Origin: Alphaproteobacteria bacterium
Lineage (GTDB): Bacteria > Pseudomonadota > Alphaproteobacteria > Reyranellales > Reyranellaceae
Reading direction: 5' to 3'
DNA length: 45,843 nt
Assembly: GCA_016870115.1 (NCBI GenBank)
Contig: VGCH01000024.1
Span: forward strand, 1-45,843
In this document: piece by piece, positions 1 to 45,843 of the stretch
Layout: every line of letters starts with the position of its first letter
Numbering within the stretch: position 1 is the stretch's first letter
Position numbers and translations under genes: made by a program
Notes under the pieces: model-generated
Told to the model about the DNA's origin: nothing
Seen by the model: the letters and a program-made list of their open reading frames with translations, nothing else
The model's database searches: none

Positions 1-46
1 TGGCCTTGAAGTAGCTGATCGGCTTGATGCGGGAGGCGCTGGGCAT
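1..46 (-). CDS. Phd/YefM-type antitoxin, N-terminus only (gene runs off the window)
   Basis: An ATG at 46-44 on the minus strand opens a frame that stays open to the window edge. The 15 visible residues begin MPSASRIKPISYFKA. The 'RIKPISYxKA' opening is typical of Phd/YefM antitoxins, whose N-terminus forms the DNA-binding fold. Antitoxins of this family repress their own promoter and neutralise a RelE/Doc-type toxin, which would normally lie just downstream, outside this window. The gene is divergent from the amidase at 111, with 64 bp between the starts, and the tandem 11-bp repeat lies in that gap. Only 15 residues are visible, so the family call rests on motif memory. Confidence 0.55.
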   Translation of the reverse strand, partial: MPSASRIKPISYFKA

Positions 47-65
47 GGTAATGGTTTCCCTAAGA

Positions 66-92
66 GTCCCAATTTAGTCCCAATTCGGTCCA
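66..92. repeat. 11-bp tandem direct repeat in divergent promoter
   Basis: GTCCCAATTTA (66-76) is followed directly by GTCCCAATTCG (77-87) and then a third start, GTCC (88-91). The 11-bp period is about one helical turn. The repeat sits between the antitoxin-like start at 46 and the amidase start at 111, so it could be an operator for the antitoxin or another regulator. That function is inferred from position only. Confidence 0.45.
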
Positions 93-110
93 ACGACAAT
101 CGGAGCCGCC

Positions 111-1352
111 ATGTCCGCCCGCCAGCGCCCCAACCTCGCCATCGACCGCGACCGGCTCTGGGCCAGCCTGATGCAAATGGCCGAGATCGGTGCCACGCCC
201 AAAGGAGGCGTCTGCCGCATCGCTCTCACCGACCTCGATCGCCAGGGCCGCGATCTGTTCGTGCGCTGGGCGCGCGAAGCCGGCTGCTCCATCCGCGTCG
301 ATCGCGTCGGCAACATCTTTGCCCGTCGCGAGGGCCGCGATCCGGCCCGTGCGCCGGTGATGACCGGCAGCCATCTCGATACCCAGCCGACCGGCGGCAA
401 GTTCGACGGTGCCTACGGGGTGATGGCCGGGCTCGAGGTGGTGCGGGCGCTGAACGACGCGCAGTACGTCACCGAGGCGCCGATCGAGGTCGCGGTCTGG
501 ACCAACGAGGAGGGTTGTCGCTTCGCGCCGGCCATGGTCGCGTCGGGCGTGTTCGGCGGCGCCTTCGATCTCGACTATGCATTGTCGCGCACTGACCGCG
601 AGGGCGTGCGCTTCGGCGACGCGCTGGCGGCCATCGGTTATGCCGGGGCGGAGCCGGTGGGGGGCCGGCCGGTCGCGGCGTTCTTCGAGGCACATATCGA
701 GCAGGGCCCCATTCTGGAGCGCCGCCAGCAGACCATCGGCGTGGTGACGGCGGCGCAAGGCCAGCGCTGGTACGAGATCGTCTGGACCGGGATGGAAAGC
801 CATGCCGGCACCACCCCGATGGAGGGCCGGCGCGATGCGCTGGTCGGCGCGGCCGAACTCATCGTGGCGGCACGGCGGATCGGCGAGCGGCCGGATGGCC
901 GCGCCACGATCGGTGTGATCGAAAGCGCCCCGCAGGCGCGCAACACGATCCCCGGCCGTGTGTTCATGACTCTCGATTTCCGCCATCCCGACGATGCCGA
1001 GCTCACGCGCATGGACAAGGAGATGCGGGCGATCGCCGCGGACATCGCCGCCCGCCACCGCCTCGACCTCGCGATCGAGCAGATCTGGTACTTCCCGCCG
1101 ACGCCGTTCGATGCGGCCTGCGTTGGCGCGGTGCGGCGCGCCGCGGGGGACGCCGGGCTCGCGCACATGGACATCGTGAGCGGCGCCGGTCACGACGCCT
1201 GCTACGTGGCGCGGGTCGCGCCAACCGCGATGGTGTTCGTGCCGTGCAAGGACGGCGTCAGCCACAACGAGATCGAGGACGCGACCGCTGAAGATGTGGC
1301 TGCCGGCTGCCGTGTTCTTCTGCAGGCGATGGTCGATCGGGCAGACGCCTGA
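111..1352 (+). CDS. Zn-dependent hydantoinase/carbamoylase-family amidase (M20 fold)
   Basis: This 413-residue protein belongs to the amidase family of N-carbamoyl-L-amino-acid hydrolase, beta-ureidopropionase and allantoate amidohydrolase; these enzymes cleave C-N bonds of carbamoyl or ureido compounds in the cytoplasm using a two-metal centre. Visible metal-ligand candidates are H88 (GSHLD), D99 (FDGAYGV), E133/E134 (NEEG), H195 (EAHIEQGP) and H385 (GVSHNE). The family signature ESHAGTTPM is at 229-237 and GAGHDA at 358-363. Length is normal. The ATG at 111 has a GGAG element 6 bases upstream. The stop is one base before the BenE start, so the two are probably co-expressed. The exact substrate (carbamoyl amino acid, allantoate or another ureide) cannot be fixed from sequence alone. 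Confidence 0.88.
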   Translation: MSARQRPNLAIDRDRLWASLMQMAEIGATPKGGVCRIALTDLDRQGRDLFVRWAREAGCSIRVDRVGNIFARREGRDPARAPVMTGSHLDTQPTGGKFDGAYGVMAGLEVVRALNDAQYVTEAPIEVAVWTNEEGCRFAPAMVASGVFGGAFDLDYALSRTDREGVRFGDALAAIGYAGAEPVGGRPVAAFFEAHIEQGPILERRQQTIGVVTAAQGQRWYEIVWTGMESHAGTTPMEGRRDALVGAAELIVAARRIGERPDGRATIGVIESAPQARNTIPGRVFMTLDFRHPDDAELTRMDKEMRAIAADIAARHRLDLAIEQIWYFPPTPFDAACVGAVRRAAGDAGLAHMDIVSGAGHDACYVARVAPTAMVFVPCKDGVSHNEIEDATAEDVAAGCRVLLQAMVDRADA

Positions 1353-1353
1353 C

Positions 1354-2499
1354 GTGCCGCTCTCACTCTTCACCCAGCCGCTGATCGCGGCGATCGCGGG
1401 CTTTGGCGGCACGCTCGCCATTGTGCTGGCCGCCGCCGCGGCCATGGGCGCCGACGCGGCGCAGACCGCCTCCTGGGTGGCTGCGATCTCGCTGTTCAAG
1501 GCGCTGTCGGGAGCGTGGCTGAGCTGGCGCTATCGCATGCCGTTCGTCTGCGCCTGGTCGACGCCGGGGGCGGCATTGCTGGCCGCGTCGGCGGCGCCAG
1601 CCGGGTTCGAGGTCGCGGTTGGCGCCTTCGTGGTCACCGCCGGCCTGATCCTGCTCACGGCGGCAATCGCGCCCCTCGCCCGGCTGATCGAGCGGCTGCC
1701 CGCGTCGATCGCCTCGGCGATGCTGGCGGGCATCCTGCTGCGACTGGTGGCCGGCATGGTCGAGCATCTGCCGCGTGCGCCGGCGTTGGTGCTGTCGATG
1801 ATCGCGGCGTTCCTGGTCGTCCGCCTCTTCTGGCCCACGCTCGCGAGTTTGGTCGCGCTGGCTCTGGGCGCCGCCATCGCGTTTGCCGCCGGCGGCGTTG
1901 GATCGGTCCCGGCGGTGCAGCTTTCGACTTTGGTGTGGGTCCGACCGTCCTTCGATCTCGCCGCGCTGCTGGGCCTCGCGCTGCCGCTCTATCTCGTCAC
2001 CATGGCCTCACAGAACCTGCCGGGGTTCGCGGTGTTGCGCGCGTCGGGCTACGCGCCGCCCGTGACGCCCGCGCTGGCCGCGACCGGCCTCGCCTCGCTC
2101 GCCTCCGCGTTCTTCGGTGCCCACACCAGCAATCTCGCGGCGATCTCGGCCGCGCTCTGCACTGGTCCGGATACCCATCCCGATCCGGCGCGGCGCTGGC
2201 TGGCTGGTCTGGTCTACGCCTTCTACTGGTTGCTGATCGCGGCCTTCGGCGCGTCTCTGGTCGGCTTCTTCCTCGCACTACCGCCGGCGCTGCTCGCGAC
2301 CGTGGCCGGACTGGCGCTGTTGGGCTCGCTCGCGGGGGCGCTTAGCGCCTCGATGGCAGCCGAGCCGGAGCGGCTGGCTGCCGCGGCGACGGTCGCTGTC
2401 ACGGTTTCGGGCGTCACCGTGCTCGGCATCGGTTCCGCCTTCTGGGGCCTCGCCGCAGGGCTGATCGTGCTGGGCGCCGACCGGCTCGTCAGGCGCTAG
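1354..2499 (+). CDS. benE: BenE family benzoate/H+ symporter-type transporter
   Basis: A strongly hydrophobic 381-residue protein with about 11-12 predicted membrane segments. The stretch GFGGTLAIV, then QTASWVAAISLF and the 'WLSWRYRMPFVCAWSTPGAAL' region (broken by one residue from the classical form), is diagnostic for the BenE family, known as benzoate:proton symporters in the inner membrane. I chose the GTG at 1354, one base after the amidase stop (1352), because family homology starts right there (VPLSLFTQPL); an ATG at 1294 in the same frame would add 20 non-family residues inside the amidase gene. Coupling to an amidase leaves open a ureide-type substrate, but the box operon in this window favours benzoate. 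Confidence 0.85.
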   Translation: MPLSLFTQPLIAAIAGFGGTLAIVLAAAAAMGADAAQTASWVAAISLFKALSGAWLSWRYRMPFVCAWSTPGAALLAASAAPAGFEVAVGAFVVTAGLILLTAAIAPLARLIERLPASIASAMLAGILLRLVAGMVEHLPRAPALVLSMIAAFLVVRLFWPTLASLVALALGAAIAFAAGGVGSVPAVQLSTLVWVRPSFDLAALLGLALPLYLVTMASQNLPGFAVLRASGYAPPVTPALAATGLASLASAFFGAHTSNLAAISAALCTGPDTHPDPARRWLAGLVYAFYWLLIAAFGASLVGFFLALPPALLATVAGLALLGSLAGALSASMAAEPERLAAAATVAVTVSGVTVLGIGSAFWGLAAGLIVLGADRLVRR

Positions 2500-2559
2500 A
2501 GCGGAATGGGCTCGGTGTGTCGCAGAAGGCACGATGATTTCGGTTGACCTCAACTGAGC

Positions 2560-3108
2560 TCAGGGTGCTGTAGGGAATCGCGCGGCATAAGGCTCGAGTG
2601 GCAGGTCAAGGGCGCGGCAGAAGAACGAGATCGTGTGGTAGTAGCCGGCGAGCGCGACGATCTCGAGGATCTGCGCCTCGTCGAAGTGCCCCGCAAGGGC
2701 CGCCCAGGTCGCGGGCGTAAGGGTACGGTGATCGACCAGATCGTCGACCGCGGCGATCAGGGACCTCTCTTCGGCGCGCCAGCAGTCGGCGTCGGCGGAC
2801 TCGTGCACCGTCGCGTGGATCTGCCGGGCATCGAGACCGGCTTTCGCTCCGAACAAGGCTATATGCACGCCCCATTCATACTCGGCGCCCAGTCGCGCCG
2901 TCGTTCGGTCGATCACGATCTCGCGGTCGCGAAGGTCGAGCGCACCCTGATCCAGCAGGCCGCCCGCGAAAATCCGGGTGAAGATGCGGGGATTGCGCGC
3001 CAGCGCGGTGAACAAGATCAGCGGCTCCATGCCCGGCGGCATGATGCGCTGCAACGTGGCGGCGATCTCGGGCGGGTGCGGCGGTCTTGCGGGCTCGATG
3101 CGCGGCAT
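2560..3108 (-). CDS. Carboxymuconolactone decarboxylase (CMD/AhpD-like) family protein
   Basis: A 182-residue all-alpha protein of the CMD superfamily. The central segment DREIVIDRTTARLGAEYEW followed by GVH (residues ~62-84) matches the CMD core pattern, and the C-terminal helix EIVALAGYYHTISFFCRAL is also typical. The AhpD-type redox CxxC pair is absent, so a peroxidase-partner role is unlikely; members of this subgroup are mostly uncharacterised, some acting as gamma-carboxymuconolactone decarboxylases. The ATG at 3108 has GGAG 7 bases upstream. The gene is divergent from an HxlR-type regulator, and the two operator-like repeats lie immediately upstream of its start, so the regulator probably controls this gene. 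Substrate unknown. Confidence 0.8.
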   Translation of the reverse strand: MPRIEPARPPHPPEIAATLQRIMPPGMEPLILFTALARNPRIFTRIFAGGLLDQGALDLRDREIVIDRTTARLGAEYEWGVHIALFGAKAGLDARQIHATVHESADADCWRAEERSLIAAVDDLVDHRTLTPATWAALAGHFDEAQILEIVALAGYYHTISFFCRALDLPLEPYAARFPTAP

Positions 3109-3122
3109 GTTTTCTCCAGTGC

Positions 3123-3139
3123 GCTACAATTTATGTAGC
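3123..3139. promoter_or_regulatory. Operator-like inverted repeat 1 (HxlR candidate site)
   Basis: GCTACA-ATTTA-TGTAGC is a perfect 6-bp inverted repeat with a 5-base AT-rich spacer, 15 bases upstream of the CMD-family start. Its GCTAC...ATGTAG core is repeated 38 bp away (3161-3177). The position in the gap between an HxlR regulator and its divergent neighbour is where HxlR proteins usually bind. Confidence 0.6.
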
Positions 3140-3160
3140 ATACTGGCGACTCTTTCCGGT

Positions 3161-3177
3161 GCTACGGAAAATGTAGT
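3161..3177. promoter_or_regulatory. Operator-like inverted repeat 2 (HxlR candidate site)
   Basis: GCTAC-GGAAAAT-GTAGT is a second, slightly degenerate copy of the palindrome at 3123-3139 in the same orientation, 32 bases upstream of the HxlR start. The two copies share GCTAC, ATGTAG and a trailing A. Centre-to-centre spacing is 38 bp, somewhat under four helical turns. Function is inferred. Confidence 0.55.
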
Positions 3178-3208
3178 AACATCCGGACATGTTGCGTGAG
3201 CTTCCGCG

Positions 3209-3520
3209 ATGACGCGCGTTCGGGGGTCAAGGTCCGGACGCCCGATCATGCGTCTGCTGGATCTGCTGGGACGACGCTGGGCACTCCGCATCGTCTGGGA
3301 GCTGCGCGAACATCCCCGGCGGTTTCGCGAACTGCAGGACGCGATCAAAGCGAGCCCGACGACCGTCAATGCCCGACTGGCTGAACTCCGCGCGGCGCGG
3401 CTGATCCAACTCGACCCGGCGTCGGGCTACCGCCTTACGGTGGAAGGCCGCGAACTATTGCGGCTGTTTCTGCCGTTGCATGTCTGGTCGGAGAAGTGGG
3501 CGAAGAAGTTGCCTACCTGA
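3209..3520 (+). CDS. HxlR-family winged-helix transcriptional regulator
   Basis: A 103-residue single-domain protein. 'RPIMRLLDLLGRRWALRIVWEL' (the first 20 residues of this run start at residue 11) followed by RRFRELQDAI and SPTTVNARLAELRAARLI gives the MarR-like winged helix of HxlR proteins, which usually sense metabolites or redox stress as dimers. The N-terminal cysteine used by redox-sensing HxlR members is missing; there is no Cys at all. It is divergent from the CMD-family gene and the shared region has two matching palindromes. Its TGA overlaps the TAG of the cytochrome gene on the other strand (3513-3520). An upstream ATG at 3189 hits a stop after seven codons, so the ATG at 3209 is the likely start. 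Confidence 0.85.
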   Translation: MTRVRGSRSGRPIMRLLDLLGRRWALRIVWELREHPRRFRELQDAIKASPTTVNARLAELRAARLIQLDPASGYRLTVEGRELLRLFLPLHVWSEKWAKKLPT

Positions 3521-3926
3521 GGAAGGGGTTGTCGCCGCCTCGGCTGCGCCGGCGGGGTGGGAATTGCTCCGCGAGATAGTCGAGAATCTCGGCACGTTCC
3601 TCCGGTTTGGTGGGGGGCATGCGGTGGCGTTCGATCATCAGATCGAACGAGGCCTCCCAGAGTTCGCGTGACATGCCCTGGGCCTTGATGATCGCCACGC
3701 CGTGGCACGCCGCGCAGGCATAGAAGGTCGTGTCGCGGCCCTTGCCGTCGGGCAGGTCCTCCACCGTATCGCTGTGCGGCGGCGGCACCGCGGGCGGCGG
3801 TGCTGCGGCCGGAGGCGCTGGCGGCGTCCAGACATAGCGATCGCGACGCAGTTCACCCGCGCGATCCGCCGCCAGCAGCAGGAAGAAGGCCGTCAGACAG
3901 ATCGTGACGACCCAGCCGATATTCAT
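3513..3926 (-). CDS. sorB: Membrane-anchored monohaem cytochrome c, SorB-like
   Basis: A 137-residue protein with one N-terminal hydrophobic segment (residues ~3-20, either an anchor or an uncleaved signal), a Pro/Ala-rich linker (34-50) and a c-type haem site C71-A-A-C74-H75. M103 in the sequence HRMPP is a plausible axial ligand. It lies 4 bases downstream of the SorA-like molybdenum enzyme and in the same direction, as in sulfite:cytochrome c oxidoreductases, where the cytochrome takes electrons from the molybdenum subunit in the periplasm. It is longer than the compact SorB of Starkeya because of the linker and anchor, so it may tether the enzyme to the membrane. The last 14 residues are Arg/Gly-rich. 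Confidence 0.78.
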   Translation of the reverse strand: MNIGWVVTICLTAFFLLLAADRAGELRRDRYVWTPPAPPAAAPPPAVPPPHSDTVEDLPDGKGRDTTFYACAACHGVAIIKAQGMSRELWEASFDLMIERHRMPPTKPEERAEILDYLAEQFPPRRRSRGGDNPFLR

Positions 3927-3930
3927 GGTG

Positions 3931-5178
3931 TCAGGCCTGCGCCAGCACCCGGATGCGGTTCACGGGATTGCCGTTGTAGCCTTGCGGGTTCCAGTTGCCG
4001 GCGACGAAGGGCTGCGTGACACCGGCGCTGTCGGTCGCCTTGCACCAGACCTCGTAGTAGCCGGCGGCGGGCAGGTCGACGCTGGCGGTGAAGCGTTGCC
4101 AGGCATACTTGTTGGGCGGCGGCGCGACGGTCGCGGCCTTCCAGGTGACGCCGAAATCGACCGAGATATCGACCGACTTGATCTCCGTCTCACCAGCCCA
4201 CGCATGGCCGCGCAGGTCGAGTTTGCGTTGCCCTGCCGGGAGACGCGTCCCGTCCGCGGGGAAGGTGACAATGGAGCGGACCGGCATCGCCTCGACAATG
4301 ACGGCGTCCTTTTCATCGCCACGGCTGCCCGGAACGATCGGCGCCCGCGGCACGCGGTAGGAGAAGCCCCCCATGCCGGGGCCATCATGCTCCTTGTCAC
4401 GCACCCAGATACGGGTCAGCCACTTGGCCGAGGCCGAGCCCGCCCAACCGGGCACGACCAGCCGAACCGGCCCGCCATGGATCAGTGGGATGTCCTGGCC
4501 ATTCATTTTGAGTGCGATCAGCGTATGCGGCTCCAGCGCCTTCGCGATCCGCACTCCGCGCGAGATCGACGGCCGGGTCGCGTCGCCGCTGAGGTGGGGG
4601 TCGGCGCCATAGTGGCCGGTGTAGACCGCGCTCGATTTCAGGCCGGCGGCCTTCAGCACGTCGGCGAGGCGAACGCCCGTCCACTCCGCGCAGCCCGCGC
4701 CGCCGTTGGTCCATTGGTTGCCGCGGGCCTCCGGTGAGAAGAACGCGCGACCGTTGCCACCGCATTCCAGCATCAGCTTCAGCGACACCTGCGGGAAGCG
4801 GCTCGCGAGCTCGCCCACCGTGATCTCCATCGGGCGCTCGACCTCGCCGTCGATCTTGACCTTCCACGCCTTGGGATCGCCGGTGATCTCCGGGACAAGG
4901 CCGTTGTTGCGGATGAAGAACTTGTCGGTCGGCGTGACCGGGTCGTCCATCAGATGCGCCGGCGCCTCGGCCACCAGCGGCTTGTCGCCCAGCACGATCA
5001 GCTCTTTTGACTTGCCGGGCATGTCGAGCGTCTTGGGCGCCGCCGGCGCGGCGGGAGCCGCCGGAGCCGGTGCGGTTTGCGCACGGGCGGCGCTCGGCAC
5101 AACCGCGGCAGCGGCGATGACGCCGGTGGCGGCAAGGATGTCGCGCCGCGAGGCGCGAGATTCGTTGTTGCGATCCAT
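3931..5178 (-). CDS. sorA: Periplasmic molybdopterin sulfite dehydrogenase, SorA-like
   Basis: A 415-residue enzyme of the sulfite oxidase family. The N-terminus has a Tat signal (SRRDIL at 10-15, hydrophobic core, cut near ARA-Q at 31-34) followed by an Ala/Pro linker. The molybdenum-cofactor domain spans roughly 60-290; C139 in LMLECGGNGR is the expected Mo-ligating cysteine. The C-terminal Mo-co dimerisation domain (about 300-410) contains the GxTxW-type element FGVTWK and ends with the canonical GYNGNPVNRIRV. Known members oxidise sulfite to sulfate and pass electrons to cytochrome c; the adjacent cytochrome fits. SoxC-type sulfane dehydrogenase is the alternative, but no sox genes are present. 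Its start lies 34 bases upstream (in the map, to the right) of nothing but the Pot permease stop at 5213, so read-through from the Pot operon is possible. Confidence 0.85.
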   Translation of the reverse strand: MDRNNESRASRRDILAATGVIAAAAVVPSAARAQTAPAPAAPAAPAAPKTLDMPGKSKELIVLGDKPLVAEAPAHLMDDPVTPTDKFFIRNNGLVPEITGDPKAWKVKIDGEVERPMEITVGELASRFPQVSLKLMLECGGNGRAFFSPEARGNQWTNGGAGCAEWTGVRLADVLKAAGLKSSAVYTGHYGADPHLSGDATRPSISRGVRIAKALEPHTLIALKMNGQDIPLIHGGPVRLVVPGWAGSASAKWLTRIWVRDKEHDGPGMGGFSYRVPRAPIVPGSRGDEKDAVIVEAMPVRSIVTFPADGTRLPAGQRKLDLRGHAWAGETEIKSVDISVDFGVTWKAATVAPPPNKYAWQRFTASVDLPAAGYYEVWCKATDSAGVTQPFVAGNWNPQGYNGNPVNRIRVLAQA

Positions 5179-5212
5179 GTCTTCCTCCCTGAGTGGCTTC
5201 TTTGCGTTGACC

Positions 5213-6028
5213 CTAGCGCGTTTCGGCCGTCCCGTCAGCCCGATGGCGGGTGAGCAGGCTCGCCACGATCAGGGCTGAGGCCGCGACCGCCATCACGATC
5301 GTGCCAAGCACGTTGATCTGCGGATCGAGGCCCAGCCGCACGCTTGAGTAGACCCGCATCGGCAAGGTCTGCGACTGCGGACCGGCGACGAATTGCGTCA
5401 GGATGAGATCGTCCAGCGACAGGGTGAAGGCCAGCAACCAGCCGGCGGCGACCGCCGGCCACAGGAGCGGCAGCGTCACGGTCCGGAAGGCGGTGAAGGG
5501 CGTCGCGCCGAGGTCCATCGCGGCTTCCTCAAGCGAGCGGTCGAACTCGGCCAGCCGGCTTTGCACGACGACGGCGACATAGGCCATGGCGAGTGTGGCG
5601 TGGGCGATGGCGATGGTGACCAGCCCGCGTCCCGGCCCGCCCAGCGCGCGCTCCAGTCCGACGAACAGCAGCAGCATCGAAATGCCCATCACGACTTCGG
5701 GCATGACCATCGGCGCGATCGTCGCGGTGGCGAACGCGGTGCGACCGGGGAAGGGGCGGGCGCGGGCGAGTACCCAGCCGGCCGCGAGTCCCAGCAAGCT
5801 CGCCGCGCTGGCCGCGAGCGCGCCGATCGCCAGCGAGAGCCAGGCCGCTCCCAGAAGGGTCTCGTTCGCCCATAGCGCCGTCCACCACCGTGTGGAGAAG
5901 CCGGCCCACACCGTCACCAGTCGTGACTCGTTGAAGGAATAGACCGCGACAAGCAGGATCGGCAGATAGAGGAAGGCGTAGCCGAAGACCAGAACCGTCG
6001 CGGCAAGACGCAGGCCACCGCCGCTCAT
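5213..6028 (-). CDS. potC: Pot-type ABC transporter permease (PotC/PotI-like)
   Basis: A 271-residue inner-membrane protein with about six membrane helices. The EAA loop (ATPase-coupling) reads EEAAMDLGATPFTAFRTVTLPLL, shown here in part: EEAAMDLGATPF. I chose the ATG at 6028, whose first bases overlap the TGA of the upstream permease as ATGA (6028-6025); a start further upstream in this frame would run into that gene. It forms the channel with the PotB-like protein, powered by the PotA-like ATPase. The final gene of the four-gene importer operon; a sulfite dehydrogenase gene follows 34 bases later in the same direction. Confidence 0.88.
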   Translation of the reverse strand: MSGGGLRLAATVLVFGYAFLYLPILLVAVYSFNESRLVTVWAGFSTRWWTALWANETLLGAAWLSLAIGALAASAASLLGLAAGWVLARARPFPGRTAFATATIAPMVMPEVVMGISMLLLFVGLERALGGPGRGLVTIAIAHATLAMAYVAVVVQSRLAEFDRSLEEAAMDLGATPFTAFRTVTLPLLWPAVAAGWLLAFTLSLDDLILTQFVAGPQSQTLPMRVYSSVRLGLDPQINVLGTIVMAVAASALIVASLLTRHRADGTAETR

Positions 6029-6855
6029 CGCAAACGCTCCGCGTGGTGGCGCTGGAACAGCGCGATCGGGACCGCCAGCAGCGCGAGCAGGCATACCGCC
6101 ACGGCCGACGCGAGCGGCCAGTCGGCATTGAGGAAGAACTCATCCCAGAGCACCTTGCCGATCATGGGCGTGCCTGTGCCGCCCAGCAGATCGGGGATCA
6201 CGAACTCGCCGACCGAGGGGATGAACACCAGTAGGCAACCCGCCACGATGCCCGGCTGCGAGAGCGGCAGGGTGATCGTCACGAATGCCGCCCAGGGCGC
6301 GGCGCCGAGGTCGGCGGCGGCTTCCAGCAGCGCGCGGTCCTGCCGTTCGAGGACGGCGTAGATCGGCAGCACCATGAACGGCAGATAGGCGTAGACGATG
6401 CCGAGATGGACGGCCCATTCGGTACCCAGGATGGTGCCCGGAGCACTCGCGAGCCCCAGCGTCTTCAGGAGATTGTTGAGAATGCCGTTGTCGGCGAGCA
6501 GCCCCATCCAGGCGTAGACGCGGATCAGGAACGAGGTCCAGAACGGCAGGATGACGAGCGCCAGTAGGAGCGGCTGACGGCGGCGCGGCGCCCGCGCGAT
6601 CGCAAGCGCCATGGGGTAGCCCAACAGGAGTGCGACCAGGGTCGAGGTCGCCGCGATGCGCAGCGAGGCGATCCAGGCGGCGAGATAGAGCGGATCGGAG
6701 AAGAGCAGCGCGTAGTTCTTCAGCGTCAAACTGAACGCCACGGGTGGTGCCCGATCGGCATCGGCCGTGGCAAAGGACATCGCCAGTACGATGCCGAAGG
6801 GGACAGCCAGAAACAGCGCCAGCCACAGGCCGGGAAGTGCCAGAACGCGGCGCAT
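6025..6855 (-). CDS. potB: Pot-type ABC transporter permease (PotB/PotH-like)
   Basis: A 276-residue permease with an N-terminal signal-anchor helix (LPGLWLALFLAVPFGIVLAM) and about six membrane segments. The stretch LPFWTSFLIRVYAWMGLL and the EAA loop LLEAAADLGAAPWAAFVTITL are characteristic of polyamine-type permeases. The ATG at 6855 overlaps the last base of the ATPase stop (TGATG), which decides the start. It pairs with the PotC-like permease as a heterodimer. Confidence 0.88.
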   Translation of the reverse strand: MRRVLALPGLWLALFLAVPFGIVLAMSFATADADRAPPVAFSLTLKNYALLFSDPLYLAAWIASLRIAATSTLVALLLGYPMALAIARAPRRRQPLLLALVILPFWTSFLIRVYAWMGLLADNGILNNLLKTLGLASAPGTILGTEWAVHLGIVYAYLPFMVLPIYAVLERQDRALLEAAADLGAAPWAAFVTITLPLSQPGIVAGCLLVFIPSVGEFVIPDLLGGTGTPMIGKVLWDEFFLNADWPLASAVAVCLLALLAVPIALFQRHHAERLR

Positions 6856-7844
6856 CAGGCGCTCACGCGATGCAGCGCGGCTGCATCCCAGGCGAGGAAC
6901 ACAGGCTCGCCGCGCGCCCAACCGGGCTCGGCGCTCGCGATCCGTAGCGCGACACCGGCATCCGTGCGGGCAACGAGCAGCGTGCGGTCGCCCTCGAAGG
7001 CGACGTCCTCGATGTGCGCGCCGACGGCGCCAGCGCCCGTCGCGACGCGCGAGATCGCGATGCGCTCGGGCCGCAGCACCAGCCAGCCTGGACGGCCGGC
7101 CGCATCGGCGGGCGCGGGCAGGAGATTGGCGTTGCCGAGAAAGATCGCGACGTGGCGCGTCGCCGGTCGGGCGTAGACGTCGCGCGGTGTCCCGACCTGC
7201 ATGAAGCCGCCGTCATGCATCACCGCCAGACGGTCGGCCATCGACATCGCTTCCTGCTGATCGTGAGTCACAATCAGGAAGGCGAGGCCAAGCTCGCGCT
7301 GCAGCCGCAGAAGCTCGGCCCGCGTCTCTTCGCGCAGCCGCGCATCGAGTGCCGACAGGGGCTCGTCGAGCAGCAGAAGCTTCGGCCGCTTGACCAGTGC
7401 GCGCGCAAGCGCCACCCGCTGCCGCTGGCCCCCGGAGAGCTGCGCCGGCTTGCGTGCGTCGAGCCCCTCCAGTCGCACCAGCGCCAACGCCTCCTCGGTA
7501 CGTCGCGCGAGTTCGGCGCCGGCCACACCCTCGCGCCTCAGCCCGTAGGCGACATTGTCGCGCACGCTCAGATGCGGAAAGAGCGCATGGTTCTGGAACA
7601 TCAGGTTGATCGGGCGGCGATGCGGGGGGCTATCGGCGAGATCGGCGCCGTCCAGAAGGATCTGCCCGCGATCGGGCCGCTCGAAGCCGGCCAGCATGCG
7701 CAACAACGTGGTCTTGCCGCAGCCCGAGCCCCCCAGCAGCGCGAAGACCTCGCCCCGCGCCACCTCGAACGAGACGTCGGCGACCGCGCGAACCGGGCCG
7801 AAGCTCTTCGCGACGCTCCGGACCTCGAGCAGCGCCCCGCTCAC
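6855..7844 (-). CDS. potA: Pot-type ABC transporter ATPase (PotA-like)
   Basis: A 329-residue ATPase: Walker A GGSGCGKTT at 38-46, Q-loop FQNHALFP, signature LSGGQRQRVALARAL, Walker B LLLLDEP, D-loop SALD and switch histidine in IVTHDQQEA, followed by a C-terminal TOBE regulatory domain (about 240-329). The start is a GTG at 7844 overlapping the receptor gene stop as GTGA; family homology (ALLEVRSVAKSF) begins directly after it. It energises import through the two permeases that follow. A standard, apparently intact family member. Confidence 0.9.
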   Translation of the reverse strand: MSGALLEVRSVAKSFGPVRAVADVSFEVARGEVFALLGGSGCGKTTLLRMLAGFERPDRGQILLDGADLADSPPHRRPINLMFQNHALFPHLSVRDNVAYGLRREGVAGAELARRTEEALALVRLEGLDARKPAQLSGGQRQRVALARALVKRPKLLLLDEPLSALDARLREETRAELLRLQRELGLAFLIVTHDQQEAMSMADRLAVMHDGGFMQVGTPRDVYARPATRHVAIFLGNANLLPAPADAAGRPGWLVLRPERIAISRVATGAGAVGAHIEDVAFEGDRTLLVARTDAGVALRIASAEPGWARGEPVFLAWDAAALHRVSA

Positions 7845-8923
7845 CGGCCGGTCTTGGCGGTGGTCCAGAGGCGGGTGCGTTCGCGGATCTGCTCGGCGGT
7901 GCCCGGCGTGATGGAATAGAAGCGCGCCCGCACCTCGGCGGGCGGATAGATCAGCGGATTGCCCGAGATTTCCTTGTCGAGCAGCGCCGTCGCCGCGCGA
8001 TTGGCGTTGGCATAGCCGGTGAGCGCGCTCGATGCCGCGGCAACCGCGGGATCGAGCATGAAGTCGAGAAAGCGGTGCGCCGCGTCGGGGTTGGGCGCGT
8101 CCTTCGGGATCGTGGCCACGTCGATCCACATCAGCGCGCCTTCCTTCGGGATCGCGTAGGCGATCGTCTGCTTGTCCTTGGCCTTTTCGCCGCGGTCGCG
8201 CGCCTGGAAAATGTCACCGGAGAAACCGAAGGCGAGGCAAATGTTCCCGCCGGCCAGCGCATTGATGTACTCCGATGAATGGAACTTGCGCACGAACGGG
8301 CGGACCGCGCCGATGACATCGGCGGCGCGTTTCAGCTCGTCGGGCTTCTTCGAGTCGGGATCGAGTCCGAGATAGCGCAGCGCCGCGGGCAGCACGTCGG
8401 TGGCGCTGTCCAGCATCATCACGCCGCAATCGCGGAACTTCGCGACCACCGCGGGATCGAACACCATGCGGAGCGAATCGAGCGGCGCGTCGGGCATGCG
8501 CTTGCGGATCGCCTCGACGTTGTAGCCGATGCCGGTCGTGCCCCACATCCAGGGCACGCCATGGGCGTTGGCCGGGTCGAGCTTGGCGAGCGCGGCCATC
8601 ACCTCCGGATCGAGATGGCGATAGTTGGCGAGCTTGCTGCGATCGAGCGGACGGAAGAGACCGGCCGCCAGCTGACGCACGAAGAAGGGCGAGGCGGTCG
8701 GCACGACCAGGTCGTAGCCCGACTTGCCGGTGCGCAGTTTGGCGTCGAGGATCTCGTTGGAATCGTAGGTCGTGTAGTTGACCTTGAGTCCGCTTGTGCG
8801 GGCGAACTCCTTCAGCTTGTTCTCGTCGATATAGTCGGACCAGTTGTAGACGTTCACCTGCCCCTGCCCGAAAGCGGGAGCGGCGGCGAGACAGGCGAGG
8901 GCGGCGAGCAGGACTGGGCGCAT
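7841..8923 (-). CDS. potD: Periplasmic polyamine-type substrate-binding protein (PotD/PotF-like)
   Basis: A 360-residue receptor. MRPVLLAALACLAAAPAFG is a Sec signal peptide; the mature part opens with VNVYNWSDYIDENKL, the hallmark start of PotD/PotF proteins. Acidic and aromatic residues typical of the polyamine pocket (NWSDY, PWMWGTTGIGYN) are present. The ATG at 8923 has GGAG 8 bases upstream; earlier ATGs in the frame would spoil the signal peptide. First gene of a four-gene importer in which every junction overlaps by 1-4 bases. Putrescine or spermidine is the default guess; related receptors bind other amines, so the ligand is uncertain. Confidence 0.87.
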   Translation of the reverse strand: MRPVLLAALACLAAAPAFGQGQVNVYNWSDYIDENKLKEFARTSGLKVNYTTYDSNEILDAKLRTGKSGYDLVVPTASPFFVRQLAAGLFRPLDRSKLANYRHLDPEVMAALAKLDPANAHGVPWMWGTTGIGYNVEAIRKRMPDAPLDSLRMVFDPAVVAKFRDCGVMMLDSATDVLPAALRYLGLDPDSKKPDELKRAADVIGAVRPFVRKFHSSEYINALAGGNICLAFGFSGDIFQARDRGEKAKDKQTIAYAIPKEGALMWIDVATIPKDAPNPDAAHRFLDFMLDPAVAAASSALTGYANANRAATALLDKEISGNPLIYPPAEVRARFYSITPGTAEQIRERTRLWTTAKTGR

Positions 8924-9016
8924 GACGGTCTCCGGATCGAACCGCATGGTCGGAAAATCCGTCGCCCCGCGCAACGCCCGTCAGTGTGGACGGAACCGGC
9001 CGTCGTACCGCCCGCC

Positions 9017-9043
9017 CTTGAACTTTCTCCCGGACCGCCATAC
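9017..9043 (+). promoter_or_regulatory. Heat-shock sigma factor (RpoH)-like promoter
   Basis: CTTGAA at 9017-9022 and CCATAC at 9038-9043 are separated by 15 bases and end 41 bases before the Hsp70-type gene at 9085. RpoH promoters of alphaproteobacteria combine a CTTGAA-type -35 with a C-rich CCATAT-type -10. The match is by eye, and the spacer is slightly shorter than most RpoH promoters. Confidence 0.45.
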
Positions 9044-9084
9044 ACAGCGCGCCCCCGCGGCGGGCGGGGCGTGAAGGAACGACG

Positions 9085-10344
9085 ATGATTGCCTGCGGGC
9101 TGGACTTCGGCACCTCCAACTCCGCGATCGGCGTCCTGCACGACGGCGCCCCGCGGCTAGTGCCGGTCGAGGGCGACGCGACCTTGTTGCCGAGCGCGGT
9201 GTTCTTCGACGCCGACCGGCAGGGCGGGGTGTCGTTCGGTGCCGCCGCGATCGCCGCCCATGCCGAGCAGGCCGAGGGCCGCCTGATGCGCGCCCTGAAA
9301 TCCATCCTGGGGTCCTCGCTGATCGACGATGAGACCGTGCTGGCCGGCCGCAAGGTTCCGCTCACACGCGTCGTCGAGATGTTCGTTCGCCACCTGAAGG
9401 ATCGCGCCGAGGCCTTTGCGGGCCACGAGATCACGGCCGTCGTGCATGGCCGGCCGGTGCGTTTCGTCGACGACGACGATGCGGCCGACGCCCGCGCCCA
9501 GGCGGTTCTGGACGGGATCGCCCGTCGCGCCGGCTTTCGCGAGGTGTCGTTCGTCTACGAACCGATTGCCGCCGCGCATCACTACGAGGCGTCGGTCGCG
9601 AGTGAGGAGATCGCCCTGATTGCCGATATCGGCGGCGGCACCAGCGACTTCGCCGTGGTGCGGCTGGGCGCGGACCGGCGCGCTCGCGTGGATCGCGCGG
9701 GCGACGTGTTGGCCGCGACGGGCGTGCGCGTGGGTGGCACGGACTTCGACACCGCGCTCAGCCTTGCCGCTGTCATGCCGCTCCTGGGATCGCGCACTCG
9801 GCTGATCGAGAAAGACCTGCCGATGCCCAAGGCGCTCTATCGTGAGCTCGCTACCTGGGCCACGATCAACTTCGCCTATACGCACAAAAACGAGCGCGCT
9901 GTGGCGGAGCTAGCCGCGCGCGCCCGCGAGCCCGAGAAGGTTCGCCGCCTTCTCGATGTGCTGCGCGGCCGGCTCGGCCATCGCCTGGCATTCGCGGTCG
10001 AGGACGCCAAGATCGCGCTGAGCCGTGACGAGCGCGCTACGGTCGCGCTCGATGTGATCGAGCGGGGCCTCGTCGCGCGGGCCTCGCGGCGTGGCTTCGA
10101 GCGAGCGATCGCGCCCGCGATGGAGCGGCTCACCGCGAGCGCGACGCGCTGCATCGCGGCGGCCGGTGCCGGACCCCGGGGCATCGACGCGATCTTCCTC
10201 ACCGGCGGATCGAGCCGCGTTCCGGCGGTCGGCATGGCCATCCACCGCGCGGCGCCGCAGGCGCGCGTGGTGCGCGGCGATGATCTCCTGTCGGTGGCGC
10301 TTGGTCTCACGCGCATCGCCGCGGAGGGCGGCGCGTTTCGCTGA
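9085..10344 (+). CDS. Hsp70-family chaperone, YegD-like
   Basis: A 419-residue actin-fold ATPase. Phosphate-1 loop DFGTSNSAIG at 7-16, phosphate-2 loop ADIGGGTSDFAV near 177-188 and adenosine motif FLTGGSSRVPAV near 372-383 are all visible. The C-terminal substrate-binding beta-sandwich and lid of DnaK are missing, as in E. coli YegD, where the protein is essentially a nucleotide-binding domain with an insert. The client and function of YegD-type proteins are poorly known. GGAA lies 6-9 bases before the ATG. A heat-shock-like promoter lies upstream. It converges on livF-1, with 8 bases between the stops. Confidence 0.85.
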   Translation: MIACGLDFGTSNSAIGVLHDGAPRLVPVEGDATLLPSAVFFDADRQGGVSFGAAAIAAHAEQAEGRLMRALKSILGSSLIDDETVLAGRKVPLTRVVEMFVRHLKDRAEAFAGHEITAVVHGRPVRFVDDDDAADARAQAVLDGIARRAGFREVSFVYEPIAAAHHYEASVASEEIALIADIGGGTSDFAVVRLGADRRARVDRAGDVLAATGVRVGGTDFDTALSLAAVMPLLGSRTRLIEKDLPMPKALYRELATWATINFAYTHKNERAVAELAARAREPEKVRRLLDVLRGRLGHRLAFAVEDAKIALSRDERATVALDVIERGLVARASRRGFERAIAPAMERLTASATRCIAAAGAGPRGIDAIFLTGGSSRVPAVGMAIHRAAPQARVVRGDDLLSVALGLTRIAAEGGAFR

Positions 10345-10352
10345 CGCCCCGC

Positions 10353-11054
10353 TCAGACCCCGAGATAGCGGTGCTGCAGCGCCCGGTCGCCCGCGAGTTC
10401 GGCGGAGCGGCCGGTCCACACGACGCGTCCTTTCTCGACAATGTGGTGACGGTCGGCGAGGCGGATCAGCGCGCTGAGGTTCTTGTCGATCACCAGGATC
10501 GACTGGCCCTCGCGCTTCAGGAGCGCGAGGCAGTTCCAGATTTCCTGACGGATCAGAGGCGCCAGGCCTTCGGTCGCCTCGTCGAGGATCAGGAGCTTTG
10601 GATTGGTCATCAACGCGCGGCCGACCGCCAGCATCTGCTGCTCGCCGCCGGAGAGCTGGTTGCCCATGTTGGCGCGCCGCTCGGCGAGCCTCGGGAAGAG
10701 CGCCAGCACGCGATCGAGCGTCCAGGGCGCGGCGCGTGCCTGGCGGTTGCCCGAGGCCGCGACCAGATTCTCAACGACGCTGAGATTGGGAAAAATCTGC
10801 CGACCCTCGGGCACCAGGCCGAGCCCCAGCCGTGCGACACGGAACGATGGCAGAGTCTCGATTCGTTGCCCGCCGAAGGCGATCTCGCCCCTGCGCTCGG
10901 CCACCAATCCGAGGATGGCGTTGACCGTGGTGGTCTTGCCCATGCCATTGCGGCCCATCAGGGTCGCGACCTCGCCCTCGGCCACATCGAGTTCCATGCC
11001 GAACAGCGCCTGGCTGGCGCCGTAGAAGGCGTCGAGCCCGCGGACCTTCAGCAT
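10353..11054 (-). CDS. livF: Liv-type ABC importer ATPase LivF (system 1)
   Basis: A 233-residue ATPase with Walker A GRNGMGKTT, signature LSGGEQQMLAVGRAL and Walker B LLILDEA; the Walker B glutamate is followed by TEGLAP, as usual in LivF. GRNGMGKTT is the common LivF variant of the P-loop. The ATG at 11054 overlaps the LivG end by 7 bases. Last gene of the livKHMGF-1 operon. Paired with LivG-1 it drives uptake of a hydrophobic amino acid or an organic acid. Confidence 0.9.
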   Translation of the reverse strand: MLKVRGLDAFYGASQALFGMELDVAEGEVATLMGRNGMGKTTTVNAILGLVAERRGEIAFGGQRIETLPSFRVARLGLGLVPEGRQIFPNLSVVENLVAASGNRQARAAPWTLDRVLALFPRLAERRANMGNQLSGGEQQMLAVGRALMTNPKLLILDEATEGLAPLIRQEIWNCLALLKREGQSILVIDKNLSALIRLADRHHIVEKGRVVWTGRSAELAGDRALQHRYLGV

Positions 11055-11806
11055 GGCATCGCCTCGTCGCCGAGATAGGCCTCGCGCACCGCCGGATCGC
11101 GGCGGATCTCGTCGGGCGTGCCGGTGGCGATGGCGCGGCCATAGACGAGCACCGTGATGCGGTCGGCCAGGCGAAACACCGCCTCCATGTCGTGCTCGAT
11201 CAGCAGGATGCCGCGCCGCTCCTTGAGGCCGGCCAGCAGCGCGATCATGCGCTGCGACTCGTCGGGACCCATGCCGGCCATCGGTTCGTCGAGCAGCAGC
11301 AGACGCGGTGCACCGGCGAGCGCCATGGCGATCTCGAGCTGGCGCTGCTCGCCGTGGCTGAGGTTGGCCGCGAGCGTATCGGCCCGCGCGTCGAGCCCGA
11401 CGGCGGCGAGCCCCGCCCGCGCCGGTACGCGCAGGCTCGCATCGTGCCGCGCGTCGGCGAAAAAGCGGAACGAGTGGCCGCGATGGGCTTGCACCGCAAT
11501 CGCGACATTGTCCTCGGCGGTGAAATCCCGCAGCACCGACGTGATCTGGTAGGAGCGCGCCATGCCGAGCCGCGCGCGCTGCGGCGTCGCGAGGCGCGTG
11601 ATGTCGAGGCCCGCAAAGCGCACACTCCCGGCGTCCGGCGCGAGCTGGCCGGTGAGCTGGTGGACGAGCGTCGTCTTGCCCGCGCCGTTGGGACCGATCA
11701 GGGCGTGAATCTCGCCCTCGCGCACATCGAGCGAGACGTTGTCGGTGGCGACGAGGCCGCCGAAGCGCTTGAGAAGTCCGGTGACGGACAGCAGCGGCTC
11801 AACCAT
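11048..11806 (-). CDS. livG: Liv-type ABC importer ATPase LivG (system 1)
   Basis: A 252-residue ATPase with Walker A GPNGAGKTT, signature LSHGEQRQLEIAMAL (the second Gly of LSGG is His, as in many LivG proteins), Walker B LLLLDEP and the LivG-type end EAYLGDE. I prefer the ATG at 11806 (MVEPLLSV), with GGAGG 5 bases upstream; an ATG at 11821 adds five residues and has a weak site. The start overlaps the LivM-1 end by 8 bases. Confidence 0.9.
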   Translation of the reverse strand: MVEPLLSVTGLLKRFGGLVATDNVSLDVREGEIHALIGPNGAGKTTLVHQLTGQLAPDAGSVRFAGLDITRLATPQRARLGMARSYQITSVLRDFTAEDNVAIAVQAHRGHSFRFFADARHDASLRVPARAGLAAVGLDARADTLAANLSHGEQRQLEIAMALAGAPRLLLLDEPMAGMGPDESQRMIALLAGLKERRGILLIEHDMEAVFRLADRITVLVYGRAIATGTPDEIRRDPAVREAYLGDEAMPC

Positions 11807-12794
11807 GGCCGCCTCCGCCATCCCGCCGGCCGCCCAGCAGCGAGTCGATGCCGCCCTTGGCGTAGAGCGCGATCAGGATGAGGATCGGCCCGAAGACGAT
11901 CTGCCAGTACTCGCCCCAGCCTTTGCGAAACAGGTCGATCACCGGCTTCAGCGATTCCTCGAGCACGAAGAAGGCGACTGTGCCCCACACCGGGCCGAAG
12001 ACGGTGCCCATGCCGCCCAGCACCACGATCACGATCAGGTCGCCCGACTTCACCCACGACATCATGGCGGGCGAGATGTAGGCGTCGTGATTGGCGAGAA
12101 GCACGCCCGAGAGCCCGCCCAGTGCGCCCGATATCGTGAAGGCCGCGAGGCGATAGCGGAACACCGGAAAGCCGAGCGAGGCCATGCGCACATCGTTCGA
12201 CTTGGCGCCGCGCAGCACGAAGCCGAAATGCGAGTTGGCGAAGCGGGCGGAGAACCAGAGCACCAGGCCCAGCAGCGCGAGGCAGAGCCAGTAGAAGGCT
12301 GCCCGATCTCGCAGGTCGATCAGGCCGGGAAAGCGGCTGCGCGAGATATTGAGGCCATCGTCGGCGCCATAGGCCTCGAGCCCCACGCCCACGTAGTAGA
12401 CGAGCTGCGAGAAGGCGAGCGTGATCATGATGAAGTAGACGCCGCGGGTTCGCAGCGAGAGCGCGCCGATCGCCGCGGCCCATAGCGCGGCCGCCAGTAC
12501 GCCCACCGGCCACTGCACCCAGCCCAGTACGACGCCGTGATGGCCGAGAATGCCCACCGCATAGCCGCCGATGCCGAAGAACACGGCGTGGCCGAAGCTC
12601 ACCATGCCGCCATAGCCGAGAATGAGGTTGAGGCTCGCCGCGGCGATCGACCAGATGACGACGCGGGTGCCGATCGACAGCAGGTAGCGCTGGTCGAAGG
12701 CTTGCGTCAGCAGGGGCAGTGCGATCGCGAGTGCGGCGAGCGCGATCACCACGAGCCCGCGTCTCGTGCGCAGCGCCTGGATCATCGCGCCCAT
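11799..12794 (-). CDS. livM: Liv-type ABC importer permease LivM (system 1)
   Basis: A 331-residue permease with about nine to ten membrane helices. LNLILGYGGMVSFGHAVFFG and GVYFIMITLAFSQL are LivM hallmarks, and GGMGTVFGPVWG is the conserved permease loop. The C-terminal ~10 residues are Gly/Arg-rich. The start is one base after the LivH stop. Forms the channel with LivH-1. Confidence 0.9.
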   Translation of the reverse strand: MGAMIQALRTRRGLVVIALAALAIALPLLTQAFDQRYLLSIGTRVVIWSIAAASLNLILGYGGMVSFGHAVFFGIGGYAVGILGHHGVVLGWVQWPVGVLAAALWAAAIGALSLRTRGVYFIMITLAFSQLVYYVGVGLEAYGADDGLNISRSRFPGLIDLRDRAAFYWLCLALLGLVLWFSARFANSHFGFVLRGAKSNDVRMASLGFPVFRYRLAAFTISGALGGLSGVLLANHDAYISPAMMSWVKSGDLIVIVVLGGMGTVFGPVWGTVAFFVLEESLKPVIDLFRKGWGEYWQIVFGPILILIALYAKGGIDSLLGGRRDGGGGHG

Positions 12795-12795
12795 C

Positions 12796-13710
12796 TCAGG
12801 TGCGCGGCCCGAACAGGCCGGTCGGTCGCCATACCAGAACGCCCGCCATCACCAGATAGATCAGCACCTGCGAGATCGCGGGCGCGGCCGTCGAGGCGGC
12901 GGCGTTGCTGAGGAAGGTCTTCAGCAGATCCGGCAGGAACGCGCGGCCGAAAATGTCGATTTGGCCCACCACCATGGCGGCGATGAAGGCGCCCTTGATC
13001 GAGCCGATGCCGCCAATGACGATGATGACGAAGGCAAGGATCAGGATGTCGTCGCCCATGCCGATCTTGACCGAAAGGATCGGCGCCGCCATCAGCCCGG
13101 CCAGCGCCGCGAAGACGGCCCCGAGCCCGAAGACCAGCGTGAACAGCAGATTGATGTCGACCCCCAAGGCGCCGATCATGCGCCGGTTGGAGGCGCCGGC
13201 GCGGATCAACATGCCGGTCCGCGTGCGCTGAACCATCCAGGCGAGCAGCAGCGCCACGACGCCGCCGACCACGATGATGGCGAAGCGGTAGGCCGGGTAG
13301 GGCAGGCCCGGCAGGATCTCGACCGTGCCGCTCAGGAAAGCGGGAAGGGCGATGCTCTTGCCGGCGGGTCCCCAGATCACGCGCACCAGCTCGTTGAAGA
13401 AGAGGATCAGCCCGAAGGTCGCCAGCACCTGGTCGAGATGGTCGCGGGCATAGAGTCTGCGGATCACCACAGCCTCGACGACGGCGCCGAGCGCCAGCGC
13501 GGCGGGCAGCGTAAGCAGCGCGCCCAGCACGAAGCTGTCGGTCCAGCCGATCAGCGTCCAGGCGAAGTAGGCGCCCATCATGTAGAGCGAGCCGTGCGCC
13601 AGGTTGACGAGGTCCATGATCCCGAAAGTGAGCGTGAGTCCGGCCGCCAGCAGGAACATCAGAAGTCCCAGCTGCACGCCGTTCAGGATCTGGATCGCAA
13701 GATAGTCCAT
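12796..13710 (-). CDS. livH: Liv-type ABC importer permease LivH (system 1)
   Basis: A 304-residue permease. The N-terminal run LNGVQLGLLMFLLAAGLTLT, then GIMDLVNLAHGSLYMMGAY and the loop GGIGSIKGAFIAA, identify LivH. I chose the ATG at 13710; the TTG five codons upstream is in frame but unlikely. About eight membrane helices. Lies 67 bases downstream of livK-1 in the same operon. Confidence 0.9.
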   Translation of the reverse strand: MDYLAIQILNGVQLGLLMFLLAAGLTLTFGIMDLVNLAHGSLYMMGAYFAWTLIGWTDSFVLGALLTLPAALALGAVVEAVVIRRLYARDHLDQVLATFGLILFFNELVRVIWGPAGKSIALPAFLSGTVEILPGLPYPAYRFAIIVVGGVVALLLAWMVQRTRTGMLIRAGASNRRMIGALGVDINLLFTLVFGLGAVFAALAGLMAAPILSVKIGMGDDILILAFVIIVIGGIGSIKGAFIAAMVVGQIDIFGRAFLPDLLKTFLSNAAASTAAPAISQVLIYLVMAGVLVWRPTGLFGPRT

Positions 13711-13777
13711 CGTCCGTCCGCTCAAACGAAACGGGAGCGCGTCGCCGCGCTCCCGTCTGCTGGCACCGCGCGGCGCC

Positions 13778-14956
13778 TTACTTCATCGGGCACTTCTCGA
13801 AGTGCGGGTCCTTGGCCTTCGAGATGGCGGTGGCGATGGTCTTCACCGTCATCTTGCCATCGGCATCCTTCACCGCTTCCTGGATGTAGAAGTTCTGGAT
13901 CGGGAAGTTGTTGGTGTTGAAGCTGAAACCGCCGCGCACCGACTTGAAGTTGGCCTTCTTGAGCTCGGCCCGCACGCGATCCTTGTTGGCCAAGTCGCCC
14001 TTCAGCGCTTCGGCGGCCGACGCGATCAGCATGATCGAGTCGTAGGCCTGCGCACCGTAGTAGGACGGATAGTCGTTGTGCTTCTTGCGGAAGTCCGCGA
14101 CGTAACGCTTGTTGGCGTCGTTCGGCAGATCGTTCACCCACTGCTGCGCGCCGAGCGAGCCCAGCGCCAGCTCGCCCTGCTGGGGCAGCGTGATCGCGTC
14201 GATCGAGAACACCTGGTAGAGCTTGATCTGGTCCTTGAGGCCCGCCTGCACGAACTGGCGGACGAACTGCACGCCGTGCGCACCGGGATAGAACACGAAC
14301 ACGCCTTCCGGCTTGGCGGCGCGGATCTTGGCGAGCTCGGCCGAGAAGTCGAGCTGGTCCGGCCACTTGGTGAGGTCCTCGCCGGCCACCTGTCCCTTGA
14401 AGGTACGGCGCACGCCAGCGAGCATGTCCTTACCCGCGGCGTAGTTGCCGGCCATCAGATAGAGGCTCTTCACGCCGCGATCCTGGAGGTACTGGCCCAT
14501 CGCCATTGGCGTCTGGTCGTTGTTCCAGGAGGTCGAGAAGAAGTTCTTGTGGCAGAGCTCGCCTGCAATCTGCGACGGCCCGGCGTTGGCCGAGATCAGG
14601 ATCGTGTCGGCCTCATCGGTCACCGCCTTCAGCGACGCCAGCAGAACGTTCGACCAGATGTAGCCGGTGACGAAGTTCACCTTGTCCTGCTGCACGAGCT
14701 TCTCGGACTTCTGCTTGCCCACGTCCGGCTTGAACTGGTCGTCCTCGAAGATCAGCTCGATCTTCTTGCCGCCGGCCATGCCGCCCAGATGCTCGACCGC
14801 GAGCTCGGCCGAGCGACGCATGTCCTGGCCGATCGCGGCTTGCGGGCCGGAGAAGGTGCTGATGAAGCCGATCTTGATCGTGCTCTGTGCCAGGGCGCCG
14901 GACGCGCCGAAGGCCATGGCCGCGATCGTTACGGCGCCCAAAATCCCGTACTTCAT
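13778..14956 (-). CDS. livK: Liv-type periplasmic substrate-binding protein LivK (system 1)
   Basis: A 392-residue type-1 periplasmic binding protein. The N-terminus MKYGILGAVTIAAMAFGASG with LAQ cleavage is a Sec signal; the mature start is STIKIGFISTFSGPQAAIGQD. The ligand pocket segments ANAGPSQ and STSWNNDQTP resemble receptors for aromatic or organic acids rather than leucine, which is a weak inference. The ATG at 14956 has GGGAG about 9 bases upstream. First gene of livKHMGF-1, divergent from the CoA transferase at 15066. Benzoate is a sensible candidate because box clusters of other bacteria carry Liv-type importers. Confidence 0.88.
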   Translation of the reverse strand: MKYGILGAVTIAAMAFGASGALAQSTIKIGFISTFSGPQAAIGQDMRRSAELAVEHLGGMAGGKKIELIFEDDQFKPDVGKQKSEKLVQQDKVNFVTGYIWSNVLLASLKAVTDEADTILISANAGPSQIAGELCHKNFFSTSWNNDQTPMAMGQYLQDRGVKSLYLMAGNYAAGKDMLAGVRRTFKGQVAGEDLTKWPDQLDFSAELAKIRAAKPEGVFVFYPGAHGVQFVRQFVQAGLKDQIKLYQVFSIDAITLPQQGELALGSLGAQQWVNDLPNDANKRYVADFRKKHNDYPSYYGAQAYDSIMLIASAAEALKGDLANKDRVRAELKKANFKSVRGGFSFNTNNFPIQNFYIQEAVKDADGKMTVKTIATAISKAKDPHFEKCPMK

Positions 14957-15065
14957 AAGCGGTCGCTCCCTGTTGGCGTTGTCGCTATAGAAGCGGAAAA
15001 GACCACGCGGAACAACGATAGAATGCCCGCCGCGCGGCGCGCAGCGGGCGAGGGGGAAGGGCGGC

Positions 15066-16286
15066 ATGGTGGGTCTGCTGGAGGGCATTCGGGTGCTCGA
15101 CTTCACCCAGGTGATCGCGGGGCCGGCCTGTACGCGATTGATGGCCGAGCTGGGGGCGGACGTCGTCAAGGTCGAGCTTGCCCCCGCCGGCGACTATGCC
15201 CGCGGGCTCCCGATGGTGCGCGATGGCCGCAGCGCCTACTTCGCGCAACACAACCAGGGCAAACGCAGCCTTTGCCTCGACCTGCGTCGGCCGGCCGCCC
15301 GCGCGCTGGTCGAGCGGCTCGTCGAGCAGGCCGACGTTCTGGTCGAGAATTTCTCGCCCGGCGCCATCGCGCGGCTGGGGTTCGGCTGGGAGCGCGTCCA
15401 CGCGCTCAATCCGCGGCTTGTGATGTGTTCCATCTCAGCATTCGGCCAGGAGGGACCGCTCGCGTCGCTGCCGGGGTTCGACTACATCGCCCAGGCCTAT
15501 TCTGGAATCACGAGCATGATCGGCGATCCCGACGGGCCGCCGGCGCTGACCGGCTTTGCGGTCGGCGACACCGGCACGGGCATCACGGCCCTCGCCGCCA
15601 TCAATGCCGCCCTGTTCGCCCGCGAACGCGGCGGCGGTGGGCGCCATCTCGACATTTCGATCCTCGACTTCTACTTCCACGCCCACGAGATCGGCGTGGA
15701 GATGGCGAGCCTCGGCGCCTGGACACCGCATCGCAGCGGTCAGCACCACGGCATGGTGGCACCGCTTGGCATCTTCGCCGCCGGCGACGGCTATCTCTAC
15801 ATCGTGGTGCTGCAGCCGATGTGGCCGCGACTGTGCGCCGCCATGGGCCGACCGGAGCTGGAGCACGATCCGCGCTTCGCAACGGCGGCCGCGCGTGTCA
15901 CCCACAAGGACACGCTCAACCCGATTGTGCAGGCGTGGCTTGCGGGTCTGCCGGATCGCGCGACCGCGCTCGCGATCCTGGAGAAGGCGCGGGTGCCGGT
16001 GGCGCCGGTGCTCAGTGTCGCCGAGGCGATGGCCCACCCCCATCTGGTCGGTCGCGCCACGGTGCGTGAACGCGACGATCCCGTGCTGGGGCGCTTCCAG
16101 GTCACAGGCAACCCGATCCGCGACCTCACCGGAGGGGACACGCGGCTGCCCGGACGCGCGCCATTTCTGGGCGAGCACAATCGGGCGATCCTCTCGGAAC
16201 TGGCCGGGCTCGACGCGGCCACCCTCGACGCGCTGGAGCGTGACGGCACGCTGGCGAGCGAGCCGCTGCCGGTCAGCGCAGCCTGA
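15066..16286 (+). CDS. Class III CoA transferase (CaiB/BaiF family)
   Basis: A 406-residue protein of the formyl-CoA/crotonobetainyl-CoA transferase family, which moves CoA between carboxylic acids through an aspartyl-CoA intermediate and works as an interlocked dimer. The opening LLEGIRVLDFTQVIAGPACTR, the GADVVKVE motif and GDTGTGITALAAINAALFAR are typical; the nucleophilic Asp is expected in GDTGTG (residues ~167-172) or the preceding region. GGAAGGGCGGC before the ATG includes a usable ribosome site. Divergent from livK-1 and overlapping tail to tail with the benzoate-CoA ligase (16273-16286). Substrate unassigned; aromatic acids or, more speculatively, sulfinopropionate are possible. Confidence 0.85.
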   Translation: MVGLLEGIRVLDFTQVIAGPACTRLMAELGADVVKVELAPAGDYARGLPMVRDGRSAYFAQHNQGKRSLCLDLRRPAARALVERLVEQADVLVENFSPGAIARLGFGWERVHALNPRLVMCSISAFGQEGPLASLPGFDYIAQAYSGITSMIGDPDGPPALTGFAVGDTGTGITALAAINAALFARERGGGGRHLDISILDFYFHAHEIGVEMASLGAWTPHRSGQHHGMVAPLGIFAAGDGYLYIVVLQPMWPRLCAAMGRPELEHDPRFATAAARVTHKDTLNPIVQAWLAGLPDRATALAILEKARVPVAPVLSVAEAMAHPHLVGRATVRERDDPVLGRFQVTGNPIRDLTGGDTRLPGRAPFLGEHNRAILSELAGLDAATLDALERDGTLASEPLPVSAA

Positions 16287-17829
16287 AGCGCTGGATCTTT
16301 CCGGTCGCGGTCTTGGGCAGTTCGGACACGTACTCGACCCAGCGCGGATACTTGTAGGGCGCGAGCGTCTTCTTGCAGAGCGCCATCAGCTCTTCGGTCA
16401 GCGCCGCACCGCCGCCGCCCGCCTGTTTCAGCACAACGATCGCCTTGGGCTTGGTGAGACCGTCGGCATCGGCGTGACCGACGACGGCGGCCTCCAGTAC
16501 CGCGGGGTGCCCGATCAGGCAGTTCTCAACTTCGACCGGCGAGCACCAGATGCCGCCCACCTTCAGCATGTCGTCGCTGCGGCCTTCGTAGATGTAGTAG
16601 CCGTCGGCGTCCTGGCGGTAGGTGTCGCCGGTATTCAGCCAGCCATCGACCATCGTCTCGGCGGTCTTCTCCGGCTTGTTCCAGTAGTAGCGCGCCGCCG
16701 ACTCGGCGCGGATCCACAGTCGCCCGCTGGCGCTCGGCGCCACGGCCGCGCCGCTCTCGTCGAGGATGCGCGCCTCGTAGCCCGGTACCGGCCGGCCGCT
16801 CGTTCCGGCGCGGTGATCGTCCAACCGGTTGCCGATGAAGATGTGCAGCGCCTCTGTTGAGCCGATGCCATCCAGGATGACGGTGCCGGTCCGTGCCTTC
16901 CAGCGCTCGAACAGCGTTGCCGGCAGCGCCTCGCCGGCGGAGACGCAGGCGCGCACAGAGGAGAAGTCGCGCCCGCCCGCTTCCAGAGCGGCGAGCTGCG
17001 CGGCGTAGAGCGCGGGCACACCGTAGTAGATGGTCGGCCGGAACCGCTCGATCGTCTCGAAGGTCGTGTCGGGTGTCGGCCGGCGATCATCGAGCACCGC
17101 CGTGGCGCCGACCCAGAGCGGGAAAGTCATCGCGTTGCCAAGGCCGTAGGCGAAGAAGAGTTTGGCAGCGGAGTAGCAGACGTCGCTCTCGCGCACGCCC
17201 AGCACCCGCACGCCATAGAGTTCGCTGGTCACCACCATGTCGCGCTGAGCATGGACGGCGCCCTTGGGCCTGCCGGTCGAGCCGGACGAATAGAGCCAGA
17301 AGCAATCGTCCTCCGCCGCGGCGAGGCGCGGCGCGAGCGTCGCGGGTGCGCGCGCCAGCTCGGTCAGGAACGCGTCGACCGTCACCGCCGGCGGTGCCTT
17401 GGCGCCGAGCTGGCGGAGCGCCGGCTCGATCTCGCCGGCATATTCGCCGGAGTAGACGACGAGGCCGCAGCCGCAATCCTCGATCATGTAGGCGTAGTCG
17501 GCGGCGCGCAGCAGCGTGTTGGGCGGCACCGGCACGATGCCCGCCTTGATGGCACCCCAGAATAGATAGAAGAACGCCGGGCAGTCCTTCACCACCATCA
17601 GCACGCGGGCGCCGGGAACGAGTCCGCGCGCGACCAACGCGTTGCCGGTGCGGTTCACGCGCTCGGCCAACTCGGCGTAGGTGACCGTCTCCGACGCGGT
17701 ACGGATCGCTGGCTTTGCGCCGCGGCCCTCGGCGAGGTGCCGGTCTATGAACGGCACCGCGACGTTGAAGCGGGCGGGCAGCGCGACCTTGAGGTCGGCC
17801 GAGAAGGAAATGCCGGCGGGCAGGGGCAT
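16273..17829 (-). CDS. bclA: Benzoate-CoA ligase family protein
   Basis: A 518-residue adenylate-forming enzyme. A3 loop YSSGSTGRPKG at 180-190, A5 motif GIGSTEALHIF, A7 (LNTGDTYRQDADGYYIYEGR region), A8 DDMLKVGGIW and the A10 lysine in PKTATGKIQR (K511) are all present. GSTEALHIFIGNR and WCSPVEVENCL are typical of benzoate/4-hydroxybenzoate-CoA ligases (BadA/BclA). It forms benzoyl-CoA from benzoate, ATP and CoA, the entry step of the box pathway. Last gene of the leftward boxC-boxB-TLP-Bug-bclA series; its 3' end overlaps the oppositely oriented CoA transferase by 14 bases. Confidence 0.88.
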   Translation of the reverse strand: MPLPAGISFSADLKVALPARFNVAVPFIDRHLAEGRGAKPAIRTASETVTYAELAERVNRTGNALVARGLVPGARVLMVVKDCPAFFYLFWGAIKAGIVPVPPNTLLRAADYAYMIEDCGCGLVVYSGEYAGEIEPALRQLGAKAPPAVTVDAFLTELARAPATLAPRLAAAEDDCFWLYSSGSTGRPKGAVHAQRDMVVTSELYGVRVLGVRESDVCYSAAKLFFAYGLGNAMTFPLWVGATAVLDDRRPTPDTTFETIERFRPTIYYGVPALYAAQLAALEAGGRDFSSVRACVSAGEALPATLFERWKARTGTVILDGIGSTEALHIFIGNRLDDHRAGTSGRPVPGYEARILDESGAAVAPSASGRLWIRAESAARYYWNKPEKTAETMVDGWLNTGDTYRQDADGYYIYEGRSDDMLKVGGIWCSPVEVENCLIGHPAVLEAAVVGHADADGLTKPKAIVVLKQAGGGGAALTEELMALCKKTLAPYKYPRWVEYVSELPKTATGKIQRFRLR

Positions 17830-17905
17830 GGCGGGCTCGGGCGAAAGGCGGAACGCGTTCTCTACAACGCTTCCGGCCGTCCGCGAAGGCCGCCGCGCGG
17901 CTGAA

Positions 17906-18871
17906 TCAGAGCTTGGCGCCGGATGCCTTCACCGCCGCCTGGAAGCTCTCCACCTGGCGGGCGACATAGGCGGCGAACTCGGCCGAGCTCATCGGCTTTG
18001 TGACGAAACCGAGCTCGCCGAGGCGCTCGACGATGCGCGGCACGGTCAGCACTTCGGCGAGCGCACGATGCAGGCGCGCCTGCGCCGCGGCGGGCATGGC
18101 CGCGGGCGCCGACAGGCCGACGAAGTTCTCCGCCACCAGCCGCGGATGGCCAAGCTCGCCCACCAGCGGAACGTCGGGCGCCGAGGGCGCGCGCTGGCTG
18201 GAGGTGAGCGCGATCATGCGCAGCTTGCCGTCGCGGGCGAGCGGCAGCACTTCGGTCAGCGTCACGACCGCGAAGTCGAGCTGGCCCGCCATCATGTCCT
18301 GGAACATCGGGGCCGCGCCGCGATAGCCGATATGCTACATCGAGAGCCCGAGCTCGGCCTTGAACATCTCGCCGATGATGTGGCCGATCGAGCCCTGACC
18401 GCCCGAGCCGAACGGCACCACCTTCCCCTGTCCTTTGATCCAGGCGACCAGCTCGGCCATCGTCTGCGCCGGCACGGTGGGACGGACGACGAAGGCATTG
18501 GCGACCGAGCCGATATAGGCCACGTGCGCGAAGTCCTTGAGCGGATCGTAGGGCGGCTTGTCGAACAGATAGGGCGCGATCGAGATCGGCGCAGAGTTCG
18601 AGAGCATCACGGTATGGAAATCGTCGCGGGCGGCCAGAACGAAGTTGGCGCCGATCGTCGTGCCGCCGCCGGGCTTGTTGTCGACGATCACGGTCTGGCC
18701 GAGCTTCTCCTGAAGCGGGCCCGCGATCACCCGGGCAGCTGCGTCCGAGGCGCCGCCCGGCGGAAAGGTGACGATGATCTTGAGCGCCTGGGTCGGCCAC
18801 TGCTGGGCCCGTACGCCTGGCGCTACGGCAAGGGCGGCGACGGAGGCGAGGACGGTTCGGCGCGCGATCAT
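17906..18871 (-). pseudogene. Bug-family (tripartite tricarboxylate transporter) receptor, interrupted by an amber stop
   Basis: The frame encodes a typical Bug receptor: signal peptide MIARRTVLASVAALAVAPGV-RAQ, then IIVTFPPGGASDAAAR, NKPGGGTTIGANFV and GSGGQGSIGHIIGEMFKAE. At codon 179 (18337-18335) there is an in-frame TAG, after which the same frame resumes with HIGYRGAAPMFQDMMAGQLD, matching the family's 'HVPYRG' region, and runs to 17906 (ASGAKL stop). No frameshift is needed: one base change explains it. The intact paralogue at 38143-39147 has Leu at the equivalent position (GVDMLHVPYRG), so TTG to TAG is one possible origin. A good ribosome site (GAGGGA) precedes the ATG. No TctA/TctB membrane genes are nearby. 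Sequencing error or stop read-through cannot be excluded. Confidence 0.85.
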
Positions 18872-18938
18872 GGATTTCCCTCTGGAACGGTCGGAGGTCC
18901 GAGCCATGCGAATGCCGCGCCAGTGCGCAAGGCCGATC

Positions 18939-19271
18939 TCACGCCCCGCCGCGAAACAGCGAGAAGCCCCAGGGCGTCATCTTGAGCGGCAGGTGATAGT
19001 GCTGGCCGAGATCGGCGACGCCAAAGCGGTAGGGCACGGTCTCGAGAAACGCCGGTGTGGGCAGCGCGATCCCCTGAGCGCGGTACCAGTCGCCGACATG
19101 GAACAGCGCCTCGTAGGAGCCCGTCTCGGGCGTCGGGGCATCGAGCGTGCCCGGCGCGGCGGTCCGGCCGTCGACGAGAAGTCGACCATCCGATCCGCGC
19201 AGCTCGACCCTGAGGCCGGCCGCGGGCAGGCCGCGCGAGACGTCGTAGACGTGGATGGAGATGCCGCTCAT
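18939..19271 (-). CDS. Transthyretin-like protein (annotatable as hydroxyisourate hydrolase) in the box operon, degenerate active site
   Basis: A 110-residue protein of the transthyretin-like/HIU hydrolase fold. H7 in SIHVYD and H91/H93 in GQHYHLPL match two conserved histidine sites. However, the usual DGR arginine (TNxDGR) is replaced: TAAPGTLDAP at 37-46 puts Thr42 there. The C-terminal YRGS signature is FRGG(A), losing the Tyr and Ser. The UraH half of the fusion at 35721-36608 retains all of these, so the differences are real for this gene. Its ATG overlaps the boxB stop (TGATG at 19273-19269), implying translational coupling. Urate degradation is therefore an unlikely role; action on a box-pathway compound or a structural/ligand-binding role is inferred. 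Confidence 0.82.
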   Translation of the reverse strand: MSGISIHVYDVSRGLPAAGLRVELRGSDGRLLVDGRTAAPGTLDAPTPETGSYEALFHVGDWYRAQGIALPTPAFLETVPYRFGVADLGQHYHLPLKMTPWGFSLFRGGA

Positions 19272-20689
19272 CAGTTGAACCGCACGTACTCGAAATCGGC
19301 CGCCTGATTGTTGATGCCACGCGCGGGCGGCGCGATCCAGTGGGCATACTTGCCCGGCTGAACGACGGCGGGGCCCATCAGCGACGTGATGTACGCGCGG
19401 TCCTCGTCGGTCGGCAGCCAGCCCGCGACGCGGGCCTGCCAGTCGGCCTCGGACAGGAGCTTGCCATCGGGCGAGATGCGGCGGTCGGCGAAGGCGCCGA
19501 TCCGGCGGTTGAACCCGCGGTGCGGCAGCTTCAGCTCGAACGCGACGCCCGCGCGCTCGAGGATCTTGTTCCAGCGCAGCACGCCCTTGGCGCAGTCCTC
19601 GACGTAGTCGGTGCGCAGGCGCTCGTTCAGTGCGTGCAGCGCGGGGACCGCCTTGCGCACGATGCGGCCTTCCTCGGCCACCTCGATCTCGTAGGCCGCG
19701 CCCGCCAGGACATGATCGTCGTCGATCCGGGTCTCGAGGAAGCGACCCTTCACACCCTGGGTGTAGTAGTTCGCGGCATTGGTCGAGGCTTCCTGGCCGA
19801 AGAGATCGAGCGACACCGAGAAGTGGAAGTTGAGGTACCTCTGGATCGTCGGCAGATCGATCGCGCCCAGCGCCCGCAGGTCGTCGGTGCGATGCTCGCG
19901 CATCAGCTCGGCTGTGCGCTGCACGATGCGGCCGACGCCGGACTCGCCCACGAACATGTGGTGCGCTTCCTCGGTCAGCATGAAGCGGCAGGTCCGCGAC
20001 AGCGGGTCGAAGCCCGACTCAGCCAGCGAGGCGAGCTGGTACTTGCCGTCGCGGTCGGTGAAGAAGGTGAACATGAAGAACGACAGCCAGTCGGGCGTCT
20101 TCTCGTTGAAGGCGCCGAGGATGCGCGGCTTGTCGGGATCGCCCGAATGGCGCTCCAGCATCGCCTCGGCCTCCTCGCGGCCATCGCGGCCGAAATAGGC
20201 GTGCAGGAGATAGACCATCGCCCAGAGATGGCGGCCTTCCTCGACATTCACCTGGAAGAGATTGCGCAGGTCATAGAGCGAGGGCGCGGTCCCTCCGAGC
20301 AGGCGCTGCTGCTCGACCGAAGCGGGCTCGGTGTCGCCTTGCGTGACGATCAGCCGGCGCAGGGTCGAGCGCAGCTCGCCCGGCACCTCCTGCCAGGCCG
20401 GTTTGCCCTTGTGGTCGCCGAAGGCGATCGTGCGCTCGGGATCGCGGTCGGCGAGGAAGATGCCCCAGCGATACTCCGGCATCTTCACATGCCCGAAATG
20501 CGCCCAACCATTGGCGTCGGTCGAGACGGCAGTGCGCAGATAGACGTCGAAGTTCAACGTGCCGTCCGGCCCCATGCCCTTCCACCAATCGAGGAAGCGC
20601 GGCTGCCAGTTCTCGAGCGCGCGTTGCAGGCGGCGGTCGCTCGCCAGGTCGACGTTGTTCGGGATGAGCTGGGTATAGTCGATCGACAT
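19271..20689 (-). CDS. boxB: Benzoyl-CoA 2,3-epoxidase, oxygenase component BoxB
   Basis: A 472-residue di-iron oxygenase that, with the reductase BoxA, O2 and NADPH, converts benzoyl-CoA to 2,3-epoxybenzoyl-CoA. The ferritin-like iron ligands can be read off: E121, E151 and H154 (EGRH), D212, E241 and H244 (EAHH). These are each one residue higher than the ligands I recall for Azoarcus evansii BoxB. The N-terminus (IDYTQLIPNNVDL) and C-terminus (WIAPPARGINNQAADFEYVR, 20 residues) are family hallmarks. GGAGGGG stands 4-10 bases before the ATG. It lies 20 bases downstream of boxC. BoxA is not in this window, so its reductase must be encoded elsewhere or replaced. Confidence 0.95.
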   Translation of the reverse strand: MSIDYTQLIPNNVDLASDRRLQRALENWQPRFLDWWKGMGPDGTLNFDVYLRTAVSTDANGWAHFGHVKMPEYRWGIFLADRDPERTIAFGDHKGKPAWQEVPGELRSTLRRLIVTQGDTEPASVEQQRLLGGTAPSLYDLRNLFQVNVEEGRHLWAMVYLLHAYFGRDGREEAEAMLERHSGDPDKPRILGAFNEKTPDWLSFFMFTFFTDRDGKYQLASLAESGFDPLSRTCRFMLTEEAHHMFVGESGVGRIVQRTAELMREHRTDDLRALGAIDLPTIQRYLNFHFSVSLDLFGQEASTNAANYYTQGVKGRFLETRIDDDHVLAGAAYEIEVAEEGRIVRKAVPALHALNERLRTDYVEDCAKGVLRWNKILERAGVAFELKLPHRGFNRRIGAFADRRISPDGKLLSEADWQARVAGWLPTDEDRAYITSLMGPAVVQPGKYAHWIAPPARGINNQAADFEYVRFN

Positions 20690-20709
20690 GATCCCCTCCG
20701 TTCAGATGA

Positions 20710-22386
20710 TCAGGCGCGGGCGCGGTCGTAGCGCGCCTGGCGGCCGGTGCCGTAGAGCTTGAGCGCGCCGTCCGCGCCAGTGGCGTTGGGGCGCTGGAAG
20801 ATCCAGTTCTGCCACGCCGAGAGGCGGGCGAAGATCTTGGTTTCCATCGTCTCGGGCCCCGCGAAGCGCAGATTGGCTTCCATTCCCGTGAGGCCGTCCG
20901 GCGAGAAGCTCGCCCGCTCCTCGACGGCGAGTCGCACCTCGTCCTCCCAGTCGATATCGTCGGGCGTGAAGGTGACCAGGCCCGCCTCGTCGGCGGCGGC
21001 GGCGTCCAGCGCCTCGCCGATGCGCGCCTTCAATTCATCGGGTTGGCCCGGCGCGGCGAGGAAGCGCGACTGCAGGCGCGTGAGGCCGTTGCCCATCGGG
21101 TAGGGGCCGAAATTCGCGGCCGTGAGATGGAGCGCCGCCGGCGCCGCGTTGGATCCCTCCATCGCGCCGTCCAGCATGTAGCTGCGGTCGCAGGCGAGCA
21201 CGAGTTCGAGCAGCGTGCCGGCGAAGCAGGAACCGGGCTCGACCAGCGCGATCAGGCTGCGCGCGCTGACGTCCAGGCGCTTCAGCGTGCGCCGCCAATA
21301 GAGACCGATCTCACGGCCGAGCCAGTGATCGCCGAGGCGGGCCATCAGGGCGTCATAGGCCTGGACCAGCGCGGCATCGCCCTGGCTGTGCAGCACCCAG
21401 GTACCGATCGCCGTTTCGTTCAGCCGCAGATGCATCATCGCGTCGTCGAGCGCGCGCACGAGCGCCAGCGGCCAGAACGCAACGCCCTGCGCCTGCACGG
21501 CCGCGGCATCGGCCGGCGGCGGCGCGTCGGGGCCCGCGAGCCGCAGATCCGCGGCGCGGCGCTCGCGGTCGATCTCGACGGTGAGGTGCGGATAGACGAT
21601 CGTGTCGCCGTCGATGCGGCGCGCGAGTTCCGGCCAGGCGATGCCACGCGCATCCGACGGGCGCGGGGAGGCCGCGGCGGCGCGCTCGGCGATGACACGG
21701 GTCTCCTCGGCGAGCTTGCTGGGGGCGATCAGCCGGTCGACCAATCGCCACGCCTGGGCGCGCTTGCCGCGCATGCCCTCGGTCGTGGTGCAGAAGAAGT
21801 CCGCGTGATCGCGGCGCACCATCCGCTTGTCGACCAGCCGCGTGAGGCCGCCCGTGCCCGGCAATACCGCGAGAAGGGGCAGCTCCGGCAGTGACACCGC
21901 CGAATTGCCGTCGTCGGCGAGCAGGATGTCTTCGCAGGCAAGCGCCAGCTCATAGCCGCCGCCCGCGGCGATGCCGTTGATCGAACAGATGTAGCGTTGG
22001 CCCGACTCGCGCGAGGCTTCCTCGATGGCGAGCCGCGTCTCATTGGTGAACTTGCAGAAGTTCACCTTGTGATGGTGCGAGGACAGACCCAGCATGTTGA
22101 TGTTCGCGCCGGAGCAGAAGATGCGGTCCTTGGCCGAGCGGATCACGACCGCGCCGACCTCGGGGTGCTCGAAGCGCAGCCGCTGGACGGCGTCGGCGAG
22201 CTCGATGTCCACGCCGAGATCATACGAGTTGAGCTTCAGCTTGTAGCCGGGGCGGAGCCCGCCGTTCTCGTCGATGTCCATGGTGAGGAACGCCACCCGA
22301 CCTTCGATCGAGAGCTTCCAATGGCGATAGCGCGCGGGCGCGGTGCGGACGTCGATCGGCGCTTCGGCGGTGGCGGTCTCGGACAT
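20710..22386 (-). CDS. boxC: 2,3-epoxybenzoyl-CoA dihydrolase BoxC
   Basis: A 558-residue crotonase-superfamily enzyme. It hydrolyses 2,3-epoxybenzoyl-CoA to 3,4-dehydroadipyl-CoA semialdehyde and formate, opening the ring without a second oxygenation. The first crotonase-like domain carries FCSGANINMLGLSSH (oxyanion loop) and SINGIAAGGGYELALACEDI; a second, diverged crotonase-like half fills residues ~280-540. The length, double of ordinary crotonases, is normal for BoxC. The ATG at 22386 follows GGGGAG closely. It is the first gene of the leftward box operon; the promoter region shared with the GNAT gene contains a perfect inverted repeat. Confidence 0.95.
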   Translation of the reverse strand: MSETATAEAPIDVRTAPARYRHWKLSIEGRVAFLTMDIDENGGLRPGYKLKLNSYDLGVDIELADAVQRLRFEHPEVGAVVIRSAKDRIFCSGANINMLGLSSHHHKVNFCKFTNETRLAIEEASRESGQRYICSINGIAAGGGYELALACEDILLADDGNSAVSLPELPLLAVLPGTGGLTRLVDKRMVRRDHADFFCTTTEGMRGKRAQAWRLVDRLIAPSKLAEETRVIAERAAAASPRPSDARGIAWPELARRIDGDTIVYPHLTVEIDRERRAADLRLAGPDAPPPADAAAVQAQGVAFWPLALVRALDDAMMHLRLNETAIGTWVLHSQGDAALVQAYDALMARLGDHWLGREIGLYWRRTLKRLDVSARSLIALVEPGSCFAGTLLELVLACDRSYMLDGAMEGSNAAPAALHLTAANFGPYPMGNGLTRLQSRFLAAPGQPDELKARIGEALDAAAADEAGLVTFTPDDIDWEDEVRLAVEERASFSPDGLTGMEANLRFAGPETMETKIFARLSAWQNWIFQRPNATGADGALKLYGTGRQARYDRARA

Positions 22387-22403
22387 GGCTCCCCGATCTC
22401 CAA

Positions 22404-22423
22404 TTCAGTAATTGCGTACTGAA
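22404..22423. promoter_or_regulatory. Operator-like perfect inverted repeat in the box promoter
   Basis: TTCAGTA-ATTGCG-TACTGAA has perfect 7-bp arms around a 6-base spacer and sits 18 bases upstream of boxC and 42 bases upstream of the divergent GNAT start. The local sequence is unusually AT-rich for this genome. The likely ligand is the Rrf2-type regulator encoded at 22911, on positional grounds. It does not resemble the TGCA-containing sites reported for BoxR. Confidence 0.65.
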
Positions 22424-22464
22424 ATACCTATTTACTTTTCACCCGGCAAGGGCAAAGTTTCCCC

Positions 22465-22914
22465 GTGTCCAAGCCTCTGCTCCATCTGCGCGCCGCTGAG
22501 CCGGCCGATCTGGCGGCGATTTCCGGTCTCGACGCTCGGCTGACGGGCTCGGCCAAGACCGCCTACTGGCAAGGCATGCTGGAACGGTACGCGGGTGGTC
22601 CGCCGGAGCGGCAGTTCCTGGTGGCCGAGACCGCTCAAGGCACGCTGGCGGGGTTCGTCGCGGGCGAAGTCCGGGCCTGGGAGTTCGGCCAACCGCCGGC
22701 CGGCTGGATCTTTGCCATCGAGGTCGATCCCAAGCTGCGGCTGGGCGGCGTCGGGTCGGCGCTATTCGAGGCGCTGGCCGAGCGCTTTCGCGCCCAAGGG
22801 GTGGATCGGTTGCGAACGCTGGTCGACCGCAAGGACCATTCCATCCTCGCGTTCTTTCGCGCCCAGGGAATGACCGCGGGACCCTCGCTGCAGCTCGACC
22901 GGGCGATCGGATGA
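22465..22914 (+). CDS. GNAT-family N-acetyltransferase (BadL-like candidate)
   Basis: A 149-residue GNAT-fold protein: IEVDPKLRLGGVGSALFEAL carries the acetyl-CoA pyrophosphate loop (R/Q-x-x-G-x-G as RLGGVG), and AFFRAQGM is the usual C-terminal strand-helix. It starts with GTG at 22465 and its TGA overlaps the next gene's ATG (ATGA). The next gene is an Rrf2 regulator; a GNAT beside an Rrf2 repressor next to benzoate genes recalls badL-badM of Rhodopseudomonas palustris, where I recall the acetyltransferase affecting regulation. The substrate here is unknown: a small aromatic amine or a protein are both possible. Confidence 0.82.
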   Translation: MSKPLLHLRAAEPADLAAISGLDARLTGSAKTAYWQGMLERYAGGPPERQFLVAETAQGTLAGFVAGEVRAWEFGQPPAGWIFAIEVDPKLRLGGVGSALFEALAERFRAQGVDRLRTLVDRKDHSILAFFRAQGMTAGPSLQLDRAIG

Positions 22915-23306
22915 AGCTCCAGACCGCGACACGCCTTGGTCTCTACGCCGTCCTCGAGCTTGCCCGCACGCCGGATCGCACGCTCTCGGCGGCGGAGCTC
23001 GCCACCCGCTTCGATGTCTCTGCGCATCATCTTGCCAAGGTGCTGCGCACCTTGGCCGACGCCAAAATGGTCGCCGGCGAACGCGGCGCGACGGGCGGCT
23101 ATCGCTTCATCGCCAACCCAAGGCGCACGACGTTGATGGACATCGTGGCGCTCTTCGAACCCGCGCCCGGCGCCCGCGCTCCCGAACCCGGCGAGGCCAC
23201 CGACATCGGCCGCGCGCTCGGCCGCATCCTGGTGGAGATCGACGAGATCGCCGAGGCGACACTAAGGTCGGTGAGCGTCGACACCTTATTGAAGAGGGGG
23301 CTGTGA
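22911..23306 (+). CDS. Rrf2-family transcriptional regulator without Fe-S cysteines (BadM-like candidate)
   Basis: A 131-residue regulator. The winged helix runs from about residue 26 to 67: SAAELATRFDVSAHHLAKVL followed by the wing GATGGYRF. The three cysteines that bind an iron-sulfur cluster in IscR and NsrR are absent; there is no Cys at all, so it should sense a small molecule rather than iron, NO or redox. BadM of R. palustris, a repressor of benzoate genes, is also an Rrf2 protein. The gene is in a GNAT-Rrf2-HAD operon divergent from boxC, with the palindrome at 22404-22423 in the shared promoter. Confidence 0.87.
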   Translation: MKLQTATRLGLYAVLELARTPDRTLSAAELATRFDVSAHHLAKVLRTLADAKMVAGERGATGGYRFIANPRRTTLMDIVALFEPAPGARAPEPGEATDIGRALGRILVEIDEIAEATLRSVSVDTLLKRGL

Positions 23307-23956
23307 TGCTCCCGCGCGTGCCGCGCGCCGTCGTGTTCGATATGGACGGATTGCTGTTCGACACCGAGGCGCTCTACCGCCGCACCTTCGTCGCGGCGGG
23401 CACGGAGGTCGGCTGCGTCGCGAGCGACGACATGTTCCTGGCCCTGGTCGGCACGCCCTGGACGCTCGGTCGCGCGATGCTGCTGGAGCGCCACGGCCCC
23501 GCCTATCCGGTGGATCGCCTCGCCGAGGTCTGGATGCGCCGCTTCAAGGAGCTGGCCGAGACCGATCTCGCGATGAAGCCCGGCGTGTCCGAGCTGCTGG
23601 ACCGGCTCGATGCACTTGCGCTCCCGCGTGCGATCGCCACCTCATCGTCGCGCCGCACCGCCGACCATCACCTGGCCGCCCACGCGCTCACCCACCGGTT
23701 CCACGCGCTTGCCTGCGAAGGCGACTATGCCCGGGGCAAGCCTGCGCCGGATCCGCTCCTGGAGGCGGCGCGCCGTCTCGGCGTCGATCCCGCTCATTGC
23801 CTCGCGCTGGAGGACTCCCACCACGGCGTCCGGGCAGCCCACGCCGCCGGCATGATGGCGATCATGATCCCCGACCTGATCCCGCCGACGGAAGAGCTGC
23901 GGAAGTTGGCGCTCGTGCTGCCCTCGCTGCACGAGGTGCGGCGGCTGCTGGACTAG
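23306..23956 (+). CDS. HAD-superfamily phosphatase (CbbY/PGMB-like)
   Basis: A 216-residue haloacid dehalogenase-like hydrolase. Motif I is VFDMDGLLFDTE (nucleophile and acid/base Asp), motif II is the Ser/Thr in AIATSSSR, motif III Lys lies in RGKPAPDP and motif IV is LEDSHHG. The cap domain fits subclass IA. Substrates of this group are phosphorylated sugars or metabolites such as phosphoglycolate; the sequence does not fix one. The ATG at 23306 overlaps the Rrf2 stop (TGATG); the GTG at 23303 is an in-frame alternative that adds one residue. Convergent with the acyl-CoA dehydrogenase; the 75-base gap holds nothing I recognise. Confidence 0.86.
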   Translation: MLPRVPRAVVFDMDGLLFDTEALYRRTFVAAGTEVGCVASDDMFLALVGTPWTLGRAMLLERHGPAYPVDRLAEVWMRRFKELAETDLAMKPGVSELLDRLDALALPRAIATSSSRRTADHHLAAHALTHRFHALACEGDYARGKPAPDPLLEAARRLGVDPAHCLALEDSHHGVRAAHAAGMMAIMIPDLIPPTEELRKLALVLPSLHEVRRLLD

Positions 23957-24031
23957 ACTCTCTCGCGCGACTCACGTCGCGATCCCAGCCGTTGCGATCC
24001 TGCCGTCGAAGCGGATCTGCTGATCCCGACG

Positions 24032-25228
24032 CTACCGCCCCTCGCTCCACCCGTCGCGTGTCTGCGGCAGTTTCTTTCCGAGGATCGACGAGGCCACGAC
24101 GTTGCGCAGCACTTCGGCGGTGCCGCCGCCGATCGTGAACATCCGCACATCGCGCGCCATGCGTTCGAGCGGCAGCTCGCGGCTGTAGCCCCGCGCGCCG
24201 AAGAATTGCAGCGCCTCGTTCACCACCGCGATCGCGCTCTCGGACGTGAAGACCTTGGCTTGCGCCGCCATCAGCATGTCGGGAAAGCCGTTCTCGCCGC
24301 TGGCGGCGGCCTTGTAGACCAGAGCCTGGGCGGCGGCGAGGCGGATCGACATGTCGGCGAGCTTCCACTGCAGACCCTGGAACTCGTTGATCGGCCGGCC
24401 GAACTGCTCGCGCGTCTCCGACCAGTCCAGCGCCAGCCGGTAGGCGCCCTGGGCGATGCCGAGCGCCACGGTGGCGGCACCCACGCGCTGGCTGTTGTAG
24501 GCGTTCATCAGGTCGGCGAAGCCTTTCTTGAGGCCGCGTGGTGGGATCACCAGCGCATCGGGGCCAAGCTCCATCTCCTCGAAATCGACCACCGCCTCGG
24601 GAATGCCGCGCAGCCCCATGGTCGGCTCGCGCTTGGAAATCTTCAGGCCCTTCGTCTCGTCGCGGATCGCGAGGAAGCCGCCGATTCCTTCCTCCTCGCC
24701 CCGCGTGTCGTAGACCTTGGCGAAGATCAGGTGCAGGCGCGAAACGCCGCCGCCGGTGATCCAGTGCTTGCGGCCGTTCACAACGAAGCGGTTGCCGCGC
24801 CGGTCGGCGCGCGTGGTCATGCCGCCGGCGTCGGAGCCCGCCTCGGGCTCGGTGATGCAGATCGCGGGCTTGTCGCCGTCGAGCACCATGCCGGCCGCGA
24901 GCTTCTTCTGCTCCTCCGAGCCGTAGGCCATCACCGCGCTGATCGCGCCCATGTTGGTCTCGACCGCGATGCGGCCGGTGACGGCGCAGGCCGCCGACAG
25001 CTCCTCGATCGCCAGCACCGCATCCAGCCAGGTCCGCCCCTGACCGCCATAGGCGGTGGGGATCGTCATGCCGAGGAGCTTCTCGCGCTTCAGGAGTTCG
25101 ACATTGTCCCAGGGGTACTGCTCGCTGCGGTCGACCTCGGCGGCGCGCGCGGTCACCGGCCCGGCAGCGAGCGCACGCACGCGGTCGCGCAGCGCGATGC
25201 GGTCGGGGGAGAGGGCGGTCGCGGTCAT
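24032..25228 (-). CDS. Acyl-CoA dehydrogenase-superfamily protein lacking both catalytic Glu positions (3-sulfinopropionyl-CoA desulfinase-like candidate)
   Basis: A 398-residue flavoprotein of the acyl-CoA dehydrogenase fold: ITEPEAGSDAGGMTTRA (FAD/substrate loop), KHWITGGG and the C-terminal flavin segment are intact. In medium-chain enzymes the base is Glu in YEGT; here the segment is FTIGGGT, Gly367. In isovaleryl-type enzymes it is Glu in LERL; here the segment is NSQRV, Gln246. Arg86 lies in VTGRIAVETN. This combination (Gln246, Gly, Arg near 84) matches what I recall of the desulfinase Acd of Advenella, which releases sulfite from 3-sulfinopropionyl-CoA. The ATG at 25228 overlaps the cyclase stop (ATGA). 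Alternative: an ordinary dehydrogenase with a different base. Function not proven. Confidence 0.82.
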   Translation of the reverse strand: MTATALSPDRIALRDRVRALAAGPVTARAAEVDRSEQYPWDNVELLKREKLLGMTIPTAYGGQGRTWLDAVLAIEELSAACAVTGRIAVETNMGAISAVMAYGSEEQKKLAAGMVLDGDKPAICITEPEAGSDAGGMTTRADRRGNRFVVNGRKHWITGGGVSRLHLIFAKVYDTRGEEEGIGGFLAIRDETKGLKISKREPTMGLRGIPEAVVDFEEMELGPDALVIPPRGLKKGFADLMNAYNSQRVGAATVALGIAQGAYRLALDWSETREQFGRPINEFQGLQWKLADMSIRLAAAQALVYKAAASGENGFPDMLMAAQAKVFTSESAIAVVNEALQFFGARGYSRELPLERMARDVRMFTIGGGTAEVLRNVVASSILGKKLPQTRDGWSEGR

Positions 25229-26742
25229 CGGGCGGGCTCCGGGGCAAGGTGGTCGAGGCTGTGGACGGTCACGGCTTCGGTGCGGCCGCGCACCAAGATA
25301 CTGCCGTGATCGCGCCAGGCGAAGCCCGTCGTGCAGGCCGCGCGCGTGGCGTCGGATACCAGAATGCGCGTGCCCAAATCCTTGTTCAGCTGTTCCAGTC
25401 GCGCGGCGAGGTTCACCGTGTCACCCAGCAGGGTGAAGGAAAGTCGCTCGCCCGCGCCGATCGAGCCACCGATCACCCGGCCGGTCGCCACGCCGACCCG
25501 CGTCGTGAAGGCAAAGAGATCGCCGAACTGGCGGTCGCCGACGGCGCGCTGGATGTCGAGGGCCGCGCGCACCGCCGCCGTGGCGTGATCCGGGCACTCG
25601 AAGGGCATGTTGAACGAGGCGAACACACCGTCCCCGATGAAGGTGTTGACCGTGCCGCCATGCTTGCGGATCGGTTCCAGGATCGCCTCGAGATACTCGT
25701 TCAACGCACGGATCAGCTGGTCCGGCGGCACATACTCGGCGATGGTCGTGAAGCCCTGGATGTCGGTGAACAGCACCGTCGCGTCGCGGGTTTCGCCGGC
25801 CAGGCCGCCGCCCGCCGGCCCGGCAAGGATTGTCGCCGCGACGTGCGCGTCGACGTACTTGCCGAAGGTCTCGCGGATGCGCTCGCGCTCGGCGAGGCCC
25901 TTCACCATGTCGTTGAAGCGGCCCGTGACCTCGCCGACCTCGTCGTTGGACGTGACCGGCACCCGCACGGTCAGGTCGCCCGCCGCCACCTCGGTCATCG
26001 CGCGCGACAGGATCCGCACCGGCCGCAACAGCGAGCGGCCGACGAAGAAGCTCACGATGGCAAGTCCCGGCAGCGCCGACAGCACGTCGGTCAGGATTTC
26101 CTCGCGCAGCCGTGCGCCCTCGTAGGAGAAGAGGTCGGCGGTGATGACCGCGAGCGGCACCACCGACACCAGCACCAGCGCGATGCCGAGTTTCAGCGCG
26201 TATCGGCCGAAGAACAGCCGCAACGTGTCGCCCGAGAGTCGGAAGATGAACTCGCAGAGGTGGGAGAGATAGTCGCTGACCAGAAAGTAGACCAGCGTGA
26301 AGTAGAAGACGGGAAAGACGGCGTTGAGCGTCAGAAAGTCGACGAGCGTCGGCTCGGGGAACACGCCCTTGGCCGGCGGATACCCGTCCGGCAGCGAGAA
26401 GCGGATCAGCGTCAGCACGATCGAGATCGCACCCGTGACGGTCGCCGAAATGAGCGGCAGCTGCGTGAGCCCGCGCTGCACGGCCTCGAAGTCGAGGTCG
26501 CCTGCGAGATGCCGCCGGATCGGCTCGAAAAGACGGGTGCCGATTGCGAGATTGGCGGCGCCGAGAAACGCGATTGTGAGCGCAACGTTCACCGGCGCCA
26601 CGACCCAGCCGCCCACGATCACGTAGAAGGTCCCGATCAGGAGGAGGTCGACGGCTGTCGGCACCGCCATGAAACGGAAATAGCGCCGGCGCAGAGCCGC
26701 AGCGTCGATCTCCGGCAGGGGGCGGGCAGCCACAGCGGTCAT
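25225..26742 (-). CDS. Membrane HAMP-linked class III nucleotide cyclase
   Basis: A 505-residue signalling enzyme. The N-terminal half (about 25-235) has five or six membrane helices; HAMP domain about 235-290 (RPVRILSRAMTEVAAGDLTV); cyclase domain about 318-500. Metal ligands D327 (LFTDIQGF) and D371 (FIGDGVF) are present, as are the transition-state residues N444 and R448 (DTVNLAARLE). The adenine-recognising Lys that normally precedes FIGD is Thr367 (TVNTFIGD), while Asp441 is kept. That makes substrate choice (ATP or GTP) or activity uncertain; related sequences with this NTFIGD form are, from memory, common in alphaproteobacteria. First gene of a two-gene unit with the acyl-CoA dehydrogenase. 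Confidence 0.87.
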   Translation of the reverse strand: MTAVAARPLPEIDAAALRRRYFRFMAVPTAVDLLLIGTFYVIVGGWVVAPVNVALTIAFLGAANLAIGTRLFEPIRRHLAGDLDFEAVQRGLTQLPLISATVTGAISIVLTLIRFSLPDGYPPAKGVFPEPTLVDFLTLNAVFPVFYFTLVYFLVSDYLSHLCEFIFRLSGDTLRLFFGRYALKLGIALVLVSVVPLAVITADLFSYEGARLREEILTDVLSALPGLAIVSFFVGRSLLRPVRILSRAMTEVAAGDLTVRVPVTSNDEVGEVTGRFNDMVKGLAERERIRETFGKYVDAHVAATILAGPAGGGLAGETRDATVLFTDIQGFTTIAEYVPPDQLIRALNEYLEAILEPIRKHGGTVNTFIGDGVFASFNMPFECPDHATAAVRAALDIQRAVGDRQFGDLFAFTTRVGVATGRVIGGSIGAGERLSFTLLGDTVNLAARLEQLNKDLGTRILVSDATRAACTTGFAWRDHGSILVRGRTEAVTVHSLDHLAPEPAR

Positions 26743-26832
26743 GTGCGGGATATAGAACGGGACGCCCCGCCTGTCTGCCGGCGCGCGTGGGGGCGTTCCG
26801 ATCCGGCGGGACTCAGCCCGACAGAGAACGCC

Positions 26833-27903
26833 CTAGCCGTCGATCTCGCGCGCCGTCAGCGTGTAGGCGAAGGCGTCGGGGTCATCGGGCAGCGGGCCAT
26901 CCGGCGTTTCGGCGACCGGCCGGTCGAACAGCGCCAACGGGGCGCGGGTGGCGCCCGGCAGACCCAGCGAGTCCGCAGCGTTGAAGGCGATCCAGTTGTT
27001 CTCCGCCGCTCCGAAGAGCGCGGCGCGAAGATCCACGAGACGCGCGTCGCCGGGACCGAGATTGTCGCGCGGCTCCAGCGCCCGCACGCGACACGCGTCG
27101 GCCGGATCGGCCGCCGTCCAGCCGCTCCCGGCCAGCCAGACCTCGGCGCGCGTGTGCTGCGCGCGACTGAGATCGGCCGCGTTCGGGCCGAGACTCGTGA
27201 ATTCGAAGCGCGAGGCCGCAACGCGAAGCCCGGCGAGTCGTCGGGCCGGAATCTCCAGCGCGCGCGCGAGTGCCACGAAGAGGCCATTCAGTGCGGCGGC
27301 ATCGCCGGTCGGCTGGTTCTCTGCCGCGAGCGAGGCCGGCGACCGGCCGCGCGCGTTGGCGTCGAACCGGCCTTCGCTGGCCACCCAGAGATGGAGCGCG
27401 CGGGCGACATCGTCACCCGCCCCACTCGCGATCTCCCGCGCGCGGGCGAGGACCGCGGGATCGGCGGCGTCGCGGGTTGTCCAGCGGCGTCGATCGGTCT
27501 CGGACAGGCGCGGCGGACGGCCCGGTGCGGGGGGGCCGATCGCGCGTTCGCGCGTTCGCACACGGATCGTGAGCGTGGTTGCTGGCCGCGCGCCGGCATC
27601 CCAGGCGAAGGACAGGATCTCGGCGCCCGACACGGTGTCCCAGAAGCGCTCGACCGTCTGCGCGTTGCCGAGCCACTCGGGCGGCGCCGCGCGCTGCCAG
27701 TCCGGCGCCTCGAAGCTTGGCAGCGGCACCCACACGCGCACCGCCTTGCCCGACGCGCGCGGTTCGAGCCGGGTGACGAGATCGAACGTCCGCCACGCGC
27801 CCGGTCGCGGCCGGAAGGCGGGTTGCGCACGGAGAGGCGAGATGAACAGGGCGCCGCCGCCGGCCAGCAGCGCGCGTCGCGCGAGCTGGCGAGGCCGGAT
27901 CAT
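26833..27903 (-). CDS. Transglutaminase-fold protein without the catalytic cysteine, Tat-exported
   Basis: A 356-residue protein. RRALLAGGGALFISPLRAQ at 9-27 is a signal with a twin arginine. The C-terminal half carries a transglutaminase-like core: GLFVALARALEIPARRLAGL (207-226), a His at 250 (AQHTRAEVWL) and an Asp at 266 (GWTAADPAD). The expected catalytic Cys in the G-x-C element is Ala202 (TGDAAALNGLF). So the fold is kept but thiol chemistry is not possible; it may bind or scaffold rather than cleave. The start at 27903 is one base after the upstream ligase stop, indicating co-translation. No partner protease or ATP-grasp gene is visible nearby. Confidence 0.75.
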   Translation of the reverse strand: MIRPRQLARRALLAGGGALFISPLRAQPAFRPRPGAWRTFDLVTRLEPRASGKAVRVWVPLPSFEAPDWQRAAPPEWLGNAQTVERFWDTVSGAEILSFAWDAGARPATTLTIRVRTRERAIGPPAPGRPPRLSETDRRRWTTRDAADPAVLARAREIASGAGDDVARALHLWVASEGRFDANARGRSPASLAAENQPTGDAAALNGLFVALARALEIPARRLAGLRVAASRFEFTSLGPNAADLSRAQHTRAEVWLAGSGWTAADPADACRVRALEPRDNLGPGDARLVDLRAALFGAAENNWIAFNAADSLGLPGATRAPLALFDRPVAETPDGPLPDDPDAFAYTLTAREIDG

Positions 27904-27904
27904 C

Positions 27905-29752
27905 TCACGCTGGCACGATGGTCGCGGCATCCGCTGCGGCCGCGTAGAGCCGCTTCACCGCGTCATCTCGGTGCTCCAGCACGGCGCGCTGGTTGATGTA
28001 GCCCTTGTCGGTGATCTCGTTGGCGTCGATCGACGCGGGAGCCGCCAGCAGGATCGCGCGGGCGATGCGCGTGGAGCTGCCCGGGTTCGCCGCGTTGTGG
28101 GCGGCGAGACCCTCGGCCACCTTCCGGCGCACTTCAGGCCGTTCGATCAGTGCAGCCAGCGGCGTGTCAGGTGCCGCGCCGGGGCAGAGCGCCAGGCACC
28201 CCGCCGGGTTGGGGAACACCAGAAGCCTCACATCGTCGCGATCATGGCCGGCAACCACGCAATCCTGCGCCACCGGCGCCATCGCCGCGATCGCTGACAC
28301 GCGAAGGCCGCCCGCATGGACCCAGGTGCCCGATGTCAGCTTGAAATCCTCGGCCACTCGCCCATCGAACACGATGCCCTTGGTCGGAACCTTGGGATCG
28401 GCGAGCTTGCCGGCATCGCCGATGCGGTAGAAGCCGTCGGCGTCAAACGCCAACTGGGTGAGATCGGGTCGCCGCCAATAGCCCGGCGTCACGTTGGGTC
28501 CGCGCACGCGCAGCTCCATCTTGGCGCCATTGGGCGTCAGCAACACCTCCACGCCCGGCACCGGCAGGCCGATATTGCCCGGCCCATCGACCGGCCAGGT
28601 GAGGACGGTGGCCAGCGGCGCCGTTTCGGTCGAGCCCCAGGCCGCGGTCAGCAGAGGCCGAAGGCCGGTCGCCTTCACCGACGCGGAGTCGAGGCGCCGC
28701 CAGACATTCTCCGGCAAGGCCGCGCCGCCGTAGAACAGAAACTCGGCACCGAAGAGGTGCCGGGCCACGACCGGATCGGCTTCGACACCCGGCAACATCA
28801 CATCGTAGCCGCGCGGCACGTTGTAGTAGGCCGTCGGCTCGACCTCGCGCAGGTTGGCGACCGTCTTGTCGATCAGGCCCGGCATGGGCCGGCCGTCGTC
28901 GATGTAAAGCGTGCCGCCGTTCCACAGGACCTGATGCAGCACGAAATTGCCGCCGAAGGTGTGGTTCCAGGGCAGCCAGTCGAGCAACACCGGCGGACGC
29001 GTCGCGAAGAACGGAAACGTCTGGATCGTGGCCTGCTGGTTGGTGGTCAGCATGCGAACGGTATTGATTACGCCCTTGGGCAGCCCGGTGGAGCCCGAGG
29101 TGAACAGCACCTTGGCCACCGTGTCTGGCCCGATCGCCGCGAGTGCCCGGTCGACATCCGCTGTCGCGCGGGTGCGCAGAAGGTCGTCCAGAGACTCCGC
29201 GCCCGCCGGCACAGCGGTCGAGCAGACCAGCCGCACACCGTCCATCAGCTTCTCGCGCCGCAGCGTCTCGACGCCGCCGGCGAAAGCCGCGCCGTTGTCG
29301 GCGAAGATCACCGCAGGCGTCGTCGTGCGTACGACATGGGCGAGCTTGGCGTGGTCCTGCGACATCAGCGAGTAGGCGACAGATACCGGCGCGGCCGGCA
29401 CGCCGACATGCATTGCCGCGAACGTCACCAGCGCATGGTCGATCGAATTGCCCGACAGGATCGCGACCGGCCGCTCCGCCGAGGCGCCACGCTCCAGGAG
29501 CGCCTGACCCAACGCCCGGACCGCCTCGTGCGCCGCGCGATAGGTGAGGGTTCGCCAGCCGGTGCCGGACCGCTCGGCGAGAAACAGCCGATCCGGCGCG
29601 CGGTGCGCCCAGTCGGCCAGCACGACGCCGAGACTGTCGGCGTGGCCGGTCGTGAGGGGCGCGCCGCGCAGCACGATGCCGCCGTCGGCACGCTGTTCGA
29701 CATGGGTGGCTGGCGCGGGGAAGGGGATGTTCTTGTAGCCGGGCTGGGTCAT
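27905..29752 (-). CDS. Feruloyl-CoA synthase-like acyl-CoA ligase
   Basis: A 615-residue adenylate-forming ligase, longer than usual CoA ligases, as in feruloyl-CoA synthases. A3 loop TSGSTGLPKG at 218-227, A5 motif AWGSTETAP, and a C-terminal EITDKGYINQRAVLEHR segment that is characteristic of the feruloyl-CoA synthase family; its Lys stands for the A10 lysine. It would activate ferulate, a related phenylpropenoate or another aryl acid. No enoyl-CoA hydratase/aldolase or vanillin genes are in the window, so ferulate itself is not certain. Begins 7 bases after the livF-2 stop and is followed by the transglutaminase-like gene, so import and activation are probably co-expressed. Confidence 0.82.
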   Translation of the reverse strand: MTQPGYKNIPFPAPATHVEQRADGGIVLRGAPLTTGHADSLGVVLADWAHRAPDRLFLAERSGTGWRTLTYRAAHEAVRALGQALLERGASAERPVAILSGNSIDHALVTFAAMHVGVPAAPVSVAYSLMSQDHAKLAHVVRTTTPAVIFADNGAAFAGGVETLRREKLMDGVRLVCSTAVPAGAESLDDLLRTRATADVDRALAAIGPDTVAKVLFTSGSTGLPKGVINTVRMLTTNQQATIQTFPFFATRPPVLLDWLPWNHTFGGNFVLHQVLWNGGTLYIDDGRPMPGLIDKTVANLREVEPTAYYNVPRGYDVMLPGVEADPVVARHLFGAEFLFYGGAALPENVWRRLDSASVKATGLRPLLTAAWGSTETAPLATVLTWPVDGPGNIGLPVPGVEVLLTPNGAKMELRVRGPNVTPGYWRRPDLTQLAFDADGFYRIGDAGKLADPKVPTKGIVFDGRVAEDFKLTSGTWVHAGGLRVSAIAAMAPVAQDCVVAGHDRDDVRLLVFPNPAGCLALCPGAAPDTPLAALIERPEVRRKVAEGLAAHNAANPGSSTRIARAILLAAPASIDANEITDKGYINQRAVLEHRDDAVKRLYAAAADAATIVPA

Positions 29753-29759
29753 GGCGCTC

Positions 29760-30476
29760 TCACAATCCGAGATAGGCCTGGCGCACACGATCGCTGGCGA
29801 GCAAGTCACCGCCCGCGCCGGACAGTTCGATGCGGCCGTTCTCCAGAACGTAGCCGCGATGGGCGATGCGCAACGAGGCCTGCACGTTCTGCTCGACCAG
29901 CAGGATGGTGAGACCTTCCTCGTTCAGCCGCCGAACGATGCGGAAGACTTCTTGCACAATGGTGGGGGCGAGGCCGAGGGAGGGCTCGTCGAACATCACG
30001 AGGCGCGGCTGACCCATCAGGCAACGGCCGATCGCCAGCATCTGCTGTTCGCCACCAGAGAGCGTGCCCGCGGCCTGATCGCGCCGCTCGGCGAGGCGCG
30101 GGAACAGCGCCATGACCCGCTCCATGGTCTTGCGCTCCGCTGCACGGGCACGTTTTGGTGCCGCGCCCATCTCCAGATTTTCGAGCACGCTGAGATTGGG
30201 GAACACTTGGCGCCCTTCCGCGACATGGCCGATGCCGGCCTCGCAGACGCGGTGGCTGGGCCCGCCCGCGATGTCCTGACCGTCGAACACGATGCGCCCG
30301 CGCGTGGGTTTCTCGATTCCGTGGATGGCGCGGATCAGCGAGCTCTTGCCCGCACCGTTCGCGCCCACGATCGCCACGATCTCCCCGGCGGCAACCTCGA
30401 GCGACACATCGGCGAGCGCCTGCGCGTCACCGTAGTGCAGGTCCAGCCCCTGCACCGCGAGCAGCGGCGCGCTCAT
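29760..30476 (-). CDS. livF: Liv-type ABC importer ATPase LivF (system 2)
   Basis: A 238-residue ATPase with Walker A GANGAGKSS, signature LSGGEQQMLAIGRCL and Walker B LVMFDEPSLGLAP. The ATG at 30476 overlaps the livG-2 stop as ATGA. Together with LivG-2, LivH-2 and LivM-2 it forms the second complete importer; sequence differs enough from system 1 to suggest an old duplication, not a recent one. Confidence 0.9.
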   Translation of the reverse strand: MSAPLLAVQGLDLHYGDAQALADVSLEVAAGEIVAIVGANGAGKSSLIRAIHGIEKPTRGRIVFDGQDIAGGPSHRVCEAGIGHVAEGRQVFPNLSVLENLEMGAAPKRARAAERKTMERVMALFPRLAERRDQAAGTLSGGEQQMLAIGRCLMGQPRLVMFDEPSLGLAPTIVQEVFRIVRRLNEEGLTILLVEQNVQASLRIAHRGYVLENGRIELSGAGGDLLASDRVRQAYLGL

Positions 30477-31210
30477 GCAGCGTCTCCCGCGGCGTCGCCG
30501 AGATAGACATCGAGCACCGCCTGATGGCGCGCGATCTCGGCCGGCGTGCCCTCGGCGATCTTCTCGCCCGAACTCACCACGACCACATGAGCGGCGAGCG
30601 CCATCACGGCGCGCATCACATGCTCGATCAGCAGGACGGTGATACCGGTGCGCGCATTCAGATCGCGCAGGAAGGTCACCATGCGGTCGACTTCAGTCGG
30701 CCGCAGCCCCGCCATCACCTCGTCCAGCAGGAGGAGCGTCGGCTCGGTCGCGAGCGCCCGCGCGACCTCCAGCCGCTTTCGGTCGGGCAGCGTCAGCGCC
30801 TCGGCGAGCTGGTGTCGCCGGTCGCCGAGCTCCAGCGCGTCCAGGATCGCGCCCGCGCGCTCCCGCGCGGTTTCGAGATCGGCGTGGCGATGCAAGGCGC
30901 CCACCGTCACGTTCTCAAGCACGCTCAGCCCCTTGAAGGGCTTCACGATCTGGAAGGTCCGTCCCACACCGGCAGCGCAGACGAGATCGGGCCGCAGGCC
31001 CGAGATGGGGCGGCCGTCCAATCGCACCGCGCCAGCGTCCGGCGGAAAGACACCGGCGATCATGTTGAAGATCGTGGTCTTGCCCGCACCGTTGGGACCG
31101 ATCAGGGCGTGGATCGCGCCGGCCGGGACCGCGAACGACACATCGTGGACGGCGCGAAGTCCGCGAAAGCGCTTGCCCAGAGCCTCGATCTCCAGCCGCG
31201 CGCCGCTCAT
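30473..31210 (-). CDS. livG: Liv-type ABC importer ATPase LivG (system 2)
   Basis: A 245-residue ATPase with Walker A GPNGAGKTT, Walker B LLLLDEVMAGLRP and the switch His in LLIEHVMRAV. The signature is TLPDRKRLEVARAL instead of LSGGQ, a variant seen in LivG proteins. The ATG at 31210 overlaps the livM-2 stop as ATGA; a longer upstream extension in this frame lies inside livM-2 and is rejected. The C-terminal VLDVYLGD is the LivG tail. Confidence 0.9.
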   Translation of the reverse strand: MSGARLEIEALGKRFRGLRAVHDVSFAVPAGAIHALIGPNGAGKTTIFNMIAGVFPPDAGAVRLDGRPISGLRPDLVCAAGVGRTFQIVKPFKGLSVLENVTVGALHRHADLETARERAGAILDALELGDRRHQLAEALTLPDRKRLEVARALATEPTLLLLDEVMAGLRPTEVDRMVTFLRDLNARTGITVLLIEHVMRAVMALAAHVVVVSSGEKIAEGTPAEIARHQAVLDVYLGDAAGDAA

Positions 31211-32208
31211 CGCCCGCGCTCCTCGACGCCCAGTCGCTTGGCAAGCCAGGGCCAAACACCGGCCGGGCGCCAGATCACGATCACCAGCAGCGCGAGGCCG
31301 TAGAAGATCTGCTTGAGGCCCGAGATTTTCAGATGCTCGGTGAGGTCGGTGAAGAGCTCGCCCATGCCCGTCAGCACGACGGCGCCAACGATCGGCCCGA
31401 ACAGCGTGCCCAGCCCGCCGATGATGGGCGCGAGCGTGATCTCGATCGAACGGCCCATCGCGAACGCCGTCTCGGGAAAGAGATTGTTGTAGTAGAAGGC
31501 GTTCCACACGCCTGCGAGCGCCGTCAGAGCTGCCGAGATCGCGATCGCGATCATCTTGCAGCGAAACACCGGCACGCCCACGGCTTGCGCGGCCTCGGCG
31601 TCCTCGCGGATGGCAAGCCAATAGCGGCCGAGCCGGCTTTCCAGCAGCAGACGGCAGAGCACGAAGGCGCCGACGGCGAGGATCAGGATCGCGTAGTAGA
31701 AAAGCGTCGCCCCACCGCGCAGGTTCAGGATGTCGGTGACACCGCCCTGCACCTTGAGGAACAGCCCGCCCGATCCGCCGGCCCAGGTCCAATGGTCGAA
31801 CGCGATGCGGGTGAACTCCGAGAAGGCGATGGTGAGCAACGCGAAGTAGACGCCGGCGAGCGAAAAGCGGAAGCCGAGATAGCCCACGATGCATCCCGCC
31901 AGCACCGCCACCGCGACCGCCACGAAAGCGCCCACCCAGGGGCCGATCCCGTAGTGGAAGAAGAGGCCAGCCGCGATGTAGCCGCCGAGCCCGGCATAGA
32001 GCGCGTGGCCGAGCGAGAGCTGGCCCGCGAAGCCCATCATGATGTTCCAGGCCTGGCCCACGAAAGCGAAGTACAGGATCAGGATGGCGACCGAGAGCGC
32101 GTAGGGGCCGAGGAACGCGGGCGCAGCGACCAGAAATGCCAGCAACGCCGCGAGCAGGGCGAGTGCGCGCGGTGTCGCGCCGCCGATCAGAAGTCGCACG
32201 ATGCTCAT
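31207..32208 (-). CDS. livM: Liv-type ABC importer permease LivM (system 2)
   Basis: A 333-residue permease with roughly ten membrane helices. WNIMMGFAGQLSLGHALYAG, GVYFALLTIAFSEFTR and GGLGTLFGPIVG are LivM motifs. Its ATG overlaps the livH-2 stop (ATGA), and its stop overlaps livG-2. Forms a heterodimeric channel with LivH-2. Confidence 0.9.
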   Translation of the reverse strand: MSIVRLLIGGATPRALALLAALLAFLVAAPAFLGPYALSVAILILYFAFVGQAWNIMMGFAGQLSLGHALYAGLGGYIAAGLFFHYGIGPWVGAFVAVAVAVLAGCIVGYLGFRFSLAGVYFALLTIAFSEFTRIAFDHWTWAGGSGGLFLKVQGGVTDILNLRGGATLFYYAILILAVGAFVLCRLLLESRLGRYWLAIREDAEAAQAVGVPVFRCKMIAIAISAALTALAGVWNAFYYNNLFPETAFAMGRSIEITLAPIIGGLGTLFGPIVGAVVLTGMGELFTDLTEHLKISGLKQIFYGLALLVIVIWRPAGVWPWLAKRLGVEERGR

Positions 32209-33083
32209 GTGCCGGCCTTGCCGCCGAACAGGCCCTGCGGGCGCAGCAGCAGCACCAGGATCAGCAGCCCGAAGCTGAACATGCTCTTGAGCGAGGGCTG
32301 CAGGAGCAGGCCCGCGACCGCTTCGCTGACGCCGATCAGCAAACCGCCGAGCAACGCGCCGGTCATGCTGCCGAGCCCGCCCACGATCACGATCACGAAG
32401 GCGAGCAGCGTGTATTCAGCAGCAAGGAACGGGTTCACCGGCACGATCGTGATCATGAGCGCGCCGGCGGCTCCCACGCAGGCCGAGCCGACGCCGAAGG
32501 TGAAGGCGTAGAGCCGGCGCACATCCAGGCCCACGACAAGCGCGCTCATGTGATTGTCGGCGGCGGCGCGGATCGACTTGCCGGTGCGGGTCCGCGTGAA
32601 GAACGCCCAGAGCAGGCCGGCGATGGCGATGGCGGCCAGCGCGGCGTGGACGCGCACCGCATCCAGCACCAGTGGTCCGATGGCGTAGCTGTCGAACATC
32701 GCCTCGGACTGCACGCCCCGCGCGTCGGGACCGGCCAGCACCAGACAGACGTTCACCAGCAGGATCGCGATCGCGAGCAGCAGCAGGAATTGCTGATGCT
32801 CCGGCCGGTTGATGAAGGGCGTGATCAGGCCGGCTTGCAGCGCGTAGCCAGCCGCGAAGAACAGCAGGGCAATCGCCGGCAAACTCACCAACGGCGACAC
32901 GCCGGCCAGTTCGAAGCCGAGCCACGCGAGGTACATGCCCACGACCATGATCTCGCCGTGGGCGAAATTGACAACGCGCATCACGCCGAAAATCACCGAC
33001 AGCCCGAGGGCCATCAGCCCGTACACCATGCCGGTCAGCAGTCCCTTTGTGATGGCCTGCGCAAACGCGAGCGCGAAATCCAT
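32205..33083 (-). CDS. livH: Liv-type ABC importer permease LivH (system 2)
   Basis: A 292-residue permease with about eight membrane helices. GLMALGLSVIFGVMRVVNFA and HGEIMVVGMYLAW mark the LivH N-terminus, and VGGLGSMTGALLGGLLIGV the conserved coupling region. It is separated from livK-2 by a dehydrogenase gene, an unusual split of the operon. Confidence 0.9.
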   Translation of the reverse strand: MDFALAFAQAITKGLLTGMVYGLMALGLSVIFGVMRVVNFAHGEIMVVGMYLAWLGFELAGVSPLVSLPAIALLFFAAGYALQAGLITPFINRPEHQQFLLLLAIAILLVNVCLVLAGPDARGVQSEAMFDSYAIGPLVLDAVRVHAALAAIAIAGLLWAFFTRTRTGKSIRAAADNHMSALVVGLDVRRLYAFTFGVGSACVGAAGALMITIVPVNPFLAAEYTLLAFVIVIVGGLGSMTGALLGGLLIGVSEAVAGLLLQPSLKSMFSFGLLILVLLLRPQGLFGGKAGT

Positions 33084-33110
33084 GGCGGCCTACCCACGTC
33101 TCTTTCGCGC

Positions 33111-33150
33111 CATCCCGAGCCGCGAGCTTGGCTCGCGGCCCTCGGGGTGA
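33111..33150. repeat. Palindromic intergenic repeat (CATCCCGAG type), terminator-like hairpin
   Basis: CCCGAG (33114-33119) and CCGCGAGC (33120-33127) pair with GCTCGCGG (33131-33138) and CTCGGG (33141-33146), with loop TTG and a two-base bulge. The flank CATCCCGAG...GTGACA resembles other elements in the window (34312-34377, 38072-38132). It lies in the 89-base gap between the dehydrogenase stop and livH-2 and could reduce read-through into the importer. There is no T-run. Confidence 0.6.
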
Positions 33151-33172
33151 CACGCGCGGGAAGGCACCGCTG

Positions 33173-34258
33173 TCACAGCCGCTCGATCACGGCGCGGGCC
33201 AATGCGCCCGTTCCGTCACGGCCGCCGGCGTCGTAGGGACGGACCGAGCCCGAGCCCAGCGCGGCGTCGACCGCCTGCTCCAGACGATCGGCGGCCTCGC
33301 CGCAGGCGGGCACGGCGTGCCGCTCGCCCAGCCAGCGCAGCATCAGCACGGCCGAGAGCAACGTCGCCGTGGGATTGGCAATGCCTTTGCCTGCGATATC
33401 GGGCGCCGTGCCATGGCTCGGTTGGAACACCGCGTTCTTGTCGCCGACATCGGCCGAGGGCGCGAAGCCCATGCCGCCGATCAGGCCGGCCGCGAGATCG
33501 GACAGGATGTCGCCGAACAGGTTCTCGGTGACCATCACGTCGAACTCCCAGGGCTTGCGCACCAGATCGAGCGCGCAGGCGTCGACATAGTGGTGCCGCG
33601 CCGCGATCGACGGGAAGGCGCGCGCCCGTTCGTCGAAGATCTTGCGGAAGAACGCGAAGGAGCGGAACACGTTCGCCTTGTCGACGCAGGTGACGATCGC
33701 CTTGCCGCCGCGACCGCGCCGGCTTTCGGCCAGACGAAAGGCGAAGTCGAACAGCCGCTCGCTGACATCGCGGGTGATGACCTGGGTGTCGCGGGCCTCG
33801 CGGTCGTCGATCACCTCGCCCCGGCCGCGGCTTGCGAACATGCCCTCCGTCGATTCACGCAGGATCACGAAGTCGATGTCCTTCGCCCTGGGGTCGGCCA
33901 GCGCCAGCGGCATGCCGGGCAGCGCCCGGATCGGCCTCACGCCGGCATAGAGGCCGAGGCGGAAACGCAGATCGAGCTGCGGTGCGATCTCGGTGCCGTC
34001 GGGATAGCGGATCTCCGGCCAGCCCATGGCGCCGAGCAGGATCGCATCGGCATTGGCCGCGCGCTGGAAGGTTTCTTCCGACATCGCGGTGCCGGTTGCC
34101 TTGTAGAGCTGCGCGCCAGCATCGAGTCGATCCATCGAGAGCGCCCAACCGCTGCTCTTCTTCTGGAGCGTGTCGAGGACGGCGACGCAGGCGTCGATCA
34201 CCTCGACCCCAATGCCGTCGCCCGGCATCAGGGCGATTCGAAAGGCCGTGTTTTTCAT
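33173..34258 (-). CDS. Isocitrate/isopropylmalate dehydrogenase-family beta-decarboxylating dehydrogenase
   Basis: A 361-residue NAD(P)-dependent enzyme. [11 protein letters not shown] at the N-terminus, LRESTEGMF (substrate loop), [10 protein letters not shown], the metal-binding DACALDLV and [15 protein letters not shown], and cofactor loop [15 protein letters not shown] are in the right order. The family decarboxylates 2-hydroxy acids with a 3-carboxyl group (isopropylmalate, isocitrate, homoisocitrate, tartrate, malate). The STEG form of the substrate loop is closer to tartrate/malate-type members than to LeuB; no leuCD genes accompany it. The ATG at 34258 starts family homology; upstream extension is non-conserved. 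It is inserted between livK-2 and livH-2 and flanked on both sides by CCCGAG-type repeats. Confidence 0.85.
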
Positions 34259-34311
34259 GTCGGTGGTTGTTCTTTCTGGACGGAGTCGCGTTTCGACACG
34301 TTGGCGCTGTG

Positions 34312-34377
34312 ATCCCGAGCGAAGCGAGGGACCCGTGCCGGCCCCCAAAGGTCCTTCAACCCTGTAGGGCCCGGGAT
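34312..34377. repeat. Palindromic intergenic repeat (ATCCCGAG type)
   Basis: ATCCCG (34312-34317) pairs with CGGGAT (34372-34377), and inside it GGACC (34329-34333) pairs with GGTCC (34350-34354). The opening ATCCCGAGCGAAGCGAGGGA is the form of a dispersed repeat I recall from many alphaproteobacterial intergenic regions. It lies in the 138-base gap between livK-2 and the dehydrogenase. Confidence 0.55.
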
Positions 34378-34396
34378 GTCGGTGACGCCGCGCCGG

Positions 34397-35647
34397 CTAG
34401 CCCCGGCGCCGGTCGTTCCAGCCCGGCATGGGGAAGATCGGCGCCGCAGCCGCCGAATCGGCTGGCAGCACGACCGTCGGCTTGCGCTTGAGGTTCTGTA
34501 CGCAGGCCGAGCGGATATTGACGTTCTGACCCTTGGCGTCGAACTCGATCGCGCCACCGACCATCACATGCTGGTCGATCTTGGTCCGGCGCAGCGCCTC
34601 CATCAGCGCGTTGGCGTGGGTGGAGCGCGCCCGGTTCAAGGCATTGATCGCCACCAGCATCGCCTCGAAGGTGAAGCCGCCATTGAGGTCGAGCTGGTCG
34701 TTCGGATACTTCTCGGCGTGCGCCTTCTCCAGCGCCTGGGTCATCGGCGATTTCGGATTGAGCCACGGCACGTTGGAGATGTGGAACTCGCCGAACTTGC
34801 CCATGGTCTTGAGGAAGTCCTGCTCGTAGAGCCCCGGAGCGCCGGGGTTCATCACGCCCATCGGCTCCCAGCGTTGCTTCACCAGCTCCTGCACCAGGAG
34901 CTTCGCATCGTTGAGGCGGCTCACCGGCATCAGCAGCTCGGCCTTGGTCGCCTTGGCCTTGGCGACCTCGACCGAGAGGTCCTTGGCCGCCGGGTCGTAG
35001 GTGATGATGTCGAGCAGCTCGTAGGGCATCTCGAGCTTGGGGAACAACGCCTTGATGCCGTTCACCATGGCGGTGCCGAACGTGTCGTTCACGCTCATCA
35101 GCACGGCGGTCTTGGGCGTCTTGCCGGTGACGCGGAACAGCTCCTTGTGCAGCGTCAGGCCCGAGGTGATCAGCATCGGCGCGGTAGGGAAGTTGCGCAC
35201 CACCCACTTGTAGCCCTGCTCGGTGATCTGAGGTGCGGCCGCGATGTTCACGATGAACGGAATGCCGCGCTGCTCCGCCACCTGCGCGATCGCGATGGTC
35301 TGGCCGGAGTCGAAGGCGCCGCACAGGATATGCGCGCCGGCGGCGACCGCCTTCTCGGCCTGGGTGCGCGCCACATCGGGCTTGGACTCGGTGTCGTAGG
35401 TCGTGATCTCGACGCGACCCTCGATCTTCATCGCGGCAAAGACGTCGTTGGCGACATCCGCGCCACGGCGGCAGGCGATGCCGAGCTGCGCCTGCACGCC
35501 GGAGGTCGGCAGGATCAGCGCGACCTTGAGCGGGCCCGACTGGGCGCGCGCGACGCCCGAGGTCAGGATCGCGGGTGCGCCCACGAGCGCCGCGCCCGCG
35601 AGCGTGGCCCGGCTGAGATCGCGACGGGTCGGATGGCGGATGGTCAT
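34397..35647 (-). CDS. livK: Liv-type periplasmic substrate-binding protein LivK (system 2)
   Basis: A 416-residue type-1 periplasmic receptor. The Tat-like signal TRRDLSRATLAGAALVGAPA ends near ARAQ (residues ~33-36); the mature start is GPLKVALILPTSGVQAQLG. GAFDSGQTIAIAQVAEQ and ITYDPAAKDLSVEV are typical of receptors for aromatic or organic acids in this superfamily. The ATG at 35647 has GGGAGG 7 bases upstream. It is divergent from the UraD-UraH gene and probably heads the transcript livK-2, dehydrogenase, livHMGF-2, CoA ligase and transglutaminase-like gene, unless the repeats terminate it. Confidence 0.88.
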   Translation of the reverse strand: MTIRHPTRRDLSRATLAGAALVGAPAILTSGVARAQSGPLKVALILPTSGVQAQLGIACRRGADVANDVFAAMKIEGRVEITTYDTESKPDVARTQAEKAVAAGAHILCGAFDSGQTIAIAQVAEQRGIPFIVNIAAAPQITEQGYKWVVRNFPTAPMLITSGLTLHKELFRVTGKTPKTAVLMSVNDTFGTAMVNGIKALFPKLEMPYELLDIITYDPAAKDLSVEVAKAKATKAELLMPVSRLNDAKLLVQELVKQRWEPMGVMNPGAPGLYEQDFLKTMGKFGEFHISNVPWLNPKSPMTQALEKAHAEKYPNDQLDLNGGFTFEAMLVAINALNRARSTHANALMEALRRTKIDQHVMVGGAIEFDAKGQNVNIRSACVQNLKRKPTVVLPADSAAAAPIFPMPGWNDRRRG

Positions 35648-35720
35648 AACGTCCTCCCGGAATGGTTCATATTGCCGGCAACTATAGAGGCCGCGCTCCG
35701 GCCGTGCTAGGTTGCTGGCG

Positions 35721-36608
35721 TTGTCCTCGCCGCTCACCCTCGATGCGCTGAACCGCATGCCCGCGACCGATTTTTCGCGGGCGCTGGCCGAGACGTTCGA
35801 GTACGCGCCCTGGGTCGCCGAGGCCGCCGCCGCCGCCCGTCCGTTCGCGACGGTGACGGCGCTGCACGAGGCGATGTTCAGCCTCCTGCGGGCAAGCCCG
35901 CCGGACCGGCTGCGGGCGATGGTGGCGGGACACCCCGACCTCGCCGGCAAGGCCGCCCGGGCGGGCGACCTCACGGCCGACAGCCGCCGCGAGCAGGCGA
36001 GTGCGGGGCTCGACGCTCTGTCGGAGGCCGAGTACGCGCGCTTCCATGCGCTGAACGACGCCTATCGGGCGCGGTTCGGCTTTCCCTTCATTGTTTGCGT
36101 GCGCCGCCATGGCCGCGATTCCATCCTGACGCAGTTCGAGCGGCGGCTGCGCAACGATGCGGCGGCCGAGTACGCGACCGCGCTGCGCGAGATTTTCCTC
36201 ATCACCCGACTGCGCGTCGCGGCGCTGGTCGAGGGACCGGGCATGCCCCAGGTCCATGGGCGGCTGTCCACCCATGTGCTCGACACTCATCTCGGCCGAC
36301 CCGCGGCCGGTGTCGCGGTGGAGCTGTTCCAGATCGCCGGCGGCCATCCGCACCGGGTGCTCGCGACCCGCACCAACGACGACGGCCGGACCGACCGGCC
36401 GCTGCTGTCGGGCCAACCCTTGCCGATCGGCGTGTGGGAGCTGCGCTTCGCGGTCGGCGATCACTATCGGGGACGCGGCGTGGCGGGTGGCGATCCGCCA
36501 TTTCTCGAGATCGTGCCGATCCGCTTTTCCATCGCCGAGCCGGAGGGGCACTATCATGTGCCGTTGCTCTGCACGCCCTGGAGCTATTCGACCTATCGCG
36601 GAAGCTGA
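35721..36608 (+). CDS. OHCU decarboxylase-hydroxyisourate hydrolase fusion (UraD-UraH)
   Basis: A 295-residue bifunctional protein. The UraD part (about 1-165) has H71 (GHPDLAGKA), S88 and E91 (SRREQASAGLD), spaced exactly like the catalytic His-Ser-Glu of OHCU decarboxylases. The UraH part (about 183-295) has STHVLDT, TNDDGRTD, GHYHVPLL and the C-terminal YRGS, i.e. a full HIU hydrolase signature. Together they turn 5-hydroxyisourate into (S)-allantoin. No ATG precedes the conserved N-terminus; TTG at 35721 (weak AGG 8 bases upstream) or TTG at 35712 must be used. Divergent from livK-2. 18 bases separate it from the aldehyde dehydrogenase. Confidence 0.87.
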   Translation: MSSPLTLDALNRMPATDFSRALAETFEYAPWVAEAAAAARPFATVTALHEAMFSLLRASPPDRLRAMVAGHPDLAGKAARAGDLTADSRREQASAGLDALSEAEYARFHALNDAYRARFGFPFIVCVRRHGRDSILTQFERRLRNDAAAEYATALREIFLITRLRVAALVEGPGMPQVHGRLSTHVLDTHLGRPAAGVAVELFQIAGGHPHRVLATRTNDDGRTDRPLLSGQPLPIGVWELRFAVGDHYRGRGVAGGDPPFLEIVPIRFSIAEPEGHYHVPLLCTPWSYSTYRGS

Positions 36609-36626
36609 AACAAACGGAGGAAACCG

Positions 36627-38063
36627 ATGAGCTACACCGACGTCTCGTTGCTGATCGACGGCCAATGGACCAAGGGCGCCAAGGGCCGCACCATCCCGGT
36701 GCTGAACCCCGCGACCGAGGAGACGATCGGCCAGTGCGCGCACGCCGAGACCTCCGATCTCGACCGCGCCCTGGAGGCTGCCGACAAGGGCTTCCGCGCA
36801 TGGCGCAAGGTCTCGGCCTTCGAGCGCTACAAGATCCTGCGCAAGGCCGCGAACCTGATGCGCGAGCGCCTGGAAGACATCGCCCGTATCATGACGATCG
36901 AGCAGGGCAAGCCGCTCTTTGAGGCGCGGGTCGAGACCGGCCTCGCCGCCGATATCATCGACTGGATGGCGGAAGAGGGGCGGCGCACCTACGGCCGCCT
37001 GGTGCCGGCGCGCCTCGAGAACGTCTACCAGATGGTGATGAAGGAGCCGGTCGGACCGGTCGCCGCCTTCACGCCCTGGAACTTCCCGATCAACCAGGTG
37101 GTGCGCAAGGCTTCGGCCGCGCTTGCCACCGGCTGCTCGATCATCGTCAAGGGTCCGGAGGACACGCCCGGCTCGTGCGCGCAGCTGATCAAGGCCTTCG
37201 TCGATGCCGGCGTGCCGGCGGGCGCGATCCAGCTGGTCTACGGCGTGCCGGCCGAGATCAGCGCCTACCTGATCCCGCACCCCGTGATCAAGAAGGTGAC
37301 ATTCACCGGCTCCACGCCGGTCGGCAAGCAGCTCGCCGCGATGGCCGGCCTGCACATGAAGCGCGTCACCATGGAGCTGGGCGGACACGCGCCGGCGATC
37401 GTGTTCGAGGACGCCGACCTCGATCAGGCGGTGAACATTCTCGGCGCCAACAAGTTCCGCAACGCCGGCCAGGTCTGCGTCGCCCCGACCCGCTTCCTCG
37501 TCCACGAAAAGGTCTATCCGCAGTTCGTCGAGAAGTTCACCGACTTCGCCAAGGCGCTGAAGGTCGGCAACGGGCTGGAGGCCGACACCAAGATGGGGCC
37601 GCTGGTCGCCGAGCGTCGCCAACATGCGATGGACGGTTTCGTCTCCGACGCGATCGCCAAGGGCGCCAAGATCAAGACCGGCGGCAAGCGCATGGGCAAC
37701 AAGGGCTACTTCTACGAGCCCACCGTGATGACCGACGTGCCGCTCGACGCGAAGATCATGAACGACGAGCCGTTCGGTCCGCTGGCGCCGATCACGCCGT
37801 TCCGCGACTTCGACTCGGTGGTCGCCGAAGCCAACCGTCTGCCCTGGGGGCTGGCCGCCTACGCCTACACGCGCAACACCAAGACCGCGTCGGCGATCGG
37901 CCAGGCCTTCGAGAGCGGCATGGTCTCGATCAACCATCACGGCCTCGCGCTGCCCGAGGTGCCGTTCGGCGGGATGAAGGACTCCGGCTACGGCTCCGAG
38001 GGCGGGACGGAGGCCCTCGAGGCCTACCTCAACACCAAGTTCGTGAGCCAGCTCGGCATGTAG
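36627..38063 (+). CDS. NAD(P)-dependent aldehyde dehydrogenase (succinate-semialdehyde dehydrogenase-like)
   Basis: A 478-residue enzyme of the ALDH superfamily. Catalytic Cys284 (NAGQVCVAP), general base Glu250 (MELGGHAP), Asn152 (TPWNFP) and the cofactor Lys175 (IIVKGPE) are present. The C-terminus [18 protein letters not shown] is typical of GabD-type enzymes. GGAGG precedes the ATG at good distance. It follows the UraD-UraH gene, but no purine step needs an aldehyde dehydrogenase, so the substrate is open. It is not close to BoxD (3,4-dehydroadipyl-CoA semialdehyde dehydrogenase), as far as I can judge, although a semialdehyde substrate would fit the pathway. Confidence 0.87.
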
Positions 38064-38071
38064 GCCGGGTC

Positions 38072-38132
38072 TCGGGATGACGCCGATGGCGTGGTGCGGA
38101 GAGTCCGCACCACGCCATCGGCGTCGTCCCGA
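38072..38132. terminator. 29-bp-arm hairpin between convergent genes
   Basis: The arms at 38072-38100 and 38104-38132 are 29 bases each and pair throughout except for one T.G pair at 38078/38126; the loop is GAG. It is in the 79-base gap between the aldehyde dehydrogenase stop (38063) and the Bug receptor stop (38143), so it can serve both strands as a bidirectional terminator. There is no T-run, and the arms start with TCGGGATGAC, the form seen at the ends of the repeats at 33111 and 34312, so it may instead be a mobile or structured repeat. Confidence 0.75.
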
Positions 38133-38142
38133 ACGCGCCGGG

Positions 38143-39147
38143 TCAGTCGACCTTGGCGCCGGAGGCTCGGATGATCGGAGCGAGCCGCACCTCTTCCTGA
38201 TCGCGATAGGCCGCGCTGTCGGCCGGGCTCTTCCAGAAGGGTGTGGCGCCCTGCTCCTGGAACTTGGCCCTCATGTCGGGATCGTCGAGGATCCGCTTCA
38301 TGAGGCCGGACAGCTTGTCGACCACCGCGCGCGGCAGGCCGGCCGGACCGCAAATGCCACCCCAAGAAGTCATCTCGAAACCGGGCAGCAGCTCGGCGAT
38401 CGCCGGGACATCGGGCGCCGCGGGATTGCGCTGGGCGGAGGTTACGGCGATTGCCTTCACCTTGCCGCCGCGGGCGTGCGCGATCGCGGTCGGGATGTTG
38501 TCGAAGATCATGTCCACCTGGTTGGCGAACAGGTCCTGCAAGGCCGGCCCGCTGCCGCGATAGGGCACATGCAGCATGTCGACGCCGGCGGCCTGCTTGA
38601 ACATCTCACCGCTCAGATGGACGGTTGTCCCCGCACCCGACGAGGCGAAGCTGTGCTTGCCCGAATTGGCCTTCAGGAACGCGATCAGCTCGGCGAGGTT
38701 GTTGGGCGGCAGCGCGAGGCGCGTGATGAGCAGGTTGGGCAGCGACCAGATCGTGCTGACAAACGTGAAGTCTTTCGCCGCGTTGAACGGCAGCTTGCTG
38801 TAGAGCGTCGGCGCGATCCCGTGCGGTGCCACGCTCATCAGGCCGAGCGTGTAGCCGTCGGGGTCGGCCTTGGCGACGGCGTCGGCGCCGACATTGCCGC
38901 CGGCACCTGCGCGGTTCTCGACGACAAATTGCTGGCCGGTGAGCTCGCTCAGCTTCTGACAGACCTGGCGCGACAGCAGATCGGTGGCGCCGCCCGGCGG
39001 GAAGCCGTTGATGTAGCGCACCGTCTTGTTCGGCCAATCGGTCTGGGCGCGCGCGATGCCCGACGCCAGCATCGGGGCGGCGAGCGAACCAGCGGCGAGC
39101 GCGAGCGCCCGACGACGGGGCAAGCGGATGAAAATGCGATCGTTCAT
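38143..39147 (-). CDS. Bug-family periplasmic receptor (tripartite tricarboxylate transporter type)
   Basis: A 334-residue solute receptor. A Tat-type signal (RLPRRRALALAAGSLAAPML ... ARAQ) precedes VRYINGFPPGGATDLLSR, GQQFVVENRAGAGGNVGADA and GVDMLHVPYRGSGPALQDL. Bug proteins trap small carboxylates (often through two water molecules) for TctAB permeases, but no tctA/tctB genes are present here. GGAGG precedes the ATG at 39147 by 8 bases. Convergent with the aldehyde dehydrogenase across the strong hairpin. Intact counterpart of the amber-interrupted receptor at 17906-18871. Confidence 0.9.
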   Translation of the reverse strand: MNDRIFIRLPRRRALALAAGSLAAPMLASGIARAQTDWPNKTVRYINGFPPGGATDLLSRQVCQKLSELTGQQFVVENRAGAGGNVGADAVAKADPDGYTLGLMSVAPHGIAPTLYSKLPFNAAKDFTFVSTIWSLPNLLITRLALPPNNLAELIAFLKANSGKHSFASSGAGTTVHLSGEMFKQAAGVDMLHVPYRGSGPALQDLFANQVDMIFDNIPTAIAHARGGKVKAIAVTSAQRNPAAPDVPAIAELLPGFEMTSWGGICGPAGLPRAVVDKLSGLMKRILDDPDMRAKFQEQGATPFWKSPADSAAYRDQEEVRLAPIIRASGAKVD

Positions 39148-39310
39148 GGTGAAATCCTCCGCGAAACTGGTGCCGTCAGTGCCGCAAAGGGGGGGGACGC
39201 GCAAGCGCGACATAAGACGGATTTTCGATGTGGAGTCGGCCGGGATGCTGGTCCGATGGCGGCCCGGCTTGCTACGCTCCGCGCCTGATCCCTGCATCCT
39301 GGAGCGCGCG

Positions 39311-40033
39311 ATGTACGACCTGCATTACTGGCCCACGCCCAACGGCAAGAAGGTGACGATCCTGCTCGAGGAGTTGGGCGTGCCTTATCGCGTCGTACCC
39401 CTCAACATCCAGCGTGGCGACCAGTTCAAGCCCGACTTGCTGCGGATGAATCCCAACCACCGCATGCCGATCCTGGTCGACAACGCGCCGGCCGATGGCG
39501 GCGCGGCGCTGTCGATCTTCGAGAGCGGCGCCATCATGATGTATGTCGCCGAAAAGGAAGGCCGCTTCTTCCCGCAGACGCCCCGCCTCAAGGCGGAGGT
39601 GACGCAATGGGTCATTTGGCAAATGGCCAACCAGGGTCCCAAGCTCGGCGAGTGCGGCCATTTCCGCCGGCTGGGCGAGGCGCAGGGCGACCAGAGCTAC
39701 GCCGTGCGCCGCTTCACCGACGAGGCGAACCGTCTCTATGGCGTGCTGAACAATCGCCTGCACAAGCACCGCTGGCTGGCCGGCGACGAGTACACGATCG
39801 CCGACATGATCTGTTATCCGTGGACCATCAACTGGAAATTCCAGGGTCAGGACATCGAGGAGTTCAAGCACTTCAAGCGCTGGCATGAGGAGATGGCCGC
39901 GCGACCCGCAGTGGCGAAAGGCATGGCGGTCGGCAGCGACCTCTCGGTCGATGTGACCAAGCTGCCGCCCGAGGAGCAGGCCCGCATCCGGAAGCTGATG
40001 TACAACCAGCGCGCCATCCCGGTTGCGGGCTGA
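39311..40033 (+). CDS. Glutathione S-transferase-family protein (YfcG/Nu-like)
   Basis: A 240-residue two-domain protein: thioredoxin-like domain from residue 1 to ~85 (YWPTPNGKKVTILLEELGVPY, NPNHRMPILVD, FESGAIMMYVAEK), then the all-alpha domain. TPNGKKV is the glutathione-binding loop typical of the YfcG/Ure2-like (Nu) class, which reduces disulfides using GSH rather than conjugating. GGAG 6 bases before the ATG at 39311 supports this start; upstream in-frame codons lie in unconserved sequence. It is 11 bases upstream of the flavin monooxygenase, so the pair is likely one operon. Confidence 0.87.
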   Translation: MYDLHYWPTPNGKKVTILLEELGVPYRVVPLNIQRGDQFKPDLLRMNPNHRMPILVDNAPADGGAALSIFESGAIMMYVAEKEGRFFPQTPRLKAEVTQWVIWQMANQGPKLGECGHFRRLGEAQGDQSYAVRRFTDEANRLYGVLNNRLHKHRWLAGDEYTIADMICYPWTINWKFQGQDIEEFKHFKRWHEEMAARPAVAKGMAVGSDLSVDVTKLPPEEQARIRKLMYNQRAIPVAG

Positions 40034-40044
40034 GGGTTCGCATC

Positions 40045-41826
40045 ATGCCCGACGCCGCAACTCCGGCCCTCGTCTCGCCCGCCGACGAACGCGCGCGGAC
40101 GTGGCTTTCCGCGTTCGAGGCGGCGCTCGCGGCCGGCGATGCGACGGCCGGTGCGGCGCTGTTCGGGGAGCAGTCCTGGTGGCGCGATCTCGTGGCCTTC
40201 AGTCGCACGATCGAGACCGTCGAGCATCGCGCGGGGATCGCGCGACGGCTCGACGAAACCGCCGCCCGCACCGCCGCGCGCGGCTTCGTGCTGGATGGCG
40301 AGGCGAGCGAGGGCGACGGCCTCGTCCAGGCGTGGTTCCGCTTCGAGACGGCGCTCGGCCGCGGTGTCGGCCATATCCGTCTGCGCGACGGCAAGGCGTG
40401 GACGCTGTTCACCGCCTTGCGCGAGCTCAAGGGCTTTGAGGAGAAGGCGCGCGAGCTGCGCCCCGCCGGTGTCGAGCACGGGGCGCGGCGCGGCCGGCGT
40501 ACCTGGAGCGATGAGCGCGCGTCGGAAGCGGCCGAACTCGGCATCACGCGCCAGCCCTATGTGCTGATCGTGGGCGGCGGGCAGGGCGGCATCGCGCTCG
40601 CCGCGCGGCTGCGCCGGCTTGAGGTGCCCGCGCTCGTCATCGAGACGAACGCCCGCGCGGGCGACTCCTGGCGCAAACGCTATCGCTCGCTCTGCCTGCA
40701 CGATCCGGTCTGGTACGACCATCTGCCGTACCTGCCGTTTCCCGATCACTGGCCGATCTACACACCCAAGGACAAGCTCGCCGACTGGCTCGAGATGTAT
40801 GTCCGCGTGATGGAGCTGCCGTATTGGACGTCGAGCACCTGCAAGAGCGCGCGCTACGACGCGGCAGCGGGGCGCTGGCGCGTCGTGGTGGCGCGCGAGG
40901 GCAGGGAGATCGAGCTCAGCCCGGCGCACCTCGTGCTGGCGACTGGCATGTCGGGCTTCCCGGAAATGCCGCACGTTCCGGGCGCCGAGCGGTTCCAGGG
41001 CAGGCAGCATCATTCCAGCCGTCACGAGGACGGCGCCGCCTGGCGCGGCAAGCACTGCGTCGTGGTCGGCGCCAACAATTCCGCGCATGACATCGCGGTC
41101 GACCTCTGGGAGCACGACGCGGCGAGCGTGACGCTGATCCAGCGCTCCTCCACCCTGGTGGCGCGTGCCGAGGTGCTGGCGACGCTGCGCGGTCTCTACT
41201 CCGAGCAGGCGGTGAAGCGCGGCATCGATGTCGATCGCGCCGACCTGATCAATGCCAGCATGCCCTATGCGCTGCTGCCCGCGAGCCTGATCCCGATCTG
41301 GGAGCGGTTGCGGCGCGACGAGGCGGACTTCTACGCCGGTCTCGAGCGCGCCGGCTTCCGGCTCGACTTCGCCGCCGATGGCGCCGGCATCGCGCTCAAG
41401 TATCTGCGGCGCGGCTCCGGCTACTACATCGATGTCGGTGGGTCGGCGCTGGTTGCCGATGGCCGCATTGGCCTGCGCTCCGGCGTCGAACTCGCCGAGA
41501 TGCGGGAGCGGAGCGTGGTCACCAGCGCGGGTGAGGAACTGCCGGCCGATCTTGTGGTCTTCGCGACGGGCTACGGCAACATGAACCAGTGGGCCGCACG
41601 CCTGATCTCGCCCGAGGTCGCCGCCAAGGTCGGCCCGGTCTGGGGCCTCGGCTCGGGCCTCGACAAGGACCCCGGCCCGTTCGAGGGCGAACTGCGCAAT
41701 ATGTGGAAGCCGACCGCGCAGCCGGGCCTCTGGTTCCACGGCGGCAACCTCATGCAGGCCCGCCACTACTCGCTCTACCTCGCCCTCCAGCTCAAGGCGC
41801 GGCTGGAGGGGCTGTTCGAAGCGTAA
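40045..41826 (+). CDS. Flavin-containing monooxygenase with an N-terminal SnoaL-like domain
   Basis: A 593-residue protein. Residues about 15-125 look like an NTF2/SnoaL fold (WRDLVAFSRTIETVEHRAGI; VQAWFRFET). From 170 on there is a class B flavoprotein monooxygenase: FAD loop GGGQGG at 177-182, NADPH loop GANNSA at 342-347 and the fingerprint FQGRQHHSSRH at 317-327 (FxGxxxHSxxx). The last position of the fingerprint is His, where FMOs have Tyr and Baeyer-Villiger enzymes Trp. Such enzymes oxygenate ketones, amines or sulfides. Operon partner of the GST. Converges on the CoxL-like gene, 12 bases apart. Confidence 0.86.
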   Translation: MPDAATPALVSPADERARTWLSAFEAALAAGDATAGAALFGEQSWWRDLVAFSRTIETVEHRAGIARRLDETAARTAARGFVLDGEASEGDGLVQAWFRFETALGRGVGHIRLRDGKAWTLFTALRELKGFEEKARELRPAGVEHGARRGRRTWSDERASEAAELGITRQPYVLIVGGGQGGIALAARLRRLEVPALVIETNARAGDSWRKRYRSLCLHDPVWYDHLPYLPFPDHWPIYTPKDKLADWLEMYVRVMELPYWTSSTCKSARYDAAAGRWRVVVAREGREIELSPAHLVLATGMSGFPEMPHVPGAERFQGRQHHSSRHEDGAAWRGKHCVVVGANNSAHDIAVDLWEHDAASVTLIQRSSTLVARAEVLATLRGLYSEQAVKRGIDVDRADLINASMPYALLPASLIPIWERLRRDEADFYAGLERAGFRLDFAADGAGIALKYLRRGSGYYIDVGGSALVADGRIGLRSGVELAEMRERSVVTSAGEELPADLVVFATGYGNMNQWAARLISPEVAAKVGPVWGLGSGLDKDPGPFEGELRNMWKPTAQPGLWFHGGNLMQARHYSLYLALQLKARLEGLFEA

Positions 41827-41838
41827 GGGGCGCCCGCC

Positions 41839-44181
41839 CTACGCCGCCTTCTTGCCGCGCGCCGCGTCGATTGCGGCCCACAGGCTCGCGGCCGTCACCG
41901 GCATGTCGACATGGCCGAGCCCGGTATGCGGACGGATGGCGTCGACGATGGCGTTCACCACCGACGGCGGCGCGCCGATCGCGCCGGCTTCGCCCGCGCC
42001 CTTGAGACCCAGCGGGTTGGTCGTGCAGGGGCTGTTGTGCATGTCGAAGTGCACGTACGGCACCACGTCGGCCCGCGGCAGCGCGTAGTCCATGAACGAG
42101 CCCGACAGCAACTGGCCCGACGCCGCGTCGTAGACCGTACGTTCGGTCAGCGCCTGGCCCAGCCCCTGGCCGATGCCGCCATGCACCTGACCCATCAGCA
42201 GCAGCGGATTCATCGCCGCACCGAAATCGTCCATCACCGTGTAGCGCTTGATGTCGAGCGTGCCGGTGTCGGGGTCGATCTCGACCTCGCAGATGTGGCA
42301 ACCGTTGGGGAAGGTCGCGGCCTGCGGCGTGCGCGTGAAGTCGTCGTCGAGGCCGGGCTTCTCGCCTGCCGGCACATGCTTGGGATCCTTCGCCGCCCGG
42401 GCGACATCGAAGAGGTCCATCTTGCGGTCCGTGCCGACGATGCGGAAGACGCCGTCCTTGAACTCGATGTCGGAGGCCGCCGCTTCCATCGCACTCGCTG
42501 CTACCAGCTTGCCCTTGGCCGCGATCTTGTCGGAGAGGCCGAGCACCGCCGCGCCCGCCACCGGGATCGAGCGGCTGCCGCCGGTCATGCCGGGCGGCGT
42601 CACGTCGCTGTCGCCCTGCACGATGCGGATCTTGCTCGCGTCGATGCCCAGCCGATCCGACATGATCTGCGTAAAGGCCGTCTCGTGGCCCTGGCCGTTG
42701 GTCTGCACGCCGACATAGACGGTGACAGTGTCGTCGGCTTCGAACTTGGCGATCGCGCTCTCGGGCGCGCCGCCGCTGCACTTCTCGACATAGGTGGCGA
42801 GCCCGATGCCGGCCCACTTGCCGCGCGCGAGCGCGGCCAGGCGGCGGGCCGCGAAGCCCGCCCAGTCGGCCTTGACCATTGCCTTGCGCATCACCGTCTC
42901 GAAATCGCCGCTGTCGAACGTGTCGCCGAGCGCGGTGTTCCACGGCAGCTGCGCGGGCTTCACCAAGTTGCGCGCGCGGATCTCGTCGGGTGAGAGTCCG
43001 GTCTCGCGCGCGATGTGATCGACGAAGCGCTCCAGCAGATAGGCCGCCTCCGGCCGGCCCGCGCCGCGATAGGCGTCGGTCGGCACGGTGTTGGTCATCA
43101 CGCCCTTCACGTTCACGTAGACCGCCGGCGTCTGGTAGAGCCCAGCCAGCATGCCCGAGCCCGCCATGGTCGGGATGAACGCGCCATAGTGGCTGAGGTA
43201 GGCGCCCAGCGCCGCATGCGTCGTCACGCGCAGTCCGAGGAACCGGCAATCCTTGTCGAGCGCCATCTCGGCCAGCGAGACATGGTCGCGGCCCTGCACG
43301 TCGCTCAGGAATGCTTCCTGGCGGTCGGGAATCCACTTCACCGTGCGGCCAAGCGTGCGCGCCGCCCAGACGATCATCGGGTACTCGGGATGAACGAAGA
43401 TCTTCATGCCGAAGCCGCCGCCCACGTCGCCGGTGCGCACGCGCAGCTTCGCCTCGCCGATCTTCAGGATCATGTCGGCCACCACCGGCCGGATCACGCT
43501 CACGCCCTGGCTCGATACCCAGAGCGTCGAGCGGTCGGAGGCCTTGTCGTGCTCGGCGATGGCGCCGCGCGGCTCCATCGAGTTCACCACCAGACGGTTG
43601 TTCACGATCTCGAGCTTCACCGTGCGGTGCGCCGCCTTGAACGCGGCATCCACCTTGTCGCGGTTGCCCATCTCCCAGTCGAACGCCAGGTTGCCCTTGA
43701 TGTGGTCGTGCACCAGCGGTGCGCCGGCGCGGGCCGAACCCTTCGTGTCGGTGGTGTGCGGCAGCGGCTGGTAGTCGACCTCGATCAGCTCGGCGGCGTC
43801 GCGCGCCTGGTCGAGCGTCTCGGCCACGACGAAGGCCACCGGATCGCCGACATGGCGCACGCGGTCGTGCTGCAGCATCGGGCGGGGCGTGTCGGCGCGC
43901 GGCGTGCCATCGCGATTGTTGACCGGCACCAGGCAGGGCAGGTCGCCGAAGCCGGCCGCCTTCACGTCGGCGCCGGTGCGGATCAGCAGCACGCCGGGCG
44001 CCTTCGAGGCGGCCGTGGTGTCGACCTTGCCGATGCGGGCATGCGCGTGCGGCGAGCGCAACACATAGAGCCGCGCGGCCGGCGCGCCGAGCTTGGTGTC
44101 ATCGGTATAGCGTCCGCCGCCGGTCAGCAGCCGCGGATCCTCGACGCGCGTCACCGACTGGCCAATCCCGAATTTCGCCAT
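41839..44181 (-). CDS. Orphan molybdenum hydroxylase large subunit (CoxL form II/xanthine dehydrogenase-like)
   Basis: A 780-residue protein of the xanthine-oxidase family molybdopterin subunit. GQSVTRVEDPRLLTGGGRYT opens the protein, GGGFGMK is at 254-260, AYRGAGR at 370-376 (the form II motif; true CO dehydrogenases have AYxCSFR), and the base Glu lies in KGAGEAGAIG near residue 730. It would hydroxylate an aldehyde or N-heterocycle. Partner genes for the FAD (CoxM) and 2Fe-2S (CoxS) subunits are missing on both sides: the gene converges with the FMO and is divergent from a hydrolase. GAGGA precedes the ATG at 44181; the much longer upstream open frame is spurious, as family homology starts here. 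Confidence 0.88.
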   Translation of the reverse strand: MAKFGIGQSVTRVEDPRLLTGGGRYTDDTKLGAPAARLYVLRSPHAHARIGKVDTTAASKAPGVLLIRTGADVKAAGFGDLPCLVPVNNRDGTPRADTPRPMLQHDRVRHVGDPVAFVVAETLDQARDAAELIEVDYQPLPHTTDTKGSARAGAPLVHDHIKGNLAFDWEMGNRDKVDAAFKAAHRTVKLEIVNNRLVVNSMEPRGAIAEHDKASDRSTLWVSSQGVSVIRPVVADMILKIGEAKLRVRTGDVGGGFGMKIFVHPEYPMIVWAARTLGRTVKWIPDRQEAFLSDVQGRDHVSLAEMALDKDCRFLGLRVTTHAALGAYLSHYGAFIPTMAGSGMLAGLYQTPAVYVNVKGVMTNTVPTDAYRGAGRPEAAYLLERFVDHIARETGLSPDEIRARNLVKPAQLPWNTALGDTFDSGDFETVMRKAMVKADWAGFAARRLAALARGKWAGIGLATYVEKCSGGAPESAIAKFEADDTVTVYVGVQTNGQGHETAFTQIMSDRLGIDASKIRIVQGDSDVTPPGMTGGSRSIPVAGAAVLGLSDKIAAKGKLVAASAMEAAASDIEFKDGVFRIVGTDRKMDLFDVARAAKDPKHVPAGEKPGLDDDFTRTPQAATFPNGCHICEVEIDPDTGTLDIKRYTVMDDFGAAMNPLLLMGQVHGGIGQGLGQALTERTVYDAASGQLLSGSFMDYALPRADVVPYVHFDMHNSPCTTNPLGLKGAGEAGAIGAPPSVVNAIVDAIRPHTGLGHVDMPVTAASLWAAIDAARGKKAA

Positions 44182-44307
44182 GCGTTCCTCCTGTTGGCCC
44201 GACGTTAGCGCGCGCCGGCCGCCCCGGCCAAGCGTTCCGTGCCCTGTCTCTCCCCCGATCTGCCCTGGTCTGCAGAGCTGGGGGTCGGGGTGTGGTACTG
44301 TTGCGCC

Positions 44308-45099
44308 ATGCGATCCCTCGTTCTCGCCGGGGTGCTGGCGCTCATGCCGGTCGCGGCGTCGGCCGAACAGCTCCTGAAGCTCGCGTCTCGACCGGGCGTC
44401 GAACTGCGCGTGCTGACGGATCGCCCGGCCGGCGCGCCGCGCGGCGCCGTGATCCTGTTGGCCGGCGGCGACGGGGTGCTCAGTCTCGATGACGGCGGCC
44501 AGCTCGGCGCGATGATGGGCAACCACGTGATCCGCACGCGCGCGCTCTATGCCCGGGCCGGTCATGCCTGGTTCGCGCCCGACATCGCCTCCGACCTCAA
44601 GACCCACCGCGGCTATCGGCTCTCGACCGAGCATGCGCGCGACCTCGCCGCCGTGGTGAAGGCCGCCCGCGCTGTCGGCGGTCCCGTTGTCGCCATCGGC
44701 ACAAGTCGGGGCGCGCTGTCGGTCGCGTCGTTGCTGGTGAAGCAGACCGAGGCGCTGCCCGATGCGGCGGTGATTTCCTCCGGTGTGCTGATGGCCGACC
44801 GTGACCGCAACGGCTTCGCCGCCAGCGCCGCCGGCGACCTCGGCCGGGTGCGCGCGCCCGTCCTGCTGCTGCGGCACAGCGGCGAGGCGTGCAGTGCCAC
44901 ACCGGCGTCGGACGCCGATCGTTTCAAGGCGCTCCTGAGCGGATCGCCGCGCGTCGATATTGTCACGTTCGACGGTGGCCAGCCGCGAGGCGCCAACGCC
45001 GATCCCTGTGGACCCTGGCACTATCACGGCTTCCCCGGCATCGAGGCCGAGGTGGTCACGCGCACCGTCGAGTGGATCGCGGCCAACGTCCGTCGTTAG
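44308..45099 (+). CDS. Exported alpha/beta-hydrolase-like protein
   Basis: A 263-residue protein with signal peptide MRSLVLAGVLALMPVAASA and then EQLLK. The nucleophile elbow IGTSRGAL gives Ser133 (G-x-S-x-G), and HYHG at 238-241 offers a C-terminal His for the triad; the acid is not clear. The PRGAVILLAGGDGVLSLDDGG segment and DPCGPWHYHGF recur in uncharacterised proteobacterial periplasmic hydrolases, as far as I recall. An earlier in-frame ATG at 44239 would spoil the signal peptide. Single-gene unit divergent from the CoxL-like gene; a hairpin follows its stop. Confidence 0.75.
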   Translation: MRSLVLAGVLALMPVAASAEQLLKLASRPGVELRVLTDRPAGAPRGAVILLAGGDGVLSLDDGGQLGAMMGNHVIRTRALYARAGHAWFAPDIASDLKTHRGYRLSTEHARDLAAVVKAARAVGGPVVAIGTSRGALSVASLLVKQTEALPDAAVISSGVLMADRDRNGFAASAAGDLGRVRAPVLLLRHSGEACSATPASDADRFKALLSGSPRVDIVTFDGGQPRGANADPCGPWHYHGFPGIEAEVVTRTVEWIAANVRR

Positions 45100-45108
45100 C
45101 GCGGGGGG

Positions 45109-45140
45109 ATCAGGTGGAACCGCCTGGGATCCCACCTGAT
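45109..45140. repeat. Hairpin-forming intergenic repeat
   Basis: ATCAGGTGG (45109-45117) and CCACCTGAT (45132-45140) are perfect 9-bp arms around a 14-base loop, 10 bases after the hydrolase stop. No T-run follows. The 130-base gap up to 45229 also contains TGACCTCA and GGTGCTCTAGG, which echo TGACCTCA and GGTGCTGTAGG at 2545-2574; the gap may therefore hold a degenerate dispersed repeat. No gene is seen in this gap. Confidence 0.5.
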
Positions 45141-45229
45141 TCCTTTCGCGCGCACGATCGGTGTATGTTGCAGGAGGCACTTGAGTTCAGCTGACGACAC
45201 CTGACCTCATGGTGCTCTAGGAGGAACGC

Positions 45230-45637
45230 ATGAGCTTCGCCGGTATCAACTTCGCGGCCGTCGCTGTGGCGGCAATGTTGACCTTCGCGTTCGGCGCCGT
45301 CTGGTACATGGCGCTGTCCAAGCCGTGGATGCAGGCGGTTGGCTTGAAACCCGAGGACGCCAAGCCGTCCCCCAAGCTGTTCGGCCTGACGCTGCTCTGT
45401 CTGCTGGTGATGGCCTGGGTTCTCGCCGGCATCCTCGGGCATCTTGGACCCGGTCAGGTGACGATCCGCAACGGCCTCATCACCGGCGGCTTCCTCTGGC
45501 TCGGCTGCGTCGCGACGACCCTGATCGTCAACAACGCCTATGCCTTCCGCAAGAGCAGCCTCACGCTGATCGACGGGGGCCACTGGCTCGGCGTGCTGCT
45601 GATCCAGGGCGCGGTTCTGGGCGCTTTCGGGGCATGA
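45230..45637 (+). CDS. DUF1761 family small membrane protein
   Basis: A 135-residue protein with four predicted membrane helices (about 5-27, 50-70, 83-101 and 115-134). The N-terminal GINFAAVAVAAMLTFAFGAVWY and the centrally placed KLFGLTLLCLLVMAWVLA are typical of DUF1761 proteins, whose function is unknown. AGGAGG at 45219-45224 precedes the ATG by five bases, the strongest ribosome site in the window. Standalone gene. Confidence 0.85.
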   Translation: MSFAGINFAAVAVAAMLTFAFGAVWYMALSKPWMQAVGLKPEDAKPSPKLFGLTLLCLLVMAWVLAGILGHLGPGQVTIRNGLITGGFLWLGCVATTLIVNNAYAFRKSSLTLIDGGHWLGVLLIQGAVLGAFGA

Positions 45638-45843
45638 CCTCGGTCGGCTGCAAAATCTTCTGAAACCGAAAGCACCGCATCCTGACACCAAAGTTACAGG
45701 GGCGGGGCCTATAACCCTCCTCACGAGGCGCGGGTGGGGACCCAAGCTTCAAGACGACAGAGGGACTTCGGCCGAGGCTCGCGGGGACTGGGGACACGAA
45801 AACCCCGTGCATCCGAACCGGACGTCCAGTGGGATAGGGACAG
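45638..45843. other. Non-coding right edge of the window
   Basis: 206 bases without a convincing gene. It holds GTTACA (45693-45698) and TATAAC (45710-45715), which look like promoter hexamers but are spaced too closely, and a small inverted repeat CACG-AAAACCC-CGTG (45795-45809). A GTG at 45807 opens a frame of 12 codons to the edge; nothing supports it. Possibly the leader region of a gene beyond the window. Confidence 0.3.

Follow-up and report, generated by a model that had tools for sequence, protein, structure and literature searches.

The closest described counterpart of the locus considered here is the BadM-BadL system of Rhodopseudomonas palustris, which pairs an Rrf2-family repressor with an aminobenzoate N-acetyltransferase for the badDEFGAB operon (PMC6191541). 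BadM binds a badD promoter fragment spanning −191 to +21, and BadL is a GNAT enzyme that acetylates aminobenzoates, the products of which release BadM (PMC6191541). The statement in the original prediction that badL is a GNAT gene adjoining badM agrees with this report. R. palustris BadL is 41% and 47% identical to two homologues with measured aminobenzoate acetylation. A badL mutant is partly rescued by the GNATs of Magnetospirillum magneticum and Geobacter metallireducens, which also acetylate aminobenzoates in vitro (PMC6191541). The described regulator of the aerobic box pathway, BoxR of Betaproteobacteria, is a fusion of an XRE domain with a shikimate-kinase-like domain and has a TGCA-N6-TGCA operator. 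In an open literature search we found no paper mentioning boxC, Rrf2 and benzoyl-CoA together.

The window, that is, the whole stretch of 45,843 nucleotides analysed here, is one contig of a 3.56 Mb genome from the family Reyranellaceae. On its minus strand it encodes boxC (2,3-epoxybenzoyl-CoA dihydrolase, 20710-22386; TIGR03222, 894 bits against a cut-off of 712), boxB (benzoyl-CoA 2,3-epoxidase subunit, 19271-20689; TIGR03225, clearly above the NCBIfam cut-off) and, downstream of boxB, a benzoate-CoA ligase (16273-17829), which is apparently part of the boxCB operon. Divergently from boxC, across a 78-bp gap (22387-22464), the plus strand encodes a 149-residue GNAT acetyltransferase of the BadL type (22465-22914; Acetyltransf_1, 43.5 bits) and a 131-residue, cysteine-free Rrf2-family regulator of the BadM clade (22911-23306; Pfam, 78.6 bits), the start of the Rrf2 gene lying inside the end of the GNAT gene with an overlap of 4 bp. 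The open reading frames, the domain matches and the gap thus bear out the layout that had been read from the DNA alone. A gene for a HAD-family phosphatase (23303-23956, plus strand) overlaps the Rrf2 stop codon and is likely co-transcribed with the Rrf2 gene; its part in the module is putative. Further along the minus strand, genes of a branched-chain-amino-acid-type ABC transporter (periplasmic protein, two permeases and two ATPases; 10353-15169) presumably serve the uptake of aromatic acids. In the interval that separates boxB from the ligase (17830-19270) no gene was recognised as boxA, and relatives have the same layout as far as seen. In the same interval, the gene following boxB resembles a 5-hydroxyisourate hydrolase (transthyretin-like), judging from its PLKMTPWGFSLFRGG ending, and a TctC/Bug-type solute-binding-protein gene on the minus strand is interrupted by an in-frame TAG at 18335-18337. 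Relatives align across this region, and the interrupted gene may represent either a pseudogene or a sequence error.

To place the regulator, we compared it with BadM and BadL from Rhodopseudomonas genomes located via their benzoyl-CoA reductase. The window's Rrf2 protein shares 51-52% identity with Rhodopseudomonas BadM and 26% with the sole Rrf2 paralogue that BLAST matched in its own genome. It has no cysteine among its 131 residues, hence no Fe-S cysteine triad, and its scores with the equivalog models of IscR (30 bits), NsrR (33), RirA (25) and CymR (45) compare with cut-offs of 182-208. By identity, models and tree alike, its closest kin is Rhodopseudomonas BadM, ahead of all four of these families and of the paralogue. 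A quick tree recovered the window's family as one clade (support 100) inside the BadM group. The GNAT shares 37-40% identity with Rhodopseudomonas BadL, about the level of the assayed Magnetospirillum BadL (41%; PMC6191541), and its acyl-CoA loop is intact (RLGGVG, with the invariant R92). Its predicted model (pLDDT 87) matched GNAT folds in the PDB, and these matches were generic, giving no clue to the substrate. Taken together, identity, tree, gene pairing and a common operator architecture assign the two genes to the BadM/BadL type, as originally proposed.

The pairing is conserved well beyond the window. In the family, boxC scores over the cut-off in 69 of 75 genomes, and the divergent GNAT-Rrf2 pair is present in 38 of the 41 relatives for which the surroundings of boxC were fetched, the three other contigs ending too early. 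Outside the family, 18 box loci have the pair facing boxC. In a class-wide sample boxC was present in 80 of 385 genomes; among 75 box loci fetched outside the family in Alphaproteobacteria, 39 have a BoxR-like gene, two an adjacent BadM pair and 34 neither, and none of the 39 BoxR-like loci has an adjacent BadM pair. These 34 loci (among L065-L139) presumably answer to other regulators. BoxR was not found in the window's genome, where the one protein matching the SKI domain is a stand-alone AroK, encoded beside AroB, so the search for a BoxR gene elsewhere in the genome, suggested together with the original prediction, came back empty. The intergenic region 22387-22464 contains no TGCA and hence no TGCA-N6-TGCA operator for BoxR. 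When named genomes were scanned for relatives of BadM, 80 loci from several phyla came up, in nearly all of which a GNAT gene adjoins the Rrf2 gene. Neighbouring genes at these loci encode benzoyl-CoA reductase, box enzymes (mostly in Rhodospirillales assemblies) and proteins resembling those of phenylacetate or 4-hydroxybenzoate metabolism. Viral contigs yielded no relatives. At one locus (L237) a single BadM-BadL pair is flanked by a box operon on one side and by benzoyl-CoA-reductase-like genes on the other and, judging from this arrangement, may control both the aerobic and the anaerobic route. Anaerobic benzoyl-CoA reductase clusters (L159-L163, L265-L280) repeatedly contain a second pair of GNAT genes, in tandem and sometimes fused, that differs from BadL.

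Within the 78-bp gap, the original prediction had pointed to a perfect palindrome, TTCAGTA-N6-TACTGAA. It is indeed present, exactly at 22404-22423, and simple arithmetic gives a chance of a few percent for a perfect repeat with 7-bp arms and a short spacer in 78 bp. As a regulatory element, however, it does not hold: it is missing from the aligned boxC-GNAT promoters of the family and was rejected as the operator. The element that is conserved overlaps the palindrome: an imperfect inverted repeat of 28 bp in the boxC-GNAT intergenic region, GTAATTGCGTACTGAAATACCTATTTAC (22408-22435), which we propose as a BadM-type operator; the aligned promoters have GTAATTCGGTACtgAAATACsTATTTAC in common. 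This pattern matched in 70 of the 75 family genomes, against none for the reversed control pattern, and the five genomes lacking a match are those with boxC absent, fragmented or truncated at the 5′ end. In the window's 3.56 Mb genome the site at 22408-22435 is the only one. In eight relatives inspected, the benzoate-CoA ligase gene stands apart from boxCB and has a second copy of the operator immediately upstream of it; these separate ligase operons lie kilobases from the GNAT-Rrf2 pair.

Outside the family the operator approaches a full inverted repeat, GTAAAT-n-GGTA-N6-TACC-n-ATTTAC. Using a symmetrised matrix built on the family operators, we scored box promoters beyond the family, the rows also including the window itself (L003). 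All 18 with an adjacent pair scored 23.5-39.3, whereas the 73 without one had a median of −9.3 and reached 20.1 at most, with 8.6 as the next value; the peak score among 2620 dinucleotide shuffles was 15.8. The 20.1 outlier (locus L126, genome G198) has the operator upstream of boxC and no adjacent regulator, and the same genome encodes a BadM on another contig (L311, 175.6 bits), which suggests that this box operon could be controlled in trans. The conserved operator thus tracks the regulator. Its position in relatives is also regular: in 20 of 26 box promoters examined, TTGACA starts 28-29 bases before the operator, a spacing that puts the −10 hexamer directly against it. With the operator immediately after the −10, a protein bound to it would sit on the start site, where repressors usually act. 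The TTGACA (−35) of boxC has decayed in the window and in part of its sister genus, leaving the window's own boxC promoter undefined; a scan with the consensus promoter found nothing there.

The same sequence element occurs at anaerobic loci, where it stands before many bcr operons. Among 87 non-box loci with BadM, 48 have a site scoring at least 15, compared with an average of 3.1 for shuffled maxima, and such a site is present at eight of ten bcr loci without BadM in view. When twelve genomes were then searched, eleven proved to encode a BadM-like protein (175-220 bits). The exception is a 94% complete genome (G377), which has a strong operator site at its bcr locus (L161) and in which the search revealed no clear BadM. 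Four Rhodopseudomonas species have a weak match in the same position, some 98-127 bp ahead of the badD start (score 9.1, null mean 4.4), with the 28-bp layout and the core in common. This weak match falls inside the −191 to +21 fragment to which BadM binds (PMC6191541). The matrix found no match at several pad/hcr-type (phenylacetate-type) loci or at Magnetospirillum loci.

The original prediction saw here an anaerobic-type control module placed on the aerobic pathway. That a BadM/BadL-type pair sits on a box operon stands; a one-off transplant finds no support, for the arrangement is kept all through the family and recurs in many further Alphaproteobacteria, and in the quick tree Rhodopseudomonas BadM nests among box-linked Rhodospirillales (support 86). 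With all rows included, a single aerobic clade was rejected (p 0.0007), although unlabelled short contigs inside the group weaken this test; when these were left out, the data did not reject a split between aerobic and anaerobic rows (p 0.21). The module may have passed from anaerobic to aerobic pathways or the other way round.

Judging from sequence, we consider it very probable that the Rrf2 protein is a BadM-type repressor acting on 22408-22435 and released by a small molecule that the GNAT makes. Bound to the 28-bp repeat, which overlies the beginning of the boxC promoter and adjoins that of the GNAT-Rrf2 genes, it would hold down the operon of box and benzoate-CoA ligase genes as well as its own gene. 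The BadL-type GNAT would synthesize the inducer, for which an N-acylated aromatic amine, e.g. acetamidobenzoate, is the most likely candidate. In the presence of aromatic acids, the acylated product would release the repressor and the operon would be expressed. That the protein binds and represses, that it controls its own gene and what the inducer is chemically are here carried over by analogy from Rhodopseudomonas. In vitro, the effect of acetamidobenzoate on BadM requires 10 mM (PMC6191541), so the natural inducer may be a different compound. We also entertain, as a rather doubtful variant, that the GNAT is an inducer synthase using an aryl-CoA (e.g. benzoyl-CoA) as acyl donor and thereby reporting activated aromatic acid to the repressor. 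If true, this would explain why the pair occurs at benzoyl-CoA, phenylacetate and 4-hydroxybenzoate pathways, both aerobic and anaerobic, and why acetyl-CoA and aminobenzoate give weak activity and weak effectors.

The high effector concentration can also be read in favour of a regulator that senses benzoyl-CoA or another CoA-ester of the pathway directly, the GNAT being a detoxifying enzyme or an unrelated passenger. Benzoyl-CoA is the inducer of BzdR of Azoarcus (PMC6678401), and aminobenzoates do not obviously arise as intermediates in the box pathway. The conservation of the GNAT next to the Rrf2 gene across several phyla is nevertheless much for a passenger, and an R. palustris badL mutant fails to grow on benzoate unless badM is deleted too (PMC6191541); we regard direct sensing as somewhat unlikely. 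A different question is whether the box genes are the target at all. The operator stands between both transcription units, and the box loci having neither BoxR nor an adjacent BadM imply that other regulators exist, so the pair might act on nothing but its own genes or the downstream HAD gene, leaving the box genes to an unlinked regulator. The operator copies before distant benzoate-CoA ligase operons and the genome with an operator at boxC and BadM elsewhere make this highly improbable.

As to the sign of regulation, some Rrf2 proteins, e.g. IscR, activate genes, and the window's protein could accordingly be an activator or a dual regulator of boxC instead of a simple repressor. We deem this unlikely to a considerable degree, given the start-site-covering, repressing position of the operator in relatives and the fact that BadM is a repressor (PMC6191541). 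Membership in the same superfamily (TIGR00738) is what speaks for an Fe-S or NO sensor of the IscR/NsrR/RirA type standing near the box genes by chance. With zero cysteines and with IscR, NsrR, RirA and CymR model scores far below their cut-offs, an Fe-S sensor was rejected, and we attach practically no probability to this explanation.

These findings indicate that a two-gene unit, composed of a repressor and a putative inducer-making enzyme, is common to oxygen-dependent and oxygen-free benzoate degradation. With the proposed operator, aromatic-acid regulons could be predicted at little cost in many uncultured bacteria, and the broad GNAT-Rrf2 pairing turns the real product of the GNAT into a directly testable question. 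Compared with BoxR, the window's Rrf2 protein likewise stands at a box operon, but the two are unrelated proteins and BoxR is absent from this genome. The BadL/BadM homologues of M. magneticum and G. metallireducens are similarly GNAT-Rrf2 neighbours, although the operator motif was not found at the related Magnetospirillum loci examined. Unlike its R. palustris counterpart, the window's pair faces the aerobic epoxidase pathway, in a genome for which the class search returned no benzoyl-CoA reductase subunit of the BadD type, and it is divergent from its target, with one common operator region. What it has in common with R. palustris BadM-BadL are the same two protein families encoded side by side, benzoyl-CoA metabolism as the predicted target and, though the Rhodopseudomonas match is weak, the same 28-bp operator layout.
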